64,000 bases of DNA from Candidatus Promineifilum breve. Its GTDB lineage: Bacteria; Chloroflexota; Anaerolineae; Promineifilales; Promineifilaceae. The translations under genes and the position numbers were made by a program. The notes below the pieces were generated by a model. The model saw only the letters and a list, made by a program, of their open reading frames with translations. It did no database searches and was not told where the DNA came from. The stretch lies in contig NZ_LN890655.1 in NCBI RefSeq assembly GCF_900066015.1, forward strand, positions 248,001-312,000. The letters are read 5' to 3'. Below, one piece after another: positions 1 through 64,000 of the stretch (the stretch's first letter is position 1; the number at the start of each line of letters is the position of its first letter).

Positions 1-945
1 GCAGGTCGCATTCTCGACGGGCAGGGTATGGACGAACATGGAACTCGTCGACCAGTAGTTGTCGGGGCCGGAGGTCACGCCGGAGAGGGCGTAGTTGGCG
101 CCCGACAGCGTGTCATAGGCGTAGGGCCAGCCGTCGTAGGCGCCACCTTTGACGCGGGCCTGTGTCCCTTGCATGTCGATGCCTACGAAGTCCACACCCG
201 TATCTACCACGGCGGCGATGACGCCTTCGCCGGTGTAGCCGGCGGCGTGGGCCTCGGTGGCGCGATGGATATCAACGACTTTCACGTCGGCCGGCGCTTG
301 GGGACCATCCGAGTCCAGAGGAGCCAGGGTAACCGGGTCTTTTCTGGCAAACTCGATTTCCAGACCCGTCTTCATCTCCCGCAATACGGCCGCCTTGCCG
401 CCCGTGGCGAACAGTTCGGCCACTTGCCGGCGATTCATCACAGGCGCGCCGCCGGTCATCTCTTCCAGGCCCGGCGCGGGCAGGGGTTGGAACGCTTCGG
501 TCGAAGTGACGGAGTCGACGCCTTCGACCGAGGCCAACTTGAGCAGGTTGGCCGAGGTCACTTCGCCGGTCACCCATTGCAACTCGCCCAGTTGGCGGCT
601 GACGACGTGGCTGGTCATGTATTTGCCGACCGACGTGCCGGGACGGATCAGGACAAAGACGAGGTGAACGTCGGCCGCCGTTGTTTCGGCGGACTGGGCA
701 TCAGCACCAACGCGACCCGCGGCGGCCGCCAGGGCCACCTGGCGCAGGTCGGGCGACATTTTCAGGAGCGCGGCATCGGTGGCCGACGAGGCGCGCGAGT
801 CAATCTGGTCGCGTGAGCGGGCGTAGAGAGCCTGCGCATTGGGGTTTCCCTCGGCCGAACGAGCGGCCAGGGCTGAGGATAAAAGTAGGGTCAGGGCGAT
901 GAGCGTCAATAACGCCGCGGCGACGCGGCGAACAGTACCTTGCAT
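1..945 (-). CDS. Subtilisin-like S8 serine protease, secreted (5' part only)
   Basis: The 3' end lies beyond the window start; 315 codons are visible without a stop. The ATG at 945 follows a GAGGAGAC ribosome binding site. Residues 5-27 form a signal peptide (Arg pair, Leu-rich core ending SSALAA). A pro-domain-like region follows, and near residue 240 comes GEGVIAAVVDTGVDF, the motif around the catalytic Asp of subtilases, with the usual preceding AHAAGYTGEG. The catalytic His and Ser lie outside the window. It is probably exported for extracellular proteolysis. Family certain from the Asp box; substrate unknown. Confidence 0.85.
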   Translation of the reverse strand, partial: MQGTVRRVAAALLTLIALTLLLSSALAARSAEGNPNAQALYARSRDQIDSRASSATDAALLKMSPDLRQVALAAAAGRVGADAQSAETTAADVHLVFVLIRPGTSVGKYMTSHVVSRQLGELQWVTGEVTSANLLKLASVEGVDSVTSTEAFQPLPAPGLEEMTGGAPVMNRRQVAELFATGGKAAVLREMKTGLEIEFARKDPVTLAPLDSDGPQAPADVKVVDIHRATEAHAAGYTGEGVIAAVVDTGVDFVGIDMQGTQARVKGGAYDGWPYAYDTLSGANYALSGVTSGPDNYWSTSSMFVHTLPVENATC

Positions 946-1182
946 AGCGATATGTCTCCTCGATACGAGTTAGGTCGTTGTATGTGTGGTTGTGATGATT
1001 TGCGCGTGAACGCGGCTAATTCAAATCGATGATAGATACACCTCTGTTACGAAGTTAGGCTGTGTTGTGTACCTTTGCTCATCGCCATGAGCGGATATGG
1101 TATTGTAGGCGCACCCGGATGGATGCCCGTCGCCAGTTACGGCTACCCCAGCAGGGGCGACGGCAAGGCCACAAGTATAAGT
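946..1182. other. Intergenic region with a stem-loop after the acyltransferase
   Basis: This gap holds the upstream region of the protease and the 3' flank of the acyltransferase. At 1127-1163 an 8-bp stem (CCGTCGCC with GGCGACGG) encloses a CCCC/GGGG pair. On the minus strand it lies 20 bases past the acyltransferase stop and may act as a terminator, though no T run follows. I found no convincing promoter or small gene here. Confidence 0.4.
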
Positions 1183-2583
1183 CTAATCGGCTCTTTTGTC
1201 CATCGTTCCCGCCAATTGGCGCAGCGCGGCGAATTCAAGGCCGATGTTATCAATGATTTGCTCGGGATCGGGCACCAGGCCGGCGTCGGTCGTCACGCCG
1301 ATCATCACCCCGCCATTGTAGCTGAGGATGCTGACGCCCATGCCCAGCCCGCCCGATTGCGGAACCCAGGCCATGATCTCGCGCAGGGGGCTGCCGGCCA
1401 GATAAAGCTGGATTTGCGGCCCGGGCACGTTGGTCATCACCGCCGACGATTTGCTGCCGAAGAAATCAAGAAAAACGCTCTCGATATCGAGCGGCGTCAT
1501 ACCCAGGGCGTAGAGGACGCCATAGGCCACGACCGCTTCGGGCGAATTTTTGATCTCGTTCATGTGGCGGCGCATCTCGATAAAGCGCTCGTGGATATCG
1601 GCCGCGCCCACGGGCAGGGTGGGGAAGATGAGACCGAAGCGATTGCCCAGTTCCAGCGGGGCGTCGAGTGGTCGCAGGTTGACCGGGACGAGGGCGCGGA
1701 TGTTGACGCCATCGACGGGCTGGCCGTGGTCTTGGAGATAGCGCCGCAAAGCGCCGGCGACGGCGGCCAGGAGTACGTCGTTGACCGTGCCGCCCAAGGC
1801 CCGACCCACGCTCTTCACCTCCGGCAGCGGCAGCGAGTCCGACCACGCCGTGCGTTTGGCAATGCCCAGCTCCCCCTTGAACAGCGTCGTCGGGTCGGGT
1901 GTGCGCAGTGTCATCTTGGCCAGCGTGGCGGCATTGTCGGCCGTCACCTTCGCCAGATCGACGACCCGACCAGGGTTGCGGAACGTCTCCAGGCTCTGAT
2001 GGACAACCATATCGGCCACGTTGAGCGTGGTGCGGGCCAGCGACGTCGCCGGCGAGGTGAGTGTGGAAATAATGCCGCGACGCTTGCCCGACGGGCGGTC
2101 GGTCGCATCTTCAACATCGGGCAGGGGGGCGTCGGCCGAGAAGTCGGTCAGCGATAGCAAGACGCGCATCAAGGCGATGCCGTCGGCGATGGCGTGATGG
2201 AGCCGCCCGGCCAGCACCCAACCGCCCTGATACCCTTCGACAACGTGGAACTGCCACAGCGGCCGCGAGCGGTCGAGCGGCGTCGAGATGATGTCACTCA
2301 TCAGATTTTGCAGCGCCGCCTTGTCGCCCGGCGCGGGCAAACCGATGCGATGGACGTGGGCGCGGATGTCGAATTGCGGGTCAAGCTCCCAGCTGTAATT
2401 GCCGAAGGGGATACGCGGCGCCACAACTTTCTGACGGAAGCGATCGAAAACCAGCAAGCGCCTTTCCACGGTCGCCACGACGCGCTCAAAATCGACCGGG
2501 CCATCAAAAGCCATAAAGGAAGCGATCATCATCATGTTGACCGGCCGATCCATCTGGAGCCAGGCTGTGTCAACGTTGGACAT
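1183..2583 (-). CDS. Wax ester synthase / diacylglycerol O-acyltransferase family protein
   Basis: The family transfers an acyl group from acyl-CoA to a fatty alcohol or diacylglycerol, making storage lipid. The active-site motif HHAIADG (HHxxxDG) is at about residue 129, and the protein begins MSNVDTAWLQMD, matching the usual N-terminal opening. I chose the ATG at 2583 because AAGGA sits six bases upstream; an in-frame ATG at 2604 has no well-placed site. At about 466 residues it is full length. It is transcribed alone, divergently from gnd, from a promoter with a palindrome in its spacer. Whether it makes wax esters or triacylglycerol cannot be told. Confidence 0.88.
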   Translation of the reverse strand: MSNVDTAWLQMDRPVNMMMIASFMAFDGPVDFERVVATVERRLLVFDRFRQKVVAPRIPFGNYSWELDPQFDIRAHVHRIGLPAPGDKAALQNLMSDIISTPLDRSRPLWQFHVVEGYQGGWVLAGRLHHAIADGIALMRVLLSLTDFSADAPLPDVEDATDRPSGKRRGIISTLTSPATSLARTTLNVADMVVHQSLETFRNPGRVVDLAKVTADNAATLAKMTLRTPDPTTLFKGELGIAKRTAWSDSLPLPEVKSVGRALGGTVNDVLLAAVAGALRRYLQDHGQPVDGVNIRALVPVNLRPLDAPLELGNRFGLIFPTLPVGAADIHERFIEMRRHMNEIKNSPEAVVAYGVLYALGMTPLDIESVFLDFFGSKSSAVMTNVPGPQIQLYLAGSPLREIMAWVPQSGGLGMGVSILSYNGGVMIGVTTDAGLVPDPEQIIDNIGLEFAALRQLAGTMDKRAD

Positions 2584-2643
2584 GGTTTCCTTGAGTTTTG
2601 TCATGGATGCGAATGTTCCTTGGCCAATGTGAAAATCGTATCC

Positions 2644-2672
2644 AGTATAGGTGATTTGTCACCCTCGATCAA
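2644..2672 (-). promoter_or_regulatory. Acyltransferase promoter with palindromic operator in the spacer
   Basis: On the minus strand TTGATC (2672-2667) and TATACT (2649-2644) are separated by 17 bases, a good sigma-70-type pair. The spacer contains GGTGATTTGTCACC (2650-2663), a perfect 5-4-5 inverted repeat, well placed for a repressor to block polymerase. Predicted transcription start is near 2637, about 54 bases before the ATG. Confidence 0.6.
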
Positions 2673-2829
2673 TTACCCAGAAAGGCTATTCAAGCAATCG
2701 TTCGTCCCGGTTTTTATGTTTTCCCATTCCGTTCGACGTGGTACTCTGGGGGCCGGTATAGGGGCATGACAAGTCCGGCCAGAGCTGATTGAGAAAGGTG
2801 GCCCTTGCCGCCAACAGAAGGAGAGACAG

Positions 2830-3738
2830 ATGGACATCGCGATGATTGGATTGGGTAAAATGGGCGGCAACATGGCCTCGCGCCTGCTACGTGGTGGGCA
2901 TGGGCTGGTAGTCTTCAATCGCTCCCCGGAACCGGTGCGGGCGGCCGAGGCCGAGGGCGCAACGGGGGCCACGTCTATCGAAGATGTCGTCGTCAAGCTG
3001 AATACACCGCGCGCTGTCTGGCTCATGCTACCCGCCGGCAGCATTACTGAAGAGGTTATTGACCAGTTGTCAGGGATGATGAGCGTCGGCGACGTGCTGA
3101 TCGACGGCGGCAATAGCAACTACAAGGACACCATGCGCCGGGCGGCCACGCTGGCCGACAAGGGCATCTATTTCGTGGATTGCGGCACCAGCGGCGGCAT
3201 CTGGGGCCTGAGCGAGGGGTATAGCCTGATGGTCGGCGGCCGGCCCGAGGCGATCGCCATCATCCGGCCCGCGCTGGAGACGTTGGCCCCGGCTGTTGAT
3301 CAAGGCTGGGCGCATGTTGGGCCGTCAGGGGCGGGTCATTTTGTCAAAATGATCCACAACGGCATCGAGTATGGCATGATGCAGGCTTATGCCGAGGGGT
3401 TCGAGATATTGCGCGCCAAGCGGGAGTTCGACCTTGACCTGCATCAGATAGCCGAACTATGGCGCTACGGCAGCGTGGTGCGCTCGTGGCTGCTCGATCT
3501 GACCGCCGCGGCGCTGGCCGAAGACCCGGAGCTAAGCGACCTGCGCGGCTGGGTGGCCGATAGCGGCGAGGGGCGCTGGACGGTCTTCGAGGCCATCGAC
3601 CAGGACGTGCCCGCGCCGGTCATCACGCTGGCGCTACAGATGCGCTTCGTCAGTCGCCAGGATGAGAGCTACGCCGCTAAACTGTTGGCAGCCATGCGTA
3701 ACCAGTTCGGTGGGCACGCGGTCAAGCGCGTCGAGTAG
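2830..3738 (+). CDS. gnd: 6-phosphogluconate dehydrogenase, decarboxylating (short form)
   Basis: It oxidises 6-phosphogluconate to ribulose 5-phosphate and CO2 in the pentose phosphate pathway. The N terminus has the Rossmann motif GLGKMGGNMA (residues 7-16). Family signatures follow: DGGNSNYKDTMRR, DCGTSGGIWG and GPSGAGHFVKMIHNGIEYGMMQ, containing the catalytic Lys. At 302 residues it belongs to the short GndA/YqeC class, often NAD-dependent; cofactor preference is inferred. AAGGAGAG precedes the ATG by seven bases. It is monocistronic. Confidence 0.92.
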   Translation: MDIAMIGLGKMGGNMASRLLRGGHGLVVFNRSPEPVRAAEAEGATGATSIEDVVVKLNTPRAVWLMLPAGSITEEVIDQLSGMMSVGDVLIDGGNSNYKDTMRRAATLADKGIYFVDCGTSGGIWGLSEGYSLMVGGRPEAIAIIRPALETLAPAVDQGWAHVGPSGAGHFVKMIHNGIEYGMMQAYAEGFEILRAKREFDLDLHQIAELWRYGSVVRSWLLDLTAAALAEDPELSDLRGWVADSGEGRWTVFEAIDQDVPAPVITLALQMRFVSRQDESYAAKLLAAMRNQFGGHAVKRVE

Positions 3739-3771
3739 GCAGCCCAGGCCGATATCGACCGGAACAGCGTA

Positions 3772-3799
3772 TTGCAATCGGTTCAAGCTGATCTATAAT
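3772..3799 (+). promoter_or_regulatory. Promoter of the EAD-STAND-FGE gene
   Basis: TTGCAA (3772-3777) and a perfect TATAAT (3794-3799) are separated by 16 bases. Transcription would start near 3806, giving a 50-base leader before the GTG start. Confidence 0.6.
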
Positions 3800-3855
3800 T
3801 TGTTTCTTCACCGGTAGTTGCGCAATCCTTGTAGTCAGTCGCGTCCGAGGTAGGC

Positions 3856-6336
3856 GTGCTTAAAGACCTAGATCAGGTCTCAATCGAATCACTGGATCAA
3901 CTGCGCGAAAACATCGCGAGTCGGTTCACGCTCGATGAGCTTCAACTGCTCTGCGTGCGGCTGGGTATTGACTACGAGGAGTTGCGCACCGGCGCCAAGT
4001 CGGTCGTTGTCCTGGGCCTCGTCCAGTACATTGTGCGCCGCGGCCGCGTCTCCGACCTGATCCGCGCCCTCTACGTCGAGCGGCCGGCCATCGACTGGGC
4101 CGGGCTGCTGAGTGGGTCGCCGCCGTCGGACCCGTCGCAGCCGCCTTTTCCCGGCCTGCGCCCCTTCACGACCCGAGAGAGCGGGGTCTACTATGGCCGG
4201 CGGCCGGAAGTGGCGCGACTGATCGACCGGCTGCGTCTGGGCCGTTTTGTTGCCGTTCTCGGCGTATCGGGCAGCGGTAAATCATCTTTATTTCAAGCCG
4301 GTTTGATTCACGCTTTACGTGAGCGGCCAATTCTGGCCGACGGTAGCCGACCTCCGGAGGGTAGTGATAGCTGGTGCGTTTTATCGATGAAGCCCACCTC
4401 TGATCCTCTGGGGCAATTGGCGTTAGTCCTGACGCGCGACTTAACGTCGGCCAGAGACATGATCGACATTCGCTCTCATCTGACTGACGCCCCGGACGCG
4501 TTGCCGTTCTACGTGCGTAAGCTCCTGGATCGTCAGGAACGGCCGCACCTGTTGTTAATTGTCGATCAGTTTGAGGAATTATTCACTCAGTGTCTAGAAG
4601 AAGATCATCGTAAAGCCTTCATCGTTGCCCTTAGCAACCTTGTGGATGAAGATAGCGCGAACTTCGCCTCGCTGGTCATTGGCCTGCGCGACCATTTCTT
4701 CGGCCGGTGTCTTGAGTACCCTGAATTACGGCGCTTGTTGGAACGCTCCCAACTGCTTTTGGGGCCGATGGGGAGGGATGAACTGACGCAGGCCATCGTC
4801 CGTCCGGCCGAGAGTCAGGGGCTCCACTGGCAGCCAGGACTGGTAGAAACCTTGCTGGACGATCTGGGTGTTTCAGGGATACGGACACCGGAGCCTGGGG
4901 CGTTGCCGTTAATGGCTCACGCTCTGCGAGAGATATGGGAGCGGCGCGAGGGGAACGTTTTGACGCTGGCCGGCTATGCGGCGGCGGGCAACGTCAAGGA
5001 GACGGTTGGTCGCGCCGCTGACCGGGTGTATGTCACCTTATCGCCCAAACAGCAGGAAGTGGCGCGCCATTTATTCCTGGGTCTCATTCGCGTCATCGAC
5101 GACGGTGATGGGCAGGCTGTAGTTTACGCCCGTCAAAGGGCAATTCTGAGCGACTTGCTGCCGAACGAACCGCAGGCCAGTGCGGAAGCGCGCTCGGTCG
5201 TAGAGACGATGACCGCCGAACGACTGTTAACCCTCGGACAGGACCTGGCCGGTCGGGAGACGGTGGAGGCAGCCCACGAGGCGCTGTTTTCCCATTGGCC
5301 GCGGCTGGTCGGGTGGTTGGCCGAAAGCCGCGAGTCGATGCGGCGGCGACAATTGCTGCGCGAACAGGTTGACGAATGGGAGAATAGCGGCAATAACCCC
5401 GACTACCTTTATAGCGGGGAACAGCTAAACGAGATAGAGCGGCTTCTGCCGCCATCGACGCTCACCGTCTCCGAGCAAGCCTTCCTGACCGCTTCCCAAT
5501 CCAGGCGCCAGAGTGAGATCGAGCGCCTGGAACGTGAACTAGCCACTCAGCGCCAACTCACGCAAAGGACACGCGGCATTTTGGGCCTGGTTTCATTACT
5601 GGCGCTGGGGCTGATCGCATATCTGAGTCTGCCCCTTTACTATCGCTATCGCGCTGCCAATGAAGGACAACTCGTTTGGGTTCCGGAAGCGGGTGTCGCC
5701 TTTGAGTCCTACGAGGTGACGAACGAACGGTATCGATGGTGTGTGAATTCGCGTCAATGTAGTCGTCCGCGCGGCTTCCGCGCCATCGTTAGTGAGTGGC
5801 AGGAGAATCGGCTGAAACCCGTTGTCGGTGTCGACGCGGCCGACGCCCTGGAGTTCTGTGAGTGGATCGGCCGGACGCTGCCGACGGTCACAGAGTGGGG
5901 ATCAACGACACCCGCGAAAGAGGAGTGGCCCCAATTGACGGCCGCCCAGGCTGCGCTATGCCGGGACGTAGACGTGACCGATCCCGTCTGCCCGGGGGCA
6001 ACGCTGGAATCGATTGGGAAGCGAACGCAGTGTCAATATCCTCTTGGCCAGTCGGCTCAACCGTGTGTTTTCGATTTGGTGGGCAGTGTCAGTGAGTGGA
6101 CTCAATCACGTATTGATAGTACGAGTGACCAAGTGATCCAAGAATCCGATTTGGAAGCCCTGAGTGAGCGTCCCGATGTTGTTTACGCGGGTGATAGTTA
6201 TCAGATTCACTATACCTATGCCGGCTTTTTCATCGAATCGATTGATGATGCCGCCTTTCAGAGTGATACAACGCGAGCCGACCTTGGGTTTCGTTGTGTG
6301 AGCAAGGATCAAAAATCAGTTAGTTTAGGAGGGTAG
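3856..6336 (+). CDS. EAD - nSTAND1 NTPase - TM - FGE-sulfatase domain protein
   Basis: A four-part protein of 826 residues. Residues 1-82 look like an effector-associated domain (probably EAD7: helical, ending RPAIDW). Residues 98-480 are a STAND NTPase of the nSTAND1 type, opening FPGLRPFTTRESGVYYGR, with Walker A GVSGSGKS at 136-143 and Walker B LLLIVDQFEELF at 232-243. A basic coiled segment (about 490-570) leads to one membrane helix (574-595). Residues 605-820 resemble a formylglycine-generating-enzyme domain: VTNERYRWCV, RTLPTVTEWG, FDLVGSVSEW and the terminal GFRCV. Start is GTG with GAGG upstream. EAD-STAND proteins are predicted conflict or immunity switches; here the FGE-like domain would be the output. 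Function inferred. Confidence 0.8.
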   Translation: MLKDLDQVSIESLDQLRENIASRFTLDELQLLCVRLGIDYEELRTGAKSVVVLGLVQYIVRRGRVSDLIRALYVERPAIDWAGLLSGSPPSDPSQPPFPGLRPFTTRESGVYYGRRPEVARLIDRLRLGRFVAVLGVSGSGKSSLFQAGLIHALRERPILADGSRPPEGSDSWCVLSMKPTSDPLGQLALVLTRDLTSARDMIDIRSHLTDAPDALPFYVRKLLDRQERPHLLLIVDQFEELFTQCLEEDHRKAFIVALSNLVDEDSANFASLVIGLRDHFFGRCLEYPELRRLLERSQLLLGPMGRDELTQAIVRPAESQGLHWQPGLVETLLDDLGVSGIRTPEPGALPLMAHALREIWERREGNVLTLAGYAAAGNVKETVGRAADRVYVTLSPKQQEVARHLFLGLIRVIDDGDGQAVVYARQRAILSDLLPNEPQASAEARSVVETMTAERLLTLGQDLAGRETVEAAHEALFSHWPRLVGWLAESRESMRRRQLLREQVDEWENSGNNPDYLYSGEQLNEIERLLPPSTLTVSEQAFLTASQSRRQSEIERLERELATQRQLTQRTRGILGLVSLLALGLIAYLSLPLYYRYRAANEGQLVWVPEAGVAFESYEVTNERYRWCVNSRQCSRPRGFRAIVSEWQENRLKPVVGVDAADALEFCEWIGRTLPTVTEWGSTTPAKEEWPQLTAAQAALCRDVDVTDPVCPGATLESIGKRTQCQYPLGQSAQPCVFDLVGSVSEWTQSRIDSTSDQVIQESDLEALSERPDVVYAGDSYQIHYTYAGFFIESIDDAAFQSDTTRADLGFRCVSKDQKSVSLGG

Positions 6337-6338
6337 AC

Positions 6339-7019
6339 ATGAGCGAACAGGAATTGGATTTCTCAGGTTTAAGGGACGAGACAGTACGTGAGTTGGCCAA
6401 CCTGGCGGCCCGCGTTGCCGAAGGCGGTGTACAGGAACTGGATTTCTCAGGCCTTGGAGACGACACGTTGCGCGTGTTGGCTAACCTGGGGGGCATCGAC
6501 GAAGATGTGGTTGGGGAGGACTTGACTCGAGACTTGCGTGACGTCGACCCTGATGCCATCCAATCAGTGATTCAGCAGGCCCAGGACTTTTGGCTAACGG
6601 CCCGACCGATGGATGACCCAGGGCTTGTCTCCAACGAAGTCCCGGGAGCGGGTCCGGGAGTCATTGCACCTTTCAGTAGCAGCGGTACTGGGTGGCAGCA
6701 GATGTCAGTCGCCGAGTTCCGCCAGCCTTGGCTTAGGCCCTGGAAGAATAATGTGACGGCGACAAAAGTAACTATTTGCGCGACATCCGGCAGCACGATT
6801 GACGAGGTTGTCTTTGTCAACGAAGATGAGACGACCACCCCACCCCAGAAATTAAGGTCTGAGGAATGCTGTACTTCTGGGGCGCGTTGTGTAGAAGTAC
6901 GGATTAACTGTCAGCCGGGGGATACATATATCGTTAAGACGCCGGAAGGTTTTACTAGCCTGGCACTTAAAAAAACGGGCAGTGTTTCCGTTTTTCCTAT
7001 GGACCTAACGCCCAGGTAG
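6339..7019 (+). CDS. Unrecognised partner of the STAND-FGE protein, with duplicated N-terminal helix
   Basis: I do not recognise this 226-residue protein. It starts two bases after the STAND gene stop with a strong AGGAGGG site inside that gene's end, so the two are co-transcribed and probably coupled. Its N terminus contains a tandem duplication: QELDFSGLRDETVRELANL (from residue 4) and QELDFSGLGDDTLRVLANL (from residue 32). The middle is acidic; the last 80 residues look beta-rich and hold five Cys, including ECC and RC. No signal peptide or membrane segment is seen. It could be the substrate or a regulator of the FGE-like domain, but no CxPxR motif is present. Confidence 0.7.
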   Translation: MSEQELDFSGLRDETVRELANLAARVAEGGVQELDFSGLGDDTLRVLANLGGIDEDVVGEDLTRDLRDVDPDAIQSVIQQAQDFWLTARPMDDPGLVSNEVPGAGPGVIAPFSSSGTGWQQMSVAEFRQPWLRPWKNNVTATKVTICATSGSTIDEVVFVNEDETTTPPQKLRSEECCTSGARCVEVRINCQPGDTYIVKTPEGFTSLALKKTGSVSVFPMDLTPR

Positions 7020-7051
7020 GAATCTAGCGGTATGGCAAGAGAAGGCTAAAT

Positions 7052-7089
7052 CTAGAAACCGAGTTTCTTCCGAGAAATTTGGTTTCTAG
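7052..7089. terminator. Hairpin between convergent genes
   Basis: Two 17-base arms (7052-7068 and 7073-7089) pair at 15 of 17 positions, the rest as G-U or near pairs, around a 4-base loop. It lies between the converging partner gene and ilvD and could terminate both. The unit AGAAACC-AGTTTCT also resembles dispersed palindromic repeats. Confidence 0.5.
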
Positions 7090-7092
7090 CCG

Positions 7093-8784
<1,692 letters not shown>

Positions 8785-8807
8785 GGTGTTACCTGGGGCA
8801 GAAGAAA

Positions 8808-8871
8808 CCACAGATTACACAGATTTCACAGATTGAATCCTCTCAATCTGTGAAATCTGTGTAATCTGTGG
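8808..8871. repeat. Perfect 29-bp inverted repeat, CAGATT word family
   Basis: The arms 8808-8836 and 8843-8871 are perfectly complementary over 29 bases around the 6-base loop ATCCTC. Each arm is built from the words ACAGATT and TCACAGATT. No T run follows on either strand, so it is not a typical terminator. It fills most of the lhgO-ilvD gap. Confidence 0.9.
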
Positions 8872-8877
8872 ATGCTC

Positions 8878-10077
8878 TTAAAAATGATCTTCTAATTTAT
8901 CGACCACGCTTTCGGCGATGCTGAGGGCCGACGTGGCCGCCGGGGAGGGGGCATTGATGACGTTGACGATGCGCGGCGATTCGTGGAAGGCGAAGTCGTC
9001 CAACAGCGCGCCGTCGGGGGCCAACGCCTGGGCGCGAATGCCCGCCGGGGCGGGATGCAGATGCTCGGCGCGAATGTCGGGGATGAGGCGTTGCAGGGCC
9101 TTGACGAACGCGCCCTTGCTGGCCGAGCGCCAAATCTCGCCCAGCCCCATCTTCCAATAGCGGCCGGCCAGCTTACGAAAGCCGGGATAGGTCAGCGTCT
9201 GCCACAGTTCGCGCGCGTCCACGTCGCCCAGGTGATACCCCTCGCGGGCGAAGGCCAGCACAGCGTTCGGCCCGCACTCGACGCCGCCGCCAATCATGCG
9301 CGTGAAATGGACGCCCAGGAAGGGGAAGCCGGGGTCGGGCACGGGGTAGATCAGCGCCTGGCACAGATGCCACGCTTCGGGAACCAGTTCAAAGTATTCG
9401 CCGCGGAAGGGGATGATCTGGGCCGGTGCCTCGCCCGCCGACATCTTCGTGACGCGGTCGGATTGCAGCCCGGCGCAATTCACCAGATAGGCCCCGCTGA
9501 ATTCACCGGCCGACGTCACGGCCGTCAACTCGCCCGGCCGCTCGATGATGGCCTTGACCTCCGCGCCGAGCACGATCGTGTGGCCCGCCTCGCGCAGGAT
9601 TGCCGCCAGCCGCTCGCACACCTGGCGGTAATCGACGATGCCCGCCTCCGGTACGTGAATGGCCCGGATGGCGTTCGTCACGTGGGGTTCCAGTTCCAGC
9701 AGTTGCTCGCGGCCGATCATGCCGCACTCCACGCCGTTGGCCAGCCCGCGCTGATAGAGATTGGTCAGCGCCGGCAGCTCTTTATCATCCGTGGCGACGA
9801 TCACCTTGCCCACCATCCGGTAGGCGATGCCGTTGGCCGCGCAGAAATCCTCCATCAGTTGTTTGCCGGTGCGGCAGTTGATGGCTTTCAGCGAATTAGG
9901 CTTGTAGTAGATGCCGGAATGCAGCACGCCGGAGTTGCGGCCGGTCTGGTGAAAGGCCAGCGTCGTTTCTTTCTCCAGCAGCGTAATGTGCTTGTCGGGA
10001 TAGCGGCGGCCGAGGGCGTGGGCCGTCGCCAAACCGACGATGCCTCCGCCGACGATCAGGATGTCGGATGTACTCAT
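8878..10077 (-). CDS. lhgO: L-2-hydroxyglutarate oxidase/dehydrogenase
   Basis: An FAD-dependent enzyme of the DAO family that oxidises L-2-hydroxyglutarate to 2-oxoglutarate. The N terminus is DILIVGGGIVGLATAHAL (dinucleotide-binding GxGxxG), followed by the signature TGRNSGVLHSGIYYKP and, near the C terminus, PAPAGIRAQ. Length 399 fits LhgO. It lies inside the branched-chain amino acid locus between leuB and ilvD, flanked on both sides by palindromic elements. A repair role for hydroxyglutarate made as a by-product is possible but inferred. Confidence 0.88.
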   Translation of the reverse strand: MSTSDILIVGGGIVGLATAHALGRRYPDKHITLLEKETTLAFHQTGRNSGVLHSGIYYKPNSLKAINCRTGKQLMEDFCAANGIAYRMVGKVIVATDDKELPALTNLYQRGLANGVECGMIGREQLLELEPHVTNAIRAIHVPEAGIVDYRQVCERLAAILREAGHTIVLGAEVKAIIERPGELTAVTSAGEFSGAYLVNCAGLQSDRVTKMSAGEAPAQIIPFRGEYFELVPEAWHLCQALIYPVPDPGFPFLGVHFTRMIGGGVECGPNAVLAFAREGYHLGDVDARELWQTLTYPGFRKLAGRYWKMGLGEIWRSASKGAFVKALQRLIPDIRAEHLHPAPAGIRAQALAPDGALLDDFAFHESPRIVNVINAPSPAATSALSIAESVVDKLEDHF

Positions 10078-10153
10078 GGGCTTGATTGTAGCAGTTTCGC
10101 CCGGCCCCGCCGATCATGCACCCGGCAGCAGGGCTATTCATTTGTTGAATATA

Positions 10154-10246
10154 GACACAGAGGTCACGGAGGAGTCACAGAGAGCGCTGAGAGAAAACAG
10201 GCGCTTTCTCTGTGAATCTCAGTGAATCCTCTGTGCCCTCTGTGTC
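10154..10246. repeat. Imperfect long palindrome, CACAGAGG word family
   Basis: Left arm from GACACAGAGG (10154) and right arm ending CCTCTGTGTC (10246) form a long interrupted stem. Internal words are variants of CACAGAG and TCACAGAG. It occupies the 224-base gap between leuB and lhgO. A TACAAT at about 10086-10091 is a possible -10 box for lhgO, but no good -35 is visible. Confidence 0.75.
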
Positions 10247-10301
10247 CCCATTGAAAAGCCTTACACAAGGTAGACTCTATTCGGAAGAGCTGAGTTGGTG
10301 C

Positions 10302-11374
<1,073 letters not shown>

Positions 11375-11375
<1 letters not shown>

Positions 11376-11884
11376 CAAGATCCGTCCTGTTTCTCTTCAA
11401 CTCGTATATCTGCTACGCGCCCGCCCGTCGCCCGCTGCAATTCATCCGGCGCGATGGCAAAGACCGTGTTGGGCGTGCCGGCCGCGGCCCAGATGACGGC
11501 ATATTGGGCGAAGTCCTGATCGATAAAAACGTCACTCGCCTGAGCGTGGCCGAAAGGGGGCACGCCGCCGATGGCAAAGCCTGTGGCCGCCCGCACCGTG
11601 TCGGCGTCGGCCCGCTCCACCTGCTTGCGCCCCACGCCATACAGGGCGGCCAGCTTGCGCGTGTCGAGCTGGTTGGCCCCGGACACCAGGGCGATGACCG
11701 GCCGGCCGCCGACGGTGAAGACCAGGCTCTTGACGATCTGCCCCACCGCGCAGCCGACGGCCGCCGCCGCTTCCTCAGCCGTGCGCGTGGTTTGAGCGAA
11801 TACAACGATGTCGATGGCTAACCCCAGCGCCGCGGCCGCGTCGGCCACCCGCTGTGATGCCGGGGGAAGGGATGGATTTGTCAT
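11375..11884 (-). CDS. YbaK/EbsC-family aminoacyl-tRNA deacylase (first copy)
   Basis: This 169-residue protein is of the YbaK/ProX type, which hydrolyses mischarged tRNA. Visible signatures are QIVKSLVF (catalytic Lys), [10 protein letters not shown] and [11 protein letters not shown] took the ATG at 11884 ([11 protein letters not shown]) because the longer reading frame runs into a palindromic repeat. Its stop overlaps the leuB start by one base. It is not a biosynthetic enzyme, so its place between cimA and leuB is odd. A second family member lies at 61088. The exact substrate (Cys-tRNA-Pro, Ala-tRNA-Pro or other) cannot be read from sequence. Confidence 0.82.
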
Positions 11885-11920
11885 AGCTATTTTAATTACA
11901 GCAAAGACACACCGGGCGGC

Positions 11921-11985
11921 GAGTGGCGGGTAGCGGGTGGCGGGTTCAGAGAGACCCGCCACCCGCTACCCGCCACCCGCCACTC
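11921..11985. repeat. GC-rich palindrome at the end of cimA, GGCGGGTAGC word family
   Basis: Left arm 11921-11945 and right arm 11954-11985 pair almost completely; about 22 pairs are uninterrupted, and the right arm carries one extra GGTGGCG unit. The element begins at the cimA stop codon and fills most of the cimA-ybaK gap. The same words make the palindrome at 14177. Confidence 0.88.
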
Positions 11986-13543
11986 ACTGTATCAGCGCAT
12001 ACTCCATGCTATCGGCCAGCGCCCGCCAACTGGCGTCGATGATGTTGGGGCTGGCGCCCACGGTGCTCCAGCGGCGCATTCCCTCGCGCGTCTCGATCAG
12101 CACGCGGGTGGTGGCGGCGGTGTTGTTTTCGCCGTCCAGGATGCGCACCTTGTAATCGGCCAGGCGCACGCCGCTGATGCGCGGGAATACGCCGGCGAGG
12201 GCCTGGCGCAGCGCGGCGTCGAGCGCGTTCACCGGGCCGTTGCCCTCGGCCACCGTGTGCATGATTTTCGGCCCCACGCGCACCTTGACCGTGGCCTCAA
12301 CGATGGGGCCACGGCCGCGCCGCCGCTGCACCATCACCCAATAGTCGGTCATCTCGAACGGCGGCACGTAGGCCGGATGCGTCCGGCGCAACATCAATTC
12401 CACCGATGCCTCGGCCCCCTCAAACGTGAAGCCCTGCGATTCTAGCTGTTTGATCTGCTCCAGGACCTTGGGCACGTCCAGGCTCTCCGGGTTCAGGTTA
12501 AACTGCTTGATCTTGTCGATAAGATTGCCCCGACCCGACAGTTCGGACACGACCGAGCGCTGCCGGTTGCCCACGGCCGCCGGGTCGATGTGCTGGTAGC
12601 TGGCGGCGTCCTTGAGCATGGCGGCGACGTGGATGCCCCCCTTATGGGCAAAGGCGCTGGCCCCCACGAAGGGCAGATGGTCGTCGTGGGTCAGATTCGC
12701 CAGTTCGGCCACGTAGCGCGAGAGTTCCGTCAGCCCGCGCAACTGCTCCGCGGACAGGCAATCGTAGCCCATTTTCAGTTGCAGGTCGGGGATGATGGCG
12801 CACAGATTGGCGTTGGCGACGCGCTCGCCGTAGCCGTTGACCGTGCCCTGTACCTGCACCGCCCCGGCCCGCACCGCCGCCAGCGAATTGGCGACGCCGC
12901 AACCGCCGTCGTCGTGGGTGTGGATGCCCACGGCCACGCCGCCCAGATGGGCGATGACCCGCGCCGTGGCCTCTGCCACTTCCCAGGGCAACGATCCGCC
13001 GTTGGTATCGCACAAGACGACGCAGGCCGCCCCGCCGCGCGCCGCCGCGGCCAATGTCGCCAGCGCGTAGGCGGCATCGGCCTTGTAGCCGTCGAAGAAG
13101 TGCTCGGCGTCGTAGATGACCTCTTTGCCCTGGGCCTGGCAGTAGGCCACGCTCTCCTCGATCATCGCCAGGTTCTCTTCGGCCGTGGTTTCCAGCACGT
13201 TCACCACGTGCAGCGCCCAACTTTTGCCCACCAGCGTGACGACCGGCGTCTCGGCCCCCATCAGGGCCTGCACATTGGCGTCGTCGGCCGGGCGCACACC
13301 CTTGCGCCGCGTACTGCCGAAGGCGGCCAACTTGGCGTGGGATAGCCCCAGCGACGGCGCGCGGCGAAAAAACTCCACGTCCTTGGGATTGGAACCGGGC
13401 CAGCCGCCCTCGATGTAATCCATGCCGAAGGCGTCCAGCCGGGCGGCGATCTTCAGCTTGTCGTCGAGCGAGTAGGAGATACCCTCGCGCTGTGTGCCGT
13501 CGCGCAGGGTCGTGTCGTACAGGTCGATATGGTTGGCGGTCAT
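11984..13543 (-). CDS. cimA: (R)-citramalate synthase
   Basis: It condenses pyruvate and acetyl-CoA to citramalate, giving 2-oxobutyrate for isoleucine without threonine. The N terminus has YDTTLRDGTQREGISYS, the form typical of CimA rather than LeuA, and the C-terminal third is the LeuA-type dimer/regulatory domain. GIHTHDDGGCGVANS and FAHKGGIHVAAM are catalytic-domain signatures. The start overlaps the leuD stop by four bases (ATGA). Length 519 is normal. The distinction from leuA, also present here, rests on the TQREG motif and on ancestry of the family; it is quite secure. Confidence 0.92.
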   Translation of the reverse strand: MTANHIDLYDTTLRDGTQREGISYSLDDKLKIAARLDAFGMDYIEGGWPGSNPKDVEFFRRAPSLGLSHAKLAAFGSTRRKGVRPADDANVQALMGAETPVVTLVGKSWALHVVNVLETTAEENLAMIEESVAYCQAQGKEVIYDAEHFFDGYKADAAYALATLAAAARGGAACVVLCDTNGGSLPWEVAEATARVIAHLGGVAVGIHTHDDGGCGVANSLAAVRAGAVQVQGTVNGYGERVANANLCAIIPDLQLKMGYDCLSAEQLRGLTELSRYVAELANLTHDDHLPFVGASAFAHKGGIHVAAMLKDAASYQHIDPAAVGNRQRSVVSELSGRGNLIDKIKQFNLNPESLDVPKVLEQIKQLESQGFTFEGAEASVELMLRRTHPAYVPPFEMTDYWVMVQRRRGRGPIVEATVKVRVGPKIMHTVAEGNGPVNALDAALRQALAGVFPRISGVRLADYKVRILDGENNTAATTRVLIETREGMRRWSTVGASPNIIDASWRALADSMEYALIQ

Positions 13544-14160
13544 CGTAACGGTTGCGCCTCGGTATTGACGCGCGGCGCGTGTTGCGCTTCATACGCTTCG
13601 ATGTCCGGGCCGTGCTTCAGCAAATAGCCCAGTTGGTCGAGACCCTCGATCATACAGATCTTGTTGAAGGCATCGATGGGGAAGCGGATGCGGCGGCCGT
13701 CGGGCAGCAGCAGCGACTGGCTGTCCAGATCGATGGTCAACTCCATGTCCGGTTCCTCGGCGGCCAGGCTGACCAGTTGCTCGTGGGTGTCGTCATCGAC
13801 GATGAGCGGCAACAGCCCGTTCTTCAGCGCGTTGTTGCGAAAGATGTCGGCGAATGACGTACTGATGATGGCCCGGAAGCCGTAGTCGGTCAGCGCCCAC
13901 GGGGCGTGTTCCCGGCTGGAGCCGCAGCCGAAGTTGTCGCCGGCCAACAGGATGCGCGCCCCACTGTTCTCCGGCTGATTCAGCGGAAAGTCGGGATTCG
14001 GCTGCCCCTCGGCATCATAGCGCCAATCGGCGAACAGGTTGGCCCCCAGCCCGGCCTTGCTGATCGTTTTCAGGTAGCGGGCCGGGATAATCTGGTCGGT
14101 GTCGATATGATCCTTGGGCAGAGCGACGACTCGGGCCGTCAGGGTTGTAAATGGTTCCAT
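13540..14160 (-). CDS. leuD: 3-isopropylmalate dehydratase small subunit
   Basis: It is the swivelling-domain subunit that works with LeuC to isomerise 2- to 3-isopropylmalate (and citramalate). Signatures are DHIDTDQIIPARYLK and GDNFGCGSSREHAPWAL. Length 206 is normal for the bacterial LeuD. It follows leuC after an 87-base gap filled by a palindrome and overlaps cimA by four bases. Confidence 0.95.
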   Translation of the reverse strand: MEPFTTLTARVVALPKDHIDTDQIIPARYLKTISKAGLGANLFADWRYDAEGQPNPDFPLNQPENSGARILLAGDNFGCGSSREHAPWALTDYGFRAIISTSFADIFRNNALKNGLLPLIVDDDTHEQLVSLAAEEPDMELTIDLDSQSLLLPDGRRIRFPIDAFNKICMIEGLDQLGYLLKHGPDIEAYEAQHAPRVNTEAQPLR

Positions 14161-14176
14161 AAATTACTCTCTTAAA

Positions 14177-14239
14177 TGTAGCGGGTGGCGGGTAGCGAGT
14201 GGCGGGTTACTCGCTACCCGCTACTCGCCACCCGCTACA
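14177..14239. repeat. GC-rich palindrome in the leuC-leuD gap
   Basis: The element runs from TGTAGCGGGTGGCG to CGCCACCCGCTACA. Its outer 23 bases pair with two mismatches, and both arms use the words GGCGGGTAGC and GGCGAGTAGC. It belongs to the same family as the repeat at 11921-11985. Confidence 0.88.
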
Positions 14240-14247
14240 TCCCATTG

Positions 14248-15657
14248 TTACATCATCTCCCGCGCGTCGGTGATTTCGCCCGTCACGGCCGCGGCGGCGG
14301 CGGTCAGGGGGCTGGCCAGGAACGTCCGACCGCCCTTGCCCTGTCGCCCCTCGAAATTGCGGTTGCTGGTGCTGACGGCGTATTGGCCCGGTGCCAGTTG
14401 GTCGCCGTTCATGGCGATACACATGCTGCAACCCGCCTCGCGCCACTCGGCCCCGGCAGCCTTGAAGATGCGATCCAGCCCCTCGGCCTCGGCCTGCCGC
14501 TTCACCTCTTGCGAGCCGGGCACGACCATGACCCGCACGCCGTCCTTGACGGTGCGGCCGTCCATCATCCCCGCCGCCAGCCGCAGATCGCTGATGCGCG
14601 AATTGGTGCAACTGCCGATGAACACCACGTCCACCGGATGGCCCAGCAGCGGCCGGCCCGGTTGCAGCCCCATGTAATCCAGCGAGCGTTGCAGCGTCAG
14701 CCGTTCGGTCAGATCGCCCAGCGCCGCCGGGTCGGGCACCGGCGCGGAGATGGGGATGCCCATGCCCGGGTTCGTGCCATAGGTGATCATCGGCTCCAGG
14801 GCGGAAGCGTCCAGATCGACTGACTTGTCGTAGGCCGCGTCCTCGTCGCTGGGCAGCCGGCGCCACTTGGCTACGGCCGCGTCCCACGCCGCGCCCTGGG
14901 GCGCGAAGGGGCGGCCGTGGATATAGGCGAAGGTCGTGTCATCCGGCGATACCAGACCGGCCCGAGCCCCGCCCTCGATGCTCATGTTGCAGATCGTCAT
15001 CCGCTCTTCCATCGTCAGCGCCCGGATGGCCGTGCCGCGATATTCGAAGACGTGGCCCGTGCCGCCGCCGACGCCGATCTGGGCCAACAGGGCCAGGATG
15101 ATGTCCTTGGCCGTCACGCCCGGCCGCAGGCGACCCTCGACGTTGACGGCGTAGGTCTTGGGCTTCACTTGCAACAGGCATTGGCTGGCCAGGACGTGCT
15201 CGACCTCGCTGGTGCCGATGCCGAAGGCCAACGCCCCGAACGCGCCGTGGGTGGCGGTGTGGCTGTCGCCGCAGACGATGGTCATGCCCGGTTGGGTCAG
15301 CCCCAGTTCCGGCCCGATGACGTGGACGATGCCCCGGTTGCGGCTGTGCATGCCCATTAACTTGATGCCGAAGTCGCGGGCGTTTGTCTCCATCTGGGCG
15401 ATCTGGGTCGCGGCCATCTGGTCAAAGATGGGCACGTCCAGCGGGGTGGTGGGCACGCTGTGGTCGATGGTGGCGACGGTTTGCTGTGGCCGGCGCACGG
15501 TCAGCCCGCGCGCGCGCAGTCCGGTGAACGCCTGCGGCGACGTGACCTCGTGGATCAGATGGAGGTCAATGTAGAGTAAGGCCGGGCTTTCCGGCTCCTG
15601 GGCCACCACGTGGGTTTCCCAGATTTTGTCGATGATGGTTTGGGGTTGATTTTTCAT
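14248..15657 (-). CDS. leuC: 3-isopropylmalate dehydratase large subunit
   Basis: It is the aconitase-family [4Fe-4S] catalytic subunit partnered by LeuD. Visible signatures: [44 protein letters not shown] and GCSMCIAMN, which carry the three cluster Cys. Length 469 is normal. It is preceded by a 101-base gap of short-word repeats after the methyltransferase. Confidence 0.96.
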
Positions 15658-15672
15658 GGCTGAAAGATGTCG

Positions 15673-15770
15673 GTGGTTAGTGGACAGTGGACAGTGGACA
15701 GTGGTTAGTAGGTCAGTGACGAATTATGAGCGACGATGGAAGAACCATTCGTCATTCGTCATTCGTCATT
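15673..15770. repeat. Two 7-bp tandem repeats before leuC
   Basis: GTGGACA is repeated three times, flanked on each side by GTGGTTAG-like units (15673-15708). ATTCGTC is repeated three times at 15747-15767. The segment between (GACGAATTATGAGCGACGATGG) is partly complementary to the second array, so it can fold. The second array encodes the last codons of the upstream methyltransferase. Confidence 0.85.
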
Positions 15771-16562
15771 AGCCCCCGGCTTTATCCCCCCGAAGAGAGC
15801 CAGCTCAAACACCTTCAGAAAGCAATCGACGTGCTCGAAGCCGATGATGCGTAGCCAGGCGCATTGGTCTTCGACCGAGGCCAGGATGTTGGCGTCCTTG
15901 TCCGGCCGATGATAGAAGTCGGCCGCCACCTGTTCGCGGGTCTTGCCGCGCGGGGCGTGGTAGCGGGCCAGGGCGTCAATGAAATACGTCTCGAACTGCT
16001 TTTCGCCCCAGCGCGAGGCCGAGGCGACGTGCTCCAGATTCAGGAAGATGCCACCGGGGGCCAGAAAGTTGTAAACGTCGCGATAGATGGCCCATTTACG
16101 CACGTCCGGCTGGTGATGGATAGAGAAGCCGGAGACGATGACGTCAAAACTGCCCTCATCGCCCACGGCGGCATTCCAGCCGTGTTTCGCATAGTCAACC
16201 TGGACGAATTCCGCCTCGTATCCCTCCAGCCGCTGACGGGCGGCCGCCAGCATGGGCGGCGAAAAATCGGCCAGCACCGCCGTGGGCGCGTTGCCGGCAA
16301 AGGTATCGAGCAACGCCTGGCCGAGAATGCCGTCGCCGCAGCCCAGATCGAGGATGCGGCGCGCCTCCGGCCGGGCGGCCCGCGCCAGACGACAGATGAT
16401 GTCGATCTGCTCGGCGGCCAGGGGGATGGCCCCGCGCACGCCCGCCAGATAGGCATCGGTCAGCGCCGCCGCCTGCCAGGCCGTATCGCGGCGAGCGCCG
16501 TTGGCTGCGGCATCGACGGCCGGCCGCTCTCGCTCGGCCGTCACGTCAGACCGTCGGCTCAT
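15759..16562 (-). CDS. Class I SAM-dependent methyltransferase
   Basis: The Rossmann-fold SAM motif is [20 protein letters not shown] (about residues 70-88), followed by the acidic strand-2 region [17 protein letters not shown] and motif [13 protein letters not shown]. Length 267. It overlaps leuA by 17 bases, so it is translated with the leucine genes, but no methylation step is known in that pathway. The C terminus (ANDE then stop) is encoded by a short tandem repeat, suggesting that a repeat insertion replaced the original end. Substrate unknown. Confidence 0.82.
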
Positions 16563-18201
16563 TGGTGATCCGTTGCAACTGGTGCGGCCGTTTGTCGCGC
16601 TCGGCCAGCATCTTGTTCAGCGCGCTCAGGTAGGCCCGCGCGCTGGCGACGACGATGTCGGTGCTGGCTCCGTGGCCGCTGAAGGTGCGGTAGATCGCCT
16701 TGCTGGTCTGGGGGTTGACGGTGAAGTCGCCCTCCTCGATGGGCTGGATGCGGATCGTCGCTTCGGCCACCGCGTCTAACCCCTCGGTCACGGCGTTGAT
16801 GCTGAACTCGGTCAGACGGTTGGCGACGCCGATGATGCGGTTGATGGCCTGATAGACGGCATCCACCGGCCCGCTGCCCAGCGCCGCGTCCTGATATTGC
16901 GCTCCGTCCGGGCCGGTCATCACGACACTGGCCGTGGGGATGCTGTGGTCGCCACACGACACCTGAATATGATCGAGCCGCCAGGTCTCCGGCGGCTGAT
17001 AGATCTCATCGGCGATGATGGCCTCGATGTCGGCGTCGGTGACGACTTTCTTCTTGTCGGCGATCTTTTTGAAGCGCTTGAAGGCCGCCACCACTTCGGT
17101 GTCGTCCAAATTGTCGTAGCCCATCTCGCGTAGATGGACGCGAAAGGCATGGCGGCCGGAATGCTTGCCCAGCACCAGTTTCGACGTATTCAGGCCGACC
17201 GCCTCCGGCCGCATGATCTCGTAGGTCTGATGATTCTTGAGCATCCCGTCCTGGTGGATACCCGCCTCATGGGCGAAGGCGTTGGCCCCGACGATGGCCT
17301 TGTTGGGTTGGATGACCATGCCGGTATAGGTGCTGACCATGTGGCTGGTGCGGGCGATCTGCGTCGTGTCGATGTTGGTTTGCAGATTGAAGTTCTGCGG
17401 CCGGGTCGTCAGGGCCATGACCACTTCTTCGAGGGCCGTGTTACCGGCCCGCTCGCCGATGCCGTTCAGCGTGACCTCGGCCTGCCGCGCCCCGGCCTGG
17501 ATGCCGGCCAGCGTGTTGGCCGTCGCCAGACCCAGATCATTGTGGCAATGGACTGACCAGATCGCCTTCTCGGCCCCCGGCGTGTTGGCGATGAGGTAGG
17601 CGATGAGCCGGCCGTACTCATCCGGCGTGGTATAGCCCACGGTGTCGGGAATGTTGAGCGTCGTCGCCCCGGCCTTGATCGCCTCGCCCAACACCTGCAC
17701 CAGAAAGTCCGGGTCGGAGCGGCCGGCGTCTTCGGTCGAGAACTCGATATCGTCGCATAAGGTTCGGGCAAAGGAAATCGACCGGATGACCTGCTCGACG
17801 CACTCCTCGCGGTCCATGCGCAGCTTGTGCTTCAGGTGGATGTCGCTCGTCGCCAGAAAAGTGTGGATGCGATGGCGCGGGGCGACCTTCACCGCATCGT
17901 AGGCGCGGCGGATGTCCTCCTCATTGGCGCGGGCCAGCCCGGCGATGACCATCGGCCGCCCGTCCTTGCGCCCCTCGGTCAGCGGCCCGACCTCCTCGGC
18001 AATTCGGCGCACGGCCTCGAAATCGCCGGGCGAGGCGATAGGGAAGCCCGCCTCGCAGATGTCCACCCCCAGGCGCGACAACTGTCGGGCGATCTCCAGC
18101 TTCTCTTCCACGTTGAGCGTCGCGCCGGGCGATTGCTCGCCGTCGCGCAAGGTCGTATCAAAAATCAGGATGGTATCGTTGGCGGCAGTCTGTTGTGTCA
18201 T
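16546..18201 (-). CDS. leuA: 2-isopropylmalate synthase
   Basis: It condenses 2-oxoisovalerate with acetyl-CoA, the committed step of leucine synthesis. The N terminus has [17 protein letters not shown], the LeuA form of the motif; [19 protein letters not shown] and [12 protein letters not shown] follow. The C-terminal ~150 residues form the leucine-binding allosteric domain ([24 protein letters not shown]). Length 551 is slightly long but within range. It lies 15 bases after ilvC. Confidence 0.96.
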
Positions 18202-18216
18202 CGGTGGTTCGCCTCG

Positions 18217-19218
<1,002 letters not shown>

Positions 19219-19239
19219 GATGAAATCTCCTGTGGATGA

Positions 19240-19818
19240 TTAATATTCGTGATGACCGTTCTTTTCGGCCAGCACCGGCTCGATGTCGGTCCACTCGCGC
19301 GCGCCGTGGCTGTGGCCGTGGGGGGAACTGCCGCGCACCATCGCCACGCGGCCGGTGCGCACCATCTCCTCGATGCCGAACCCCTCCAGCAGCTTGATGA
19401 GCGAATTGACGCGATCTTCCGGGGCGACGATCTGAATGATGAGCGAGGTCATGTCCACATCGACCACCGAGGCGCGGTAGATGTCGACCAGTTGCATGAT
19501 CTCGCCGCGCGTCTGGCCGGTGGCGGTCACCTTGATCAGGGCCATCTCACGCACCACGGCCGGCTCATGGGTCACGTCGGCGATGTGGACGACGTTGATG
19601 AGCTTGTCCAATTGGGTCGTCACTTGTTGCAGATCGCGCTCGGTGCCGCGGGACACGAAGGTCATACGGCTGATGCCGGGCGTTTCCGAGTGGCCGACGT
19701 TGAGGCTCTCGATGTTGAAGTTGCGCCGGCTGAACAGGCCGGTGACGCGGTTCAGGACGCTGGGCTTGTCTTCCAGCCAGGCGATGATGGTGTGGGCTTG
19801 GATTTTATTGTCGGGCAT
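19240..19818 (-). CDS. ilvN: Acetolactate synthase small (regulatory) subunit
   Basis: It binds valine and tunes IlvB. The N-terminal ACT domain reads ALEDKPSVLNRVTGLFSRRNFNIESL-like (residues 13-38), followed by GHSETPGISRMTFV; the C-terminal domain has VVDVDMTSLIIQIV. Length 192 fits the IlvN/IlvH long form. It starts 12 bases after ilvB. Confidence 0.95.
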   Translation of the reverse strand: MPDNKIQAHTIIAWLEDKPSVLNRVTGLFSRRNFNIESLNVGHSETPGISRMTFVSRGTERDLQQVTTQLDKLINVVHIADVTHEPAVVREMALIKVTATGQTRGEIMQLVDIYRASVVDVDMTSLIIQIVAPEDRVNSLIKLLEGFGIEEMVRTGRVAMVRGSSPHGHSHGAREWTDIEPVLAEKNGHHEY

Positions 19819-19830
19819 GATGTGGCTCCC

Positions 19831-21537
19831 TTAATTTTCGGCCGGCAGGCCGCGGCGGATCATGTCGGCGTTGCTCTTGCCCGGCGCGACCATCGGATAG
19901 ACGTTGGTGAACTCCTCGACCTGGAAGACGAGCAGGAACGGGCCGGTCGTATTCTGCGCCTGTCGTAGGGCGTCGAAAACGTCCTCTTTGCGGGTGACGG
20001 CGCGGCCGGGAATCCCATAGGCCTCGGCCACCTTGACGAAATCGGGGTTGTAGAGCGGCGTGCCCACGTATCGTTTGTTATAGAACACGTCCTGCCATTG
20101 GCGCACCATGCCCAGATAGCCGTTGTTAATGATGGCGATTTTGAGCGGCAAGCGCTCCTGCATCACGGTCGAGAGTTCGGGCATGGTCATCTGGAAGCCG
20201 CCGTCGCCGGCCACGACCCATATCTCCTCCTCCGGCTTGCCCATTTGCGCGCCGATGGCCGCCGGCAGCGAATAGCCCATCGTGCCCAGGCCGCCGGAGG
20301 TCAGCAGACTGCGCGGCTTGGTGTGGTTGAAGTATTGCGCCTCCCACATCTGGTGCTGGCCCACGTCGGTGACGATGGTGGCGTTGCCCTGGTTGGTGGC
20401 GTGCCACAATTGCCGCATGATGTAGGGGGCGATCAGTTCGTCCGTCTCCTGAGTCAGGATGTCCCGTTCGACCGATTCGCCGCGCCACTCGTTGATTTGG
20501 GCCAGCCAGGCGGGGTGCTCATTCGGCTCGACCAACGGCAACAGATCGCGCAGGGTCAGCAGCGCGTCGGCGATGACCGGCGTGTCGATGGTCAGATTCT
20601 TGCCCATCTCGGCCGGGTCAAGATCGACGTGGATGATGCGCGCCTTGGGGGCGAAGGTGCTGAAGGCTCCGGTCAGGCGGTCGTCGAGGCGCGCCCCGAT
20701 GGCGAACATGACGTCGCACTCCTGCAGGGCGTAGTTGCAATACGCTTCGCCGTGCATACCGCCCCAACTGATCGACAGGGGGTGGGTGCTGGAAAAGGTG
20801 CCGATGCCCAGCAGACTGGTGGCGACGGGGATATTGGCTTTCTCGGCCAGTTGCTTCAATTCCGCCTCGGCCCGCGCCATCGACACGCCCTGTCCGGCGA
20901 CGATCACCGGCCGCTGGGCTTCGTTGATGAGACGGGCCACGCGCTTGATGACCTGCGGATCGGGGGCCAGCTTGTAGGGCCGGTAGCCGGGCAGGTAGAC
21001 ATCGCTGGGATAGGTGAACTCCATCGTCGCCTGCTGCACGCACTTGCACACGTCGACCAGCACCGGGCCGGGGCGACCGCTGCGGGCGATGTAGAACGCT
21101 TCTTTCAGCGCCGCCGGCAGATCGCGAATGTCGGTGATGAGATAATTGTGTTTGGTGACGGGCATACTGATGGCGCGAATGTCGGCCTCCTGGAAGCCGT
21201 CGCGGCCGAGCAGCGAGCGCGGCACCTGCCCGGTGATCGCCACGATGGGCGTCGAATCCATGTAGGCCGTCGCCAGCCCGGTGACGAGGTTGGTGGCCCC
21301 CGGCCCGGAGGTGGCGATGCACACGCCGGTCTTGCCCGTGGCCCGCGCGTAGCCGTCGGCCATGTGGGCCGCGCCTTGCTCGTGGGTCACCAACACGTGA
21401 TGGACCGGGTAGTCATACTTGTAGAGGTCATCGTAAGTTGGCAGGATGGCCCCCCCCGGCAGGCCGAAGACTACATCGACCCCCTCATGGATGAGGCTCT
21501 CCCAAATGATCTGTCCGCCCGATTTCAACTCTGCCAT
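19831..21537 (-). CDS. ilvB: Acetolactate synthase large (catalytic) subunit
   Basis: A ThDP enzyme that joins two pyruvates, or pyruvate and 2-oxobutyrate, in the first common branched-chain step. [14 protein letters not shown] and [19 protein letters not shown] (catalytic Glu) mark the N terminus; GDGGFQM to [12 protein letters not shown] is the ThDP/Mg site. Length 568 is normal. Start ATG at 21537 with GGAGG eight bases before it. It is the first structural gene of the locus and lies directly behind the leader-peptide attenuator at 21564-21719. Confidence 0.97.
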
Positions 21538-21563
21538 TGTTGCCTCCTCGGCGCTGGCGCCAA

Positions 21564-21592
21564 CAAAAAACCGCCCTGTTGGGCGGTTTCTT
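21564..21592 (-). terminator. Attenuator terminator of the ilvB leader
   Basis: On the minus strand AAACCGCCC and GGGCGGTTT pair around the loop AACA (21589-21568) and are followed by a run of six T (21570-21565), a classical intrinsic terminator. It lies between the leader peptide stop and the ilvB ribosome binding site, so it must be read through for ilvB to be expressed. The left arm plus loop CCCAACAG (21583-21576) is perfectly complementary to CTGTTGGG at the end of the leader ORF (21643-21636). Confidence 0.92.
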
Positions 21593-21632
21593 CTTGAGCT
21601 TACACTATTCCTTACTCTTCGCTCCTAAACCT

Positions 21633-21719
21633 TTACCCAACAGCATGTGCGCCCTTATTAATAATAAGGACAAGGCCAATAAGCGCAAGGACTAGGTCAT
21701 TCTGAATGTAAGGTTTCAT
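21633..21719 (-). CDS. Leader peptide for branched-chain attenuation of ilvB
   Basis: A 28-codon ORF starts at ATG 21719 and ends at TAA 21633. Codons 9-20 read DLVLALIGLVLII apart from the first residue, so 10 of 12 codons are Leu, Val or Ile, including CTA GTC CTT and ATT ATT. The final codons GCT GTT GGG contain CTGTTGGG, the complement of the terminator arm. The stem GTCCTTATT/AATAAGGGC also lies in the control region. This matches the logic of enterobacterial ilvB/ilvG leaders: slow translation of the control codons frees the antiterminator arm. Its ribosome binding site is weak (GCTGATAG), which is the main uncertainty. Confidence 0.85.
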   Translation of the reverse strand: MKPYIQNDLVLALIGLVLIINKGAHAVG

Positions 21720-21820
21720 CTATCAGCCACATTAGGCGAATATGAAGGGGAGTATAGGCTCCTGTCCAATAAAGACGCCATATATATGTAGCCTAAAGGC
21801 TAAGCTGGTTGATTGTGTAA

Positions 21821-21849
21821 ATTGTACAAACGGCTTGGCACTAATGCAA
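21821..21849 (-). promoter_or_regulatory. Candidate promoter of the ilvB leader transcript
   Basis: On the minus strand TTGCAT (21849-21844) and TACAAT (21826-21821) are 17 bases apart. Transcription would start near 21814, about 95 bases before the leader ATG. A perfect 6-2-6 inverted repeat, TAGCCT-TT-AGGCTA (21802-21789), lies just downstream of the predicted start and could be an operator or leader hairpin. Confidence 0.45.
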
Positions 21850-21869
21850 CGTCAGTTAGCAGAAAGACC

Positions 21870-21904
21870 AAAGGGAACGACCTCTTGCGAGGGACGTTCC
21901 CTTT
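21870..21904 (-). terminator. Strong stem-loop downstream of the PucR-type gene
   Basis: AAAGGGAACG (minus, 21904-21895) pairs with CGTTCCCTTT (21879-21870), with an inner CCTC/GAGG stem and a GCAA tetraloop. A mixed T-rich tail (GGTCTTTCTG) follows. It probably ends the pucR transcript, and it lies upstream of the candidate ilvB promoter. Confidence 0.6.
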
Positions 21905-21923
21905 AGTTCCCACTATTTCCCAC
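21899..21923 (-). promoter_or_regulatory. Tandem GTGGG repeats with 10-base period (MraZ-box-like)
   Basis: On the minus strand GTGGG-AAATA-GTGGG-AACTA-AAGGG gives three direct repeats with five-base spacers, the arrangement bound by MraZ upstream of division clusters. No mraZ or division gene is in the window. The third repeat overlaps the hairpin at 21870-21904. Similarity to the MraZ box is from memory of the consensus; function here is unproven. Confidence 0.35.
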
Positions 21924-22039
21924 TGAACCGCGCACTCTAGCGCAAGCCTTTCAAGAGTATAGGGGATTTTGCCGCGCGAATAAACGGCTATAGTGGTCGA
22001 TTCTACGCCTCTTGGATTGTACAGTTTCAACAATCGCCG

Positions 22040-23773
22040 TTAGCCGGCGGGGCTTCGATCGGCATCGGGCCGCAATTGCCACAGTTTCAGGGACAGGTGC
22101 AGGGCCAGGCGCATGTTGGCCTGATCCAGTTGCAGCCCGGTCAGCTCCTGGATGCGCTCCATGCGGTAGAGCAGGGTGTTGCGATGGACGAAGAGGGACT
22201 CGGCCGTCTGGCTGATGTTGCCGTGGTGGTTGAAATAGGCCTCGACCGTCTTGACCAGGCTGCCGCGATTTTGCTGATCGTATTCCACCAACGGCCGCAT
22301 GACCTCGTCGGTGAACTGTCTGACCGAGGCTTGATCTTCCAGATCGTACAACAGGCGATAGATGCCGAGACTTTGGAACTCGACGAACTGGTTGGTCAGC
22401 CGGAGCCGTTCGCCCAGTTGCATGGCCTGCACCGCCTGATCGTAGACGGTGGGCCAGTCGGCCAGGGCGCGCGCCGGGCCGCTGATGCCGCCGATGACCG
22501 TGGCTTCGGGCGACTCGGCCTCGATCTGTTCGCGGATGCGCCGGCCGAGTTGGTGGGCGCTTTCCATGTCTTCCGTGTTTTTCAGGGCCTGGAAGATGAC
22601 CAGATGCTGGTTGCCGAAGATGTGGACGAGCGCCGGGCGGGGATGATTGGACAGCACCCAATGGACCGAGGTCTCCAGCCGCCGCAAACTCGGCGTGTCC
22701 GCCCCGGCCCAATCGATGACCATGACGGCGTGGGGGTCTTTGGTGTCGTGATCCAGCCGTCCCTCCAGCCGTTCGATCTCTTTTCTGGGCAAGGAGCGGG
22801 TCAGCAAGCCCTCCAGGAAATCGCCGCGCAGCGATTTCTTGGCCTCGCTGACGGCTTTGGCTTTGGCCATCTCCAGGGCGCAGGCCGCCGCGCCGTGCTC
22901 CACGGTCAGGCTATCGAACAGATCCAGCTCGTCGGCCGGGCCGATGACCGACAGGTAGCCGCGGGCGCGGTCGCCGGAGATAATCGGGCTGAGCAGGCGG
23001 CCCAGCGGCGGGCTGTTTTCGTCAAGCGAGAGGAGTTGTTGCCAATAACTTTGCCGCGCCCGGGCCGCCGCCTTGCGATTGCGCAAGACGGGCGGCAGCG
23101 CGTCGCGTTGTTCCAGCGCCCTGATGAGCGCCTCCCGGCTGACGGTGGTCGTGCTGGGCCAGCTAATGGCCTGTATCTCCAGTCGCTTGTCCTGCACGGC
23201 GACGATGTTGCCGGTGAGTTTGCTCATCACCTCGGTCATGGCCGTCAGGCCGTGCCCTTCGCGCGACATGGCCGACAGTTGGCGGTAGAGTTGGATGGCC
23301 CGGTCGCTCGTGGCCGTCTGGCGATCCAGCAGCAAGAGCGTCACCGCTTGATGAATCTCGCGCACCGTCGATGAATCTGGCGTCACCAGGACCGTCAGAT
23401 TGAGCGATTCGGCGATCTGGGCCAATTGCTCATTAATTTTGCCGATGGCCAGGATACCGGAAACCGGCAACTCGGCCAAGGTGATCAGCTTTTCGGCGGC
23501 ATGCGCCGGATCGAGCGTTGCGGTCAACTCGGGCGGGATGATCACCAGATCGTTGGGCCGGGTCTGGCTTTCCAGGTCGTTCCAGCCGGTGAGGACGGCG
23601 ACCCAATTGACGTGGCGGCGCGCCTCCAGACCGCCGCCCAGGAGCTGCGTGTCCAGCGGCAAGGCCAGGCGCAACAGATCGCCGATGTTGATTTCGCCGG
23701 GCGAGCCGTCGTTGCGGTTGGCCTTATCGGCGCGGTTTAGGGCCGGGTTGGAATCGGGGGAAAGGGTGACCAT
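22040..23773 (-). CDS. PucR/CdaR-type transcriptional regulator
   Basis: The N-terminal ~130 residues resemble the PucR domain (GDLLRLALPLDTQLLGGGLEARRHVNWVAVL). A central GAF/GGDEF-like region follows. The C-terminal ~60 residues are a PucR helix-turn-helix: TVEAYFNHHGNISQTAESLF then VHRNTLLYRMERIQELTG. Length 577 from the ATG at 23773; a TTG at 23797 would add eight residues and neither start has a clear ribosome site. Such proteins often sense purines or other nitrogen compounds; the ligand is unknown. It directly follows the sensor kinase gene and precedes the ilvB leader. Confidence 0.85.
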   Translation of the reverse strand: MVTLSPDSNPALNRADKANRNDGSPGEINIGDLLRLALPLDTQLLGGGLEARRHVNWVAVLTGWNDLESQTRPNDLVIIPPELTATLDPAHAAEKLITLAELPVSGILAIGKINEQLAQIAESLNLTVLVTPDSSTVREIHQAVTLLLLDRQTATSDRAIQLYRQLSAMSREGHGLTAMTEVMSKLTGNIVAVQDKRLEIQAISWPSTTTVSREALIRALEQRDALPPVLRNRKAAARARQSYWQQLLSLDENSPPLGRLLSPIISGDRARGYLSVIGPADELDLFDSLTVEHGAAACALEMAKAKAVSEAKKSLRGDFLEGLLTRSLPRKEIERLEGRLDHDTKDPHAVMVIDWAGADTPSLRRLETSVHWVLSNHPRPALVHIFGNQHLVIFQALKNTEDMESAHQLGRRIREQIEAESPEATVIGGISGPARALADWPTVYDQAVQAMQLGERLRLTNQFVEFQSLGIYRLLYDLEDQASVRQFTDEVMRPLVEYDQQNRGSLVKTVEAYFNHHGNISQTAESLFVHRNTLLYRMERIQELTGLQLDQANMRLALHLSLKLWQLRPDADRSPAG

Positions 23774-23818
23774 GACGAAATCGGTGTGGTGGGGCAAGAT
23801 GAACGGAACAATCGCCGA

Positions 23819-25984
23819 TCATTTCAAATAGAAACCGGAGGCGCTGCTGTCCGGCCGCTGGATGGGCAGGGTGATGAGAAACGAAGTGCCTTCGCCCACT
23901 TTACTGGCGACCGAGATTTCGCCACTGTGCTGTTCGATAATGCGGTGGCACGTCGCCAGACCCAGCCCGGTCCCCTGGCCCGGCCCCTTGGTGGTATAGA
24001 ATGGCTCGAAGATATGCAGCGTCTCGGCCGAGGTCATCCCTTTGCCGTTGTCGTGGATCACTACCTGGATGGTTTGACCATCCTTGTTGGGGCGGGCGAT
24101 TACCTCCAGTTGCCGGTTGCCGTTGGTGTGTAACAACGCGTCGCGGGCGTTCAACAACAGGTTGAGCCAGACGCTCTTCAGATGTTCCCAACTGGCGACG
24201 ATGTACGGCAGCGCGTCATCGAAATCCTTGGTGACCGTGATTTTGGCCGACTGGAGTTGGTAGTTCACCAGATCGAGCGCTTCCTGAATGGATTCGGTCA
24301 GATCGCCGGTGGTGAAGGAGTATTGTTCCTGGCGGGCAAAATCGAGCAGCCCGCGCACAACCTTGGCCGCGCGTTCGCCGGCGCGCACGATCAAATCGAC
24401 CGACTCGTAATTCTCATCCTCCACGGGCATGACCATCTTCAACATCTGGGCGTTGGCGTTGATGGCCGTCAGGGGGTTGTTGATTTCATGGGCCACGCCG
24501 GCCGCCAGTTGGCCGATGGCCGCCAGCTTGCCCGCCTGCATCAGCGAGTTCTCCAGCCGCCGCTCCTCGGTCTTGTCCTGCCAGACGAGGACGGCGCGGG
24601 CCGAACTGGCTTGCTTGCCGGGGATGGGATAGGCGCTGACTTCCCACTCGCGCGGCAGATGATCCTCCTCGATCCAGCGCACCGGCCAATGTTGTTCGGC
24701 CTTGTCGTTGAGGGTCAGGGCGACGGTGCAATGCTCGCACGGTTGTTGTCGGTTGTAGAAGACGCGAAAGCAGATACGGCCGCTGAGGGATTCGGGCGTG
24801 GCCCCCAATTGGTCGGCCTTGGCCTTGTTGACGACGACCAGTTTCCAATCGTCGCTAATGGTATAGATGGGGTCGGGGATGCCGTCGATGAGGGCTTGCA
24901 GCGTGTTGCGCCCTTCCAATAATTCCTGATGGCGCAGGCGCACCCGCTGGAACAACCAGGCGTTCTCAATCGCTTCGCTGACCGAACTGGCTAAGGATGA
25001 GAACAGATCGATATCGACCTCGGTGAATTCGCCGGTGCGTTTGTTATAGGCCGCCAGGACGCCGACAGGGCGGCCGCGTACCGTGAGGGGCGTCGCCAGC
25101 ATCGAGCGCACCGAGTAGCCGATGGGCGAATCGCGCGTGGGGTCATAGCGCGTATCGGCGGCGACGTGGTTCAGGCAGATGGTCTCCTGCTCGCTCCAGG
25201 CCAGCCCCAGGATGCCCGCGCCCTTGTCGGTGGAGGGGAAGATGTGGGACGGGATGGCCCCCTTGTAGTGGCGCACGTGCTGGCAATGCAGCCGGCCGCC
25301 CTCGACGATGAGGACGGCGGCCATCTCCACTTCCAGCACGGCATCGACGCCGCGAATGGCCGTGGCGTAGACCTGGCTCGTCTCCAGCGTGGCCGCCACC
25401 GCCTGACTGATGCGATTCAATTCGGCCAGTTGGCGGCTCTGTTGGTGCAGTTGTTTCTCGAGTTGTTGGGTGCGCAAGATTGTCTTAACGCGCGCCAGTA
25501 GCTCCTGCATGTAATACGGCTTGGTGATGTAGTCGTCGGCCCCGGCCGAGAGGGCCTGCACTTTTTCGTCGTTGCTGGCGGCGGCGGTCAGCAACACGAC
25601 GCGGGTGTAGCGCAGCTTGGGGTGGCCGCGAATCCAGTCGAGCACGTCCAGCCCGGAGAGGCCGGGCATGCGCATATCGAGCAGGACGAGGTCAACCTCG
25701 AGGGCGGTGCCGATGGTCTTTTCCAGGTAGGCGATGGCCTGCCGGCCGTCCTGGACGATTTCGACGCGATACCCCTCTTTGCGGGTCAGGAACTCCGACA
25801 GCGAGTCAGCGATATCGACCTCGTCATCGACGACGAGGATGCGCGCCGCGGCCGGATTGACGGCGGCGCGGTCGCCGCTGTCGCGGAGGCGGGGGGCCGG
25901 CTCGGCGGCCTTTTTCTCCAGCGCGGCGTGGCCGGAATGCTCCAGAAGTTGCTCCCCGGCCTCGCCGCCGATCGTTCTAGCCAC
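23819..25984 (-). CDS. Hybrid sensor kinase: REC-GAF-PAS-HisKA-HATPase
   Basis: No membrane segment, so cytosolic. Order: receiver domain at about residues 48-170 (ARILVVDDEVDIADSL; phospho-acceptor in LVLLDMRMPG; Lys in YITKPYY), GAF at about 190-340, PAS at about 365-480 (with CEHC), HisKA with VAHEINNPLTAI near 507, and HATPase with NLLLNARDAL, DNGKGM and GTGLGLATCHRI. An N-terminal receiver on a kinase suggests it takes phosphate from another system before signalling. GTG start overlaps the response regulator stop by eight bases, so the two are a coupled pair. Confidence 0.92.
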   Translation of the reverse strand: MARTIGGEAGEQLLEHSGHAALEKKAAEPAPRLRDSGDRAAVNPAAARILVVDDEVDIADSLSEFLTRKEGYRVEIVQDGRQAIAYLEKTIGTALEVDLVLLDMRMPGLSGLDVLDWIRGHPKLRYTRVVLLTAAASNDEKVQALSAGADDYITKPYYMQELLARVKTILRTQQLEKQLHQQSRQLAELNRISQAVAATLETSQVYATAIRGVDAVLEVEMAAVLIVEGGRLHCQHVRHYKGAIPSHIFPSTDKGAGILGLAWSEQETICLNHVAADTRYDPTRDSPIGYSVRSMLATPLTVRGRPVGVLAAYNKRTGEFTEVDIDLFSSLASSVSEAIENAWLFQRVRLRHQELLEGRNTLQALIDGIPDPIYTISDDWKLVVVNKAKADQLGATPESLSGRICFRVFYNRQQPCEHCTVALTLNDKAEQHWPVRWIEEDHLPREWEVSAYPIPGKQASSARAVLVWQDKTEERRLENSLMQAGKLAAIGQLAAGVAHEINNPLTAINANAQMLKMVMPVEDENYESVDLIVRAGERAAKVVRGLLDFARQEQYSFTTGDLTESIQEALDLVNYQLQSAKITVTKDFDDALPYIVASWEHLKSVWLNLLLNARDALLHTNGNRQLEVIARPNKDGQTIQVVIHDNGKGMTSAETLHIFEPFYTTKGPGQGTGLGLATCHRIIEQHSGEISVASKVGEGTSFLITLPIQRPDSSASGFYLK

Positions 25985-26690
25985 GCGTGGCCTCGGAAGA
26001 GAAGGAGTAGCCGTGACCCTGGATCGTCTTGATGTAGATGGGATCGGCGGGCGACGGCTCGATCTTCTCGCGCAGATTCTTGATGTGGGCGCGCACCAGT
26101 TCCGGGCTGCCGGTGTCGCGCGGGTAGTCCCACACGTCCTGCAACAATTGCTGGCTGTTGAACACCTGATCGGCGTGGCTCATCAGATGATAGAGCAAGT
26201 CGAACTGGACGTTGGTCAGCAGGATCGTCTGGTAGGGCGTGTTGACCTTGAAGGTGCGGCAATCGAGGACGACGTTGCCGACCACGACCTCGTTGACCGT
26301 GGTGTCTTCCACCTTCTCCGGCCCGAGGCGACGCAGGATGGCCTTCACCCGCAGTTCCAGCTCCTGCATGTTGAAAGGCTTCACCAAATAGTCGTCGCCG
26401 CCAGCCTTGAATCCCTCGATCTTCTCTTCATCCTTGGCCTTGGCGGTCAGGAAAAGCACCGGCACGTCGAGCAGCAACGGGTCGCCGCGAATCTGGCGGC
26501 AGACCTGGTAGCCGTCGACGCCGGGCATCATAATGTCCAGGATGAACAGGTCCGGCCGGTGGCGGCGGGCCAATTGCAACCCTTCGATGCCGCTGTTGGC
26601 GGTCATCACCTGGTAGTCATACATTTTCAAGGCTCGCTGCAAGGTGCGCGAGACTAAATCGTCGTCGTCGATAACCAGTATCAGGGCCAT
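25977..26690 (-). CDS. OmpR/PhoB-family response regulator
   Basis: The receiver domain has DDDD-type acids (LVIDDDDLVSRT), phospho-acceptor Asp in FILDIMMPGVDG, Thr in FLTAKAKDEE and Lys in DYLVKPFN. The C-terminal winged helix runs from about residue 140 (LLTNVQFDLLYHLMSHA, VRAHIKNLREKIE, IQGHGYSF). Length 237 is normal. It is followed immediately by its probable partner kinase. Regulon unknown; pdhABC lie upstream and pucR and ilvB downstream on the same strand. Confidence 0.94.
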   Translation of the reverse strand: MALILVIDDDDLVSRTLQRALKMYDYQVMTANSGIEGLQLARRHRPDLFILDIMMPGVDGYQVCRQIRGDPLLLDVPVLFLTAKAKDEEKIEGFKAGGDDYLVKPFNMQELELRVKAILRRLGPEKVEDTTVNEVVVGNVVLDCRTFKVNTPYQTILLTNVQFDLLYHLMSHADQVFNSQQLLQDVWDYPRDTGSPELVRAHIKNLREKIEPSPADPIYIKTIQGHGYSFSSEATRG

Positions 26691-26772
26691 AACCTTCTAC
26701 CCCATCCTTAGAATAGTCTCCGCCCACCAGTATAGCGCAAAAGGCCCACCCTGGCAGGCGAAGCTGTTTTCT

Positions 26773-28110
26773 TTACACAAGCAGGCGCAGCGGGTTCTCC
26801 AGCAACGTTTTGAGGCGCTGCATAAACTGGGCGGCCTCGGCCCCGTCGCTCACGCGATGGTCGGCCGAAATCGTGGCCTTCATGCGCGTGCCCACGGCCA
26901 ACTGCCCATCCTTCACGACCGGCACTTCGCGGGCCGAACCGACGGCCAGGATGGCCGCTTCCGGTGGGTTAATGATGGCGATGAAGTGATCGACCTCGTA
27001 GACGCCCAGATTGCTGACGGTGAACGTGCCGCCCTCGACGTCATCCGGCCGCACCTTGCCCTCGCGGGCGCGGGCGATCATCTGGCGGTTGTCGGTGGCG
27101 ACTTTGGAGAGCGTCGAGGTATCGGTATCCTTCTGGACAATGGTCGTCAAGCCGCCCTCGACGGCCACGGCCGAACCGACGTTGATCCGCTTGTGACGGA
27201 TGATCTTGTCCCCGGCAAAGGCGGCGTTGAGATTGGGGAAGTCGCGCACGGCCAGGGCGGCGGCCTTGACGATCATGTCGTTGACGGTCACCTTGGCCTC
27301 GTCGGGCAGGGTGGCGTTCACCTGCTTGCGCAGCGCCAACGCCGGGGCCATGTCGATCTCCGTGGTCACGTAGAAGTGGGGCACGGTCGTCTTGCTCTCC
27401 ACCATGCGCCGGCCGATGGCCGAGCGCAGGCGGGTCAGGGCGACTTCTTCGCTCTCCGCGCCGGCTACGGGGGTCACAGCGGCTGTCGGCGCGGGTTTAG
27501 CGGCCGGTTGCGGCGCGGCCGGTGGCTGGGCGGGCGGCGGCGCGGCGGCGAAGGCTTCGACGTCAGCCTTGGTAACGCGGCCGTCCGGCCCGCTGCCGGT
27601 GACGTGCAACAGATCGATCTTCTTTTCCTCGGCCAGCCGGCGCGCCACGGGCGTGGCCTTCACCCCGCCGGGATATGTTTCATCCGGGGTTGCGGCTTCG
27701 GCCGGGGCCGCGGCTTCGGGCGCGGGCGGCGCATTCTCGGCCGCGGCCAACACCTCTTTCGGCGCGGCGTCACCGGGCTTGGCGATCGCTTCCGGCGCGG
27801 GCGGGGGTGTCGGGGTGGGCGGATAAGAGTCGGCCGCGCCGTTGCCGCCGGTCAGGGCCGAAACGTCCTCGCCCGGCTGGCCGACAATCGCCAGGTTCGC
27901 GCCGATGGGCACCACGTCGCCCGGCCCGTGCAGCAGGTGCAGCAGCGTGCCCGCCACCTGCGCCTCCAGTTCGAGGGTGGCCTTGTCCGATTCGATCTCG
28001 GCCACGACCTCGCCCTTGTTGATTGATTCGCCCACCTTTTTCAGCCAGTTATTCAACACGCCTTCGCGCATGTCGAAGCCCAGCTTGGGCATCACGATGT
28101 ACTCGGCCAT
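26773..28110 (-). CDS. pdhC: Dihydrolipoamide acetyltransferase (pyruvate dehydrogenase E2)
   Basis: The core subunit of a 2-oxo acid dehydrogenase complex. One lipoyl domain (residues 1-75, lipoyl Lys in EIESDKATLELEA), a Pro/Ala-rich linker, a peripheral-subunit-binding domain (TPVARRLAEEKKIDL to VTGSGPDGRVTKADVE), a second linker, and the catalytic domain with active-site ISADHRVSDG near the C terminus (most E2 enzymes have VVDG there). Its start overlaps the pdhB stop by one base. Pyruvate is the most likely substrate; a branched-chain 2-oxo acid complex is the alternative. Confidence 0.9.
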   Translation of the reverse strand: MAEYIVMPKLGFDMREGVLNNWLKKVGESINKGEVVAEIESDKATLELEAQVAGTLLHLLHGPGDVVPIGANLAIVGQPGEDVSALTGGNGAADSYPPTPTPPPAPEAIAKPGDAAPKEVLAAAENAPPAPEAAAPAEAATPDETYPGGVKATPVARRLAEEKKIDLLHVTGSGPDGRVTKADVEAFAAAPPPAQPPAAPQPAAKPAPTAAVTPVAGAESEEVALTRLRSAIGRRMVESKTTVPHFYVTTEIDMAPALALRKQVNATLPDEAKVTVNDMIVKAAALAVRDFPNLNAAFAGDKIIRHKRINVGSAVAVEGGLTTIVQKDTDTSTLSKVATDNRQMIARAREGKVRPDDVEGGTFTVSNLGVYEVDHFIAIINPPEAAILAVGSAREVPVVKDGQLAVGTRMKATISADHRVSDGAEAAQFMQRLKTLLENPLRLLV

Positions 28111-29081
28111 TAGAGTATCTCCTTCACCGCGGCGACGACGCGATCCCGATTGATGAGCGCCGATTGTTCCAGTTCGCGGGAGTAGGGCAGAGGAACTTCG
28201 TATTGCGCCACGCGTTTGATCGGTGCGTCCATATAGTCGAAACCTTCTTCCTGTAGGCGGGCAGCGATTTCTGCGCCGATGCCATAGGAGCGATAGCCCT
28301 CTTCGACGATGACCGCCCGGAACGTTTTGCGGAACGAGGCCAGGATCGGCCCCATATCGAGCGGCCGCAGCGAACGCAGGTCAATCACGTCGGCCTCGAT
28401 ACCCTCAGCCGCCAGTTGCTTGGCCGCTTCCAGGGCCACTTGCAGCCCCTGAGCATAGGCGATGATCGTGACGTCGTCACCTTCCCGTTTCACGTCCGAC
28501 ATGCCGATGGGGACGATGTAATCCCCTTCCGGCACTTCGCCCCGAATCTGGTAGAGGGTATGGTGTTCGATGAAAAAGACCGGATCGTCGGATCGGATGG
28601 CCGCCTTCAGCAGCCCCTTGGCGTCGTAGGGCGTGGCGGGCGACACGACCTTCAGGCCGGGGAAATGGGCGAAGATGACGTCGGGCGTGTGGCTATGGGT
28701 CGCGCCCAATTGCCGGCCGCCGCCGCCCGGGGCGCGATAGACCACCGGGCATTTCATCTGGCCGCCGAACATGTAGTGAACCTTGGCGGCGTGATTGACG
28801 ATTTGATCGAGCGCCAGAAAGGCGAAATTGATGGTCATAAACTCGGCCACCGGCCGCAAGCCGTTCATGGCCGCCCCGGCGGCGGCGCCGGCGATGGCCA
28901 TCTCGGAGATGGGCGTATCGCGGACGCGCTTCTCGCCGAATTCGTCATGGAAGCCGCGCGTCACGGCATAGGTGCCGCCCCACACGCCGACCTCCTGACC
29001 CATGATAAATACATTTTCGTCGCGGTGCATTTCCTCGCGCAGCGCATCGGTGATGGCCTGGCGCATGGTAATTAGTGCCAT
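28110..29081 (-). CDS. pdhB: Pyruvate dehydrogenase E1 beta subunit
   Basis: It completes the ThDP-dependent decarboxylase with PdhA. Signatures: MTINFAFLALDQIVNHAAK, RAPGGGGRQLGATHSHTP and the C-terminal FRAVIVEEGYRSYGIGAEIAA. Length 323 is normal. It lies 42 bases after pdhA and overlaps pdhC. Confidence 0.93.
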   Translation of the reverse strand: MALITMRQAITDALREEMHRDENVFIMGQEVGVWGGTYAVTRGFHDEFGEKRVRDTPISEMAIAGAAAGAAMNGLRPVAEFMTINFAFLALDQIVNHAAKVHYMFGGQMKCPVVYRAPGGGGRQLGATHSHTPDVIFAHFPGLKVVSPATPYDAKGLLKAAIRSDDPVFFIEHHTLYQIRGEVPEGDYIVPIGMSDVKREGDDVTIIAYAQGLQVALEAAKQLAAEGIEADVIDLRSLRPLDMGPILASFRKTFRAVIVEEGYRSYGIGAEIAARLQEEGFDYMDAPIKRVAQYEVPLPYSRELEQSALINRDRVVAAVKEIL

Positions 29082-29123
29082 TCTTGCTCCTGTCTGGTCA
29101 GTATCTTTGGTTCGCCAGGCTGC

Positions 29124-30083
29124 TTAGCCATCGGCGTAGATGTGCTCAAATAGTGTTTCCAGCGCTGGAAAGGGCGATTTCTCGGCGAATTCGACCGCTT
29201 CCTGAATGACCTTATCGACCTCAGCGTCAATCGCTTCCAGATCTTCCTTCTTGGCCGCCTTATGCTCGTAGATGAGGCGCTCCAGGATGCCGATGGGGTC
29301 ATCGCCGCGCCATTTCTCCACTTCGTCCTTGGTGCGGTAGCGCAGGGGGTCGCCCATGCTGTGCCCCTCAAAGCGGTAGGTGATCACTTCCAGGAATTGC
29401 GGCCCCTCGCCGGCGTGGATGGCGTCGATGGCCGTCTTGGTGGCGTTATAGACATCCACGACCTTCATGCCGTCTACCTTCACCGGCTTCATGGCGTAGG
29501 CCAGCGCTTTGGTAGACATATCCGGCGCGGCCGAGGCCCGTTCAATCGACGTGCCCATGCCGTACTTATTATTTTCGACGACGTAGATGATGGGCAGTTT
29601 CCAGACCCCGGCCATGTTGAGCGACTCGTGGAAATAGCCGATGTTGGTGGAGCCGTCGCCCATGTAGCACAGCACGACGGCATCGGTGCCCTTGTATTGC
29701 TCGGCCAGGGCCAGCCCCGTGCCCAGGGGGACGTGACCGCCGACGATCCCATAGCCGCCCCAATAGTTGCGGTTCACGTCGGCCAGATGCATCGAACCAC
29801 CGCGCCCCTTACTGACGCCGGTGGCCTTGCCCAGCAGTTCGGCCATCAGCGCCTGCGGCTCCGAGCCGACGAGGAGGGCGTGAGCGTGGTCGCGGTAGGC
29901 GGTGATGACGTGATCCTGTTCGCGGCGCGCGCCGATGGTACCGACGGCCACTGCCTCCTGACCGATGTAGAGGTGCAGGAAGCCGCCGATCTTGCCCAAT
30001 TGGTAAAGCTCGGCGCACTTTTGCTCGAATCGACGGACTAATACCATCTGCCGGTACCAGTCGAGTAACGTCGCTTTTTCCAT
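29124..30083 (-). CDS. pdhA: Pyruvate dehydrogenase E1 alpha subunit
   Basis: The ThDP-binding subunit. GGSMHLADVNRNYWGGYGIV is the typical pyruvate E1 alpha region, and GDGSTNIGYFHESLNMA to VVENNKYGMGT is the ThDP/Mg motif. The phosphorylation-loop region FEGHSMGDPLRYR is present. Length 319 is normal. AAGGAG precedes the ATG. It heads the pdhA-pdhB-pdhC operon; no E3 gene is present in the window. Confidence 0.94.
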   Translation of the reverse strand: MEKATLLDWYRQMVLVRRFEQKCAELYQLGKIGGFLHLYIGQEAVAVGTIGARREQDHVITAYRDHAHALLVGSEPQALMAELLGKATGVSKGRGGSMHLADVNRNYWGGYGIVGGHVPLGTGLALAEQYKGTDAVVLCYMGDGSTNIGYFHESLNMAGVWKLPIIYVVENNKYGMGTSIERASAAPDMSTKALAYAMKPVKVDGMKVVDVYNATKTAIDAIHAGEGPQFLEVITYRFEGHSMGDPLRYRTKDEVEKWRGDDPIGILERLIYEHKAAKKEDLEAIDAEVDKVIQEAVEFAEKSPFPALETLFEHIYADG

Positions 30084-30197
30084 TCAGTTCTCCTTCAGAG
30101 CGGTGGTAGGCGGCAAGGGCCTGAGTAGCCTGCCGTTGATTGTTGAAAAGTTTAACAAAAATAAAGGCGGTGGGCGACCTCTATTTGGGCTGTTTTG

Positions 30198-31172
30198 TCA
30201 CGCTGTCTCAATGGCGATGGTGATGCCCGTGGCCGATGGTTCCAGTAGCCAGGTGCGGCTGTTCATTCCGGCGGCGGCGAACGCTCTGGTCATGGCCCGC
30301 GCCTCGCTCTGGCCGTTGCCCGTGGCGAACGCCAGCAGGCTCGGCCCGGCGCCACTGAGGGCGACGCCGGCCGCGCCGGCTTCGTAGGCGGCCTGATAGG
30401 CGTCGCGCGCGCCGGGAATGATCGCCAGGCGGTGCGGCTGGTGCAGGCGGTCGGCCATCGCCGTGCGCAGATAGGTGGTATCACCGCTAGTCAGGGCTTC
30501 CAGCAACAAGCCGAAACGGCTGGTATTGAAAATGGATTCGCCGCGCGACAGGCCGGACGGCAGAACCGCCCGCGCCTTGGACGTCGGCAGGTAAAAATCG
30601 GGCAGCACGATGACCACCTTCCACGGCGGCGGGGTCATGCGACGCACGATGAGTTCGGCCGGGCCATAGTCGGCATCGGGCAGGACGCCCAGCACCAGCC
30701 CGCCCAACATCGCCGGGGCGACATTATCGGGGTGGCCTTCCATCGTCACCGCCATCGCCAGTATTTCACTGGGCGAAAGGCCGCCATCGACGAGCGCGTT
30801 GCCGGCAGCCAGCCCAGCGATGATGGCCGACGAACTGCTGCCCAACCCGCTGCCGACGGGGATGCAGTTGGTAATGCTCAGCGCCACGGCCGCCGGCCGA
30901 CGACCCACGGCGGCGAAAACCGCCTCGACGGCGCTAATCATCAGGTTGCGGCGGTTGGCCGGCACTTTGTCGGCGTCGACGCCCGCCACCTGAACCGTGT
31001 AACGTGTCTTGTGGCCGGCCACAGGGAGATCGGGGCCATCGCGCGTCACGACGAATTCGTTGCGCAGATCGAGGGCCAGCCCCAGGCAATCAAAGCCGGG
31101 GCCGAGGTTGGCGCTGGTGGCCGGAACGGTGATGGTGGCGGTGCATGAACGGCCGCCTATTTCCGTAGACAT
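30198..31172 (-). CDS. thrB: Homoserine kinase
   Basis: A GHMP-family kinase that phosphorylates homoserine for threonine synthesis. ITVPATSANLGPGFDCLGLAL opens the protein, and PVGSGLGSSSSAIIAGLAAGNAL is the ATP-binding loop; the C-terminal GAAGVALSGAGPSLLAF is the third GHMP motif. Length 324 fits ThrB. It is separated from pdhA by 114 bases and is divergent from the molybdopterin oxidoreductase. Confidence 0.93.
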   Translation of the reverse strand: MSTEIGGRSCTATITVPATSANLGPGFDCLGLALDLRNEFVVTRDGPDLPVAGHKTRYTVQVAGVDADKVPANRRNLMISAVEAVFAAVGRRPAAVALSITNCIPVGSGLGSSSSAIIAGLAAGNALVDGGLSPSEILAMAVTMEGHPDNVAPAMLGGLVLGVLPDADYGPAELIVRRMTPPPWKVVIVLPDFYLPTSKARAVLPSGLSRGESIFNTSRFGLLLEALTSGDTTYLRTAMADRLHQPHRLAIIPGARDAYQAAYEAGAAGVALSGAGPSLLAFATGNGQSEARAMTRAFAAAGMNSRTWLLEPSATGITIAIETA

Positions 31173-31224
31173 GGGGCGTCATTTTACACTAGAATGGGGT
31201 ATAGCCTAATCGTAATTTCGACCG

Positions 31225-32286
31225 ATGAAAGTGCCGTGGGTCAACATCCTGCTTCTGATCCTGCTGGTGATCCAAACCATCACCGGCTACCTGGGCCTGG
31301 TCAACGGCCGTTCGTCGGCCGCCTGGACGCTGTGGTTGCATGGCATCATCGCCTACACCCTGGCCCTGGCCCTGTTCGCCAAGGCGGCGGTGATCCGCGA
31401 TGCGTGGCGACGCAAGAAACGATGGACGGCGCGGCGCGTCGCCTTCGCCGTCACGCTGGTCTTGCTGCTGCTGGTTATGGCCTTGGGCTTGCTCTGGACG
31501 TACAACGGGCCGATCTATCTGGGCGGCTTCAGCCTGGTCAGCCTCCACATCTACCTGGCCGTGCCCCTGATGGCCCTCATGGTGTGGCATGCCTGGCACA
31601 TGCGCTTCATCCGTCGCGTGGCCGGGGCGACGGGGCGGCGGCTGTTCCTCGGCGGGCTGGCGTCCGTCTTTGGTGGCGCGTTGGTCTGGGCGTTGGCCGG
31701 CCGGGTTAAGGCGTGGGCCGGGCTGCCGGGTGCAAGCCGTCGCTTCACCGGCTCCTATGAAATCGGCAGCTTTGTGGCCGACTTCCCGGTGGTAAGTTGG
31801 ATCGCCGACCGGCCGCCGCTGGTGGATGGGCCAATGTGGCAATTGCGCGTTGAAGGGGCTGTGGCGCAACCGCTGACGCTCACATTGGCCGATTTGGCCG
31901 GCTGGCCGCAGCGCGTCGTGACGACGGCCATCGACTGTACGGGAGGATGGTATTCCGTCCAGCGGTGGCAGGGCGTGGGGATGGAGGAGTTATTGCGGGC
32001 GACGGGCGTGAGACCGGAGGCGGCCAGCGTCACGTTTGAATCGCTCACCGGCTACAAAAGGCGCTTTAGCCTGGAGGAAGCGGCAACATTTTTGCTGGGT
32101 CTGGGCATTGCCGTTGACGAGCCGGAAGGCTACCCGGCCACCGTTCGGCCACTGACCGCCGGGCATGGCTACCCGGCCCGTCTGGTCGCGCCGGGCCGGC
32201 GTGGCGTGGAGTGGGTCAAATGGCTGGCGGTGATCCGGCTCAACGAGACGGGACCGCATCAACAGTCGCCGCTGCCGCTCCAGTAG
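31225..32286 (+). CDS. Membrane-anchored molybdopterin-dependent oxidoreductase (sulfite oxidase fold)
   Basis: The first ~165 residues contain four membrane helices with His residues (LWLHGIIAYTLALALF, LHIYLAVPLMALMVWHAWHM) resembling a cytochrome b-type anchor. The C-terminal ~150 residues are an Oxidored_molyb domain: WQLRVEGAVAQPLTLTLADL, then AIDCTGGW with the Mo-ligand Cys, and GHGYPARLVAPGRRGVEWVKW. This resembles MsrP/YedY with its haem partner fused in one chain. Acting outside the membrane is inferred. Substrate unknown. The 3' end overlaps the converging DUF1385 gene by 47 bases. Confidence 0.88.
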   Translation: MKVPWVNILLLILLVIQTITGYLGLVNGRSSAAWTLWLHGIIAYTLALALFAKAAVIRDAWRRKKRWTARRVAFAVTLVLLLLVMALGLLWTYNGPIYLGGFSLVSLHIYLAVPLMALMVWHAWHMRFIRRVAGATGRRLFLGGLASVFGGALVWALAGRVKAWAGLPGASRRFTGSYEIGSFVADFPVVSWIADRPPLVDGPMWQLRVEGAVAQPLTLTLADLAGWPQRVVTTAIDCTGGWYSVQRWQGVGMEELLRATGVRPEAASVTFESLTGYKRRFSLEEAATFLLGLGIAVDEPEGYPATVRPLTAGHGYPARLVAPGRRGVEWVKWLAVIRLNETGPHQQSPLPLQ

Positions 32287-33301
32287 GTGCTGCTTCGCCG
32301 GCGGCCACGGGAGATATCACGGTATCGCCCGCCTGTACGGTTACCAGACTGCGCTCGTAGGCCAGCACGTTCTCGAAGGCGGCAATCGCCACCTCCAACA
32401 TCCCCATGTCCGGCTCGCGGGTGGTCAGGCGTTGCAGGGCCAGATTGGGCCGGGTGATGAGCCGGATGAGGGCGTTACCCTGATGCGCGGCGGTGAATTT
32501 GAGAAACTCGTAGGCGATGCCGGCGATGAAGGGCAGCAAGACGAGACGCGACAGGATGCGCGGCAACAGGTCCAGCGGCGGCAACAGGCTATAGATGAGG
32601 ATGGAGATGACCACCACACTGAGCAGGAAGGCCGTGCCGCAGCGCGGATGTTCCAGCGGGAAGCGGGCCACGGAAACCGGGGTCAACTCGGCGTTGGCTT
32701 CGTAGGCATTGATCGTCTTGTGTTCCGCGCCGTGGTAGCCGTAGAGCCGCTTGACGTCGGCCATCAGGCCGATGACCCAGATATAGCCGACCAGCAACGT
32801 CAGGCGAATCATGCCCTCGATGAAATTGACGGCGACCGGGCTACCGTCCCAGCCGAATAAACGTTCAACGAGGTGGGCCAGAAACGTCGGCAGGACGAAG
32901 AAGAGCAAGATCGACATCGCCAGCGAGAAGGCCACCAGCGTCCATTGCAGCGGCCCCTCGAACACCTTTTCCGGCTCGCCGTTGGCATCCACGTTGCCCT
33001 CTTCTTGCAGGGCCACCTCGGCGGCGAAGAGCAGGCTGCGAATGCCCAGGCCCAGCGCGTCCCACAACAGCGTCAGGCCGCGCAGAAAGGGCACGCGGGC
33101 CAGACGGCCGCCATAGATACGCGCATCCAGCGGTTCGGTATGGACGACGATGCCGCCCTGCGGGTTGCGCACGGCCACCGACAAGGCCCGCGAGCCGCGC
33201 ATCATAACGCCCTCGATGACCGCCTGGCCGCCGTAATTAACCTTGGTAAAACTGGCCGGATTGGGTGTCGTCTCCGGGCGTACTTGATGCTCGTTAGCCA
33301 T
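32240..33301 (-). CDS. DUF1385 family membrane protein (YqhQ-like)
   Basis: The family signature YGGQAVIEGVMMRGSRALSVAV is near residue 23, followed by RVPFLRGLTLLWDALGLGIRSL. Several membrane helices follow (about 120-145, 165-190, 225-275), and HGAEHKTINAYE with HPRCGTAFL is conserved in the family. Function is unknown; members are widespread in Gram-positive and Chloroflexota genomes. ATG at 33301 chosen; the start region abuts a short-word repeat (CACGGATTAGACGGATT) and has no ribosome binding site. The 3' end overlaps the molybdopterin gene antisense. Confidence 0.87.
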   Translation of the reverse strand: MANEHQVRPETTPNPASFTKVNYGGQAVIEGVMMRGSRALSVAVRNPQGGIVVHTEPLDARIYGGRLARVPFLRGLTLLWDALGLGIRSLLFAAEVALQEEGNVDANGEPEKVFEGPLQWTLVAFSLAMSILLFFVLPTFLAHLVERLFGWDGSPVAVNFIEGMIRLTLLVGYIWVIGLMADVKRLYGYHGAEHKTINAYEANAELTPVSVARFPLEHPRCGTAFLLSVVVISILIYSLLPPLDLLPRILSRLVLLPFIAGIAYEFLKFTAAHQGNALIRLITRPNLALQRLTTREPDMGMLEVAIAAFENVLAYERSLVTVQAGDTVISPVAAGEAAPTGAAAATVDAVPSR

Positions 33302-33310
33302 AAAATCCAT

Positions 33311-33340
33311 CTAATCCGTCTAATCCGTGTCAATCCGTGG
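33311..33340. repeat. ATCCGT short-word repeat upstream of the DUF1385 gene
   Basis: The words CTAATCCGT, CTAATCCGT and GTCAATCCGT follow one another. It occupies the 54-base gap between the zinc-ribbon gene and the DUF1385 gene, and the same words recur at 55533-55611. Confidence 0.75.
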
Positions 33341-33355
33341 TTAAATCATTCCCCT

Positions 33356-34432
33356 TCACAGAAGGGCGATGATGATCAGGAGTATCCAGCCAATGCCCAG
33401 GTAGATGCTGAGCCAGCCCAGCGCCCCGCCGACGCCCGCCTTGCCCCGGCCGCTTTGTTCCAACACGGCCGGCAGATTCAGAAACCAGGCGGCGCGCTGC
33501 CCCTGGCGCAAGGCCATGAACCCGGCCAGCATGGCCGGCAATATGCCCAACACGGCCGTCAGGGCAATGGTCAGCGGTGTCAGGTTTTCGCGGATGCGGG
33601 CGAACAGGCTGGCGTCCGCCTCGCTCAACAGACCGGGCAGCACCAACACCAGCAGGGGAATGGCGTTCAGCGCCAGACCGATCAGGCCGTAGGTCAGGCT
33701 GGAGTTGGCCGACTTGCCGGCTTTGGCGCGCATCTCCGGCTGGACGGCCTCCAGCGTCAGCGGCCGGCCGCAATTGGGGCAGAAGGCGCTGCCGCGCAGC
33801 GTCGGCGTATAGCACACGTTGCACATGGCGACGAAGCCGGAGCGATCGCTGAACACCTGGGGATCGACCTTCAGTTCCAGCAGCATGTTCTGCCGGTTTT
33901 TCACCAATACGCCGGGATAATCGGGGATGGCGATGGGCGCGTCGAGCGCCGGGCCGACCGGTTGGGCCGGGTCATCAGTGGCTACGGTCGCCACGGCCGA
34001 CGACCCTTCGGCAACCACGGCCGGCAACGTTTCGCCGCTGCCGCCGGTCAGGAGTTGGCGTGCCTTGCCGCTGAGTTCCTGGCGCTTGGCTTTGTTGGCC
34101 TGCTGGCGTTGCAGGTCAACCCATTGCATCGTCGCGTTGGCCTGCACCCGGCCGCCGTCGCGCACGTAAGTGGCGATCAGTTGCAGCAGTTCGCGTGCCT
34201 TCTCCACGTCCGGCGCGTCCAGTTCGATCTGGCACGTGCCCTCAAAGCTGCGCACGCGCACGACCACTTCTTTCTTCTGGATGCCCAGCCATTTGGAAAC
34301 CGTGGCGACGATGACGCCACTTTCCTCGTTATAGGTCTGGAGCGTCGCGCCCATATTCGCCAGAGCGAAGAGGGCGCTGCGCATGACCACGGTTGAACTG
34401 ACGGGAAACGCTCGTATCTCAGTGACCGACAT
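33356..34432 (-). CDS. Zinc-ribbon membrane protein of unknown function
   Basis: I do not recognise the family. About 358 residues from the ATG at 34432. The N-terminal ~85 residues form a small alpha/beta domain (MRSALFALANMGATLQTY, then VRVRSFEGTCQIELDAPD). A zinc ribbon CNVCYT with CPNCGRPL follows at about 210-230. Three membrane helices fill the C-terminal third (about 250-275, 290-315, 335-357). It is followed after 54 bases by the DUF1385 gene on the same strand. Confidence 0.75.
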   Translation of the reverse strand: MSVTEIRAFPVSSTVVMRSALFALANMGATLQTYNEESGVIVATVSKWLGIQKKEVVVRVRSFEGTCQIELDAPDVEKARELLQLIATYVRDGGRVQANATMQWVDLQRQQANKAKRQELSGKARQLLTGGSGETLPAVVAEGSSAVATVATDDPAQPVGPALDAPIAIPDYPGVLVKNRQNMLLELKVDPQVFSDRSGFVAMCNVCYTPTLRGSAFCPNCGRPLTLEAVQPEMRAKAGKSANSSLTYGLIGLALNAIPLLVLVLPGLLSEADASLFARIRENLTPLTIALTAVLGILPAMLAGFMALRQGQRAAWFLNLPAVLEQSGRGKAGVGGALGWLSIYLGIGWILLIIIALL

Positions 34433-34527
34433 AGTACGCCCCATTATAGCCGTTTGATGCTACAGGGAAAGGGGATAGCCCAACCGCGCCGATTGATGAA
34501 TAAGCAGGCATCCGCTATAACTAGCGA

Positions 34528-34884
34528 ATGCCATTACTCAATCGCCGCCGCGCCCCCGCCGCGGATGAGTTCGTCGTTGCCGCCCGTTCCGAGGAGGTCG
34601 GCGACGGCGTGATGACCGCCGTCAAGATCGGCGGGCGCAAGATCATCCTGACCCGCGACAACGGGAAGGTGTATGCCATCGATGGGCTATGCCCCCACGC
34701 CGCGGCCGACCTGACGCAAGGCTCGCTGCGCCATTGGCAACTCTGCTGCCACGAACACAACTACTGCTTCGACATTCGCTCCGGCCGGATCGTCTGGCCG
34801 GAAGATGAAGTGTATCGCCTGCGCCGCTATGCCGTCATGGAAAACGATGGGCAGATCCTCGTCCGCCTGTCCCCACCGTTATAA
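34528..34884 (+). CDS. Rieske [2Fe-2S] protein
   Basis: A 118-residue single-domain protein. Cluster ligands are visible as CPH (CxH) and CHEH (CxxH) separated by 16 residues, in GLCPHAAADLTQGSL and CCHEHNYCFDIRSG. It resembles the small ferredoxin subunit of nitrite reductase (NirD) or aromatic dioxygenases, but no partner enzyme is adjacent. It probably shuttles electrons in the cytosol; partner unknown. Confidence 0.88.
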   Translation: MPLLNRRRAPAADEFVVAARSEEVGDGVMTAVKIGGRKIILTRDNGKVYAIDGLCPHAAADLTQGSLRHWQLCCHEHNYCFDIRSGRIVWPEDEVYRLRRYAVMENDGQILVRLSPPL

Positions 34885-34927
34885 TGACGCCTATCGTAGC
34901 CGCCGGTTAGCCACACGCCCGGCAGAT

Positions 34928-36274
34928 TTATTGACCGGGCGTGATGCGGTAAATGCCGCCGTTCCCATAGCTGATGGCGTATACCTCGCCGTTGACGTCT
35001 TCGCCGAAGGACGAGATGATCAGATCGCTATCCAGGACAACATCGGCCAGCCAGCCGCCGCCTTGCGGGAACAAGCGCCAGATGATGCCGGAGCAATAGT
35101 CGGCGACGAAGTAATTGCCGCCCATCTCCGGGTAGAGCAGGCCGCGATAGATGTAACCGCCGGTGACCGAGCAGCCCTGATCATGCTGGTACTCAAAGAT
35201 CGGCAGGGTCAGGCCGGTTTGATCGCACGTCTCGCTTTCGAAACAGTGCGTGGCCTCCATGATGTTCCAGCCGTAATTCTCGCCGCCGGCGCTGGCCGCG
35301 GGTTGGAAGTTCACTTCTTCCCAGATGTTCTGGCCCACGTCGCCCATGAACAAGTCGCCCGTCTGCCGGTCGAAGGAGAAGCGCCACGGGTTGCGCACGC
35401 CATAGGCCCAGATTTCCGGCTGCGCTCCGGCTGTGGCGACAAACGGATTGTCGGCCGGTATGGCGTAGGCCTCCGCCTCGGCAGCCACGTCGAGGCGCAG
35501 GATTTTGCCCAAGACCGTCGTCAGACTTTGCCCGGCCCCCAGCGGATCATTGGCGCTGCCGCCGTCGCCCAGCCCGGCATAGAGATAGCCATCCGGCCCA
35601 AAGGCCAGCATCCCGCCGTTATGGTTGGGGTAGGGCTGATCGACGGTCAGGTAGTCAACTTCGCTATCGGGATCGGCGCGATAGGGATCATCGGCCATTA
35701 CCGAAAAACGGGCGATGTGGGTGTCGCCATTGAAGTCAGTGTAGTTTACATAAAATTGACCCTGATTAGCGGCCCCTTCGTCGGCATAATCAGGATGGAA
35801 AGCCAGCCCCAGCAGACCCTGCTCGCTGGCGGTTGCCCCCACCCGGTCGGTAATATCCAGAAAAGGGGTTTCCAGCAGTTGGCCGTCCTCGATAATGCGG
35901 ATGAGGCCGACCTGCTCGGTGACGAACAACCGCTCGTCGAAGGCGTGGGTCAGGAACGTCGGCTGGAGTAGCCCCTGAGCGATGACCGGCTCCAGAGCGA
36001 CCGACGCGACCGGGCTTTGGGGGGTGGGGGATGGCACGGTCGTCGCCTCCAGGGTGGGCGTCGCGTTTGGCGTGGCCGTTGGCTCCGATTCGACAAAGGG
36101 GATATAGGTATTGGTCGCTTCCAGGGTGACCGCGGGGGCGGGTAAGGTCGCGCTCGTCACCACCGGCGTCGTTTCGGGAGCGGCCGGCGGCTCGACTTCG
36201 CCCCCTCCACAGCCAATCAATAAACTGCCGCATAGGGCGACTACGATCAACAACAATTTTTGCATGGCGTCCAT
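34928..36274 (-). CDS. PQQ-type soluble sugar dehydrogenase, lipoprotein
   Basis: A glucose/sorbosone dehydrogenase-fold beta-propeller. The N terminus is a lipoprotein signal (LLLIVVALCGSLLIGCGGG), followed by a Thr/Pro-rich linker of about 75 residues. The catalytic domain has ASEQGLLGLAFHPDY, NHNGGMLAFGPDGYLYAGLGDGG and YGVRNPWRFSFDRQTGDLFMGDVGQNIWEEV, typical of the YliI/Asd family. It probably acts outside the membrane on aldose sugars with PQQ. ATG at 36274 chosen. Confidence 0.88.
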   Translation of the reverse strand: MDAMQKLLLIVVALCGSLLIGCGGGEVEPPAAPETTPVVTSATLPAPAVTLEATNTYIPFVESEPTATPNATPTLEATTVPSPTPQSPVASVALEPVIAQGLLQPTFLTHAFDERLFVTEQVGLIRIIEDGQLLETPFLDITDRVGATASEQGLLGLAFHPDYADEGAANQGQFYVNYTDFNGDTHIARFSVMADDPYRADPDSEVDYLTVDQPYPNHNGGMLAFGPDGYLYAGLGDGGSANDPLGAGQSLTTVLGKILRLDVAAEAEAYAIPADNPFVATAGAQPEIWAYGVRNPWRFSFDRQTGDLFMGDVGQNIWEEVNFQPAASAGGENYGWNIMEATHCFESETCDQTGLTLPIFEYQHDQGCSVTGGYIYRGLLYPEMGGNYFVADYCSGIIWRLFPQGGGWLADVVLDSDLIISSFGEDVNGEVYAISYGNGGIYRITPGQ

Positions 36275-36280
36275 TATAGT

Positions 36281-36318
36281 GAACCGGCCGGACGAGCGAC
36301 TGCTCATCCGGCCGGTTC
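36281..36318 (-). terminator. Hairpin after citrate synthase
   Basis: GAACCGGCCGGA and TCCGGCCGGTTC pair, extended by GAGC/GCTC with one G-U, around a short loop. It lies between the citrate synthase stop and the sugar dehydrogenase start. No T run follows, so it may only protect the RNA end. Confidence 0.55.
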
Positions 36319-36373
36319 TCATATGCTATTGAAATAAGGCAGCGAATCGGCCGCCGGGAACCGCGCGGGGATT

Positions 36374-37498
36374 TTACCGTTCGGCCAGCGGCACGAACAC
36401 CTGGTCGCGCTTGCCCACGTAGCCCTCTTTGGGCCGGATGAGGCGATTGTCGGCCAGTTGTTCCAATACCTGCGAGCACCAGCCGGCGATACGGCTCATG
36501 GCAAAGGTACAGGTGAACTGATCGACCGGCAGACCGATGGTGTAGAGGACGACGGCCGAATAGTAATCGACGTTGGCGTAGAGGTCACGCTCGATGAAGT
36601 ATTCATCCTGCCGGGCCAACCCTTCGATGTCGCGGGCGATGCCGAACCACTCACTCGTGCCGCTGCTATTGGCCAGCTTTTCGGCCAACGGCCGCAGAAT
36701 GCGGGCGCGCGGGTCTTCGACCTTGTAGATGCGGTGGCCGATGCCCATGATGCGCTTGCCGGCGGCGCGGGCTTCCGTGAACCATTGGGCCACGTCGCCA
36801 TGCTGGGCGGCGTCAATGAACTGTTCCATGGCGCGCTGCGTCGCGCCGCCGTGGGCCGGGCCTTTCAGCGTGCCCATGGCGCTGACGATGGCCGAGTAGA
36901 CGTCGGCCCCGGTGCTGGTGGTCACGCGGGCCGAAAAGGTTGAGGCATTGAAGCCGTGGTCGGCCAACAGGACGAGATAGGAATCAAGGGCGGCGACGGC
37001 GTCGGGGTTTGGCTCCTCGCCGTTGAGCATGTACAGGAAGTTGGCGGCATGTCCCAGACCGGCCCGCGGCGCGATCGGATCATGGCCATTGCGCAGCCGC
37101 TCCCAGGCCGCGACCATGGTGGGGATCACCGCCGTCAGCAGCAGCGCCTTCTCGCGCGCGCCGTCGATGGTGATGTTGTCGGCGTTGCGGTCGAGCAGGC
37201 CCAATGCGCTGGTGGCCGTGCGCAACACGGCCATCGGATGGGCATCCCAAGGGAAGCCGCGCATCACGTTCAGCAGCAAATCCGGCAGCGCCCGCTTGGA
37301 CTCCAGAGCGACTTTCAATAGGCTCAACTCGTGGGCATTGGGCAGTTTATCGTTCCAGAGCAGGTAAATGATTTCTTCAAAGGTCGCATTCGGGCCAATG
37401 TCGCGAATATCGTAGCCACGATAGATCAACTCTCCCTTTGTTCCATCAACGAAGCTTGACGAGGTGGTCATCAACTCTTCTTTCTTGGTCTCGGACAT
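36374..37498 (-). CDS. gltA: Citrate synthase
   Basis: It condenses oxaloacetate and acetyl-CoA. GLAGPAHGG is replaced by MGTLKGPAHGGATQRAMEQF; GIGHRIYKVEDPRARIL holds the catalytic His and the C-terminal FTCTFAMSRIAGWCSQVLEQ is typical. About 374 residues, the short (Gram-positive/archaeal) type. Start ATG at 37498 with GAGGAG nearby; the longer reading frame runs 38 bases into rfbB and is unlikely. A 2-methylcitrate synthase cannot be fully excluded. Confidence 0.9.
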   Translation of the reverse strand: MSETKKEELMTTSSSFVDGTKGELIYRGYDIRDIGPNATFEEIIYLLWNDKLPNAHELSLLKVALESKRALPDLLLNVMRGFPWDAHPMAVLRTATSALGLLDRNADNITIDGAREKALLLTAVIPTMVAAWERLRNGHDPIAPRAGLGHAANFLYMLNGEEPNPDAVAALDSYLVLLADHGFNASTFSARVTTSTGADVYSAIVSAMGTLKGPAHGGATQRAMEQFIDAAQHGDVAQWFTEARAAGKRIMGIGHRIYKVEDPRARILRPLAEKLANSSGTSEWFGIARDIEGLARQDEYFIERDLYANVDYYSAVVLYTIGLPVDQFTCTFAMSRIAGWCSQVLEQLADNRLIRPKEGYVGKRDQVFVPLAER

Positions 37499-37535
37499 AT
37501 CGGTCAACTCCTCTTGCTTGGGATTGTGTAAAAGG

Positions 37536-38570
37536 TCATTGTTGGGCGGCGGCTGCGCGCAGACGCTCGCCATATTGGGTTTCGTAGTATTGGCGGAAAT
37601 CGCCGCTCTTGATCTTGCGCCACCACCATTCGTTATCGCGATACCAGGCGGCCGTCTTGATAATCGCTTCTGTGGGCGTATGGTCTGGCTCCCAGCCCAA
37701 AGCGGTGATCTTGGCGATGTTCAAGCTGTAGCGACGGTCATGGCCGGGCCGGTCGGCCACGTGGCGGATGAGGCTGCGCGGCCGATCCAGGGCATCGAGC
37801 AACACCTCAATCATGTCCAGGTTCTCGACCTCGACGCCGGTGCCGATGTTGTACGTCTCGCCGATGACGCCGCGCCGCAAGACCAAGTCGATGGCCTCGC
37901 AATGATCGCCCACGTACTGGTACTCGCGCATCTGCCGGCCGTCGCCATAGACGGGCAGCGGCAGCCCATCGATGGCATTGGTGGCGAAAAGCGGCACAGC
38001 CTTTTCGGGATATTGGTAGGGGCCAATGTTGTTGGAGCCGCGGGTGATGGTGATTGGCAGGCCGTAGGTGACGTGGTAGGCATTGACCAGCAGATCGGCG
38101 CTGGCCTTGCTGGCCGCGTAGGGACTGCGCGGTTCGACCTTATCCGTCTCCCGGCTCGACTGCCCGGCCGGGATGTGGCCGTACACTTCGTCGGTCGAAA
38201 TCTGATGATAGCGCTCCAGCTCCAGGCTGCGCGCCACTTCCAGCAGGGTGTAGGTGCCGTAGACACTGGTCTGGATGAAGGCATCCGGGTCCATGATGGA
38301 GCGGTCGACGTGGGACTCGGCCGCGAAATTCACAATGGTATCGACTTCGTGCGCCCGCACCGCCGCTTCCACGTCGGCGCGGTTGCAAATATCGCCCTGC
38401 ACAAAACGGTAGCGGGGGTCTTCCTGTACAGGCAGCAAATTGTCCAGATTGCCGGCGTAGGTCAGCTTGTCGTAGACGACGATGCGGCAATCGTCGTAGC
38501 GCGCCAGCATGTAATGGACAAAATTGGAACCGATAAAACCCGCCCCGCCGGTGACAAGAATATTTCTCAA
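37536..38570 (-). CDS. rfbB: dTDP-glucose 4,6-dehydratase
   Basis: A short-chain dehydrogenase making dTDP-4-keto-6-deoxyglucose for rhamnose and other deoxysugars. TGGAGFIGSNFVHYML at the N terminus, STDEVYGHIP, SPYAASKASADLLV (catalytic Tyr-Lys) and RGSNNIGPYQYPEK are diagnostic. Length 344 is normal. No other rhamnose gene is nearby. A 135-base structured leader precedes it. Confidence 0.94.
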   Translation of the reverse strand: MRNILVTGGAGFIGSNFVHYMLARYDDCRIVVYDKLTYAGNLDNLLPVQEDPRYRFVQGDICNRADVEAAVRAHEVDTIVNFAAESHVDRSIMDPDAFIQTSVYGTYTLLEVARSLELERYHQISTDEVYGHIPAGQSSRETDKVEPRSPYAASKASADLLVNAYHVTYGLPITITRGSNNIGPYQYPEKAVPLFATNAIDGLPLPVYGDGRQMREYQYVGDHCEAIDLVLRRGVIGETYNIGTGVEVENLDMIEVLLDALDRPRSLIRHVADRPGHDRRYSLNIAKITALGWEPDHTPTEAIIKTAAWYRDNEWWWRKIKSGDFRQYYETQYGERLRAAAAQQ

Positions 38571-38619
38571 GGGATCCTCCAGTACGATGAGCGTCTAGTA
38601 ATGTTGGCTCCGCGGTTAC

Positions 38620-38682
38620 GTGATCGCTGTGGGGGCGGGTTGGAACCCAGAGTCCGGTTACCTCCACAGGCTAATCGATCAC
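38620..38682 (-). ncRNA. Structured 5' leader of rfbB
   Basis: On the minus strand GTGATCG pairs with CGATCAC (7 bp), enclosing CTGTGG/CCACAG (6 bp) and GGGTT/AACCC. The nested stems lie between the probable promoter and the rfbB start. It does not match a riboswitch class I know. It could be a regulatory RNA or just a stable leader. Confidence 0.4.
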
Positions 38683-38711
38683 GCTACCCACCTGAACGAT
38701 GAACGCCATTG

Positions 38712-38740
38712 ATTGTAGCCCATGCGGGTATTTCGGTAAA
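38712..38740 (-). promoter_or_regulatory. Promoter of rfbB
   Basis: On the minus strand TTTACC (38740-38735) and TACAAT (38717-38712) are 17 bases apart. Transcription would start near 38705, so the mRNA includes the stem-loop at 38620-38682. Confidence 0.55.
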
Positions 38741-38773
38741 CAATAATCTGCCGGGAGTAGAAGATACTTCTGA

Positions 38774-39613
38774 TTATCTGTGCCGATTCTCCTCTAGCCA
38801 GCTCGCGATGAGCCGGTTGGCGATGCTGGGTGGGGGCGGGCAGGCGGGCAACGTCGCCGGCGAAAACCAGTCCGCCTCGGCCAGTTCCTGCGGATCGACC
38901 GTCAACGTTCCCGCCGCGTACTCGGCGGTGAAGGCGATCATGAGCGAATGGGGAAAGGGCCAGGGCTGGCTGCCGAAATAGCGAATGTCCTCGACGAGAA
39001 TGCCCGTCTCCTCCAGCACTTCGCGCCGGACGCACTCTTCCAGGGTTTCGCCCGGCTCGACAAAGCCGGCCAGCACGCTGAACATCGTCCCCGGAAAGCG
39101 TTGGGCGCGGGCCAGCAATATCTCCGGCCCATTGGCGGCGTGGCGCTGGACGCGGACGATGATGGCCGGGGCCAGCCGCGGGTAGCTGGTCAGGCCGCAA
39201 TGCGGACAGACCTTCGACCGCTCGCGTTCGTGATCGATGGTTGGCCGGCCGCAGCGACCGCAAAACTGGTGGGTTCGCTCCCAATCCACAATCTGGATGG
39301 CCCGCCCCGCCAGCCAGAACGTGGTCTCGTCCAGACGGCCGTAGAGCGGGCGCAACCCCTCGAAGGAATGCTCGGCCGGCGCGTCGGTTTCTTCGGCCAG
39401 TTCACCACAATAGCAGGCGATCCTGTCGCCCCCGTCACCCAAAAAGCCGAGGTAGCGCGACCGAATGGGCGTCAGACCGAGGTCACCCGGCGCTACCAGG
39501 GCCGGAATCTGCCCCTGCCGCACCAGCAAACGATGCCCCTTGAAAAGGAACCACAGGCCGGGCCGGTCGGCCGTGTCCGGGGGATGGTGCGCCGAAGTGA
39601 AGGATAATGTCAT
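38774..39613 (-). CDS. nudC: NAD(H) pyrophosphatase, Nudix family
   Basis: It cleaves NADH and can remove NAD caps from RNA. The zinc ribbon CGRC...CPHC is at about residues 118-140, and the Nudix box GFVEPGETLEECVRREVLEE then TG is complete with all metal-binding Glu. The SQPWPFPHSLM motif after the box marks the NudC subfamily. Length 279 is normal. It follows the Thr/Pro-rich membrane protein by nine bases. Confidence 0.93.
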   Translation of the reverse strand: MTLSFTSAHHPPDTADRPGLWFLFKGHRLLVRQGQIPALVAPGDLGLTPIRSRYLGFLGDGGDRIACYCGELAEETDAPAEHSFEGLRPLYGRLDETTFWLAGRAIQIVDWERTHQFCGRCGRPTIDHERERSKVCPHCGLTSYPRLAPAIIVRVQRHAANGPEILLARAQRFPGTMFSVLAGFVEPGETLEECVRREVLEETGILVEDIRYFGSQPWPFPHSLMIAFTAEYAAGTLTVDPQELAEADWFSPATLPACPPPPSIANRLIASWLEENRHR

Positions 39614-39622
39614 AGCGATCGA

Positions 39623-40606
39623 CTAGGGGTAGGGATCGGTCGTCGCCGTGGACGTCGCTCCCGATGGCGGGTAGCCCGTGCCCGACGGCGTACTGGTCGG
39701 CAAGCCGGGCGTGGCGCTTCCGGGCGTACCGCCGGTCGGCGAGGGCGTGGGGCTGGCGCCTGGGGGCGGGGTGGCGGCCGGCGTCAGCGCGGGATCGGGG
39801 GTGGCGGGGGTGGCGGCCGGTGTGCCCACCGTCGCCAATGGGGTCACGGGTGGGGCGGTTATAGCCTGTGTCGGCGTCAATCCGGCCGGGAGCGTTGCGC
39901 CAATGGTGGCGGTCATGGTCAGGGAATCGGTGATCGTCGGCGTCACCTCGAGGGTGGGCGTGAGCGCATCCACGGTCTGTTCCGGCGCTAGAGTGGGCAG
40001 GGCCTCGCCGGGGATGACCGTCAACAGCGGGCCGGTTGCGCCGGTGAGCGGGTTGGGTTCCAGAATGCGGTCGACGGCCAAATACCACACCGTCCCGTCG
40101 TCCGGCTCCTTGCCGCAGCCCACCGGTCCCCGATACGCCTGCCAGAAGCCGGTCACGGTCATCGGCGTGCCCGGTTCGAGGAGCGTGAGCAGTGGTTCGA
40201 AGCCGGTGGCATTGAGTTGTAACTCTTCGCTCACCAGGCTCCAGCGGATGGACGGCCCGGTGTAATCGAGGCATTCCGGCGCGGCCAACGGGGTATATGC
40301 ACCCGACACTTGCAGGCGGCGGCCCAAAAAGGCCGCCGGATCGGCATTCAACTCGGCAAAGCCGATCTCCTCCGGCTCCGGCGCGGTGGTGGCGGCGGGC
40401 GGCGTCATGGTCGGCAGGCTGGGGTAGAGCGGGTTACTGTTGCCGCCGCTGAGGGAAACGGCCAGCAACGCCAACCCGACCACGACCAGGACGGCCGCGC
40501 CGATGGAGACGAGTGGCAATCGCCCGATCATCCTCCAGCGACCGGATGGGCCGGGATGGTGCGGCTCCGCATCGGGAGCGGTCAATGGCTCAGGCGGCAT
40601 ATCCAT
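39623..40606 (-). CDS. Membrane protein with OB-like domain and Thr/Pro-rich tail
   Basis: I do not recognise the family. About 327 residues from the ATG at 40606, which overlaps the BatA-like stop by one base. One membrane helix (about residues 28-50), then a compact domain (GFAELNADPAAFLGRRLQVSGAYTPL; MTVTGFWQAYRGPVGC) that reads like two OB-type units, then about 125 residues rich in Thr, Pro, Ala and Gly with no Lys. The tail resembles a surface or wall-spanning stalk. It is the last gene of the MoxR-DUF58-BatA cluster. Confidence 0.7.
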   Translation of the reverse strand: MDMPPEPLTAPDAEPHHPGPSGRWRMIGRLPLVSIGAAVLVVVGLALLAVSLSGGNSNPLYPSLPTMTPPAATTAPEPEEIGFAELNADPAAFLGRRLQVSGAYTPLAAPECLDYTGPSIRWSLVSEELQLNATGFEPLLTLLEPGTPMTVTGFWQAYRGPVGCGKEPDDGTVWYLAVDRILEPNPLTGATGPLLTVIPGEALPTLAPEQTVDALTPTLEVTPTITDSLTMTATIGATLPAGLTPTQAITAPPVTPLATVGTPAATPATPDPALTPAATPPPGASPTPSPTGGTPGSATPGLPTSTPSGTGYPPSGATSTATTDPYP

Positions 40607-42498
40607 CAGCTTCTTATGCCCAATACGCCGGCGCGGCGGTGATAGGCTACCCACCACTCCACCAATAATACGATAAATCCGGCCCCCAGCAGCCAGTGCC
40701 CCACCTCGCGCACGCCAACGGCCTGATTCACGCCGGAGGGAACATCCAGCCGGCCGATGCGCAGCGTGTCTGTGGGCTGGATGCGTGACTCGCCGGGGTC
40801 AAAGAAATTGACGGCAAACGCGCCCACCGGCTGTTCAATCCCGTCTCTATCTCGGCTGGAGACAGTGTACAGGCCGGGGAGTTGGGTGTCCTGAAAAAGC
40901 ACCATGCCGGACGATTCGTCAAGCGCCTGTTGCCAGATTGCGCCGTCGGGTGTGGTGATCGTGATCATTTCGGCGCGGGCGTCGGGCAGCAGCGACACCA
41001 CGCTGCCCGGTTGCAGCGTCTCATTCATGGTAAAGGCCGGCCCAGGGTTCAACCACGCGGCAATGTTAGCCATTAAAGCCGGAAAAGCAATCTGCAGGGG
41101 CAGGTCAGACTGGTTAAGGTCGAAGGGCAGGACGACGACCCGCCGCCCGTCTACCTCTCCGGCCAGCAGCAGCGGCCCACCCGTGGCGCTGACGAGGGGC
41201 ACGAGACCCGGCGCGATGACGGTTTGCGCCTCGGCAATGTTGACCGACCGCCAATCGACGTCGGCCAGCAAGGGGTGGTCGGCTTGAGCAATAAACTGGG
41301 TATCGGTGAAGCTGCCGGTTACCTGGATGAGGTTGGCGCTCTCGTCTGTTGGTTGCGGATTGATGATCAGGAGGTTGCCCGCAGGCAGCGTTTCCGGCAG
41401 AGGAACCCCGTCAAAGATGTAGAACCCGGCACTTGCCTGACCTTCTGATGCGGCGTCATCGGCCGCGGCGCGCACGACTTCATAGCCGGGCAAGACGGCA
41501 AATAGCCGCTCCAAAAATAGATTACCCTCCGAAACAAGCATAACCCGTTGGCCGGCCCCGCTGCCGGCCACATGCCAGGCCCGATTATCAACAGCCAGAT
41601 AATCGGCCGTCCCGTCCAGAGGCTCAAGATGGGCCTCGATCACGTTGGCCTCGGCCGGCAGTTGCCAGGTGACGCCGGTCGTTTCCGCCGGCGCGACGTC
41701 AAGTTGCCGCGAGTCGAAGAGGACGCCATCCACGGTCAGGCTCAGCAGCACTTGACCGGCCGCTGTGCCGTTGTTGGCGACGCTGACCAATGCTTCCAGC
41801 CCTTCGGCCGCCGGGCGCACGCCCAGGGAGGCGAGGGCCAGATTGTCGCCGCTGCGGCCGACCGGCAGAAAGGTCACCTCAGCGGGCACGTCGGGCAGGT
41901 CGGCCGGCAAGCCGCCATCGGAGACGATGACAAGGCGCGGATCGGCCAGACCGTGGGTCAGCCCGGCCGCGAGGGCCAGCGCCGCCGGCCAATCGGCGGC
42001 CGAATGCTCCAGTGTGGCGTTGTTCAGGGCGGCGCGCAGCAGGTCACGGTCGCCGGTGGCCGCCGACAGCACGGTGGGCGCGCGCCCGGCGGCGATCAGC
42101 GTCATCTCGTCGCCGCCGCCCAGGCCGTCGATCAACCGCTCCACCTGGGCCGTCGCCGCCTGAAAGCGGGTCGCCCCGTCCGCGCCGTCGGTCGCGCCCA
42201 TCGACGCCGACGTGTCGAGCAGGACGATCAAATTGCCGTCGATTTGGCCTTCCAGCGGCAGCGTGGGCCGGGCCAGCGCCAGAACCAGTAAAGCCAGGAT
42301 CAACAATTGCAACAGCAAGAGCAGGTTGCGGCGCAGCCGTTGCCAGGGGGCGTTGGCCGTGCGGTCGCGGATGAGGTCGCGCCACAGGAGCGTACTGCTG
42401 ACCAGGCGGTCGCGGCGCTTCTGGCGCAGCATATAGAGCAGGAGAATGGGCACGGCCAGAAGGCCAAGGGCCAGGGCGGTGGGGGCCAGCAACGCCAT
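40606..42498 (-). CDS. BatA/VWA-domain membrane protein
   Basis: About 630 residues. The N terminus matches the BatA N-terminal domain (LLAVPILLLYMLRQKRRDRLVSSTLLW) with two membrane helices, followed by a von Willebrand A domain with the MIDAS start VLLDTSASMG. A long extracytoplasmic region and a C-terminal membrane helix (GHWLLGAGFIVLLVEWWVAY) follow. Proteins of this set occur with MoxR and DUF58 partners; the cluster's task is probably chaperone-like assembly or stress response, not established. ATG at 42498 chosen. Confidence 0.85.
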   Translation of the reverse strand: MALLAPTALALGLLAVPILLLYMLRQKRRDRLVSSTLLWRDLIRDRTANAPWQRLRRNLLLLLQLLILALLVLALARPTLPLEGQIDGNLIVLLDTSASMGATDGADGATRFQAATAQVERLIDGLGGGDEMTLIAAGRAPTVLSAATGDRDLLRAALNNATLEHSAADWPAALALAAGLTHGLADPRLVIVSDGGLPADLPDVPAEVTFLPVGRSGDNLALASLGVRPAAEGLEALVSVANNGTAAGQVLLSLTVDGVLFDSRQLDVAPAETTGVTWQLPAEANVIEAHLEPLDGTADYLAVDNRAWHVAGSGAGQRVMLVSEGNLFLERLFAVLPGYEVVRAAADDAASEGQASAGFYIFDGVPLPETLPAGNLLIINPQPTDESANLIQVTGSFTDTQFIAQADHPLLADVDWRSVNIAEAQTVIAPGLVPLVSATGGPLLLAGEVDGRRVVVLPFDLNQSDLPLQIAFPALMANIAAWLNPGPAFTMNETLQPGSVVSLLPDARAEMITITTPDGAIWQQALDESSGMVLFQDTQLPGLYTVSSRDRDGIEQPVGAFAVNFFDPGESRIQPTDTLRIGRLDVPSGVNQAVGVREVGHWLLGAGFIVLLVEWWVAYHRRAGVLGIRS

Positions 42499-42500
42499 GC

Positions 42501-43445
42501 CTAACGAATCACCCCTTGCCGGCGCAGCGACTGCTGGATGACCATTTCCCACGGCGTATCAGTCGTGATTTTCGTGTAGTGGATTGAGCGGGCCGCGCAA
42601 TGGGTGGCAATGGCCTGCTGCCACGCCCCGGCGCGCAGGCTGTACTCCTCCACCGTCAGCGGGTCGAGGGTGATCTCGGCCGCTTCGCCCGTCTCCGTGT
42701 CGATCAGGCGCAGATCGCCGCCCATCGCCGGTGTCAGCTCATCGGGGCTGAGAAGATGCAGCACGGCGATCTCGTAGCCGCGCGCCTGGAGGGCGCTCAG
42801 GCCGGGGCGATAGTCGCCGGGCGAGAGCAGGTCGCTCAGCAGCAGCAGCAGCCCAGGCCGCCGCGCGCGCTGGGCGTAGCGTTGCAGGGAGACGTCGAGT
42901 GACGTTTTGCGCCGGCTGTCGCCATTCTCGCGCCAGAGGGCGGCGTAATGGGCCTCCAGGAATTGCACCAGCGGCCAATTGTTTTGCCGGCCGCGAAACG
43001 GCCCCCAGGCCTGCCGGTCGGCGCTGTCGAACAAGGTCACCTGTACCAGATCGCCCGACAGCAGCCCAATCGTGCCCAGTGCCCCGGCCAGAAGCAGGCC
43101 ATAGCGCAGCTTATTGTCCGCCGTTGGCAACTCGTTTTCGTCGCGCGGCCAATTCATGCTGTGGCTGACATCGACCAGCACGTGGACGGCCAGGTCTTCC
43201 TCTTCTTCGGTCAGCTTGATGAACGGCCGCTCCAGCCGGGCGAAGACGTTCCAATCCAGCCGCCGCAGATCGTCTCCTTTCGTGTAGTCGCGATAATCGG
43301 CGAATTCGATGGCCGTGCCCCGCTTGCGGCTGCGGCGATCGCCTTTCATGGCCCCCACGCGCACGGCGTCGGCCATCAGGGTCAGTTGCTCCAGATGCCG
43401 CAGATCGGCCTCGGCGAACAGGCGCGGGGAATCGTTAGCGGGCAT
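42501..43445 (-). CDS. DUF58 (VWA-like) protein
   Basis: The DUF58 signature DYTKGDDLRRLDWNVFARLERPFIKL is at about residue 52, followed by HVLVDVSHSMNWP, a VWA-like metal site. No membrane helix. Length 314. It overlaps the MoxR gene by 11 bases and precedes the BatA-like gene by two, the common MoxR-DUF58-BatA order. Confidence 0.9.
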   Translation of the reverse strand: MPANDSPRLFAEADLRHLEQLTLMADAVRVGAMKGDRRSRKRGTAIEFADYRDYTKGDDLRRLDWNVFARLERPFIKLTEEEEDLAVHVLVDVSHSMNWPRDENELPTADNKLRYGLLLAGALGTIGLLSGDLVQVTLFDSADRQAWGPFRGRQNNWPLVQFLEAHYAALWRENGDSRRKTSLDVSLQRYAQRARRPGLLLLLSDLLSPGDYRPGLSALQARGYEIAVLHLLSPDELTPAMGGDLRLIDTETGEAAEITLDPLTVEEYSLRAGAWQQAIATHCAARSIHYTKITTDTPWEMVIQQSLRRQGVIR

Positions 43446-44442
43446 GGGCCAGGGTCTCGCGGGGCACGGCCCGCAGCAGGTCGGCGATGATGTCGTCGGG
43501 CCGCACGCGCTCGGCCTGCCCCTCGAAGTTGAGCAAAATCCGGTGGCGCAATGCGGCCGGGGCGATGGCGGCCACGTCGTCGAAGCTGACGTTGAAGCGG
43601 CCGTCCATGAGCGCCAGCACCTTGGCCCCGACGATGATGGCCTGGCCGCCGCGGGGGCTGGCTCCGTAGCGCACGAAATCGTCGGCCATGCGGCTCAGGC
43701 CGTGGCCGGGATGGGTGGCGATGACCAGCCGGCCGACAAAATCGCTGACGGCCGTGGGCACGGGGATGCGCCGGGCGACGGCTTGCATGGCGAGCAGATG
43801 CTCGGCCGAGGCCACGGGCGTTATCTCCGGCTCCGCGCCGCCGGTCGTGCGCTCCAATATTTGACGCATCTCCTCGGCCGACGGGAAAGGGACGTTGACC
43901 TTGAACATGAACCGGTCGAGTTGGGCCTCGGGCAGGGGATACGTGCCCTCCTGCTCAATCGGGTTCTGCGTGGCGAGGACGAAATAGGGCGCGGGTAGCG
44001 GGTAGGTGGCGTTGCCGACGGTAACGGTGTGCTCCTGCATGGCTTCGAGGAGGGCCGATTGCGTCTTGGGCGTGGCGCGATTGATCTCGTCGGCCAGCAC
44101 GAGGTTGGCGAAGACCGGCCCTTTTTGGAAACGAAACATGCGCCGGCCGTCTTCGCCCTCTTCCAGGATTTCCGTGCCGGTGATGTCGGCCGGCATCAGA
44201 TCGGGCGTGAACTGAATGCGGCTGAAGTCGAGGGCCAGGGCGCGGCCGAAGGAACGGATGAGCATCGTCTTGCCCAGCCCCGGCACGCCCTCCAACAGCA
44301 CGTTGCCGTTGCCGAGGATGCCGACCAGGACGTGGCGCACGACATCCGCCTGGCCCACCATGGCCTTGGCGATCTCGTTCTGGATGGTGACGACCGTTTC
44401 ACGAAAGGGCAGCGCCGCAAACTCGTTTTCTTCAGGCCCCAT
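43435..44442 (-). CDS. MoxR-family AAA+ ATPase
   Basis: Walker A LEGVPGLGKT is at about residues 53-62 and Walker B LVLADEINR near 112, followed by sensor motif FVLATQNPIEQEGTYPLPEAQLDRF, characteristic of MoxR. Length 335. GGAGAG precedes the ATG. It probably acts with the DUF58 and VWA partners as a remodelling chaperone. Confidence 0.94.
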   Translation of the reverse strand: MGPEENEFAALPFRETVVTIQNEIAKAMVGQADVVRHVLVGILGNGNVLLEGVPGLGKTMLIRSFGRALALDFSRIQFTPDLMPADITGTEILEEGEDGRRMFRFQKGPVFANLVLADEINRATPKTQSALLEAMQEHTVTVGNATYPLPAPYFVLATQNPIEQEGTYPLPEAQLDRFMFKVNVPFPSAEEMRQILERTTGGAEPEITPVASAEHLLAMQAVARRIPVPTAVSDFVGRLVIATHPGHGLSRMADDFVRYGASPRGGQAIIVGAKVLALMDGRFNVSFDDVAAIAPAALRHRILLNFEGQAERVRPDDIIADLLRAVPRETLAHAR

Positions 44443-44499
44443 GGGACACTCTCCGGCTAGTTTCCGCGATTATACAGGCGTTTTGAGCGGGACGTTACC

Positions 44500-46140
<1,641 letters not shown>

Positions 46141-46158
46141 AATACGCCTCCCAAAAAC

Positions 46159-46188
46159 AAAAAAGCCGGGGTCTTGATTGCCCCGGCT
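46159..46188 (-). terminator. Attenuator terminator in the ABC-F leader
   Basis: On the minus strand AGCCGGGG (46188-46181) and CCCCGGCT (46171-46164) pair perfectly around a 9-base loop and run into six T. The terminator ends 19 bases before the ABC-F start codon, so it must be suppressed for expression. CGGGGCA in its left arm (46185-46179) is complementary to TGCCCCG in the last codons of the leader ORF (46235-46229). Confidence 0.9.
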
Positions 46189-46221
46189 ACGATTCACAAA
46201 AACTTTAGCTTTACATAAAAT

Positions 46222-46317
46222 TCATGATCGGGGCACACTGATACAAGGCCGTCCCGTGCTGGAAGCCAGCAGATGGGTCTGAACGATCTCGCGCGTGTAG
46301 CCGACCATGAAAGACAT
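46222..46317 (-). CDS. Leader ORF upstream of the ABC-F gene
   Basis: A 31-codon ORF begins at ATG 46317 (MSFMVGYTREIVQTHLLASS) and ends at TGA 46222, 33 bases before the terminator. Its last codons GTG CCC CGA TCA contain TGCCCCG, able to pair with the terminator left arm. A ribosome finishing the ORF would cover this arm; a ribosome stalled inside, for instance by a drug, would leave it free to act as antiterminator. The ribosome binding site is weak (GGGGTAAG at some distance). Coding status rests on this arrangement, not on homology. Confidence 0.6.
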   Translation of the reverse strand: MSFMVGYTREIVQTHLLASSTGRPCISVPRS

Positions 46318-46342
46318 GGATTTCAGCTTACCCCAAACACGT

Positions 46343-46371
46343 CTGACAGGCAACTATCGGCGTGATATACT
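46343..46371 (+). promoter_or_regulatory. Promoter of the binding lipoprotein
   Basis: CTGACA (46343-46348) and TATACT (46366-46371) are 17 bases apart, each one mismatch from consensus. Transcription would start near 46378, only 8 to 20 bases before the candidate start codons. The divergent ABC-F leader must start close by. Confidence 0.65.
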
Positions 46372-46385
46372 GGCCCATTGGGACG

Positions 46386-47726
46386 ATGAAATCAACAATG
46401 AGCAAAACCAATCGCCTGATCTTGACGTTCATTCTCTTAATCCTGTTCGCCACGGCTAGCGGCTGCACGCTACTACAGGAGTCGCCGGGCATCGTGGTCA
46501 CCCCTTCGCCGGGGGCCACCGCCCCGGCGGCGACGCCCGCGGCTCTGGCGACGAGCGATCTGTCCGGCTTGCCCGTGCCCGCCCAATCCATTGCCCAACT
46601 GCGCCTCTGGCTACCGCCCGAGATCGGCGCGCGCACCGAGGCCGGCGCGGCCGAACTGGCTGACCAACTGGCGGCCTTCCGCGCCGAGCAGGGGGCGCTG
46701 GAGATCGCCGTCGAACAAAAGCCGGTCGAGGGGCCGGGGGGCATCCTGGCCTTCCTACAGGCCGGGCGGTTGGTGGCCCCGTCGGTCATGCCCGACCTGG
46801 TGGCCGTGCCGACGGCGCTGCTGGCCGACCCCCGCGCGCGCGACTTGTTTTTTCCTCTGGATACGCGGCTGGCGGCCGATAGTCTAGGCGACATCTACCC
46901 CGCGCCGGTGTCACAAATCGTCCGCGATGACGCGTTTTTCGGCGCTCCTTTCGCCACGGCCGGACTGACGCATCTGCTCTATGATCCGGCGGTGATCTCG
47001 GGCACCATCCCGCTCAACTGGTCGCAGTTCATTTCGGTCACCAATCACACCCTGGTATTGCCGGCCGACAGCCGCGAGGGGGCGTTGCTCGGCCTCCAAT
47101 TCTATCTGGCCGAGGGCGGCAACCTGACCGACGACACGGGCCAGCCGGTATTGGAAACGGAACCGTTGGCGCGCGCCCTGGCGACGATTGGCTTGCGCAA
47201 GGAAAACCTGTTGCAGAGCCACCAACTGAAGACGCTGGATGAGGCGTGGCAATATCACCAGTTGGGCACGAGCGACTTCATGTGGACGCGGGTCGAACAT
47301 CTGTTGGGGCTACAGGCGGCCGATCCGCGACTCGTGGGCGCTCAGGCCTATTCGGCCGTGCCCGGTGTCTCCGGCGCATTGGTGCCGCTGACGACGAGTT
47401 GGGCCTGGGCCATCACGACGAGCGACCCGGCCCGCCAGGCATTGGCCGGCGAACTGATCACCTTCCTGACGTCGGCCGAAAACATGGCCGCCTGGAATGG
47501 GCGTAGCCAACTGTTGCCGGCGCGCCGTGAGGCGATGGCCTTGCTGGGTGAGCTGAACCCCTATTATCAATTTGCCGGGCTGGAATTGGAACGCGCCCAG
47601 CCCATGCCCGTCAACGAAGCCAGCCGGGTCATGGATGCGCTGGGCGACGCGGTCTTTCAGGTGTTGACGACCGAGACGTCGCCGGTGCTCATCGCCGAGC
47701 AGGCCGCATTGAGCCTGCGCCAATAG
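46386..47726 (+). CDS. Extracellular solute-binding lipoprotein (ABC transporter type)
   Basis: About 446 residues. Lipoprotein signal ILTFILLILFATASGC with the lipobox Cys near residue 28, then a Thr/Ala/Pro linker. The body resembles family 1 solute-binding proteins (FFGAPFATAGLTHLLYDPAVI, LNWSQFISV, AGELITFLTSAENMAAW). No permease or ATPase gene lies nearby, so transporter partner and ligand are unknown. Start is ATG 46386 or 46398; the predicted transcription start fits either. The 3' end overlaps the hydrogenase protease gene antisense by 70 bases. Confidence 0.8.
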   Translation: MKSTMSKTNRLILTFILLILFATASGCTLLQESPGIVVTPSPGATAPAATPAALATSDLSGLPVPAQSIAQLRLWLPPEIGARTEAGAAELADQLAAFRAEQGALEIAVEQKPVEGPGGILAFLQAGRLVAPSVMPDLVAVPTALLADPRARDLFFPLDTRLAADSLGDIYPAPVSQIVRDDAFFGAPFATAGLTHLLYDPAVISGTIPLNWSQFISVTNHTLVLPADSREGALLGLQFYLAEGGNLTDDTGQPVLETEPLARALATIGLRKENLLQSHQLKTLDEAWQYHQLGTSDFMWTRVEHLLGLQAADPRLVGAQAYSAVPGVSGALVPLTTSWAWAITTSDPARQALAGELITFLTSAENMAAWNGRSQLLPARREAMALLGELNPYYQFAGLELERAQPMPVNEASRVMDALGDAVFQVLTTETSPVLIAEQAALSLRQ

Positions 47727-48220
47727 GCGGTGAGTTCGGCCGCGACCTGAGCCACGGCGCGTGTGACGGCCGGACTAAGCGCTAAGCCAAAATCGGTCGT
47801 GGCCGGCTGGATGCCGAGCACGTAGACGGTCGCGCCGGTCTCGGCGGTGATGAACTCGGCCAATACGCTGAGGGGCAGGGTGTGGGTGCTGCCGCCCGTC
47901 GCATCGGCCGCCGCCGCCGGCAACCACAGGATCGTCCCCGGCGGCTGCCCGGCGCGAAGGGCATCGACAAACAGCAGTATGGTGGGATGAAAACGGGTGA
48001 TCGGGCCGAGGATGTTTTCCGGTGCGTGGGCCGCATCGAGCAGCAGCAAATTGTCGGCCGGTTCAAGGTTCGCGATAAGGTGGTGAATGACGGCCGGCCC
48101 GGCGGCGTCATCGCCGCGCAGCATCTGCCCCACCCCCACGATGGCCAGACGCGGTGGCGCGCCGTTAACCGGCGGCGCTAACCGGCTCAGTTCGTTCCGC
48201 CAATTCAAGCTGCTCGACAT
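47657..48220 (-). CDS. [NiFe]-hydrogenase maturation protease (HycI/HybD type)
   Basis: It would remove the C-terminal peptide of the hydrogenase large subunit after nickel insertion. AIVGVGQMLRGDDAAGPAV carries the conserved Asp that binds Ni, followed by LLLDAAHAPENILG and GIQPATTDFG, typical of the M52 family. Length about 187. It is the last gene of the hydrogenase operon and overlaps the ferredoxin-subunit gene; ATG 48220 or 48235 are both possible. Its presence supports that the large subunit is a true metal-binding hydrogenase subunit. Confidence 0.85.
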   Translation of the reverse strand: MSSSLNWRNELSRLAPPVNGAPPRLAIVGVGQMLRGDDAAGPAVIHHLIANLEPADNLLLLDAAHAPENILGPITRFHPTILLFVDALRAGQPPGTILWLPAAAADATGGSTHTLPLSVLAEFITAETGATVYVLGIQPATTDFGLALSPAVTRAVAQVAAELTAYWRRLNAACSAMSTGDVSVVNT

Positions 48221-48584
48221 CTTCCGGCCGTCCATAGGTGATCAAATAGCCGTCGCGATCGACGTCGGCCAATTCCCATTCCTCGTTGTCCAGGGTGATG
48301 CAATTGAAGCGGCAATTGTAGGCGCATTGGCCGCAGAAGGTGCAGCGGTCGGCATAATAGCGAAAGACGAACCGTTTGGCCGCCTTGTCGATGGTGATGA
48401 AGTCGATGGCCTCGGCCGGGCAATCCTTGACGCACAGGCCGCAGCCCGTGCAGCCCTCCGGGTTCCAATGCAACAGGCCGCGAAACTGCTCGACCGTCGG
48501 GCGACGTTCCAGCGGATAGATTTCGGTCACCGGCCGCCGAAAAGCCGATTCGACCAGGTCAACCAACATGCCGATCTTTTTCAT
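48165..48584 (-). CDS. NuoI/HycF-like 2[4Fe-4S] subunit
   Basis: A 139-residue polyferredoxin subunit. Two complete cluster motifs: CTGCGLCVKDCP and CTFCGQCAYNCR. It would pass electrons between a soluble donor and the NuoB-like subunit. The ATG at 48584 overlaps the NuoH-like stop by four bases (ATGA). A longer upstream frame is the shadow of the neighbouring gene. Confidence 0.9.
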   Translation of the reverse strand: MKKIGMLVDLVESAFRRPVTEIYPLERRPTVEQFRGLLHWNPEGCTGCGLCVKDCPAEAIDFITIDKAAKRFVFRYYADRCTFCGQCAYNCRFNCITLDNEEWELADVDRDGYLITYGRPEDVEQLELAERTEPVSAAG

Positions 48585-49534
48585 TGCAGCACCCTGAACA
48601 GGACGATCAATAGCCATTGACCGATGACCAGAACCGACCCCAGCCGCCACCACAGATTGACCGTCTGGTCGATGCGCAGGCGGGCGAGGACGGTTTGCAG
48701 GACGACGACGACCAGCAGCAGACCGAGCGCCTTGGCCGTAAACAGCACAGCGGCCAATGCGCCCTGACCGGTGCCGCCCAGATAGAGAGCCGTCACCAGC
48801 ATCAGGCCGACCACCAACTCCACCGCCCGCGCCAACGTAAACAGGGCCAGCCCGCGACCGCTGTATTCGGTCAGCGCCCCAGCCACGATCTCCGTTTCCG
48901 CTTCCGGGGCATCGAAGGGGGGCAGTTCCAGCTTGCCCATCAGGCCGATGAGGGCCACGACGAAGGTGATGGGCAGCGTCAGGGCGAACCACGCCCGCGC
49001 GGCGGCCGATTGGGCCAACTCATTGATCTGCCAGCTGCCCCCCGCGCCGGCCAGCATGAGGGCCACCGCCGGGGTGAGCAAGGCCAGGATAAAGGGCGCC
49101 TCGTAGGCGAACAGTTGGGTGAAGACCCGCAGCGCCCCGGTCAGCGAAAAGCGGTCGCGCGTCTGCGCCCCGGCCAGACCGATGCACAGCGTCAGCAAGC
49201 TGAGCAGATAGAGGGTGACGATGAGATCGCCGGGGTAGCTGAAGACCGGCGGCAGGCCGAAGAGCGGCACGGCCAGGGCGGCGGCCAATGCCCCGGCCAG
49301 GGCGATGATGGGCAGGGCGGCGAACAGCAGCGGGTTTGCGCCCTGGGGCTGAATCTCTTCCTTGCCCAATAGCTTGACCACGTCGGCGAACGGCTGGAAC
49401 CAGCGCGGCCCCAGCCGGTTCTGGAAGCGGGCCAGCAATTTGCGGTCAACCCACTGGAACAGCAGCCCAGCGGCCAACAGGCCCAGCCCGGCCGGGAAGA
49501 ACATCAAGGTGAACAGATCGCGCGCGATGGACAT
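48581..49534 (-). CDS. NuoH/HycD-like membrane subunit
   Basis: About 317 residues with eight predicted membrane helices. The quinone-chamber/first-loop region is recognisable: VDRKLLARFQNRLGPRWFQPFADVVKLLGKE and, further on, FDAPEAETEIVAG-YSGRGLALF. In group 4 hydrogenases this subunit anchors the soluble arm to the antiporter modules. It follows the large subunit by 12 bases. Confidence 0.92.
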   Translation of the reverse strand: MSIARDLFTLMFFPAGLGLLAAGLLFQWVDRKLLARFQNRLGPRWFQPFADVVKLLGKEEIQPQGANPLLFAALPIIALAGALAAALAVPLFGLPPVFSYPGDLIVTLYLLSLLTLCIGLAGAQTRDRFSLTGALRVFTQLFAYEAPFILALLTPAVALMLAGAGGSWQINELAQSAAARAWFALTLPITFVVALIGLMGKLELPPFDAPEAETEIVAGALTEYSGRGLALFTLARAVELVVGLMLVTALYLGGTGQGALAAVLFTAKALGLLLVVVVLQTVLARLRIDQTVNLWWRLGSVLVIGQWLLIVLFRVLQ

Positions 49535-49546
49535 GATGCTCCGTTG

Positions 49547-50767
49547 CTAGGGGCGCGATGGGTCGAGACCCATCCGCCGGCGATAATGATCGATCCCATA
49601 TTGGCGCAGCGACGCCCACGTCCACGTCCGGGGATCGCCGGACTGGGTTGCCGACCGCACCGTCACCGCCCGGTCGTTGCACGAAAAGCAGGGATCGATG
49701 CCGACCAGGATCATGGGCACGTCGGCCAGATTTTGACCGATGGTCTGGGTGAGCACCGACCCCATGTTGCAGAGGGTCGGCGTGCGCACCTTGATGCGGT
49801 CGGGTGATTCGCCGCCGGTGCTGCGGATGTAGTAGAACAGTTCGCCGCGCGGGGCTTCGACGCGGCTGATGACCTCGCCGGCCTTGAGCTTGCGCGGCAT
49901 ACGCTTGGCGGTCAGTTCGCCGTCAGGCAGGCCGGCGATGATGGCCCGAATGACGCGGTAGCTATCGAATAGTTCGTCGAGCCGGACGAGGAAGCGCGCT
50001 TCCAGATCGCCGGCGGCCAGCGTCTGGAGCCGAACCGGGAAGTCACCGTAGGCGATGTAAGGCGCATCGACGCGCACGTCGCGGGTGACGCCGGAGGCGC
50101 GCGCCGTTGGCCCCACGACCCCCAGGCGCAACGCTTCTGCATGGCTCATCGTGCCCACGTCGCGCGTGCGTTGCAGGAAAAAGGCGTCCTCATTGACGAC
50201 CTGGCGGTAGTGATGGGTGCGTTCCTCCAGGTATTCCAGCCCCTTGAGGATGGCGCTGATGCTCGTGTCGGTCAGGTCGAATTTCACGCCGCCCAGCACG
50301 TTGGCCGAATAGTGGACGCGGTTGCCGCTGAGCGCTTCGAGGATGTCCATGACCGTTTCCCGGTCGCGCCAGGTGTACATGAAAAGGGTATCGAAGCCGG
50401 CATCGTGGGCAGCGACGCCCAGCCACAGTAGATGGCTGTGGACGCGCTCCAGCTCGGCGATGATCTCGCGAATGGCCTGGGCGCGAGCGGGCACTTCCAC
50501 CTCGGCCAGTTGCTCCACGCCGATGGCGTAGGCCGTGGCGTGGATGTGGGAGCAGATGCCGCAGATGCGCTCCAGTAAATACAAATTCTGCGTCCAGTTG
50601 CGGCTCTCGGTGCCCTTCTCGATGCCGCGGTGGGCATAACCGAGCCGCACCGTGGCCGACGTCACCGTCTCGCCTTCCACGGTGAACTCGAAATGACCGG
50701 GTTCTTTCAGGGCCGGGTGTTGCGGGCCGATGGGGATGATAAAGCGTTCGGAGGCTTGCGCGTTCAT
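49547..50767 (-). CDS. Group 4 [NiFe]-hydrogenase large subunit (HycE/NuoD-like)
   Basis: About 406 residues. Both nickel-binding motifs are intact: L1 RICGICSHIH and L2 DPCFSCNDR, so this is a hydrogenase-type subunit rather than complex I NuoD, which has lost the Cys. After L2 some 35 residues remain, consistent with a C-terminal peptide removed by the protease encoded at the operon end. PIGPQHPALKEPGHFEF opens the protein; start ATG 50767. Subgroup within group 4 needs phylogeny. Confidence 0.92.
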   Translation of the reverse strand: MNAQASERFIIPIGPQHPALKEPGHFEFTVEGETVTSATVRLGYAHRGIEKGTESRNWTQNLYLLERICGICSHIHATAYAIGVEQLAEVEVPARAQAIREIIAELERVHSHLLWLGVAAHDAGFDTLFMYTWRDRETVMDILEALSGNRVHYSANVLGGVKFDLTDTSISAILKGLEYLEERTHHYRQVVNEDAFFLQRTRDVGTMSHAEALRLGVVGPTARASGVTRDVRVDAPYIAYGDFPVRLQTLAAGDLEARFLVRLDELFDSYRVIRAIIAGLPDGELTAKRMPRKLKAGEVISRVEAPRGELFYYIRSTGGESPDRIKVRTPTLCNMGSVLTQTIGQNLADVPMILVGIDPCFSCNDRAVTVRSATQSGDPRTWTWASLRQYGIDHYRRRMGLDPSRP

Positions 50768-50792
50768 GGCATTCCTTGGCTCAAGTGGTCGA

Positions 50793-51239
50793 TCAGGCGG
50801 GCTGGAACTCTTTCCGCAGCGGGTAAACGTCGTCGGGCCAGTCGTCGGGCAGGAAGAGACGCCCGCCAACCGGCGCGCCGCTGATGCCCACACCCAGCAC
50901 CTCGCCCAATTCCTGCTCGTAGATGCCGGCCAGCGGGATCAGGTCGCGAATGGTGGGCACGACCGGCTGCTCGCGCGGCACTGTCACCTGGAGCGTGACG
51001 ACGGCCGCGCCCTCGGCGAAGTGGTAGAGCACCCACAGCGCGCCGGTCGCTTCGCCGGGGTCGAGGCCGGTGATGGCCGCCAGGTAGCCCCAGCGCGCAT
51101 CCACCAGCGCGTGAATGGCCGGGAGCAAATCGGCCGCTTCAATCGCCACGTTGATCCGGTTGGCCTGCGGGCGGGTTAGCTCGCCCAGCCATTGCGCCAG
51201 AATGGTCTCAGCGCGTTCCAGATAGTTCGGCCCGTTCAT
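50793..51239 (-). CDS. NuoC-like subunit
   Basis: A 148-residue protein of the 30-kDa subunit family: ARWGYLAAITGLDP, LWVLYHFAEGAAVVTLQVTV and PLAGIYEQELGEVLGV-DDWPDDVYPLRKEF, the last being the family signature region. It docks onto the NuoD-like subunit; in HycE-type enzymes it is fused to the large subunit, here it is separate. It overlaps the NuoB-like gene by 32 bases. Confidence 0.88.
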   Translation of the reverse strand: MNGPNYLERAETILAQWLGELTRPQANRINVAIEAADLLPAIHALVDARWGYLAAITGLDPGEATGALWVLYHFAEGAAVVTLQVTVPREQPVVPTIRDLIPLAGIYEQELGEVLGVGISGAPVGGRLFLPDDWPDDVYPLRKEFQPA

Positions 51240-51765
51240 CGATTAATTCCTCTTCGGGCGTTGCGCCCATGTCGGCTAACAGGTGATCGATCTCGGCCGC
51301 GCGTTGCGGCTGCAATTGCTTCAACAATGCCGCCACGCCGTGGATGACGGCTTCGGGGCGGGGCGGACAGCCGGGGATGTAGGCATCCACCGGGATGACC
51401 GCATCGACGCCGCCGAGGATGTTGTAGCAGCCGCGAAACGCGCCGCCGGAGATGCTGCACGTGCCCACGGCCACCACGAACTTCGGCTCCGGCATCTGCT
51501 CGTAGATGCGGATCAGCCGCTCCCGCGATTGGCGCGTGACCGGGCCGGTGCAGACGAGCACATCGGCGTGGCGCGGGCTGCCCTGGAGTTTGATGCCCAG
51601 CCGTTCCAGATCGTAGCGCGGCGTCAGTGTGGCCAGTATCTCGATGTCACAGCCGTTGCACGAGCCGCTGTTGTAATGGACCAGCCAGGGCGAATTAGCC
51701 AGCGCCCAATTGCGCACCCGCTGGAGCAATTGCCTGAGATTCTGTGTGGAGCCTTGAATCATCAT
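51208..51765 (-). CDS. NuoB/HycG-like small subunit, [4Fe-4S]
   Basis: About 185 residues. Cluster ligands are visible: SGSCNGCDIE, GTCSISGGAFRG and PGCPPRPEAVI, four Cys for the proximal [4Fe-4S] cluster. Start ATG at 51765 (an ATG three bases on is equally possible); the longer frame includes intergenic sequence. It pairs with the large subunit to form the hydrogenase core. Confidence 0.92.
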   Translation of the reverse strand: MMIQGSTQNLRQLLQRVRNWALANSPWLVHYNSGSCNGCDIEILATLTPRYDLERLGIKLQGSPRHADVLVCTGPVTRQSRERLIRIYEQMPEPKFVVAVGTCSISGGAFRGCYNILGGVDAVIPVDAYIPGCPPRPEAVIHGVAALLKQLQPQRAAEIDHLLADMGATPEEELIDERAELSGTR

Positions 51766-51800
51766 GTCGTTTATCGCTGCTGCCCCCGGCGTTGGGGCGG

Positions 51801-52145
51801 CTAACTGAGTAACAGGATCAGGAGGGCGACGGCCAGGCCGCCCAGATAGAACAACAGCGCCGGCCACATGGTCGCGGCAAACCCGATGCTGCCGCCGGCC
51901 AGCCCGGCCGTCGCCAGCACCAGCGCCCCCAGATGGAGCACGGCAAAGAACAGGGCCACGATGAAAAAGCGACGGTAGCCGGGCGCGGCCTTGGTGGTGG
52001 CGGCGATTTCGCCGCCGGCGTAGAGGCTGGATTTGGCCGTCGTGCGCCGGGCAGCAGGGGCCATCAGGCGGCCGAAGCCGTACAGGACGATGACCAGCGC
52101 GATGTAGATCAGAAAGGCTACCGGCGGAGTCAGGATGATGCTCAT
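51801..52145 (-). CDS. NuoA-like small membrane subunit
   Basis: A 114-residue protein with three membrane helices (about 8-28, 58-82, 88-112). YGFGRLMAPAARRTTAKSSLYAGGE between helices 1 and 2 resembles the conserved loop of NuoA/MbhI-type proteins. Assignment rests on size, topology and position between the antiporter and NuoB-like genes. Confidence 0.7.
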   Translation of the reverse strand: MSIILTPPVAFLIYIALVIVLYGFGRLMAPAARRTTAKSSLYAGGEIAATTKAAPGYRRFFIVALFFAVLHLGALVLATAGLAGGSIGFAATMWPALLFYLGGLAVALLILLLS

Positions 52146-52163
52146 CAGTCGTTTTCCCCCAGG

Positions 52164-53708
52164 TCAGGGTATAAAAGCTTGTAGCAGATCGGCCGCCGCC
52201 GGGATCGTGAGCCGGGCGGCCAAAATGGGCGCTACGCCCAGGATCAGGATCGCCAACGCCAGCGCCACCAGCGGCGCAGTCATGGACAGGGGCACCGCCC
52301 GGCCGTTGGCGACGGCCGCCGCCGGTTCATGCCGGTAGAGCCGGTTGATGAGCGGCGCGTAATAGCCCAGCGACAGGACGCTGTTGAGCGCGGCGATGAC
52401 CAGAATAGCCAGGATGGCCACGTCACGGGTTTGCGCCCCGGCGATAAAGATTTGCCATTTCGACATGAAGCCCACCAGCGGCGGCAAGCCGGCCAGCCCC
52501 ATGAGCGCCAGGCTGAGGGTCAGGGCGATCAGCGGATAGCGGCGGGCCGCCCCGGACAGATCGTCGATGACCAGGGCGCGATGGGAATGCTCCCCGGCCG
52601 CGCCCATCTGGTGTTGCAGGCCAAACAGCAGCGCGCCGACGGCCAGAAAGGCCAGACCCTTCATCAGCCCGTGGCTGAGCAGATGGAAAAAGCCCGCCTG
52701 TGCCCCCGGCTCCGTGCCCACGTAGAGGGCGATGCCCAGGCCGAGGATCATGTAGCCGACGTGGGCGATGCTGGAGAAGGCCAGCAGTCGTTTCACCTGC
52801 TGTTGCCGCAGGGCCATCAGATTGCCCAGGAGCATGTTGAACAGGCCAAAGGCGATCAGCAGGCCGCCCCAGGTGACAGCCGCGCCGGCCAGCGCCGACA
52901 GCGAGCGCAACAGAGCGATCAGCCCGGCCTCGATGACCACCGCCGACAGGATGGCACTGATGCCGCTGGGGGCCTGGGCGTGGGCGTCGGGCAGCCAGGT
53001 ATGGAGCGGGACGAGGGCGATCTTGACCCCGAAGCCGATGACGAACAGGACGCCGGCTGTCAGCCACAGGGCCACGCCGGACGACGCCGGCTCCAGCGCC
53101 GCGCGCACTTCCAGCACGTCGAGTGTGCCGGTGGACAGCAATACCAGGGCGATCGCGAAGAGGATGAACACCGACCCGACCGAGCTTTGCACCAGATATT
53201 TGAAACCCGCCTCCAGCGATGTGCGGTCTTGGGTATAGAAGGCGACCAGCGGGTAGGAGGTGATCGCCATCGCCTCGAACCACAGCCACAGGTTGAACAG
53301 GTCGCCGGCGCTGCCCAGGCCGATGATCACCCCGGTCAGCAGGAGTAACAGCGCGTAATGCTTCTCCGCGCCGTCGCCGCGGCCGATGTAAGGCCCGGCG
53401 TAGAGCAAGATGGCGGTCATCATGGTCATCACCAGCGCGGCCAGCAACAGGCTCAGCCCGTCGAAGCGCATCGTCACCGCGCCCAATGTCCACGTTTTTG
53501 TGGCGATGAGATCGACCGTTTCTACGCTGTAGAAGGCGGACAGCGCGCGCCCAAAGGCCACCCAGCCCACGGCGATGCACAACAGGCTCAGCCAACGGGC
53601 CAACTGGCGCCGGCCGCCGGTCAGCACGTCGATGCGGCCGATAACGTAGACGAACGGCGCGGACAACCCCAGCCACAGAATAAGCCAGACGAACGGCGGC
53701 AAGGTCAT
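52164..53708 (-). CDS. Proton/ion-translocating antiporter subunit (NuoN/MrpD-like)
   Basis: 514 residues with about 14 membrane helices. The proton-conducting motifs are visible: LLTGVIIGLGSAGDLFNLWLWFEAM (Glu in helix), FGVKIALVPLHTWLPDAHAQAPSGISAILSAVVIEAG, and LLAFSSIAHVGYMILGLG. It would couple hydrogenase turnover to proton or sodium movement. It starts five bases after the NuoL-like stop. Confidence 0.92.
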   Translation of the reverse strand: MTLPPFVWLILWLGLSAPFVYVIGRIDVLTGGRRQLARWLSLLCIAVGWVAFGRALSAFYSVETVDLIATKTWTLGAVTMRFDGLSLLLAALVMTMMTAILLYAGPYIGRGDGAEKHYALLLLLTGVIIGLGSAGDLFNLWLWFEAMAITSYPLVAFYTQDRTSLEAGFKYLVQSSVGSVFILFAIALVLLSTGTLDVLEVRAALEPASSGVALWLTAGVLFVIGFGVKIALVPLHTWLPDAHAQAPSGISAILSAVVIEAGLIALLRSLSALAGAAVTWGGLLIAFGLFNMLLGNLMALRQQQVKRLLAFSSIAHVGYMILGLGIALYVGTEPGAQAGFFHLLSHGLMKGLAFLAVGALLFGLQHQMGAAGEHSHRALVIDDLSGAARRYPLIALTLSLALMGLAGLPPLVGFMSKWQIFIAGAQTRDVAILAILVIAALNSVLSLGYYAPLINRLYRHEPAAAVANGRAVPLSMTAPLVALALAILILGVAPILAARLTIPAAADLLQAFIP

Positions 53709-53712
53709 GTGC

Positions 53713-55482
53713 TTAAACCCCTTGCAAGATGAGCAATAACAGTAGGGCGATGGCGCCCAGGATAATTCCGGCCACGTTCCAGTTCAATTGGCCGGTCTGG
53801 GTCTTTTGCAGCAAACCGGCCGAGCCGCGCGTGACCCCGGCGATGGTGGCCGCCGATTGGTTGAATAGCGATTCGACACGGCCGAAGGCGGCGGGCGTGG
53901 GCGCATCGGGCGCGCCGGAACGCCGCCAGCCGAGAAGTAGCCCGGCGATGGTGACGCCGAGAGTGATCAAGGTCGATGTCGCCAGCGCAGTATGGGTCGA
54001 GATGATGCTGTCGATGGCCCGTTCCGGGAGGAGGAAAGCGATGTGGAACGGCAATGTCTCTTGCAGCAGCACGGCGAACGGCTCGGCCGCCAACCAGGAA
54101 ACCGTGACGAAGACGGCCAGCAGGATCACCGGCCCGCTCATCCAGCGCGAGAGGGGCGAGTGATGTGGGGCCAGCCCATCGGCCGCCGGGGCGAAGAAGA
54201 CCATCCGGCACAGGCGCGCCGCGTAATAGGCCGTGATGCCCGCGCCGACGACCAGCAGCGGGTAGACGCTCAGCGGGTAGCCTTCCATAGCGGTTTCCAG
54301 CAAAAGCTCCTTGCTCCAGAAGCCGTTAAAAAACGGCAGCCCCACCAGCGCCGCCGCGCCGATGAGGAACGGCAGGGCGATCTGGGGCATCTGTCGCCAC
54401 AGGCCGCCCATCCGGCGCATGTCGCGCGTGCCCAGGTGGTGGATGATGGCCCCCGCGCCCAGGAACAGCAGCGCCTTGAAGAGGGCATGGCTGAACAGGT
54501 AGAACTGGCTCTCGAACAGCGCGCCCATGCCGACACCGGCGACCATGTAGCCCAACTGGCTGACGGTCGAATAGGCCAGGACGCGCTTGAGGTCGTTGCT
54601 GGTCGTCGCCAGCAGGGCCGCTAACAAGGCCGAGGTTGTCCCGATGACGATGACCGTCGTCGCCCAGCCGGGCACACCGGCAAAGGCCGGATAGAAGCGG
54701 GCCAGCAGATAGACGCCGGCGTTGACCATCGTCGCCGCGTGGATGAGGGCGCTGACCGGCGTCGGCGCTTCCATCGCGTCCGGCAGCCAGATGTGCAGCG
54801 GGACCTGGGCCGATTTGGCCGCCGCGGCCAGCAGAAAGCCAAAGGCGACCACCGCCAGGATGCCGGGCGGCAACTCCCCGGCCGCGGCCAACAGCGTGCT
54901 CACCTGGAGATCGGGTAGATAGGCCGCGGCCAGCACGATACCGATCAGCAGCCCCGCCCCGCCGAGTTGGGTGATGATCAACGCTTTGATGCCGGCGGCC
55001 ACCGCCTTGGGGTCATCATTGTGAAAGGCGATGAGGGCGTAGGAGCAGAAGGCCGTCACTTCCCAGAAGAGGAAGAGAAACAGCAGATTACCGCTGAGGA
55101 CAAGGCCGCACATCGCGCCGATGAAGATGAGCACCAGCGCATAATAGCGGCCCAACTGGGCCGCCCCGTCCATATAACCGGCCGAAAAGATGACCGTCAG
55201 GCTGCCGACCACGGTGGCGATGACCGCCAGATAGACGCCCAGGCCATCGGCCACGAAGGTCAGATCGCCGACGAACGGGCCGAACGGCAGGCGGACGGCC
55301 GCCTGGCCGGTGATGCCCCACGCGGCGGGGCGCAGCAGCAAGAGCGCCGCCACGGCGGCGACGACCGAGGCCACGGCCGCCAGAGCGTGTTGCCGGCGTT
55401 CGTGCCGGTCGCCGATTAGCCAGACCAGGAGCGCGCCGACCCACGGCGCGCCAATCGCGATGAGGATAAGCGAGGATGCCAT
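53713..55482 (-). CDS. Proton/ion-translocating antiporter subunit (NuoL/MrpA-like)
   Basis: 589 residues, about 14-16 membrane helices. LFLFLFWEVTAFCSYALIAF, AKSAQVPLHIWLPDAMEAPTPVSALIHAATMVNAGVYLLAR and LAYSTVSQLGYMVAGVG are the family motifs, with the Lys and Glu of the channel preserved. It lacks the very long amphipathic helix of complex I NuoL as far as can be judged from length. AGGAAG precedes the ATG. It follows a 149-base gap that holds a short-word repeat. Confidence 0.93.
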   Translation of the reverse strand: MASSLILIAIGAPWVGALLVWLIGDRHERRQHALAAVASVVAAVAALLLLRPAAWGITGQAAVRLPFGPFVGDLTFVADGLGVYLAVIATVVGSLTVIFSAGYMDGAAQLGRYYALVLIFIGAMCGLVLSGNLLFLFLFWEVTAFCSYALIAFHNDDPKAVAAGIKALIITQLGGAGLLIGIVLAAAYLPDLQVSTLLAAAGELPPGILAVVAFGFLLAAAAKSAQVPLHIWLPDAMEAPTPVSALIHAATMVNAGVYLLARFYPAFAGVPGWATTVIVIGTTSALLAALLATTSNDLKRVLAYSTVSQLGYMVAGVGMGALFESQFYLFSHALFKALLFLGAGAIIHHLGTRDMRRMGGLWRQMPQIALPFLIGAAALVGLPFFNGFWSKELLLETAMEGYPLSVYPLLVVGAGITAYYAARLCRMVFFAPAADGLAPHHSPLSRWMSGPVILLAVFVTVSWLAAEPFAVLLQETLPFHIAFLLPERAIDSIISTHTALATSTLITLGVTIAGLLLGWRRSGAPDAPTPAAFGRVESLFNQSAATIAGVTRGSAGLLQKTQTGQLNWNVAGIILGAIALLLLLILQGV

Positions 55483-55532
55483 AACGCTTCCTGTCGTTCG
55501 ATTGGAAAGTCAACCGGTAAAAAACGTGTCGT

Positions 55533-55611
55533 CCACGGAGACTTTGCAGATTCACGCGGATGACCAATATCTTATCCGTGTCTATCCGTGCCCTTCCGTA
55601 TAATCCGTAGC
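55533..55611. repeat. ATCCGT short-word palindrome inside the hydrogenase operon
   Basis: Words TATCCGTG, TATCCGTG, CCTTCCGTA and TAATCCGTA on one side and CCACGGAG, CACGCGGAT on the other form an imperfect palindrome in the gap between the NuoK-like and NuoL-like genes. It is the largest gap of the operon. Related words occur at 33311-33340. Confidence 0.7.
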
Positions 55612-55631
55612 TAAAGATTCTTAATCCGAAA

Positions 55632-55937
55632 CTAGTGGCGTAGCGTCGCCAGTTCGGCCGTGTCCAGACTACCCGTGCGCCGCTTGATCTGGACGACGAG
55701 GGCCAAGGCCAGCACCGCGGCGATGGTATCGACAACGATGACCGTCATGGCGATGCTCTGCGCCAGATGGATGCGCCCCACGGCCTCCCCGGCCACGACC
55801 AGGGCCAGGATGGCCGCTTTGACCATGATTTGCAGGGCGATAATCACTTTGATGAGGTGGCGGCTGACGAGCAGCGCGTACAGGCCAATCGCCAACAACA
55901 GGATGATGCCGAGAAAGGAAAGTTGTAACAGGGTCAT
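55632..55937 (-). CDS. NuoK/MrpC-like small membrane subunit
   Basis: 101 residues with three membrane helices (about 4-24, 29-50, 64-86). The second helix carries IALQIMVKAAILALVVAGE and the third region AQSIAMTVIVVDTIAAVLALALVV, matching the conserved Glu and layout of NuoK/MrpC/HyfE proteins. It overlaps the upstream gene by four bases. Confidence 0.85.
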   Translation of the reverse strand: MTLLQLSFLGIILLLAIGLYALLVSRHLIKVIIALQIMVKAAILALVVAGEAVGRIHLAQSIAMTVIVVDTIAAVLALALVVQIKRRTGSLDTAELATLRH

Positions 55938-56425
55938 CGCGACGCCTCCGTTGCCGGTTTGGGCTGGCGTGTCTCACCCAGCAGGCTCAGCACACCCATG
56001 ACGCCGGAGATGACGACGGCGATTTGGACGATGAGGTCCAGCAGGCGGTTTTCCCAGACCTGGACGAAGAACGGCGCTTCGGCGGCCACGACGGCGCTGA
56101 TCCCCGGCAGTTGCGGCAACACCAGCCAACCGAGCAAGCCGGCGGCGACCAGCACCAAAAGCCAGGCGAACGGCCGCGGCACAAGTGAAACCGGCATGGT
56201 CTCATCCTCGGCCATGCTGATGGCGAAGGCCAGCAGGACGGTGATCAGTCCTGCGCCGACGCTTAATTCGATGACCGCCAGTTCGGGCGCGCCGAAGAGA
56301 TAGAGGAGAATGGCCGTCAGTCCGCTGAGGGCCGCCAGCCATAATGCAGCGGCCAGTGGCCGTGAACGGACGGCCAAAACCGCGCCAACAATCATACCAA
56401 CGAATAGTGCCGTATAGAGCCCCAT
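55934..56425 (-). CDS. MbhD/MbhE-like (DUF4040) membrane subunit
   Basis: About 163 residues with five or six membrane helices. The N-terminal half matches the MbhD type: LAALSGLTAILLYLFGAPELAVIELSVGAGLITVLLAFAI. The C-terminal half resembles MbhE/MrpB pieces, so two small Mrp-type subunits appear fused. Start is ATG 56425, seven bases after AAGGAGGT; a GTG at 56434 overlaps that site and is unlikely. It is the first gene of the operon. Confidence 0.8.
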   Translation of the reverse strand: MGLYTALFVGMIVGAVLAVRSRPLAAALWLAALSGLTAILLYLFGAPELAVIELSVGAGLITVLLAFAISMAEDETMPVSLVPRPFAWLLVLVAAGLLGWLVLPQLPGISAVVAAEAPFFVQVWENRLLDLIVQIAVVISGVMGVLSLLGETRQPKPATEASR

Positions 56426-56477
56426 ATACGCCACCTCCTTATGCTATGACGATAGCGCCACGGAAGCGATTGGCATA

Positions 56478-56507
56478 GTGATACTTGTCATGGAATAGGC
56501 ATGACAA
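56478..56507 (-). promoter_or_regulatory. Hydrogenase operon promoter overlapped by a palindrome
   Basis: On the minus strand TTGTCA (56507-56502) and TATCAC (56483-56478) are 18 bases apart. The -35 lies inside a perfect inverted repeat TTGTCATG-N7-CATGACAA (56485-56507), so a bound protein would cover the promoter. Transcription would start near 56471, about 46 bases before the ATG. Confidence 0.5.
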
Positions 56508-56516
56508 ACATCCTGA

Positions 56517-56536
56517 TTTGTGAAATAAATCACAAA
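56517..56536. promoter_or_regulatory. CRP/FNR-family binding site
   Basis: TGTGA-N6-TCACA (56519-56534) is a perfect CRP-type palindrome and extends to TTTGTGA/TCACAAA, 7 bp per arm. Its centre is about 55 bases upstream of the predicted hydrogenase start site, an activator distance. FNR consensus is TTGAT-N4-ATCAA, so a CRP-like protein fits better; the actual regulator is unknown. Confidence 0.6.
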
Positions 56537-56548
56537 CGAAGCCGGCGG

Positions 56549-57853
56549 CTAAATAGTGAATTGGGTATCGAGCAAGGCGGGAGAGTGGTCGCGGGTCAGC
56601 GGATCGAGTAAACGGTTATAGACGGCCAAAATCCGTCCGGCGATAATGGCCCAATCGAAGCGCTCGGCGTATTGTCGGGCAGCGATACCCATCGCCTCGC
56701 GGCAATCGACGTTGGTCAACAGCTCATAGATGCGCTCGGCCAGCGCTTCCGGGTCGCGAGTGGGGACGTGGTAGCCGTTGACGCCATCCTGCACCAGATA
56801 GGCCAGCCCCCCGACCTCGGAGGCGATCACCGGCCGGCCCATCGCCATCGCCTCCAGGGCTACCATGCCGAAGCTCTCGTAATGGGAAGGCATGACGACC
56901 ATCTCGGCCGCGGCGTAGTAGTTGGGCAACACGTCCTGATCCTTGGCGCCCAGGAACAGGACGAGATCATTGATGCCCAGTTCCTCGCGCAAGGCTTGAA
57001 GGCGGGCCATCTCCGCGTCGGGGTTATCGGCCCACGGGTCGCCGCCGATAATCGCCACGCAGGTGTTCTCCATGACGTCGGGGTAGCGCTGCCGGATGAG
57101 GGCCATCGCCTGGATGAGCGTATCAATGCCCTTCAACGGTTCGATGCGCCCGGCGAACATGATATTCTTGTCGCCGCAAGGAATGCCGACCCGGTTCTTG
57201 GCTTCGGTGCTGGGGATGGGCTGGAAGCGCTGCAGGTCAACGCCGGGCGGGATGACGATGACCTTATCCATCGGCGCGCCATAGAGCCAGTTCAGTTGAG
57301 CCAGTTCGGCCGGTGTGGCGGCGATGAGGCGGTCAGCCACGGTCATCACGTGGCTTTCGCCGTCCAGCCTCTCTTGTGGGGCGCGCTCGCCCGGTTCGGT
57401 GGCGATGCGATTCTTCATGTGCCCCAACGTGTGGAACATGTGGACGATGGGCGTTTCGCCCCAATAGGCTTCCAGCTTTTCGGCTACCACCCCGGAGAGC
57501 CAGTAATGGCTATGGATAACGTCGTAATGCAGGCCCTCGGCCGCGGCGAAGGCGGCCACGCCGGCGGCGAATTCGTCCAGGTAGTGGCCCACGTCGGCCA
57601 CGGGGATAGGCGCCTGCGGCCCAGCGGGGACGTGGATGACGCGGGCGCGCTCGCCCAGGTCGTGGTTGACCATCGGCACGCAATCATCCTGCGAGCGCGT
57701 GAACACGTCCACGTCGATCCCCATAAGCCCCAAGGCGCGGCTCAGATCGCGCACGTAGACGTTCATCCCGCCCGTCTTCTTGCCGCCCAGCATCGCCAGG
57801 GGGCAGGTATGGACGCTCAGCATCGCCACGCGCAAGTTACCGGAATTCATCAT
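56549..57853 (-). CDS. GT4 family glycosyltransferase (MshA/sucrose-phosphate synthase-like)
   Basis: 434 residues. N-terminal VAMLSVHTCPLAMLGGKKTGGMNVYVRDL is the donor/acceptor loop seen in MshA-like and sucrose-phosphate-synthase-like enzymes; FAGRIEPLKGIDTLI and HYESFGMVALEAMAMGRPVIASEVGGL carry the C-terminal nucleotide-sugar EX7E motif. Retaining GT-B fold. The acceptor cannot be told. Its start overlaps the GNAT-like gene stop (ATGA), so the two are co-translated. Confidence 0.88.
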   Translation of the reverse strand: MMNSGNLRVAMLSVHTCPLAMLGGKKTGGMNVYVRDLSRALGLMGIDVDVFTRSQDDCVPMVNHDLGERARVIHVPAGPQAPIPVADVGHYLDEFAAGVAAFAAAEGLHYDVIHSHYWLSGVVAEKLEAYWGETPIVHMFHTLGHMKNRIATEPGERAPQERLDGESHVMTVADRLIAATPAELAQLNWLYGAPMDKVIVIPPGVDLQRFQPIPSTEAKNRVGIPCGDKNIMFAGRIEPLKGIDTLIQAMALIRQRYPDVMENTCVAIIGGDPWADNPDAEMARLQALREELGINDLVLFLGAKDQDVLPNYYAAAEMVVMPSHYESFGMVALEAMAMGRPVIASEVGGLAYLVQDGVNGYHVPTRDPEALAERIYELLTNVDCREAMGIAARQYAERFDWAIIAGRILAVYNRLLDPLTRDHSPALLDTQFTI

Positions 57854-58857
57854 AGGCCACTTCGCTCGATGTGTAACCGAAAAATTTGGGTATCCTGCGC
57901 GCCAAAGCGGTATTTATACTCTTCGCTGCCGCGCAGGAAATCGAATTCGTGCCGGCCAAGTTGAATGGCGCGTTCGACGGCCGCCGCCGTCAGCACCTGA
58001 CCGGGACTGAGCGCGGCAAAGGCGTTGGGATCGAGGCCGGAGTTGTAGACCCAGATGCGGTCTTTGTAATCGAAATTGAACAAGGTGGCGGCGCGGCGAT
58101 CCTCGACCGCCGTGAACATCAGTTGCAGCGTCCCCGCGGCCTGCGCGGCGCGGGCCACCTCGTGGAAGAGCGCGCGCCGGCCTTCGTTCAGCCAGTCGCG
58201 CTTCTCAAAGGTGCTTCTCTGCAACAGATCGAGGAAGCTATCGACTTCGCGGTCGATGTCGGTCGTCCCGTCAATGGTGGTCGTCACGACCTCGGCCCCT
58301 TCGGCGCGGCGCAACTTGCGGCTCAACTCGCGCCGTTGCTTGCTATCCAGCGTCTCCAGGTAAGCATCGAAGGTCGCCGGCAGGGGGATGACGGGACAGA
58401 CTTCGATGATGGATTCGCTAAATTTGTAATGGGGTTCCTGGGCCAGAGCGGGGAGGATGGTACGGGTGGGCGAGACGGCGGGCACGTTACAAAGGTCGAG
58501 ACATCGCCAGGGCGGCGCATCGGCCGCTGTCAGACACGCCAGCGTAGCCTGCCAAACCGCTTCGGCCTGTTCGGCGGAGGCGATCAGGTCCAAATAGTCG
58601 GTCTCTTCGACACAGCCGTTGAAATGGAGCGTGTCGCCCACCAGAAAGAAGCAACCGATGCCGGCGAGTTGGCCATCATCGTCGCGGGTTACGGCCGTCA
58701 GGAGGGTCGCGTCCGGCGGCCGCACGTGGTTCCACCAGGCGCGCTGATAGGCCAACGTCTGGAATGGGGTATCGGTCATGCCGCGGGTCGCCAATGCGTC
58801 CCATTCGGCCGATAGGGTGGTAAAAGCGGAATCGCCGACGATCAGTTCAGTTCTCAT
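57850..58857 (-). CDS. GNAT-like acyltransferase (CelD/BcsL, FemAB-related)
   Basis: 335 residues. LSAEWDALATRGMTDTPFQTLAYQRAWW at the N terminus and the C-terminal TLQLMFTAVEDRRAATLFNFDYKDRIWVYNSGLDP followed by LGRHEFDFLRGSEEYKYRFG are typical of the CelD/BcsL type GNAT proteins found with polysaccharide genes. Co-transcribed with the GT4 gene, so a role in modifying or exporting a glycan is likely but inferred. Confidence 0.85.
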   Translation of the reverse strand: MRTELIVGDSAFTTLSAEWDALATRGMTDTPFQTLAYQRAWWNHVRPPDATLLTAVTRDDDGQLAGIGCFFLVGDTLHFNGCVEETDYLDLIASAEQAEAVWQATLACLTAADAPPWRCLDLCNVPAVSPTRTILPALAQEPHYKFSESIIEVCPVIPLPATFDAYLETLDSKQRRELSRKLRRAEGAEVVTTTIDGTTDIDREVDSFLDLLQRSTFEKRDWLNEGRRALFHEVARAAQAAGTLQLMFTAVEDRRAATLFNFDYKDRIWVYNSGLDPNAFAALSPGQVLTAAAVERAIQLGRHEFDFLRGSEEYKYRFGAQDTQIFRLHIERSGL

Positions 58858-58944
58858 TGGCCCAACTTGGAAGTGCTAACGACAGACTGCAATCATTATA
58901 ACCTGTGGATCTACCCGACCACATAGGAATCGCATCAGAATTGA

Positions 58945-60414
58945 TCAATCGGCAAGGCTGGCCCACACGCGCCCGCTGCGCGGCGGCATCGTCACCGTCT
59001 GGCCGTCGGCGATGGTTTCGCCCAGCGCCGCGCCGACCGATTCTTCGGCCAGCGGCCCGGCCCCCGCGCCGCTGAGGACGAACGTTGTCGGTTGGCGCGA
59101 CGGATTGAGGGCCACCACGACCCGTTCTTCACCCAGATGTCGTTCGTAGACACAGGTTGTGCGATCGGCCAGGAGAATTTTGAACGCGCCGCGACGCAAG
59201 GCGGCCGAGCGATGGCGCAGGGCGATGAGACGCTGGACTTCCTCGCGCAGCCCCGTCTGCCAGGCGTCAGGCGCGTGCCAGGGAAAGGCGCGGCGGCAAT
59301 GGGGATCGGTGCGGCCGGTCATGCCGATCTCGTCGCCATAGTAGATGTTGGGCGCGCCCGGTACGGTCATCTGGGTTAGAAAGGCTAGTTTGGCGGTGAC
59401 GAGATCCTCCTTGGCCAGGGTCATAAACCGGGGCGTATCGTGGCTGCCGAGCATGTTCAATTGGGCCAGCACGATCTCCGGGTGGTACATCTCGTTGAAG
59501 ATACGGTTGAGTTCGCGCGCGAAGCCCTGGCCGTTGAGCATCTGGACGCGGCCGTAGCCCATCGTGATCGTCTGCGTCTGGTCGAGACGGCGGCCGATCA
59601 AGTAGCCGAAGATGGCGCGGGTGAACATGTAATTCATCTGGGCGTCGAATTGGTCCCCTTTCAGCCAGCGTTGCGCCGGTTTCCATAGCTCGCCGACGAT
59701 GTAGGCGTCGGGATTGACGGCCTTGCAACGCCGCCGGAACTCCTGCCAGAAGGCATCGTCATCGATCTCGTCCGGCACGTCGAGCCGCCAGCCGTCTATC
59801 CCGCGCTCCAGCCAATACGTCCCCACGCTCCACAGGTATTCCCGCACCGCCGGATTGTCGGTATTGAATTTGGGCAGCGACGGGATGCCCCACCAGGCGC
59901 TATAGTTGGGCGCCTGGCCGGGCACGTAGGCGTTCACCGGCCACTCGTGGACGTGAAACCACTCCGCAAAAGGGGATTCGGCTCCGGTCTCCAGCAAATG
60001 ATGGAACTGGAACAACCCCCGGCTGCAATGGTTAAACACGCCGTCGAGCACGACGCGGATGCCCCGGCGATGCGCGGCGGCCAGGAAGCGGTCGAATCCG
60101 GCATTGCCGCCCAATAACGGATCGACCTGAAAAAAGTCGTGGGCGATATAACGGTGGTTGGCGGCCGAGGAAAATATGGGATTGAAATAGATGGCGTTAA
60201 TGCCTAGATCGACCAGATAATCCAACCGGCGCTCAACTCCGGCCAGGTTGCCACCCTGAAAGCCATAGGTCGTCGGCTCGCTGCCCCATTGCTGGAAGAC
60301 CACGCCCGCCCCGGCCGCCCCCGCGCTGTCGTCCTGGTCGTCGCGAGCGAAGCGATCGGGAAAAATCTGATAGAATACGGCATCTTTAACCCAGTCCGGG
60401 GTTGAAACTAGCAT
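58945..60414 (-). CDS. GH13 family alpha-glycosidase (alpha-amylase/cyclomaltodextrinase type)
   Basis: About 489 residues. DAVFYQIFPDRFARD opens the barrel. Catalytic residues can be placed: nucleophile Asp in GWRLDVPDEID, acid Glu in YIVGELWKP and the third Asp in MLGSHDTPRF; DGVFNHCSRG is conserved region I. No signal peptide, so it probably acts on maltodextrins or glycogen in the cytosol. Two tandem ATGs (60417, 60414) follow AGGAG; I used the second. Confidence 0.9.
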   Translation of the reverse strand: MLVSTPDWVKDAVFYQIFPDRFARDDQDDSAGAAGAGVVFQQWGSEPTTYGFQGGNLAGVERRLDYLVDLGINAIYFNPIFSSAANHRYIAHDFFQVDPLLGGNAGFDRFLAAAHRRGIRVVLDGVFNHCSRGLFQFHHLLETGAESPFAEWFHVHEWPVNAYVPGQAPNYSAWWGIPSLPKFNTDNPAVREYLWSVGTYWLERGIDGWRLDVPDEIDDDAFWQEFRRRCKAVNPDAYIVGELWKPAQRWLKGDQFDAQMNYMFTRAIFGYLIGRRLDQTQTITMGYGRVQMLNGQGFARELNRIFNEMYHPEIVLAQLNMLGSHDTPRFMTLAKEDLVTAKLAFLTQMTVPGAPNIYYGDEIGMTGRTDPHCRRAFPWHAPDAWQTGLREEVQRLIALRHRSAALRRGAFKILLADRTTCVYERHLGEERVVVALNPSRQPTTFVLSGAGAGPLAEESVGAALGETIADGQTVTMPPRSGRVWASLAD

Positions 60415-60547
60415 CATCACTCCTGCGGGTCATCGCTATAATTGAGCGGCTCCGGTATTTAGATCGTCAATTTTAGGAGTATCGGGCACGAACGCCAAAC
60501 AGAACCGGCCGGTCCGCGGGAAAGCTGTAGGAAGGCGACGATAGATT

Positions 60548-61084
60548 ATGAATGATAACAAACAGGGCAGTAGCATCCTTCAACCCCTATTGATGTTCCT
60601 GGGCGCGATCCTGCTGATCGTCTATCTGGTCGGCGCGCTGAACACCGGCAACTGGCTGTGGATTCTGCCCATTCAGCCCGATTACGAACCGGCGCGTATC
60701 ATCATCCGCGATAACGGCCAGACCACGGAATTCCGGCCGGGCGATGATGGCTTCGCCGAACTGGCCGCCGCGCTGGATCTGGCTTTTGCCGATTTCTCCA
60801 ACCTCGATCTCATCCCAATCGGGCTATCCGATGAGACCTTGCAGGATTACAACGAATCGTCGCTGGTCATGGAAATCTATTACCCAAACGATATCCGCTT
60901 CAACTCCATCGTGCGCATGAGCAACGTCAATCAACTGCTCATCCCGATTGAGGGCCGCCATGCCGGCAACCGCTACGTCTTTCTGGGGGCCGATGGGCGC
61001 TGGCTGACCGGGGCGTTTGTCATGGCTAACGACCAACCTATCCGCGACGCATTGGTTTCTCTCGGTTTCGCGCCGCAGGAGTAA
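60548..61084 (+). CDS. Small single-span membrane protein of unknown function
   Basis: I do not recognise it. 178 residues, one N-terminal membrane helix (about 12-35), then a soluble region probably outside the membrane, with no Cys and few Lys (PDYEPARIIIRDNGQTTEF; DLIPIGLSDETLQDY; VMEIYYPNDIRFNSIVRM). The ybaK gene follows after three bases, so they form a small operon. Confidence 0.7.
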   Translation: MNDNKQGSSILQPLLMFLGAILLIVYLVGALNTGNWLWILPIQPDYEPARIIIRDNGQTTEFRPGDDGFAELAAALDLAFADFSNLDLIPIGLSDETLQDYNESSLVMEIYYPNDIRFNSIVRMSNVNQLLIPIEGRHAGNRYVFLGADGRWLTGAFVMANDQPIRDALVSLGFAPQE

Positions 61085-61087
61085 GCG

Positions 61088-61582
61088 ATGACCGAAAAGA
61101 CCCAGGCCATGCGCGCCCTCGAGGGCAAACGGATCGGCTATGACGTCTTGGCCTATTCCGATGAAATGCGCGATGCCGAGGAGATCGCCCGGTCGTTGGG
61201 CCTGTCGCCGGGCGAGGTCTACAAGACCCTGGTCGTCATGCCACCCGAGGGCAGCAAGAAGCCGCTGCTGGTGATGATCCCGGCCGATGCCCACCTGGAC
61301 CTGAAGAAGCTGGCGGCAGCCGTCGGCGCGAAGAAGCTCAAGATGGCGACGCAGCGCGAGGCCGAGCAATTGACCGGCTTGCAGGTGGGGGGCATTTCGG
61401 CCGTGGCGCTGCTCAATAAGCCGTTTGCCGTTTACATCCATCGCGCGGCTGAGGCGCTGCCCGTCATCTGTGTTAGCGCCGGTAAGCGCGGCCTGCAACT
61501 TCGCGTAGTAACACGGGAACTCATCAAACTGACCAACGCCCGCCCGGTAGACGTGGCGACGACGGAACCAGACCCGGATTAA
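61088..61582 (+). CDS. ybaK: Cys-tRNA(Pro)/Cys-tRNA(Cys) deacylase YbaK
   Basis: 164 residues of the canonical YbaK type: GEVYKTLVVMPPEGSKKPLLVMIPADAHLDLKKLA with the catalytic Lys, then LQVGGISAVALLNKPFAVYI and ISVSAGKRGLQL-like VICVSAGKRGLQLRV. It removes Cys wrongly attached to tRNA-Pro. AGGAG precedes the ATG. It is closer to YbaK than the relative at 11375. The stop converges with the large exported protein gene, overlapping by four bases. Confidence 0.92.
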   Translation: MTEKTQAMRALEGKRIGYDVLAYSDEMRDAEEIARSLGLSPGEVYKTLVVMPPEGSKKPLLVMIPADAHLDLKKLAAAVGAKKLKMATQREAEQLTGLQVGGISAVALLNKPFAVYIHRAAEALPVICVSAGKRGLQLRVVTRELIKLTNARPVDVATTEPDPD

Positions 61583-64000
61583 GGCCAGCCGGCCGCGACC
61601 GGCAAATAAGTACGGTGGGCGAGGGGGTCGAAGAAGACCGGGTGCAAGGTGGTGGTGGTCGTGCCGTCATCGAGATAGGCCACGGCCGGATAGAGACCGT
61701 TGATCTCGGCCGTGCGGGTCAGCGTCACTGAGGCGGTCATGGTCTCGCCCGGCAACAGTGTGCCTCGCCAGATAGCCCGCCAGGCTTCCAACCGAAATTC
61801 ACCCTGCGACGCGGCTACCGACTCTTCGATGGCCCCCAACGATTGGGGCATGGTGAGCGTGGCGGTCATGGGCCGCGTCGGGGTGGCGGCGCTATTTCTC
61901 AATACCATCGTGTAAGTGATTAGTTGGGCGGCGAACGGCTCCCCCTTGGGCGAAATGGCGATGTAGCCCGACGCGGCGGCCGACAGCGAGGAAGTCGTGA
62001 GATCGGGCGCGTCGATCCAGGTTGTGGCTGTTTTGGTGAGGCTTAGGTGGTTGAATGGGGCGGTCGACTCGGCCGCCGACAGGGGGGCGTAACCGATGGT
62101 GACGCTATTGTCAATGCGGTGGGCCTGGTCGTTGGTGGGCGCTGCGGCGGCGGTGTAGGTGAGCGAACGCTCTTCACCAGCGGCCATGACCCCCGACCAG
62201 GTTAGCTGACGTTTGGCGCGATCATACGTCCAATCGCCGGCGCTGCCGCGGAAACTCAGCGAGATCGGCAGCGTGTTGGTGACCCAGACCCGCCGCGCAA
62301 CGTCAGCCTCATTGGCCACAACGAGCGAATAGACGCGCGACTCCGACACCGGGCCGCTGCGCCGGTCAACGGTGAAAGTGCTATTGCCGAGGTCACTCAG
62401 GTAGCCGAGGACCGCTTCCATCGCCGCGGTCTGCTGCCCGGCTGGTAGCGTCTCGAACGGCAAGGCCCAAAAGACTGCGCGCCACGGCCGGCCGTTGGCC
62501 GCCGTTCCGCCGGCGGCGGTGGCGGCGACCGCGCCTTGATTGTGCCACAGGAACGGCCGGGCGTTTGCCGACGGGGCCAGTCCGTCGCTATAGTTCTGAT
62601 ACGCCCCATACGTCAGCGGTTGGCTGCTGCTTAGTTGGGGGGGAGCGCCCAAGCGCTCGTCGAAGAATGCCACCGTCGGCGTGATGGATTCCTGATAAGA
62701 GACTACACCCAGATAGTCACGGGCCAGCGCGGAATCGTGGTGGCGAAAGAGAAAATCCTGGCTGCTGAGGAACAGCCGGCCGCCGTGTTCCAGATAGTCG
62801 GTGATCGCCGCGGTTTCCTGATGCGTCAGCGCCTGGAACCAGTCGTAGCCGGTGAACCAGATCACCAATTCGTATTCGCGCAAGAAGGCGAACGATGGAC
62901 TGCCGCGTAAATCAAACGGCCAGCCGGTTTCCCAGACGTCATACGCCATTCCCAACTCATCGAGCGCTTGCTTATACACGCTTTCGGTGTGGATGAAGCG
63001 ATCATCGTCAACGATCAGCACGTAGCCGGGGGTCTTGTGGTTAATCGACAGAGCGATCGGGGTGGGGGAATCAACAGCATTCGGCCCGCGCGCCGTCAGG
63101 GCCACCTCGTGGTGGCTATCCGGCGGCTGTCCGGCGGGCACGTCAACGGTGACGACGGTATCGGCTGCGCCACAGGGCGGGATAGTCAGCGTGGGCGTCA
63201 GGACGGCCCGCGGCCACCACCCGCCACCGGCCTCAATGGCGAACGTTTGGGTCAGCACGGGGTTGAGATTGCGCAATGTGGCGGTATAGGCGTGTTGGTC
63301 GCCGCCCAGCGCGAAATCCGTCACCTCGGCCGGCTGCCAGATGGCCGCCAGGGGATCATCCGGGCCGAGCAGGACGTCGAGAGTGGTTTGCATGAGCGCG
63401 GCGCGGGCGGCGCGGCCGGAGACGCCCTCCAGGCTAAAGCCGAAATAGAGCAGCCGGAACGGCTCGCAACGCCGCGACAGCAGGGCGGCGGCCGTGCCGT
63501 CGGGGTAGAGCAAGACCGGCTGGGTCAGCGAGCCATCCCGTGGGGCCACGCGGTCGGGGGCGGTCTGGTTGCCGGCGCTGTCGGCCCCGTTCAGGGTCAA
63601 TTGATGCGCGGCAAAAGGGGTGTCCGGCGCGCCATGCAGCGGATCAGCCGGCGATGAATCGGCCAGCCATTTGGCTTTCAGATGGCGCGACCACCAGAGA
63701 GCCATCGAGCCGTTGACGCCGTCGTAATTGGCGACGTTCTGCCCGGCAATGAGCAGCCGCCCACCCAGCCCCAGATAGTCGCTGATCACGCCATTGGCGC
63801 CCAGATAGCCGGGCGAGTCGTTGGGAGCCGACCACAGGATGACATCATAAGCCGCCAACTGTTGCACGGTGGGCAATGGGGCGTAGGGGTTGGTGATCGA
63901 CCAGCGGTCGGCGAAATAGTTGTTGTCTTCCAGGGCCTGATCGTAGTAGGCGGCTTGCGAACGATATTGCCACGGGCCGGAATCGATCAGCAGCAAACGC
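61579..64000 (-). CDS. Large exported multi-domain protein (3' part; start outside window)
   Basis: About 806 codons are visible without a start. Two copies of a Rossmann-like module occur: LLIDSGPWQYRSQAAYYDQAL (first) and VLIVDDDRFIHTESVYKQAL (about 330 residues on), each with a GGRLLIAGQN or GGRLFLSSQD turn, like the ThuA/glutamine-amidotransferase-like domains. Between and after them are Ig-like beta segments; the end has DUF11-type repeats (LTKTATTWIDAPD, TMTATLTMPQSLGAIEES). The last residues THRTYLPVAAG form a short tail seen on many Chloroflexota exported proteins (my recollection). Function unknown. Confidence 0.75.
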   Translation of the reverse strand, partial: RLLLIDSGPWQYRSQAAYYDQALEDNNYFADRWSITNPYAPLPTVQQLAAYDVILWSAPNDSPGYLGANGVISDYLGLGGRLLIAGQNVANYDGVNGSMALWWSRHLKAKWLADSSPADPLHGAPDTPFAAHQLTLNGADSAGNQTAPDRVAPRDGSLTQPVLLYPDGTAAALLSRRCEPFRLLYFGFSLEGVSGRAARAALMQTTLDVLLGPDDPLAAIWQPAEVTDFALGGDQHAYTATLRNLNPVLTQTFAIEAGGGWWPRAVLTPTLTIPPCGAADTVVTVDVPAGQPPDSHHEVALTARGPNAVDSPTPIALSINHKTPGYVLIVDDDRFIHTESVYKQALDELGMAYDVWETGWPFDLRGSPSFAFLREYELVIWFTGYDWFQALTHQETAAITDYLEHGGRLFLSSQDFLFRHHDSALARDYLGVVSYQESITPTVAFFDERLGAPPQLSSSQPLTYGAYQNYSDGLAPSANARPFLWHNQGAVAATAAGGTAANGRPWRAVFWALPFETLPAGQQTAAMEAVLGYLSDLGNSTFTVDRRSGPVSESRVYSLVVANEADVARRVWVTNTLPISLSFRGSAGDWTYDRAKRQLTWSGVMAAGEERSLTYTAAAAPTNDQAHRIDNSVTIGYAPLSAAESTAPFNHLSLTKTATTWIDAPDLTTSSLSAAASGYIAISPKGEPFAAQLITYTMVLRNSAATPTRPMTATLTMPQSLGAIEESVAASQGEFRLEAWRAIWRGTLLPGETMTASVTLTRTAEINGLYPAVAYLDDGTTTTTLHPVFFDPLAHRTYLPVAAGWP

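Follow-up and report, generated by a model that had tools for sequence, protein, structure and literature searches.

On the minus strand of the 64,000-nucleotide stretch of Candidatus Promineifilum breve DNA analysed here (the window) lies a gene for an ABC-F ATPase, preceded by a short leader in which a promoter, an upstream open reading frame (uORF), competing RNA helices and an intrinsic terminator can be recognised. What is known of ribosome-mediated attenuation at resistance-type genes comes mostly from Firmicutes and, in some cases, from Actinobacteria; Chloroflexota is a large, mostly uncultured phylum. The features of the locus, from promoter to gene, are listed below with the basis of each, followed by another attenuator present in the window.

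46325..46353 (-): sigma70-type promoter, -35 TTGCCT at 46353-46348, 17-nt spacer, -10 TAAGCT at 46330-46325 (sequence)
46222..46317 (-): leader ORF, 31 codons, MSFMVGYTREIVQTHLLASSTGRPCISVPRS and stop (sequence; spacing and pN/pS in relatives)
46301..46311 (-): 5' strand of helix P1, UUCAUGGUCGG, codons 3-6, pairing with 46231-46221 (fold; cognate versus non-cognate duplexes)
46229..46235 (-): antiterminator strand 2, TGCCCCG (GTGCGCC-type in relatives), within the last codons (permutation, covariation, spacing)
46221..46231 (-): 3' strand of P1, CCGAUCAUGAA, in the stop-codon region, common to P1 and the antiterminator inner stem (permutation tests)
46209..46218 (-): TTATGTAAAG element, invariant as TTATGTNAA in an alignment of 27 ABC-F leaders
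46179..46185 (-): strand 3, CGGGGCA, whose partner is strand 2 (antiterminator) or the terminator right arm (sequence, permutation, covariation)
46159..46188 (-): intrinsic terminator, arms 46188-46181 and 46171-46164, then a T-run (sequence; hairpin -16.4 kcal/mol)
46147..46152 (-): Shine-Dalgarno sequence GGGAGG of the ABC-F gene (sequence)
44500..46140 (-): ABC-F ATPase, 546 aa, GTG start (NCBIfam NF000355 profile, sequence)
21719-21568 (-): ilvB-type attenuator, leader MKPYIQNDLVLALIGLVLIINKGAHAVG and stop, terminator AAACCGCCC-AACA-GGGCGGTTT, just before an acetolactate-synthase-like ORF

The ABC-F protein, whose GTG start at 46140 has a homologous start codon in the relatives, scores 424 bits against NF000355 (cut-off 380), a broad family of 'ribosomal protection-like' ABC-F proteins. 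It falls far under the curated cut-offs of Vga, Lsa, Sal, Msr, OptrA and CplR, the experimentally proven ARE ABC-F families, and also under the equivalog cut-offs of the housekeeping proteins EttA, Uup and YheS/YbiT; a separate true EttA (940 bits) is encoded elsewhere in the genome. From these profile scores the gene is probably a ribosome-protection gene, and it may protect against a drug. The upstream neighbour (46362-47726, plus strand) is divergent, and therefore the terminator cannot belong to another gene and acts on the ABC-F transcript alone. A promoter-like site for this lipoprotein-like neighbour (46343-46371, plus strand; CTGACA-17-TATACT, extended -10) overlaps the promoter of the ABC-F leader on the opposite strand.

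Relatives were found by protein, after which their upstream DNA was read. Among the 30 ABC-F orthologues of the window's family with upstream DNA (58-100% identity), 28 possess the leader with its whole arrangement of promoter, short ORF, strand 2, fixed UUAUGUNAA and terminator, and two (L022, L045) are without it. Judged by this comparison, the leader parts are conserved in a Chloroflexota lineage. The initial annotation had proposed such a comparison and had named lack of the ORF or terminator in orthologues as evidence against its reading; both were retained in 28 of 30. Together with L023, a leader of another family, these 28 form the set of 29 leaders used below.

The 31-codon ORF (46317-46222) lies exactly where the initial annotation had placed it. 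The -10 box of its promoter ends 7 nt before the leader ATG, and in 28 of the 29 leaders the promoter ends 6-9 nt before the ATG, compared with 2.8% of shuffled regions. As leaderless genes are recognised by a TANNNT box some 12 bp ahead of their start codon (PMC3160421), this spacing suggests that the uORF is leaderless, with transcription starting at or just before its AUG. In L023, the exception to the register, as well as in other families and distant relatives, this ORF follows a Shine-Dalgarno sequence instead, which is therefore an independent sign that the ORF is translated. Moreover, its in-frame pN/pS within four genera was 0.48, 0.15, 0.17 and 0.69 (the last in g10), compared with 0.74-5.8 in the two other frames, and by this measure purifying selection acts on the leader peptide, in its own frame, in three of the four genera. 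In a comparison with RAPP-type arrest peptides, which have a RAPP/RAPG-like motif at the stall site, P[SC]RSAP or xAPP endings were seen in many of the leaders and an exact RAPP in none; the frame in which strand 2 is read also differs between leaders.

The terminator (AGCCGGGG-CAATCAAGA-CCCCGGCT and T-run, 46188-46159) is perfect and lies about 19 nt 5' of the ABC-F start codon; that it is intrinsic, stands 33 bases past the stop of the leader ORF and directly precedes the ABC-F GTG had been claimed before and holds. In the 5.03-Mb genome it is the sole occurrence of AGCCGGGG..CCCCGGCTTTTTT, and two GCCGGGG/CCCCGGC hairpins were observed in the window against 0.08 expected. The previously reported complementarity of TGCCCCG (46235-46229) to CGGGGCA (46185-46179) is exact, and this pairing also covaries among relatives. 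Strand 2 can either pair with 46185-46179 or be held in P1, a further helix of the uORF start with the stop region (extended by 46299-46295 with 46238-46234) that competes with the antiterminator; since both use the same strand, P1 and antiterminator are mutually exclusive. The idea that strand 2 is protected solely by a local 1:2 hairpin found weak support (P=0.014), and P1 was put in its place. Calculated folding energies of the window's leader were -40.4 kcal/mol for the P1 domain, -18.9 for the antiterminator and -16.4 for the terminator.

The pairings were tested by comparing the fit of each leader's own two strands with that of strands swapped between genera. Across 14 genera this gave P=4.5e-4 for the antiterminator 2:3, P<=5e-5 for P1 (first 20 nt with the stop region, cognate versus non-cognate) and P=0.0027 for the antiterminator inner stem (stop region with linker), against P=0.84-0.98 for control regions; these tests keep some phylogenetic dependence; restricted to the 7 leaders of the window's genus, they gave P values of 0.05-0.16. 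RNAalifold, applied to 32 diverse leaders, picked 2:3 unprompted as the consensus structure. For this helix 13 double-change cells were counted versus 3.2 after shuffling (0/500), with 0-2 in slid controls, and double changes were found in five of its seven pairs. Compensatory changes link TGCCCCG/CGGGGCA of the window to TGCGCC/GGCGCA, to GTGTACC/GGTACAC in L021 and to GGTGCGCCC/GGGCGCACC in L091. By comparison among relatives, then, a translated uORF, mutually exclusive pairings, a terminator and a promoter register are shown for this leader type.

Between strand 2 and the terminator lies the UUAUGU element, almost invariant as TTATGTNAA across the 29 leaders. The uORF ATG is located 95-100 nt 5' of it in all 29, and in 28 of them a GCGCC-type strand (or variant) has its first base exactly 18 nt ahead of TATGT. 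Conversely, the position of the stop codon varies from -24 to +10, and in leaders with the stop at +4 or beyond, strand 2 would stay uncovered by a ribosome during termination. Fixed spacings of ATG and strand 2 to the element combined with a moving stop imply that these distances are set by RNA or transcription and not by translation termination. When RNA polymerase stands at UUAUGUNAA, strand 2 has just emerged from it; by analogy with the vmlR leader discussed below, UUAUGUNAA is proposed as a candidate RNA-polymerase pause site. Several other roles for the element were discarded: a start-stop ORF (AUGUAA), as L012, L013 and L023 have AUGUCA and L044 has AUGUUA; a second promoter, as the -35 was inconsistent in the leaders inspected; a partner of the Gly-Phe-Thr codons, as covariation was absent on inspection; and a genome-wide element, as only four TTATGTAAAG occur in the genome, one of them in such a leader. 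A second TTATGTAAA in the window, at 35745-35753, lies inside coding sequence.

We consider it likely that the leader is a ribosome-mediated transcription attenuator, with termination as its default and readthrough on ribosome stalling. Transcription would start at or just before the leader AUG, and ribosomes would begin on the leaderless uORF. With normal translation, or with none, P1 would close in the nascent RNA and hold strand 2, so that the 3:4 hairpin could form and RNA polymerase would stop at about 46159. A ribosome stalled in the uORF, most simply by a ribosome-targeting antibiotic and with others queued behind it, would occupy the 5' strand and block P1; strand 2 could then capture strand 3, the terminator would be prevented and the ABC-F gene transcribed. 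By pausing RNA polymerase just after strand 2, UUAUGUNAA may keep ribosome and polymerase in step. We infer stalling as the trigger, antibiotics as the signal and polymerase pausing. Termination as the default and readthrough on stalled translation follow from the fold energies given above and from the calculated accessibility of strand 2, which was 0.27 in naked RNA, 0.65 with nt 1 to about 70 occupied and 0.29 with a single early stall. Of the antitermination by an early-stalled ribosome put forward in the initial annotation, the attenuator with its translated ORF and real pairing, both conserved, is thus upheld, but an early stall alone does not free strand 2 (0.29 versus 0.65). P1, the promoter with its leaderless start and the UUAUGU element are additions to that annotation. 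Drug induction of the ABC-F gene is plausible, the same leader family preceding other resistance-type genes, and the leader is probably a built-in sensor that switches such genes on when ribosomes stall.

What characterises resistance-gene attenuators elsewhere is found here as well: a leader ORF that is translated (by pN/pS in three of four genera and the promoter register), an intrinsic terminator between this ORF and the gene, and an antiterminator and terminator that exclude each other. In the vmlR leader of Bacillus subtilis, SL-1 serves as the anti-antiterminator; a ribosome that a drug has stalled on the uORF opens it, and pausing of RNA polymerase takes place opposite this uORF (PMC9226507). 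Like vmlR, an ABC-F gene for PLSA resistance, the present system combines an ABC-F target, a uORF at the base of an anti-antiterminator, a competing antiterminator and an intrinsic terminator (PMC9226507); P1 is such an anti-antiterminator, with the uORF start at its base. However, the uORF of vmlR has a Shine-Dalgarno sequence and encodes a tripeptide, with arrest at initiation (PMC9226507), whereas here it is predicted to be leaderless, is 31 codons long and encodes a conserved peptide; the sequences are dissimilar, and the UUAUGUNAA element is family-wide here. With msrD of streptococci the leader shares an ABC-F gene under ribosome-mediated transcription attenuation via a leader peptide (PMC10314930), but in msrD the peptide, MsrDL, is short, the stalled ribosome obstructs the terminator, sequence and host phylum differ, and the drug response, predicted here, is proven (PMC10314930). 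The bmrB-bmrCD system of B. subtilis has a leader ORF, three alternative stem-loops and an ABC exporter, comparable to the exporter-linked relatives described below (PMC4191407), yet its sequence is unrelated and its terminator lies inside the leader ORF (PMC4191407). Finally, tlrB (yxjB) of B. subtilis also combines a leader peptide with a terminator, and its drug induction needs RNA-polymerase pausing, where we only propose a pause (PMC6851288); a competing antiterminator was not found there, and it has a NusG-dependent pause site after a hairpin and an RYR arrest motif (PMC6851288).

Other explanations were weighed against the attenuator reading. A feedback attenuator, in which the leader peptide itself stalls ribosomes and the ABC-F product relieves the stall, thereby setting its own level without drug, would account for the conserved leader peptide and has a precedent in MsrD: ribosomes that stall on MsrDL are rescued by MsrD, which in this way represses its own expression from the leader (PMC10314930). 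Such feedback is absent in VmlR (PMC10314930), however, and the same leader core stands before genes for exporters, an MFS pump and GNATs, none of which acts on the ribosome; this reading is rather unlikely. The strict spacing of strand 2 and UUAUGU, kept while stop codon and reading frame across strand 2 vary, could also point to a riboswitch or protein-bound RNA switch with UUAUGUNAA and strand 2 as its binding site and an incidental ORF; against this speak the in-frame purifying selection, the conserved promoter-to-ATG register and the fact that in other families the uORF has its own Shine-Dalgarno sequence, and we regard it as very improbable.

An attenuator sensing charged tRNA would have the same general parts, leader ORF and terminator, as does the ilvB leader in the same window, but runs of a single residue are absent from all leader peptides and the genes downstream are resistance-type and not biosynthetic, so that this is still harder to credit. 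The ilvB-type attenuator resembles the ABC-F leader in having a leader ORF and then a terminator just before its gene; its peptide is rich in Leu, Val and Ile (LVLALIGLVLII) and it lacks UUAUGU. Being an ordinary amino-acid sensor, it is irrelevant to the ABC-F leader. The earlier suggestion that two attenuators of the same plan indicate a mechanism common in this genome is therefore abandoned: the other one is this ilvB-type leader, and the ABC-F leader is unique in the genome. The least probable explanation is a constitutive leaky terminator that merely sets low expression; in its favour is the perfect terminator 19 nt before the start codon, but competing helices conserved with covariation in 14 genera argue against it.

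The general kind of mechanism is known. At gathering score, Rfam gave no match in the window and only two tRNAs in 16 leader loci, and at E<=1 the only match was to an sRNA (E=0.39) on the opposite strand. Such an element in Chloroflexota was not found in the literature searched (open-access full text), within which the leaderless uORF, the UUAUGUNAA register and the use of one leader type over several resistance-type families are new. With strong comparative support, ribosome-mediated attenuation would thus be extended to Chloroflexota, where the leader ORF is leaderless and is accompanied by a highly conserved element not in Rfam. Since the leader type marks ABC-Fs, exporters and acetyltransferases, it could be used to find genes, including those of unknown role, that are switched on under translation attack.

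Of 396 genomes of the class, 44 had matches to a covariance model of the leader 3' half (R1), the weakest of them near E = 0.01; one leader was found in the window's genome. Outside the window's family these matches precede ABC-F orthologues (44-54% identity where measured), a second ABC-F subfamily (32%; L073, L080), DrrA-like ABC ATPases (L077, L091, L095, L096, L099), an MsbA-like exporter (L098), GNAT acetyltransferases (L089, L093) and a Mef-like MFS pump (L086). A second model (R2) matched in 30 of 400 genomes of the phylum, usually in front of MsbA-like exporters and GNATs, with as many as three copies in a single genome of family f29. Among the closest named relatives, which are Chloroflexi and Anaerolineales MAGs, two (L134, L138) show a model match directly ahead of the ABC-F gene; bacterial ABC-Fs from other phyla, among 47 loci searched, gave only terminator-like partial matches. 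Weaker matches were read singly, and those without a recognisable strand 2 were dropped; L087/L088 (recX), L092, L097, L103, L121, L122 and L133 were removed in this way as terminator-only or chance matches.

In many relatives the leader peptide ends in P-[SC]-R-S-A-P, mostly 2-4 residues before the stop, of which PCISVPRS in the window is a divergent form. We hypothesise that this is a peptide-level arrest motif. The core sequence is also kept where the reading frame differs (e.g. L073, L093, L038), and therefore a constraint at the RNA level is needed there. Tentatively, and with some doubt, one core switch (GUGCGCC strand 2, UUAUGUNAA or a replacing hairpin, and a GGCGCAC-containing terminator), often with a P-[SC]-R-S-A-P-x-x peptide, may constitute a class-wide 'ribosome stress' attenuator family of Anaerolineae, standing before unrelated resistance-type genes, with leaderless or Shine-Dalgarno-led uORFs and a new nascent-chain arrest motif as sensor.

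Some further observations concern these relatives. The leaders L098 and L109-L131, before MsbA-like exporters and GNATs, carry P[SC]RSAP and a few residues at the peptide end, and the N-terminal parts of their peptides are unrelated. In many of the f29 leaders (L107-L131) UUAUGU is replaced by a conserved hairpin, TGACC...GGTCA, a candidate pause hairpin. In two relatives, recX has a strong terminator just before its start codon (L087, match 610-686; L088, G016:C101:11555-11637); these terminators are without strand 2 or UUAUGU and possibly belong to another attenuator.
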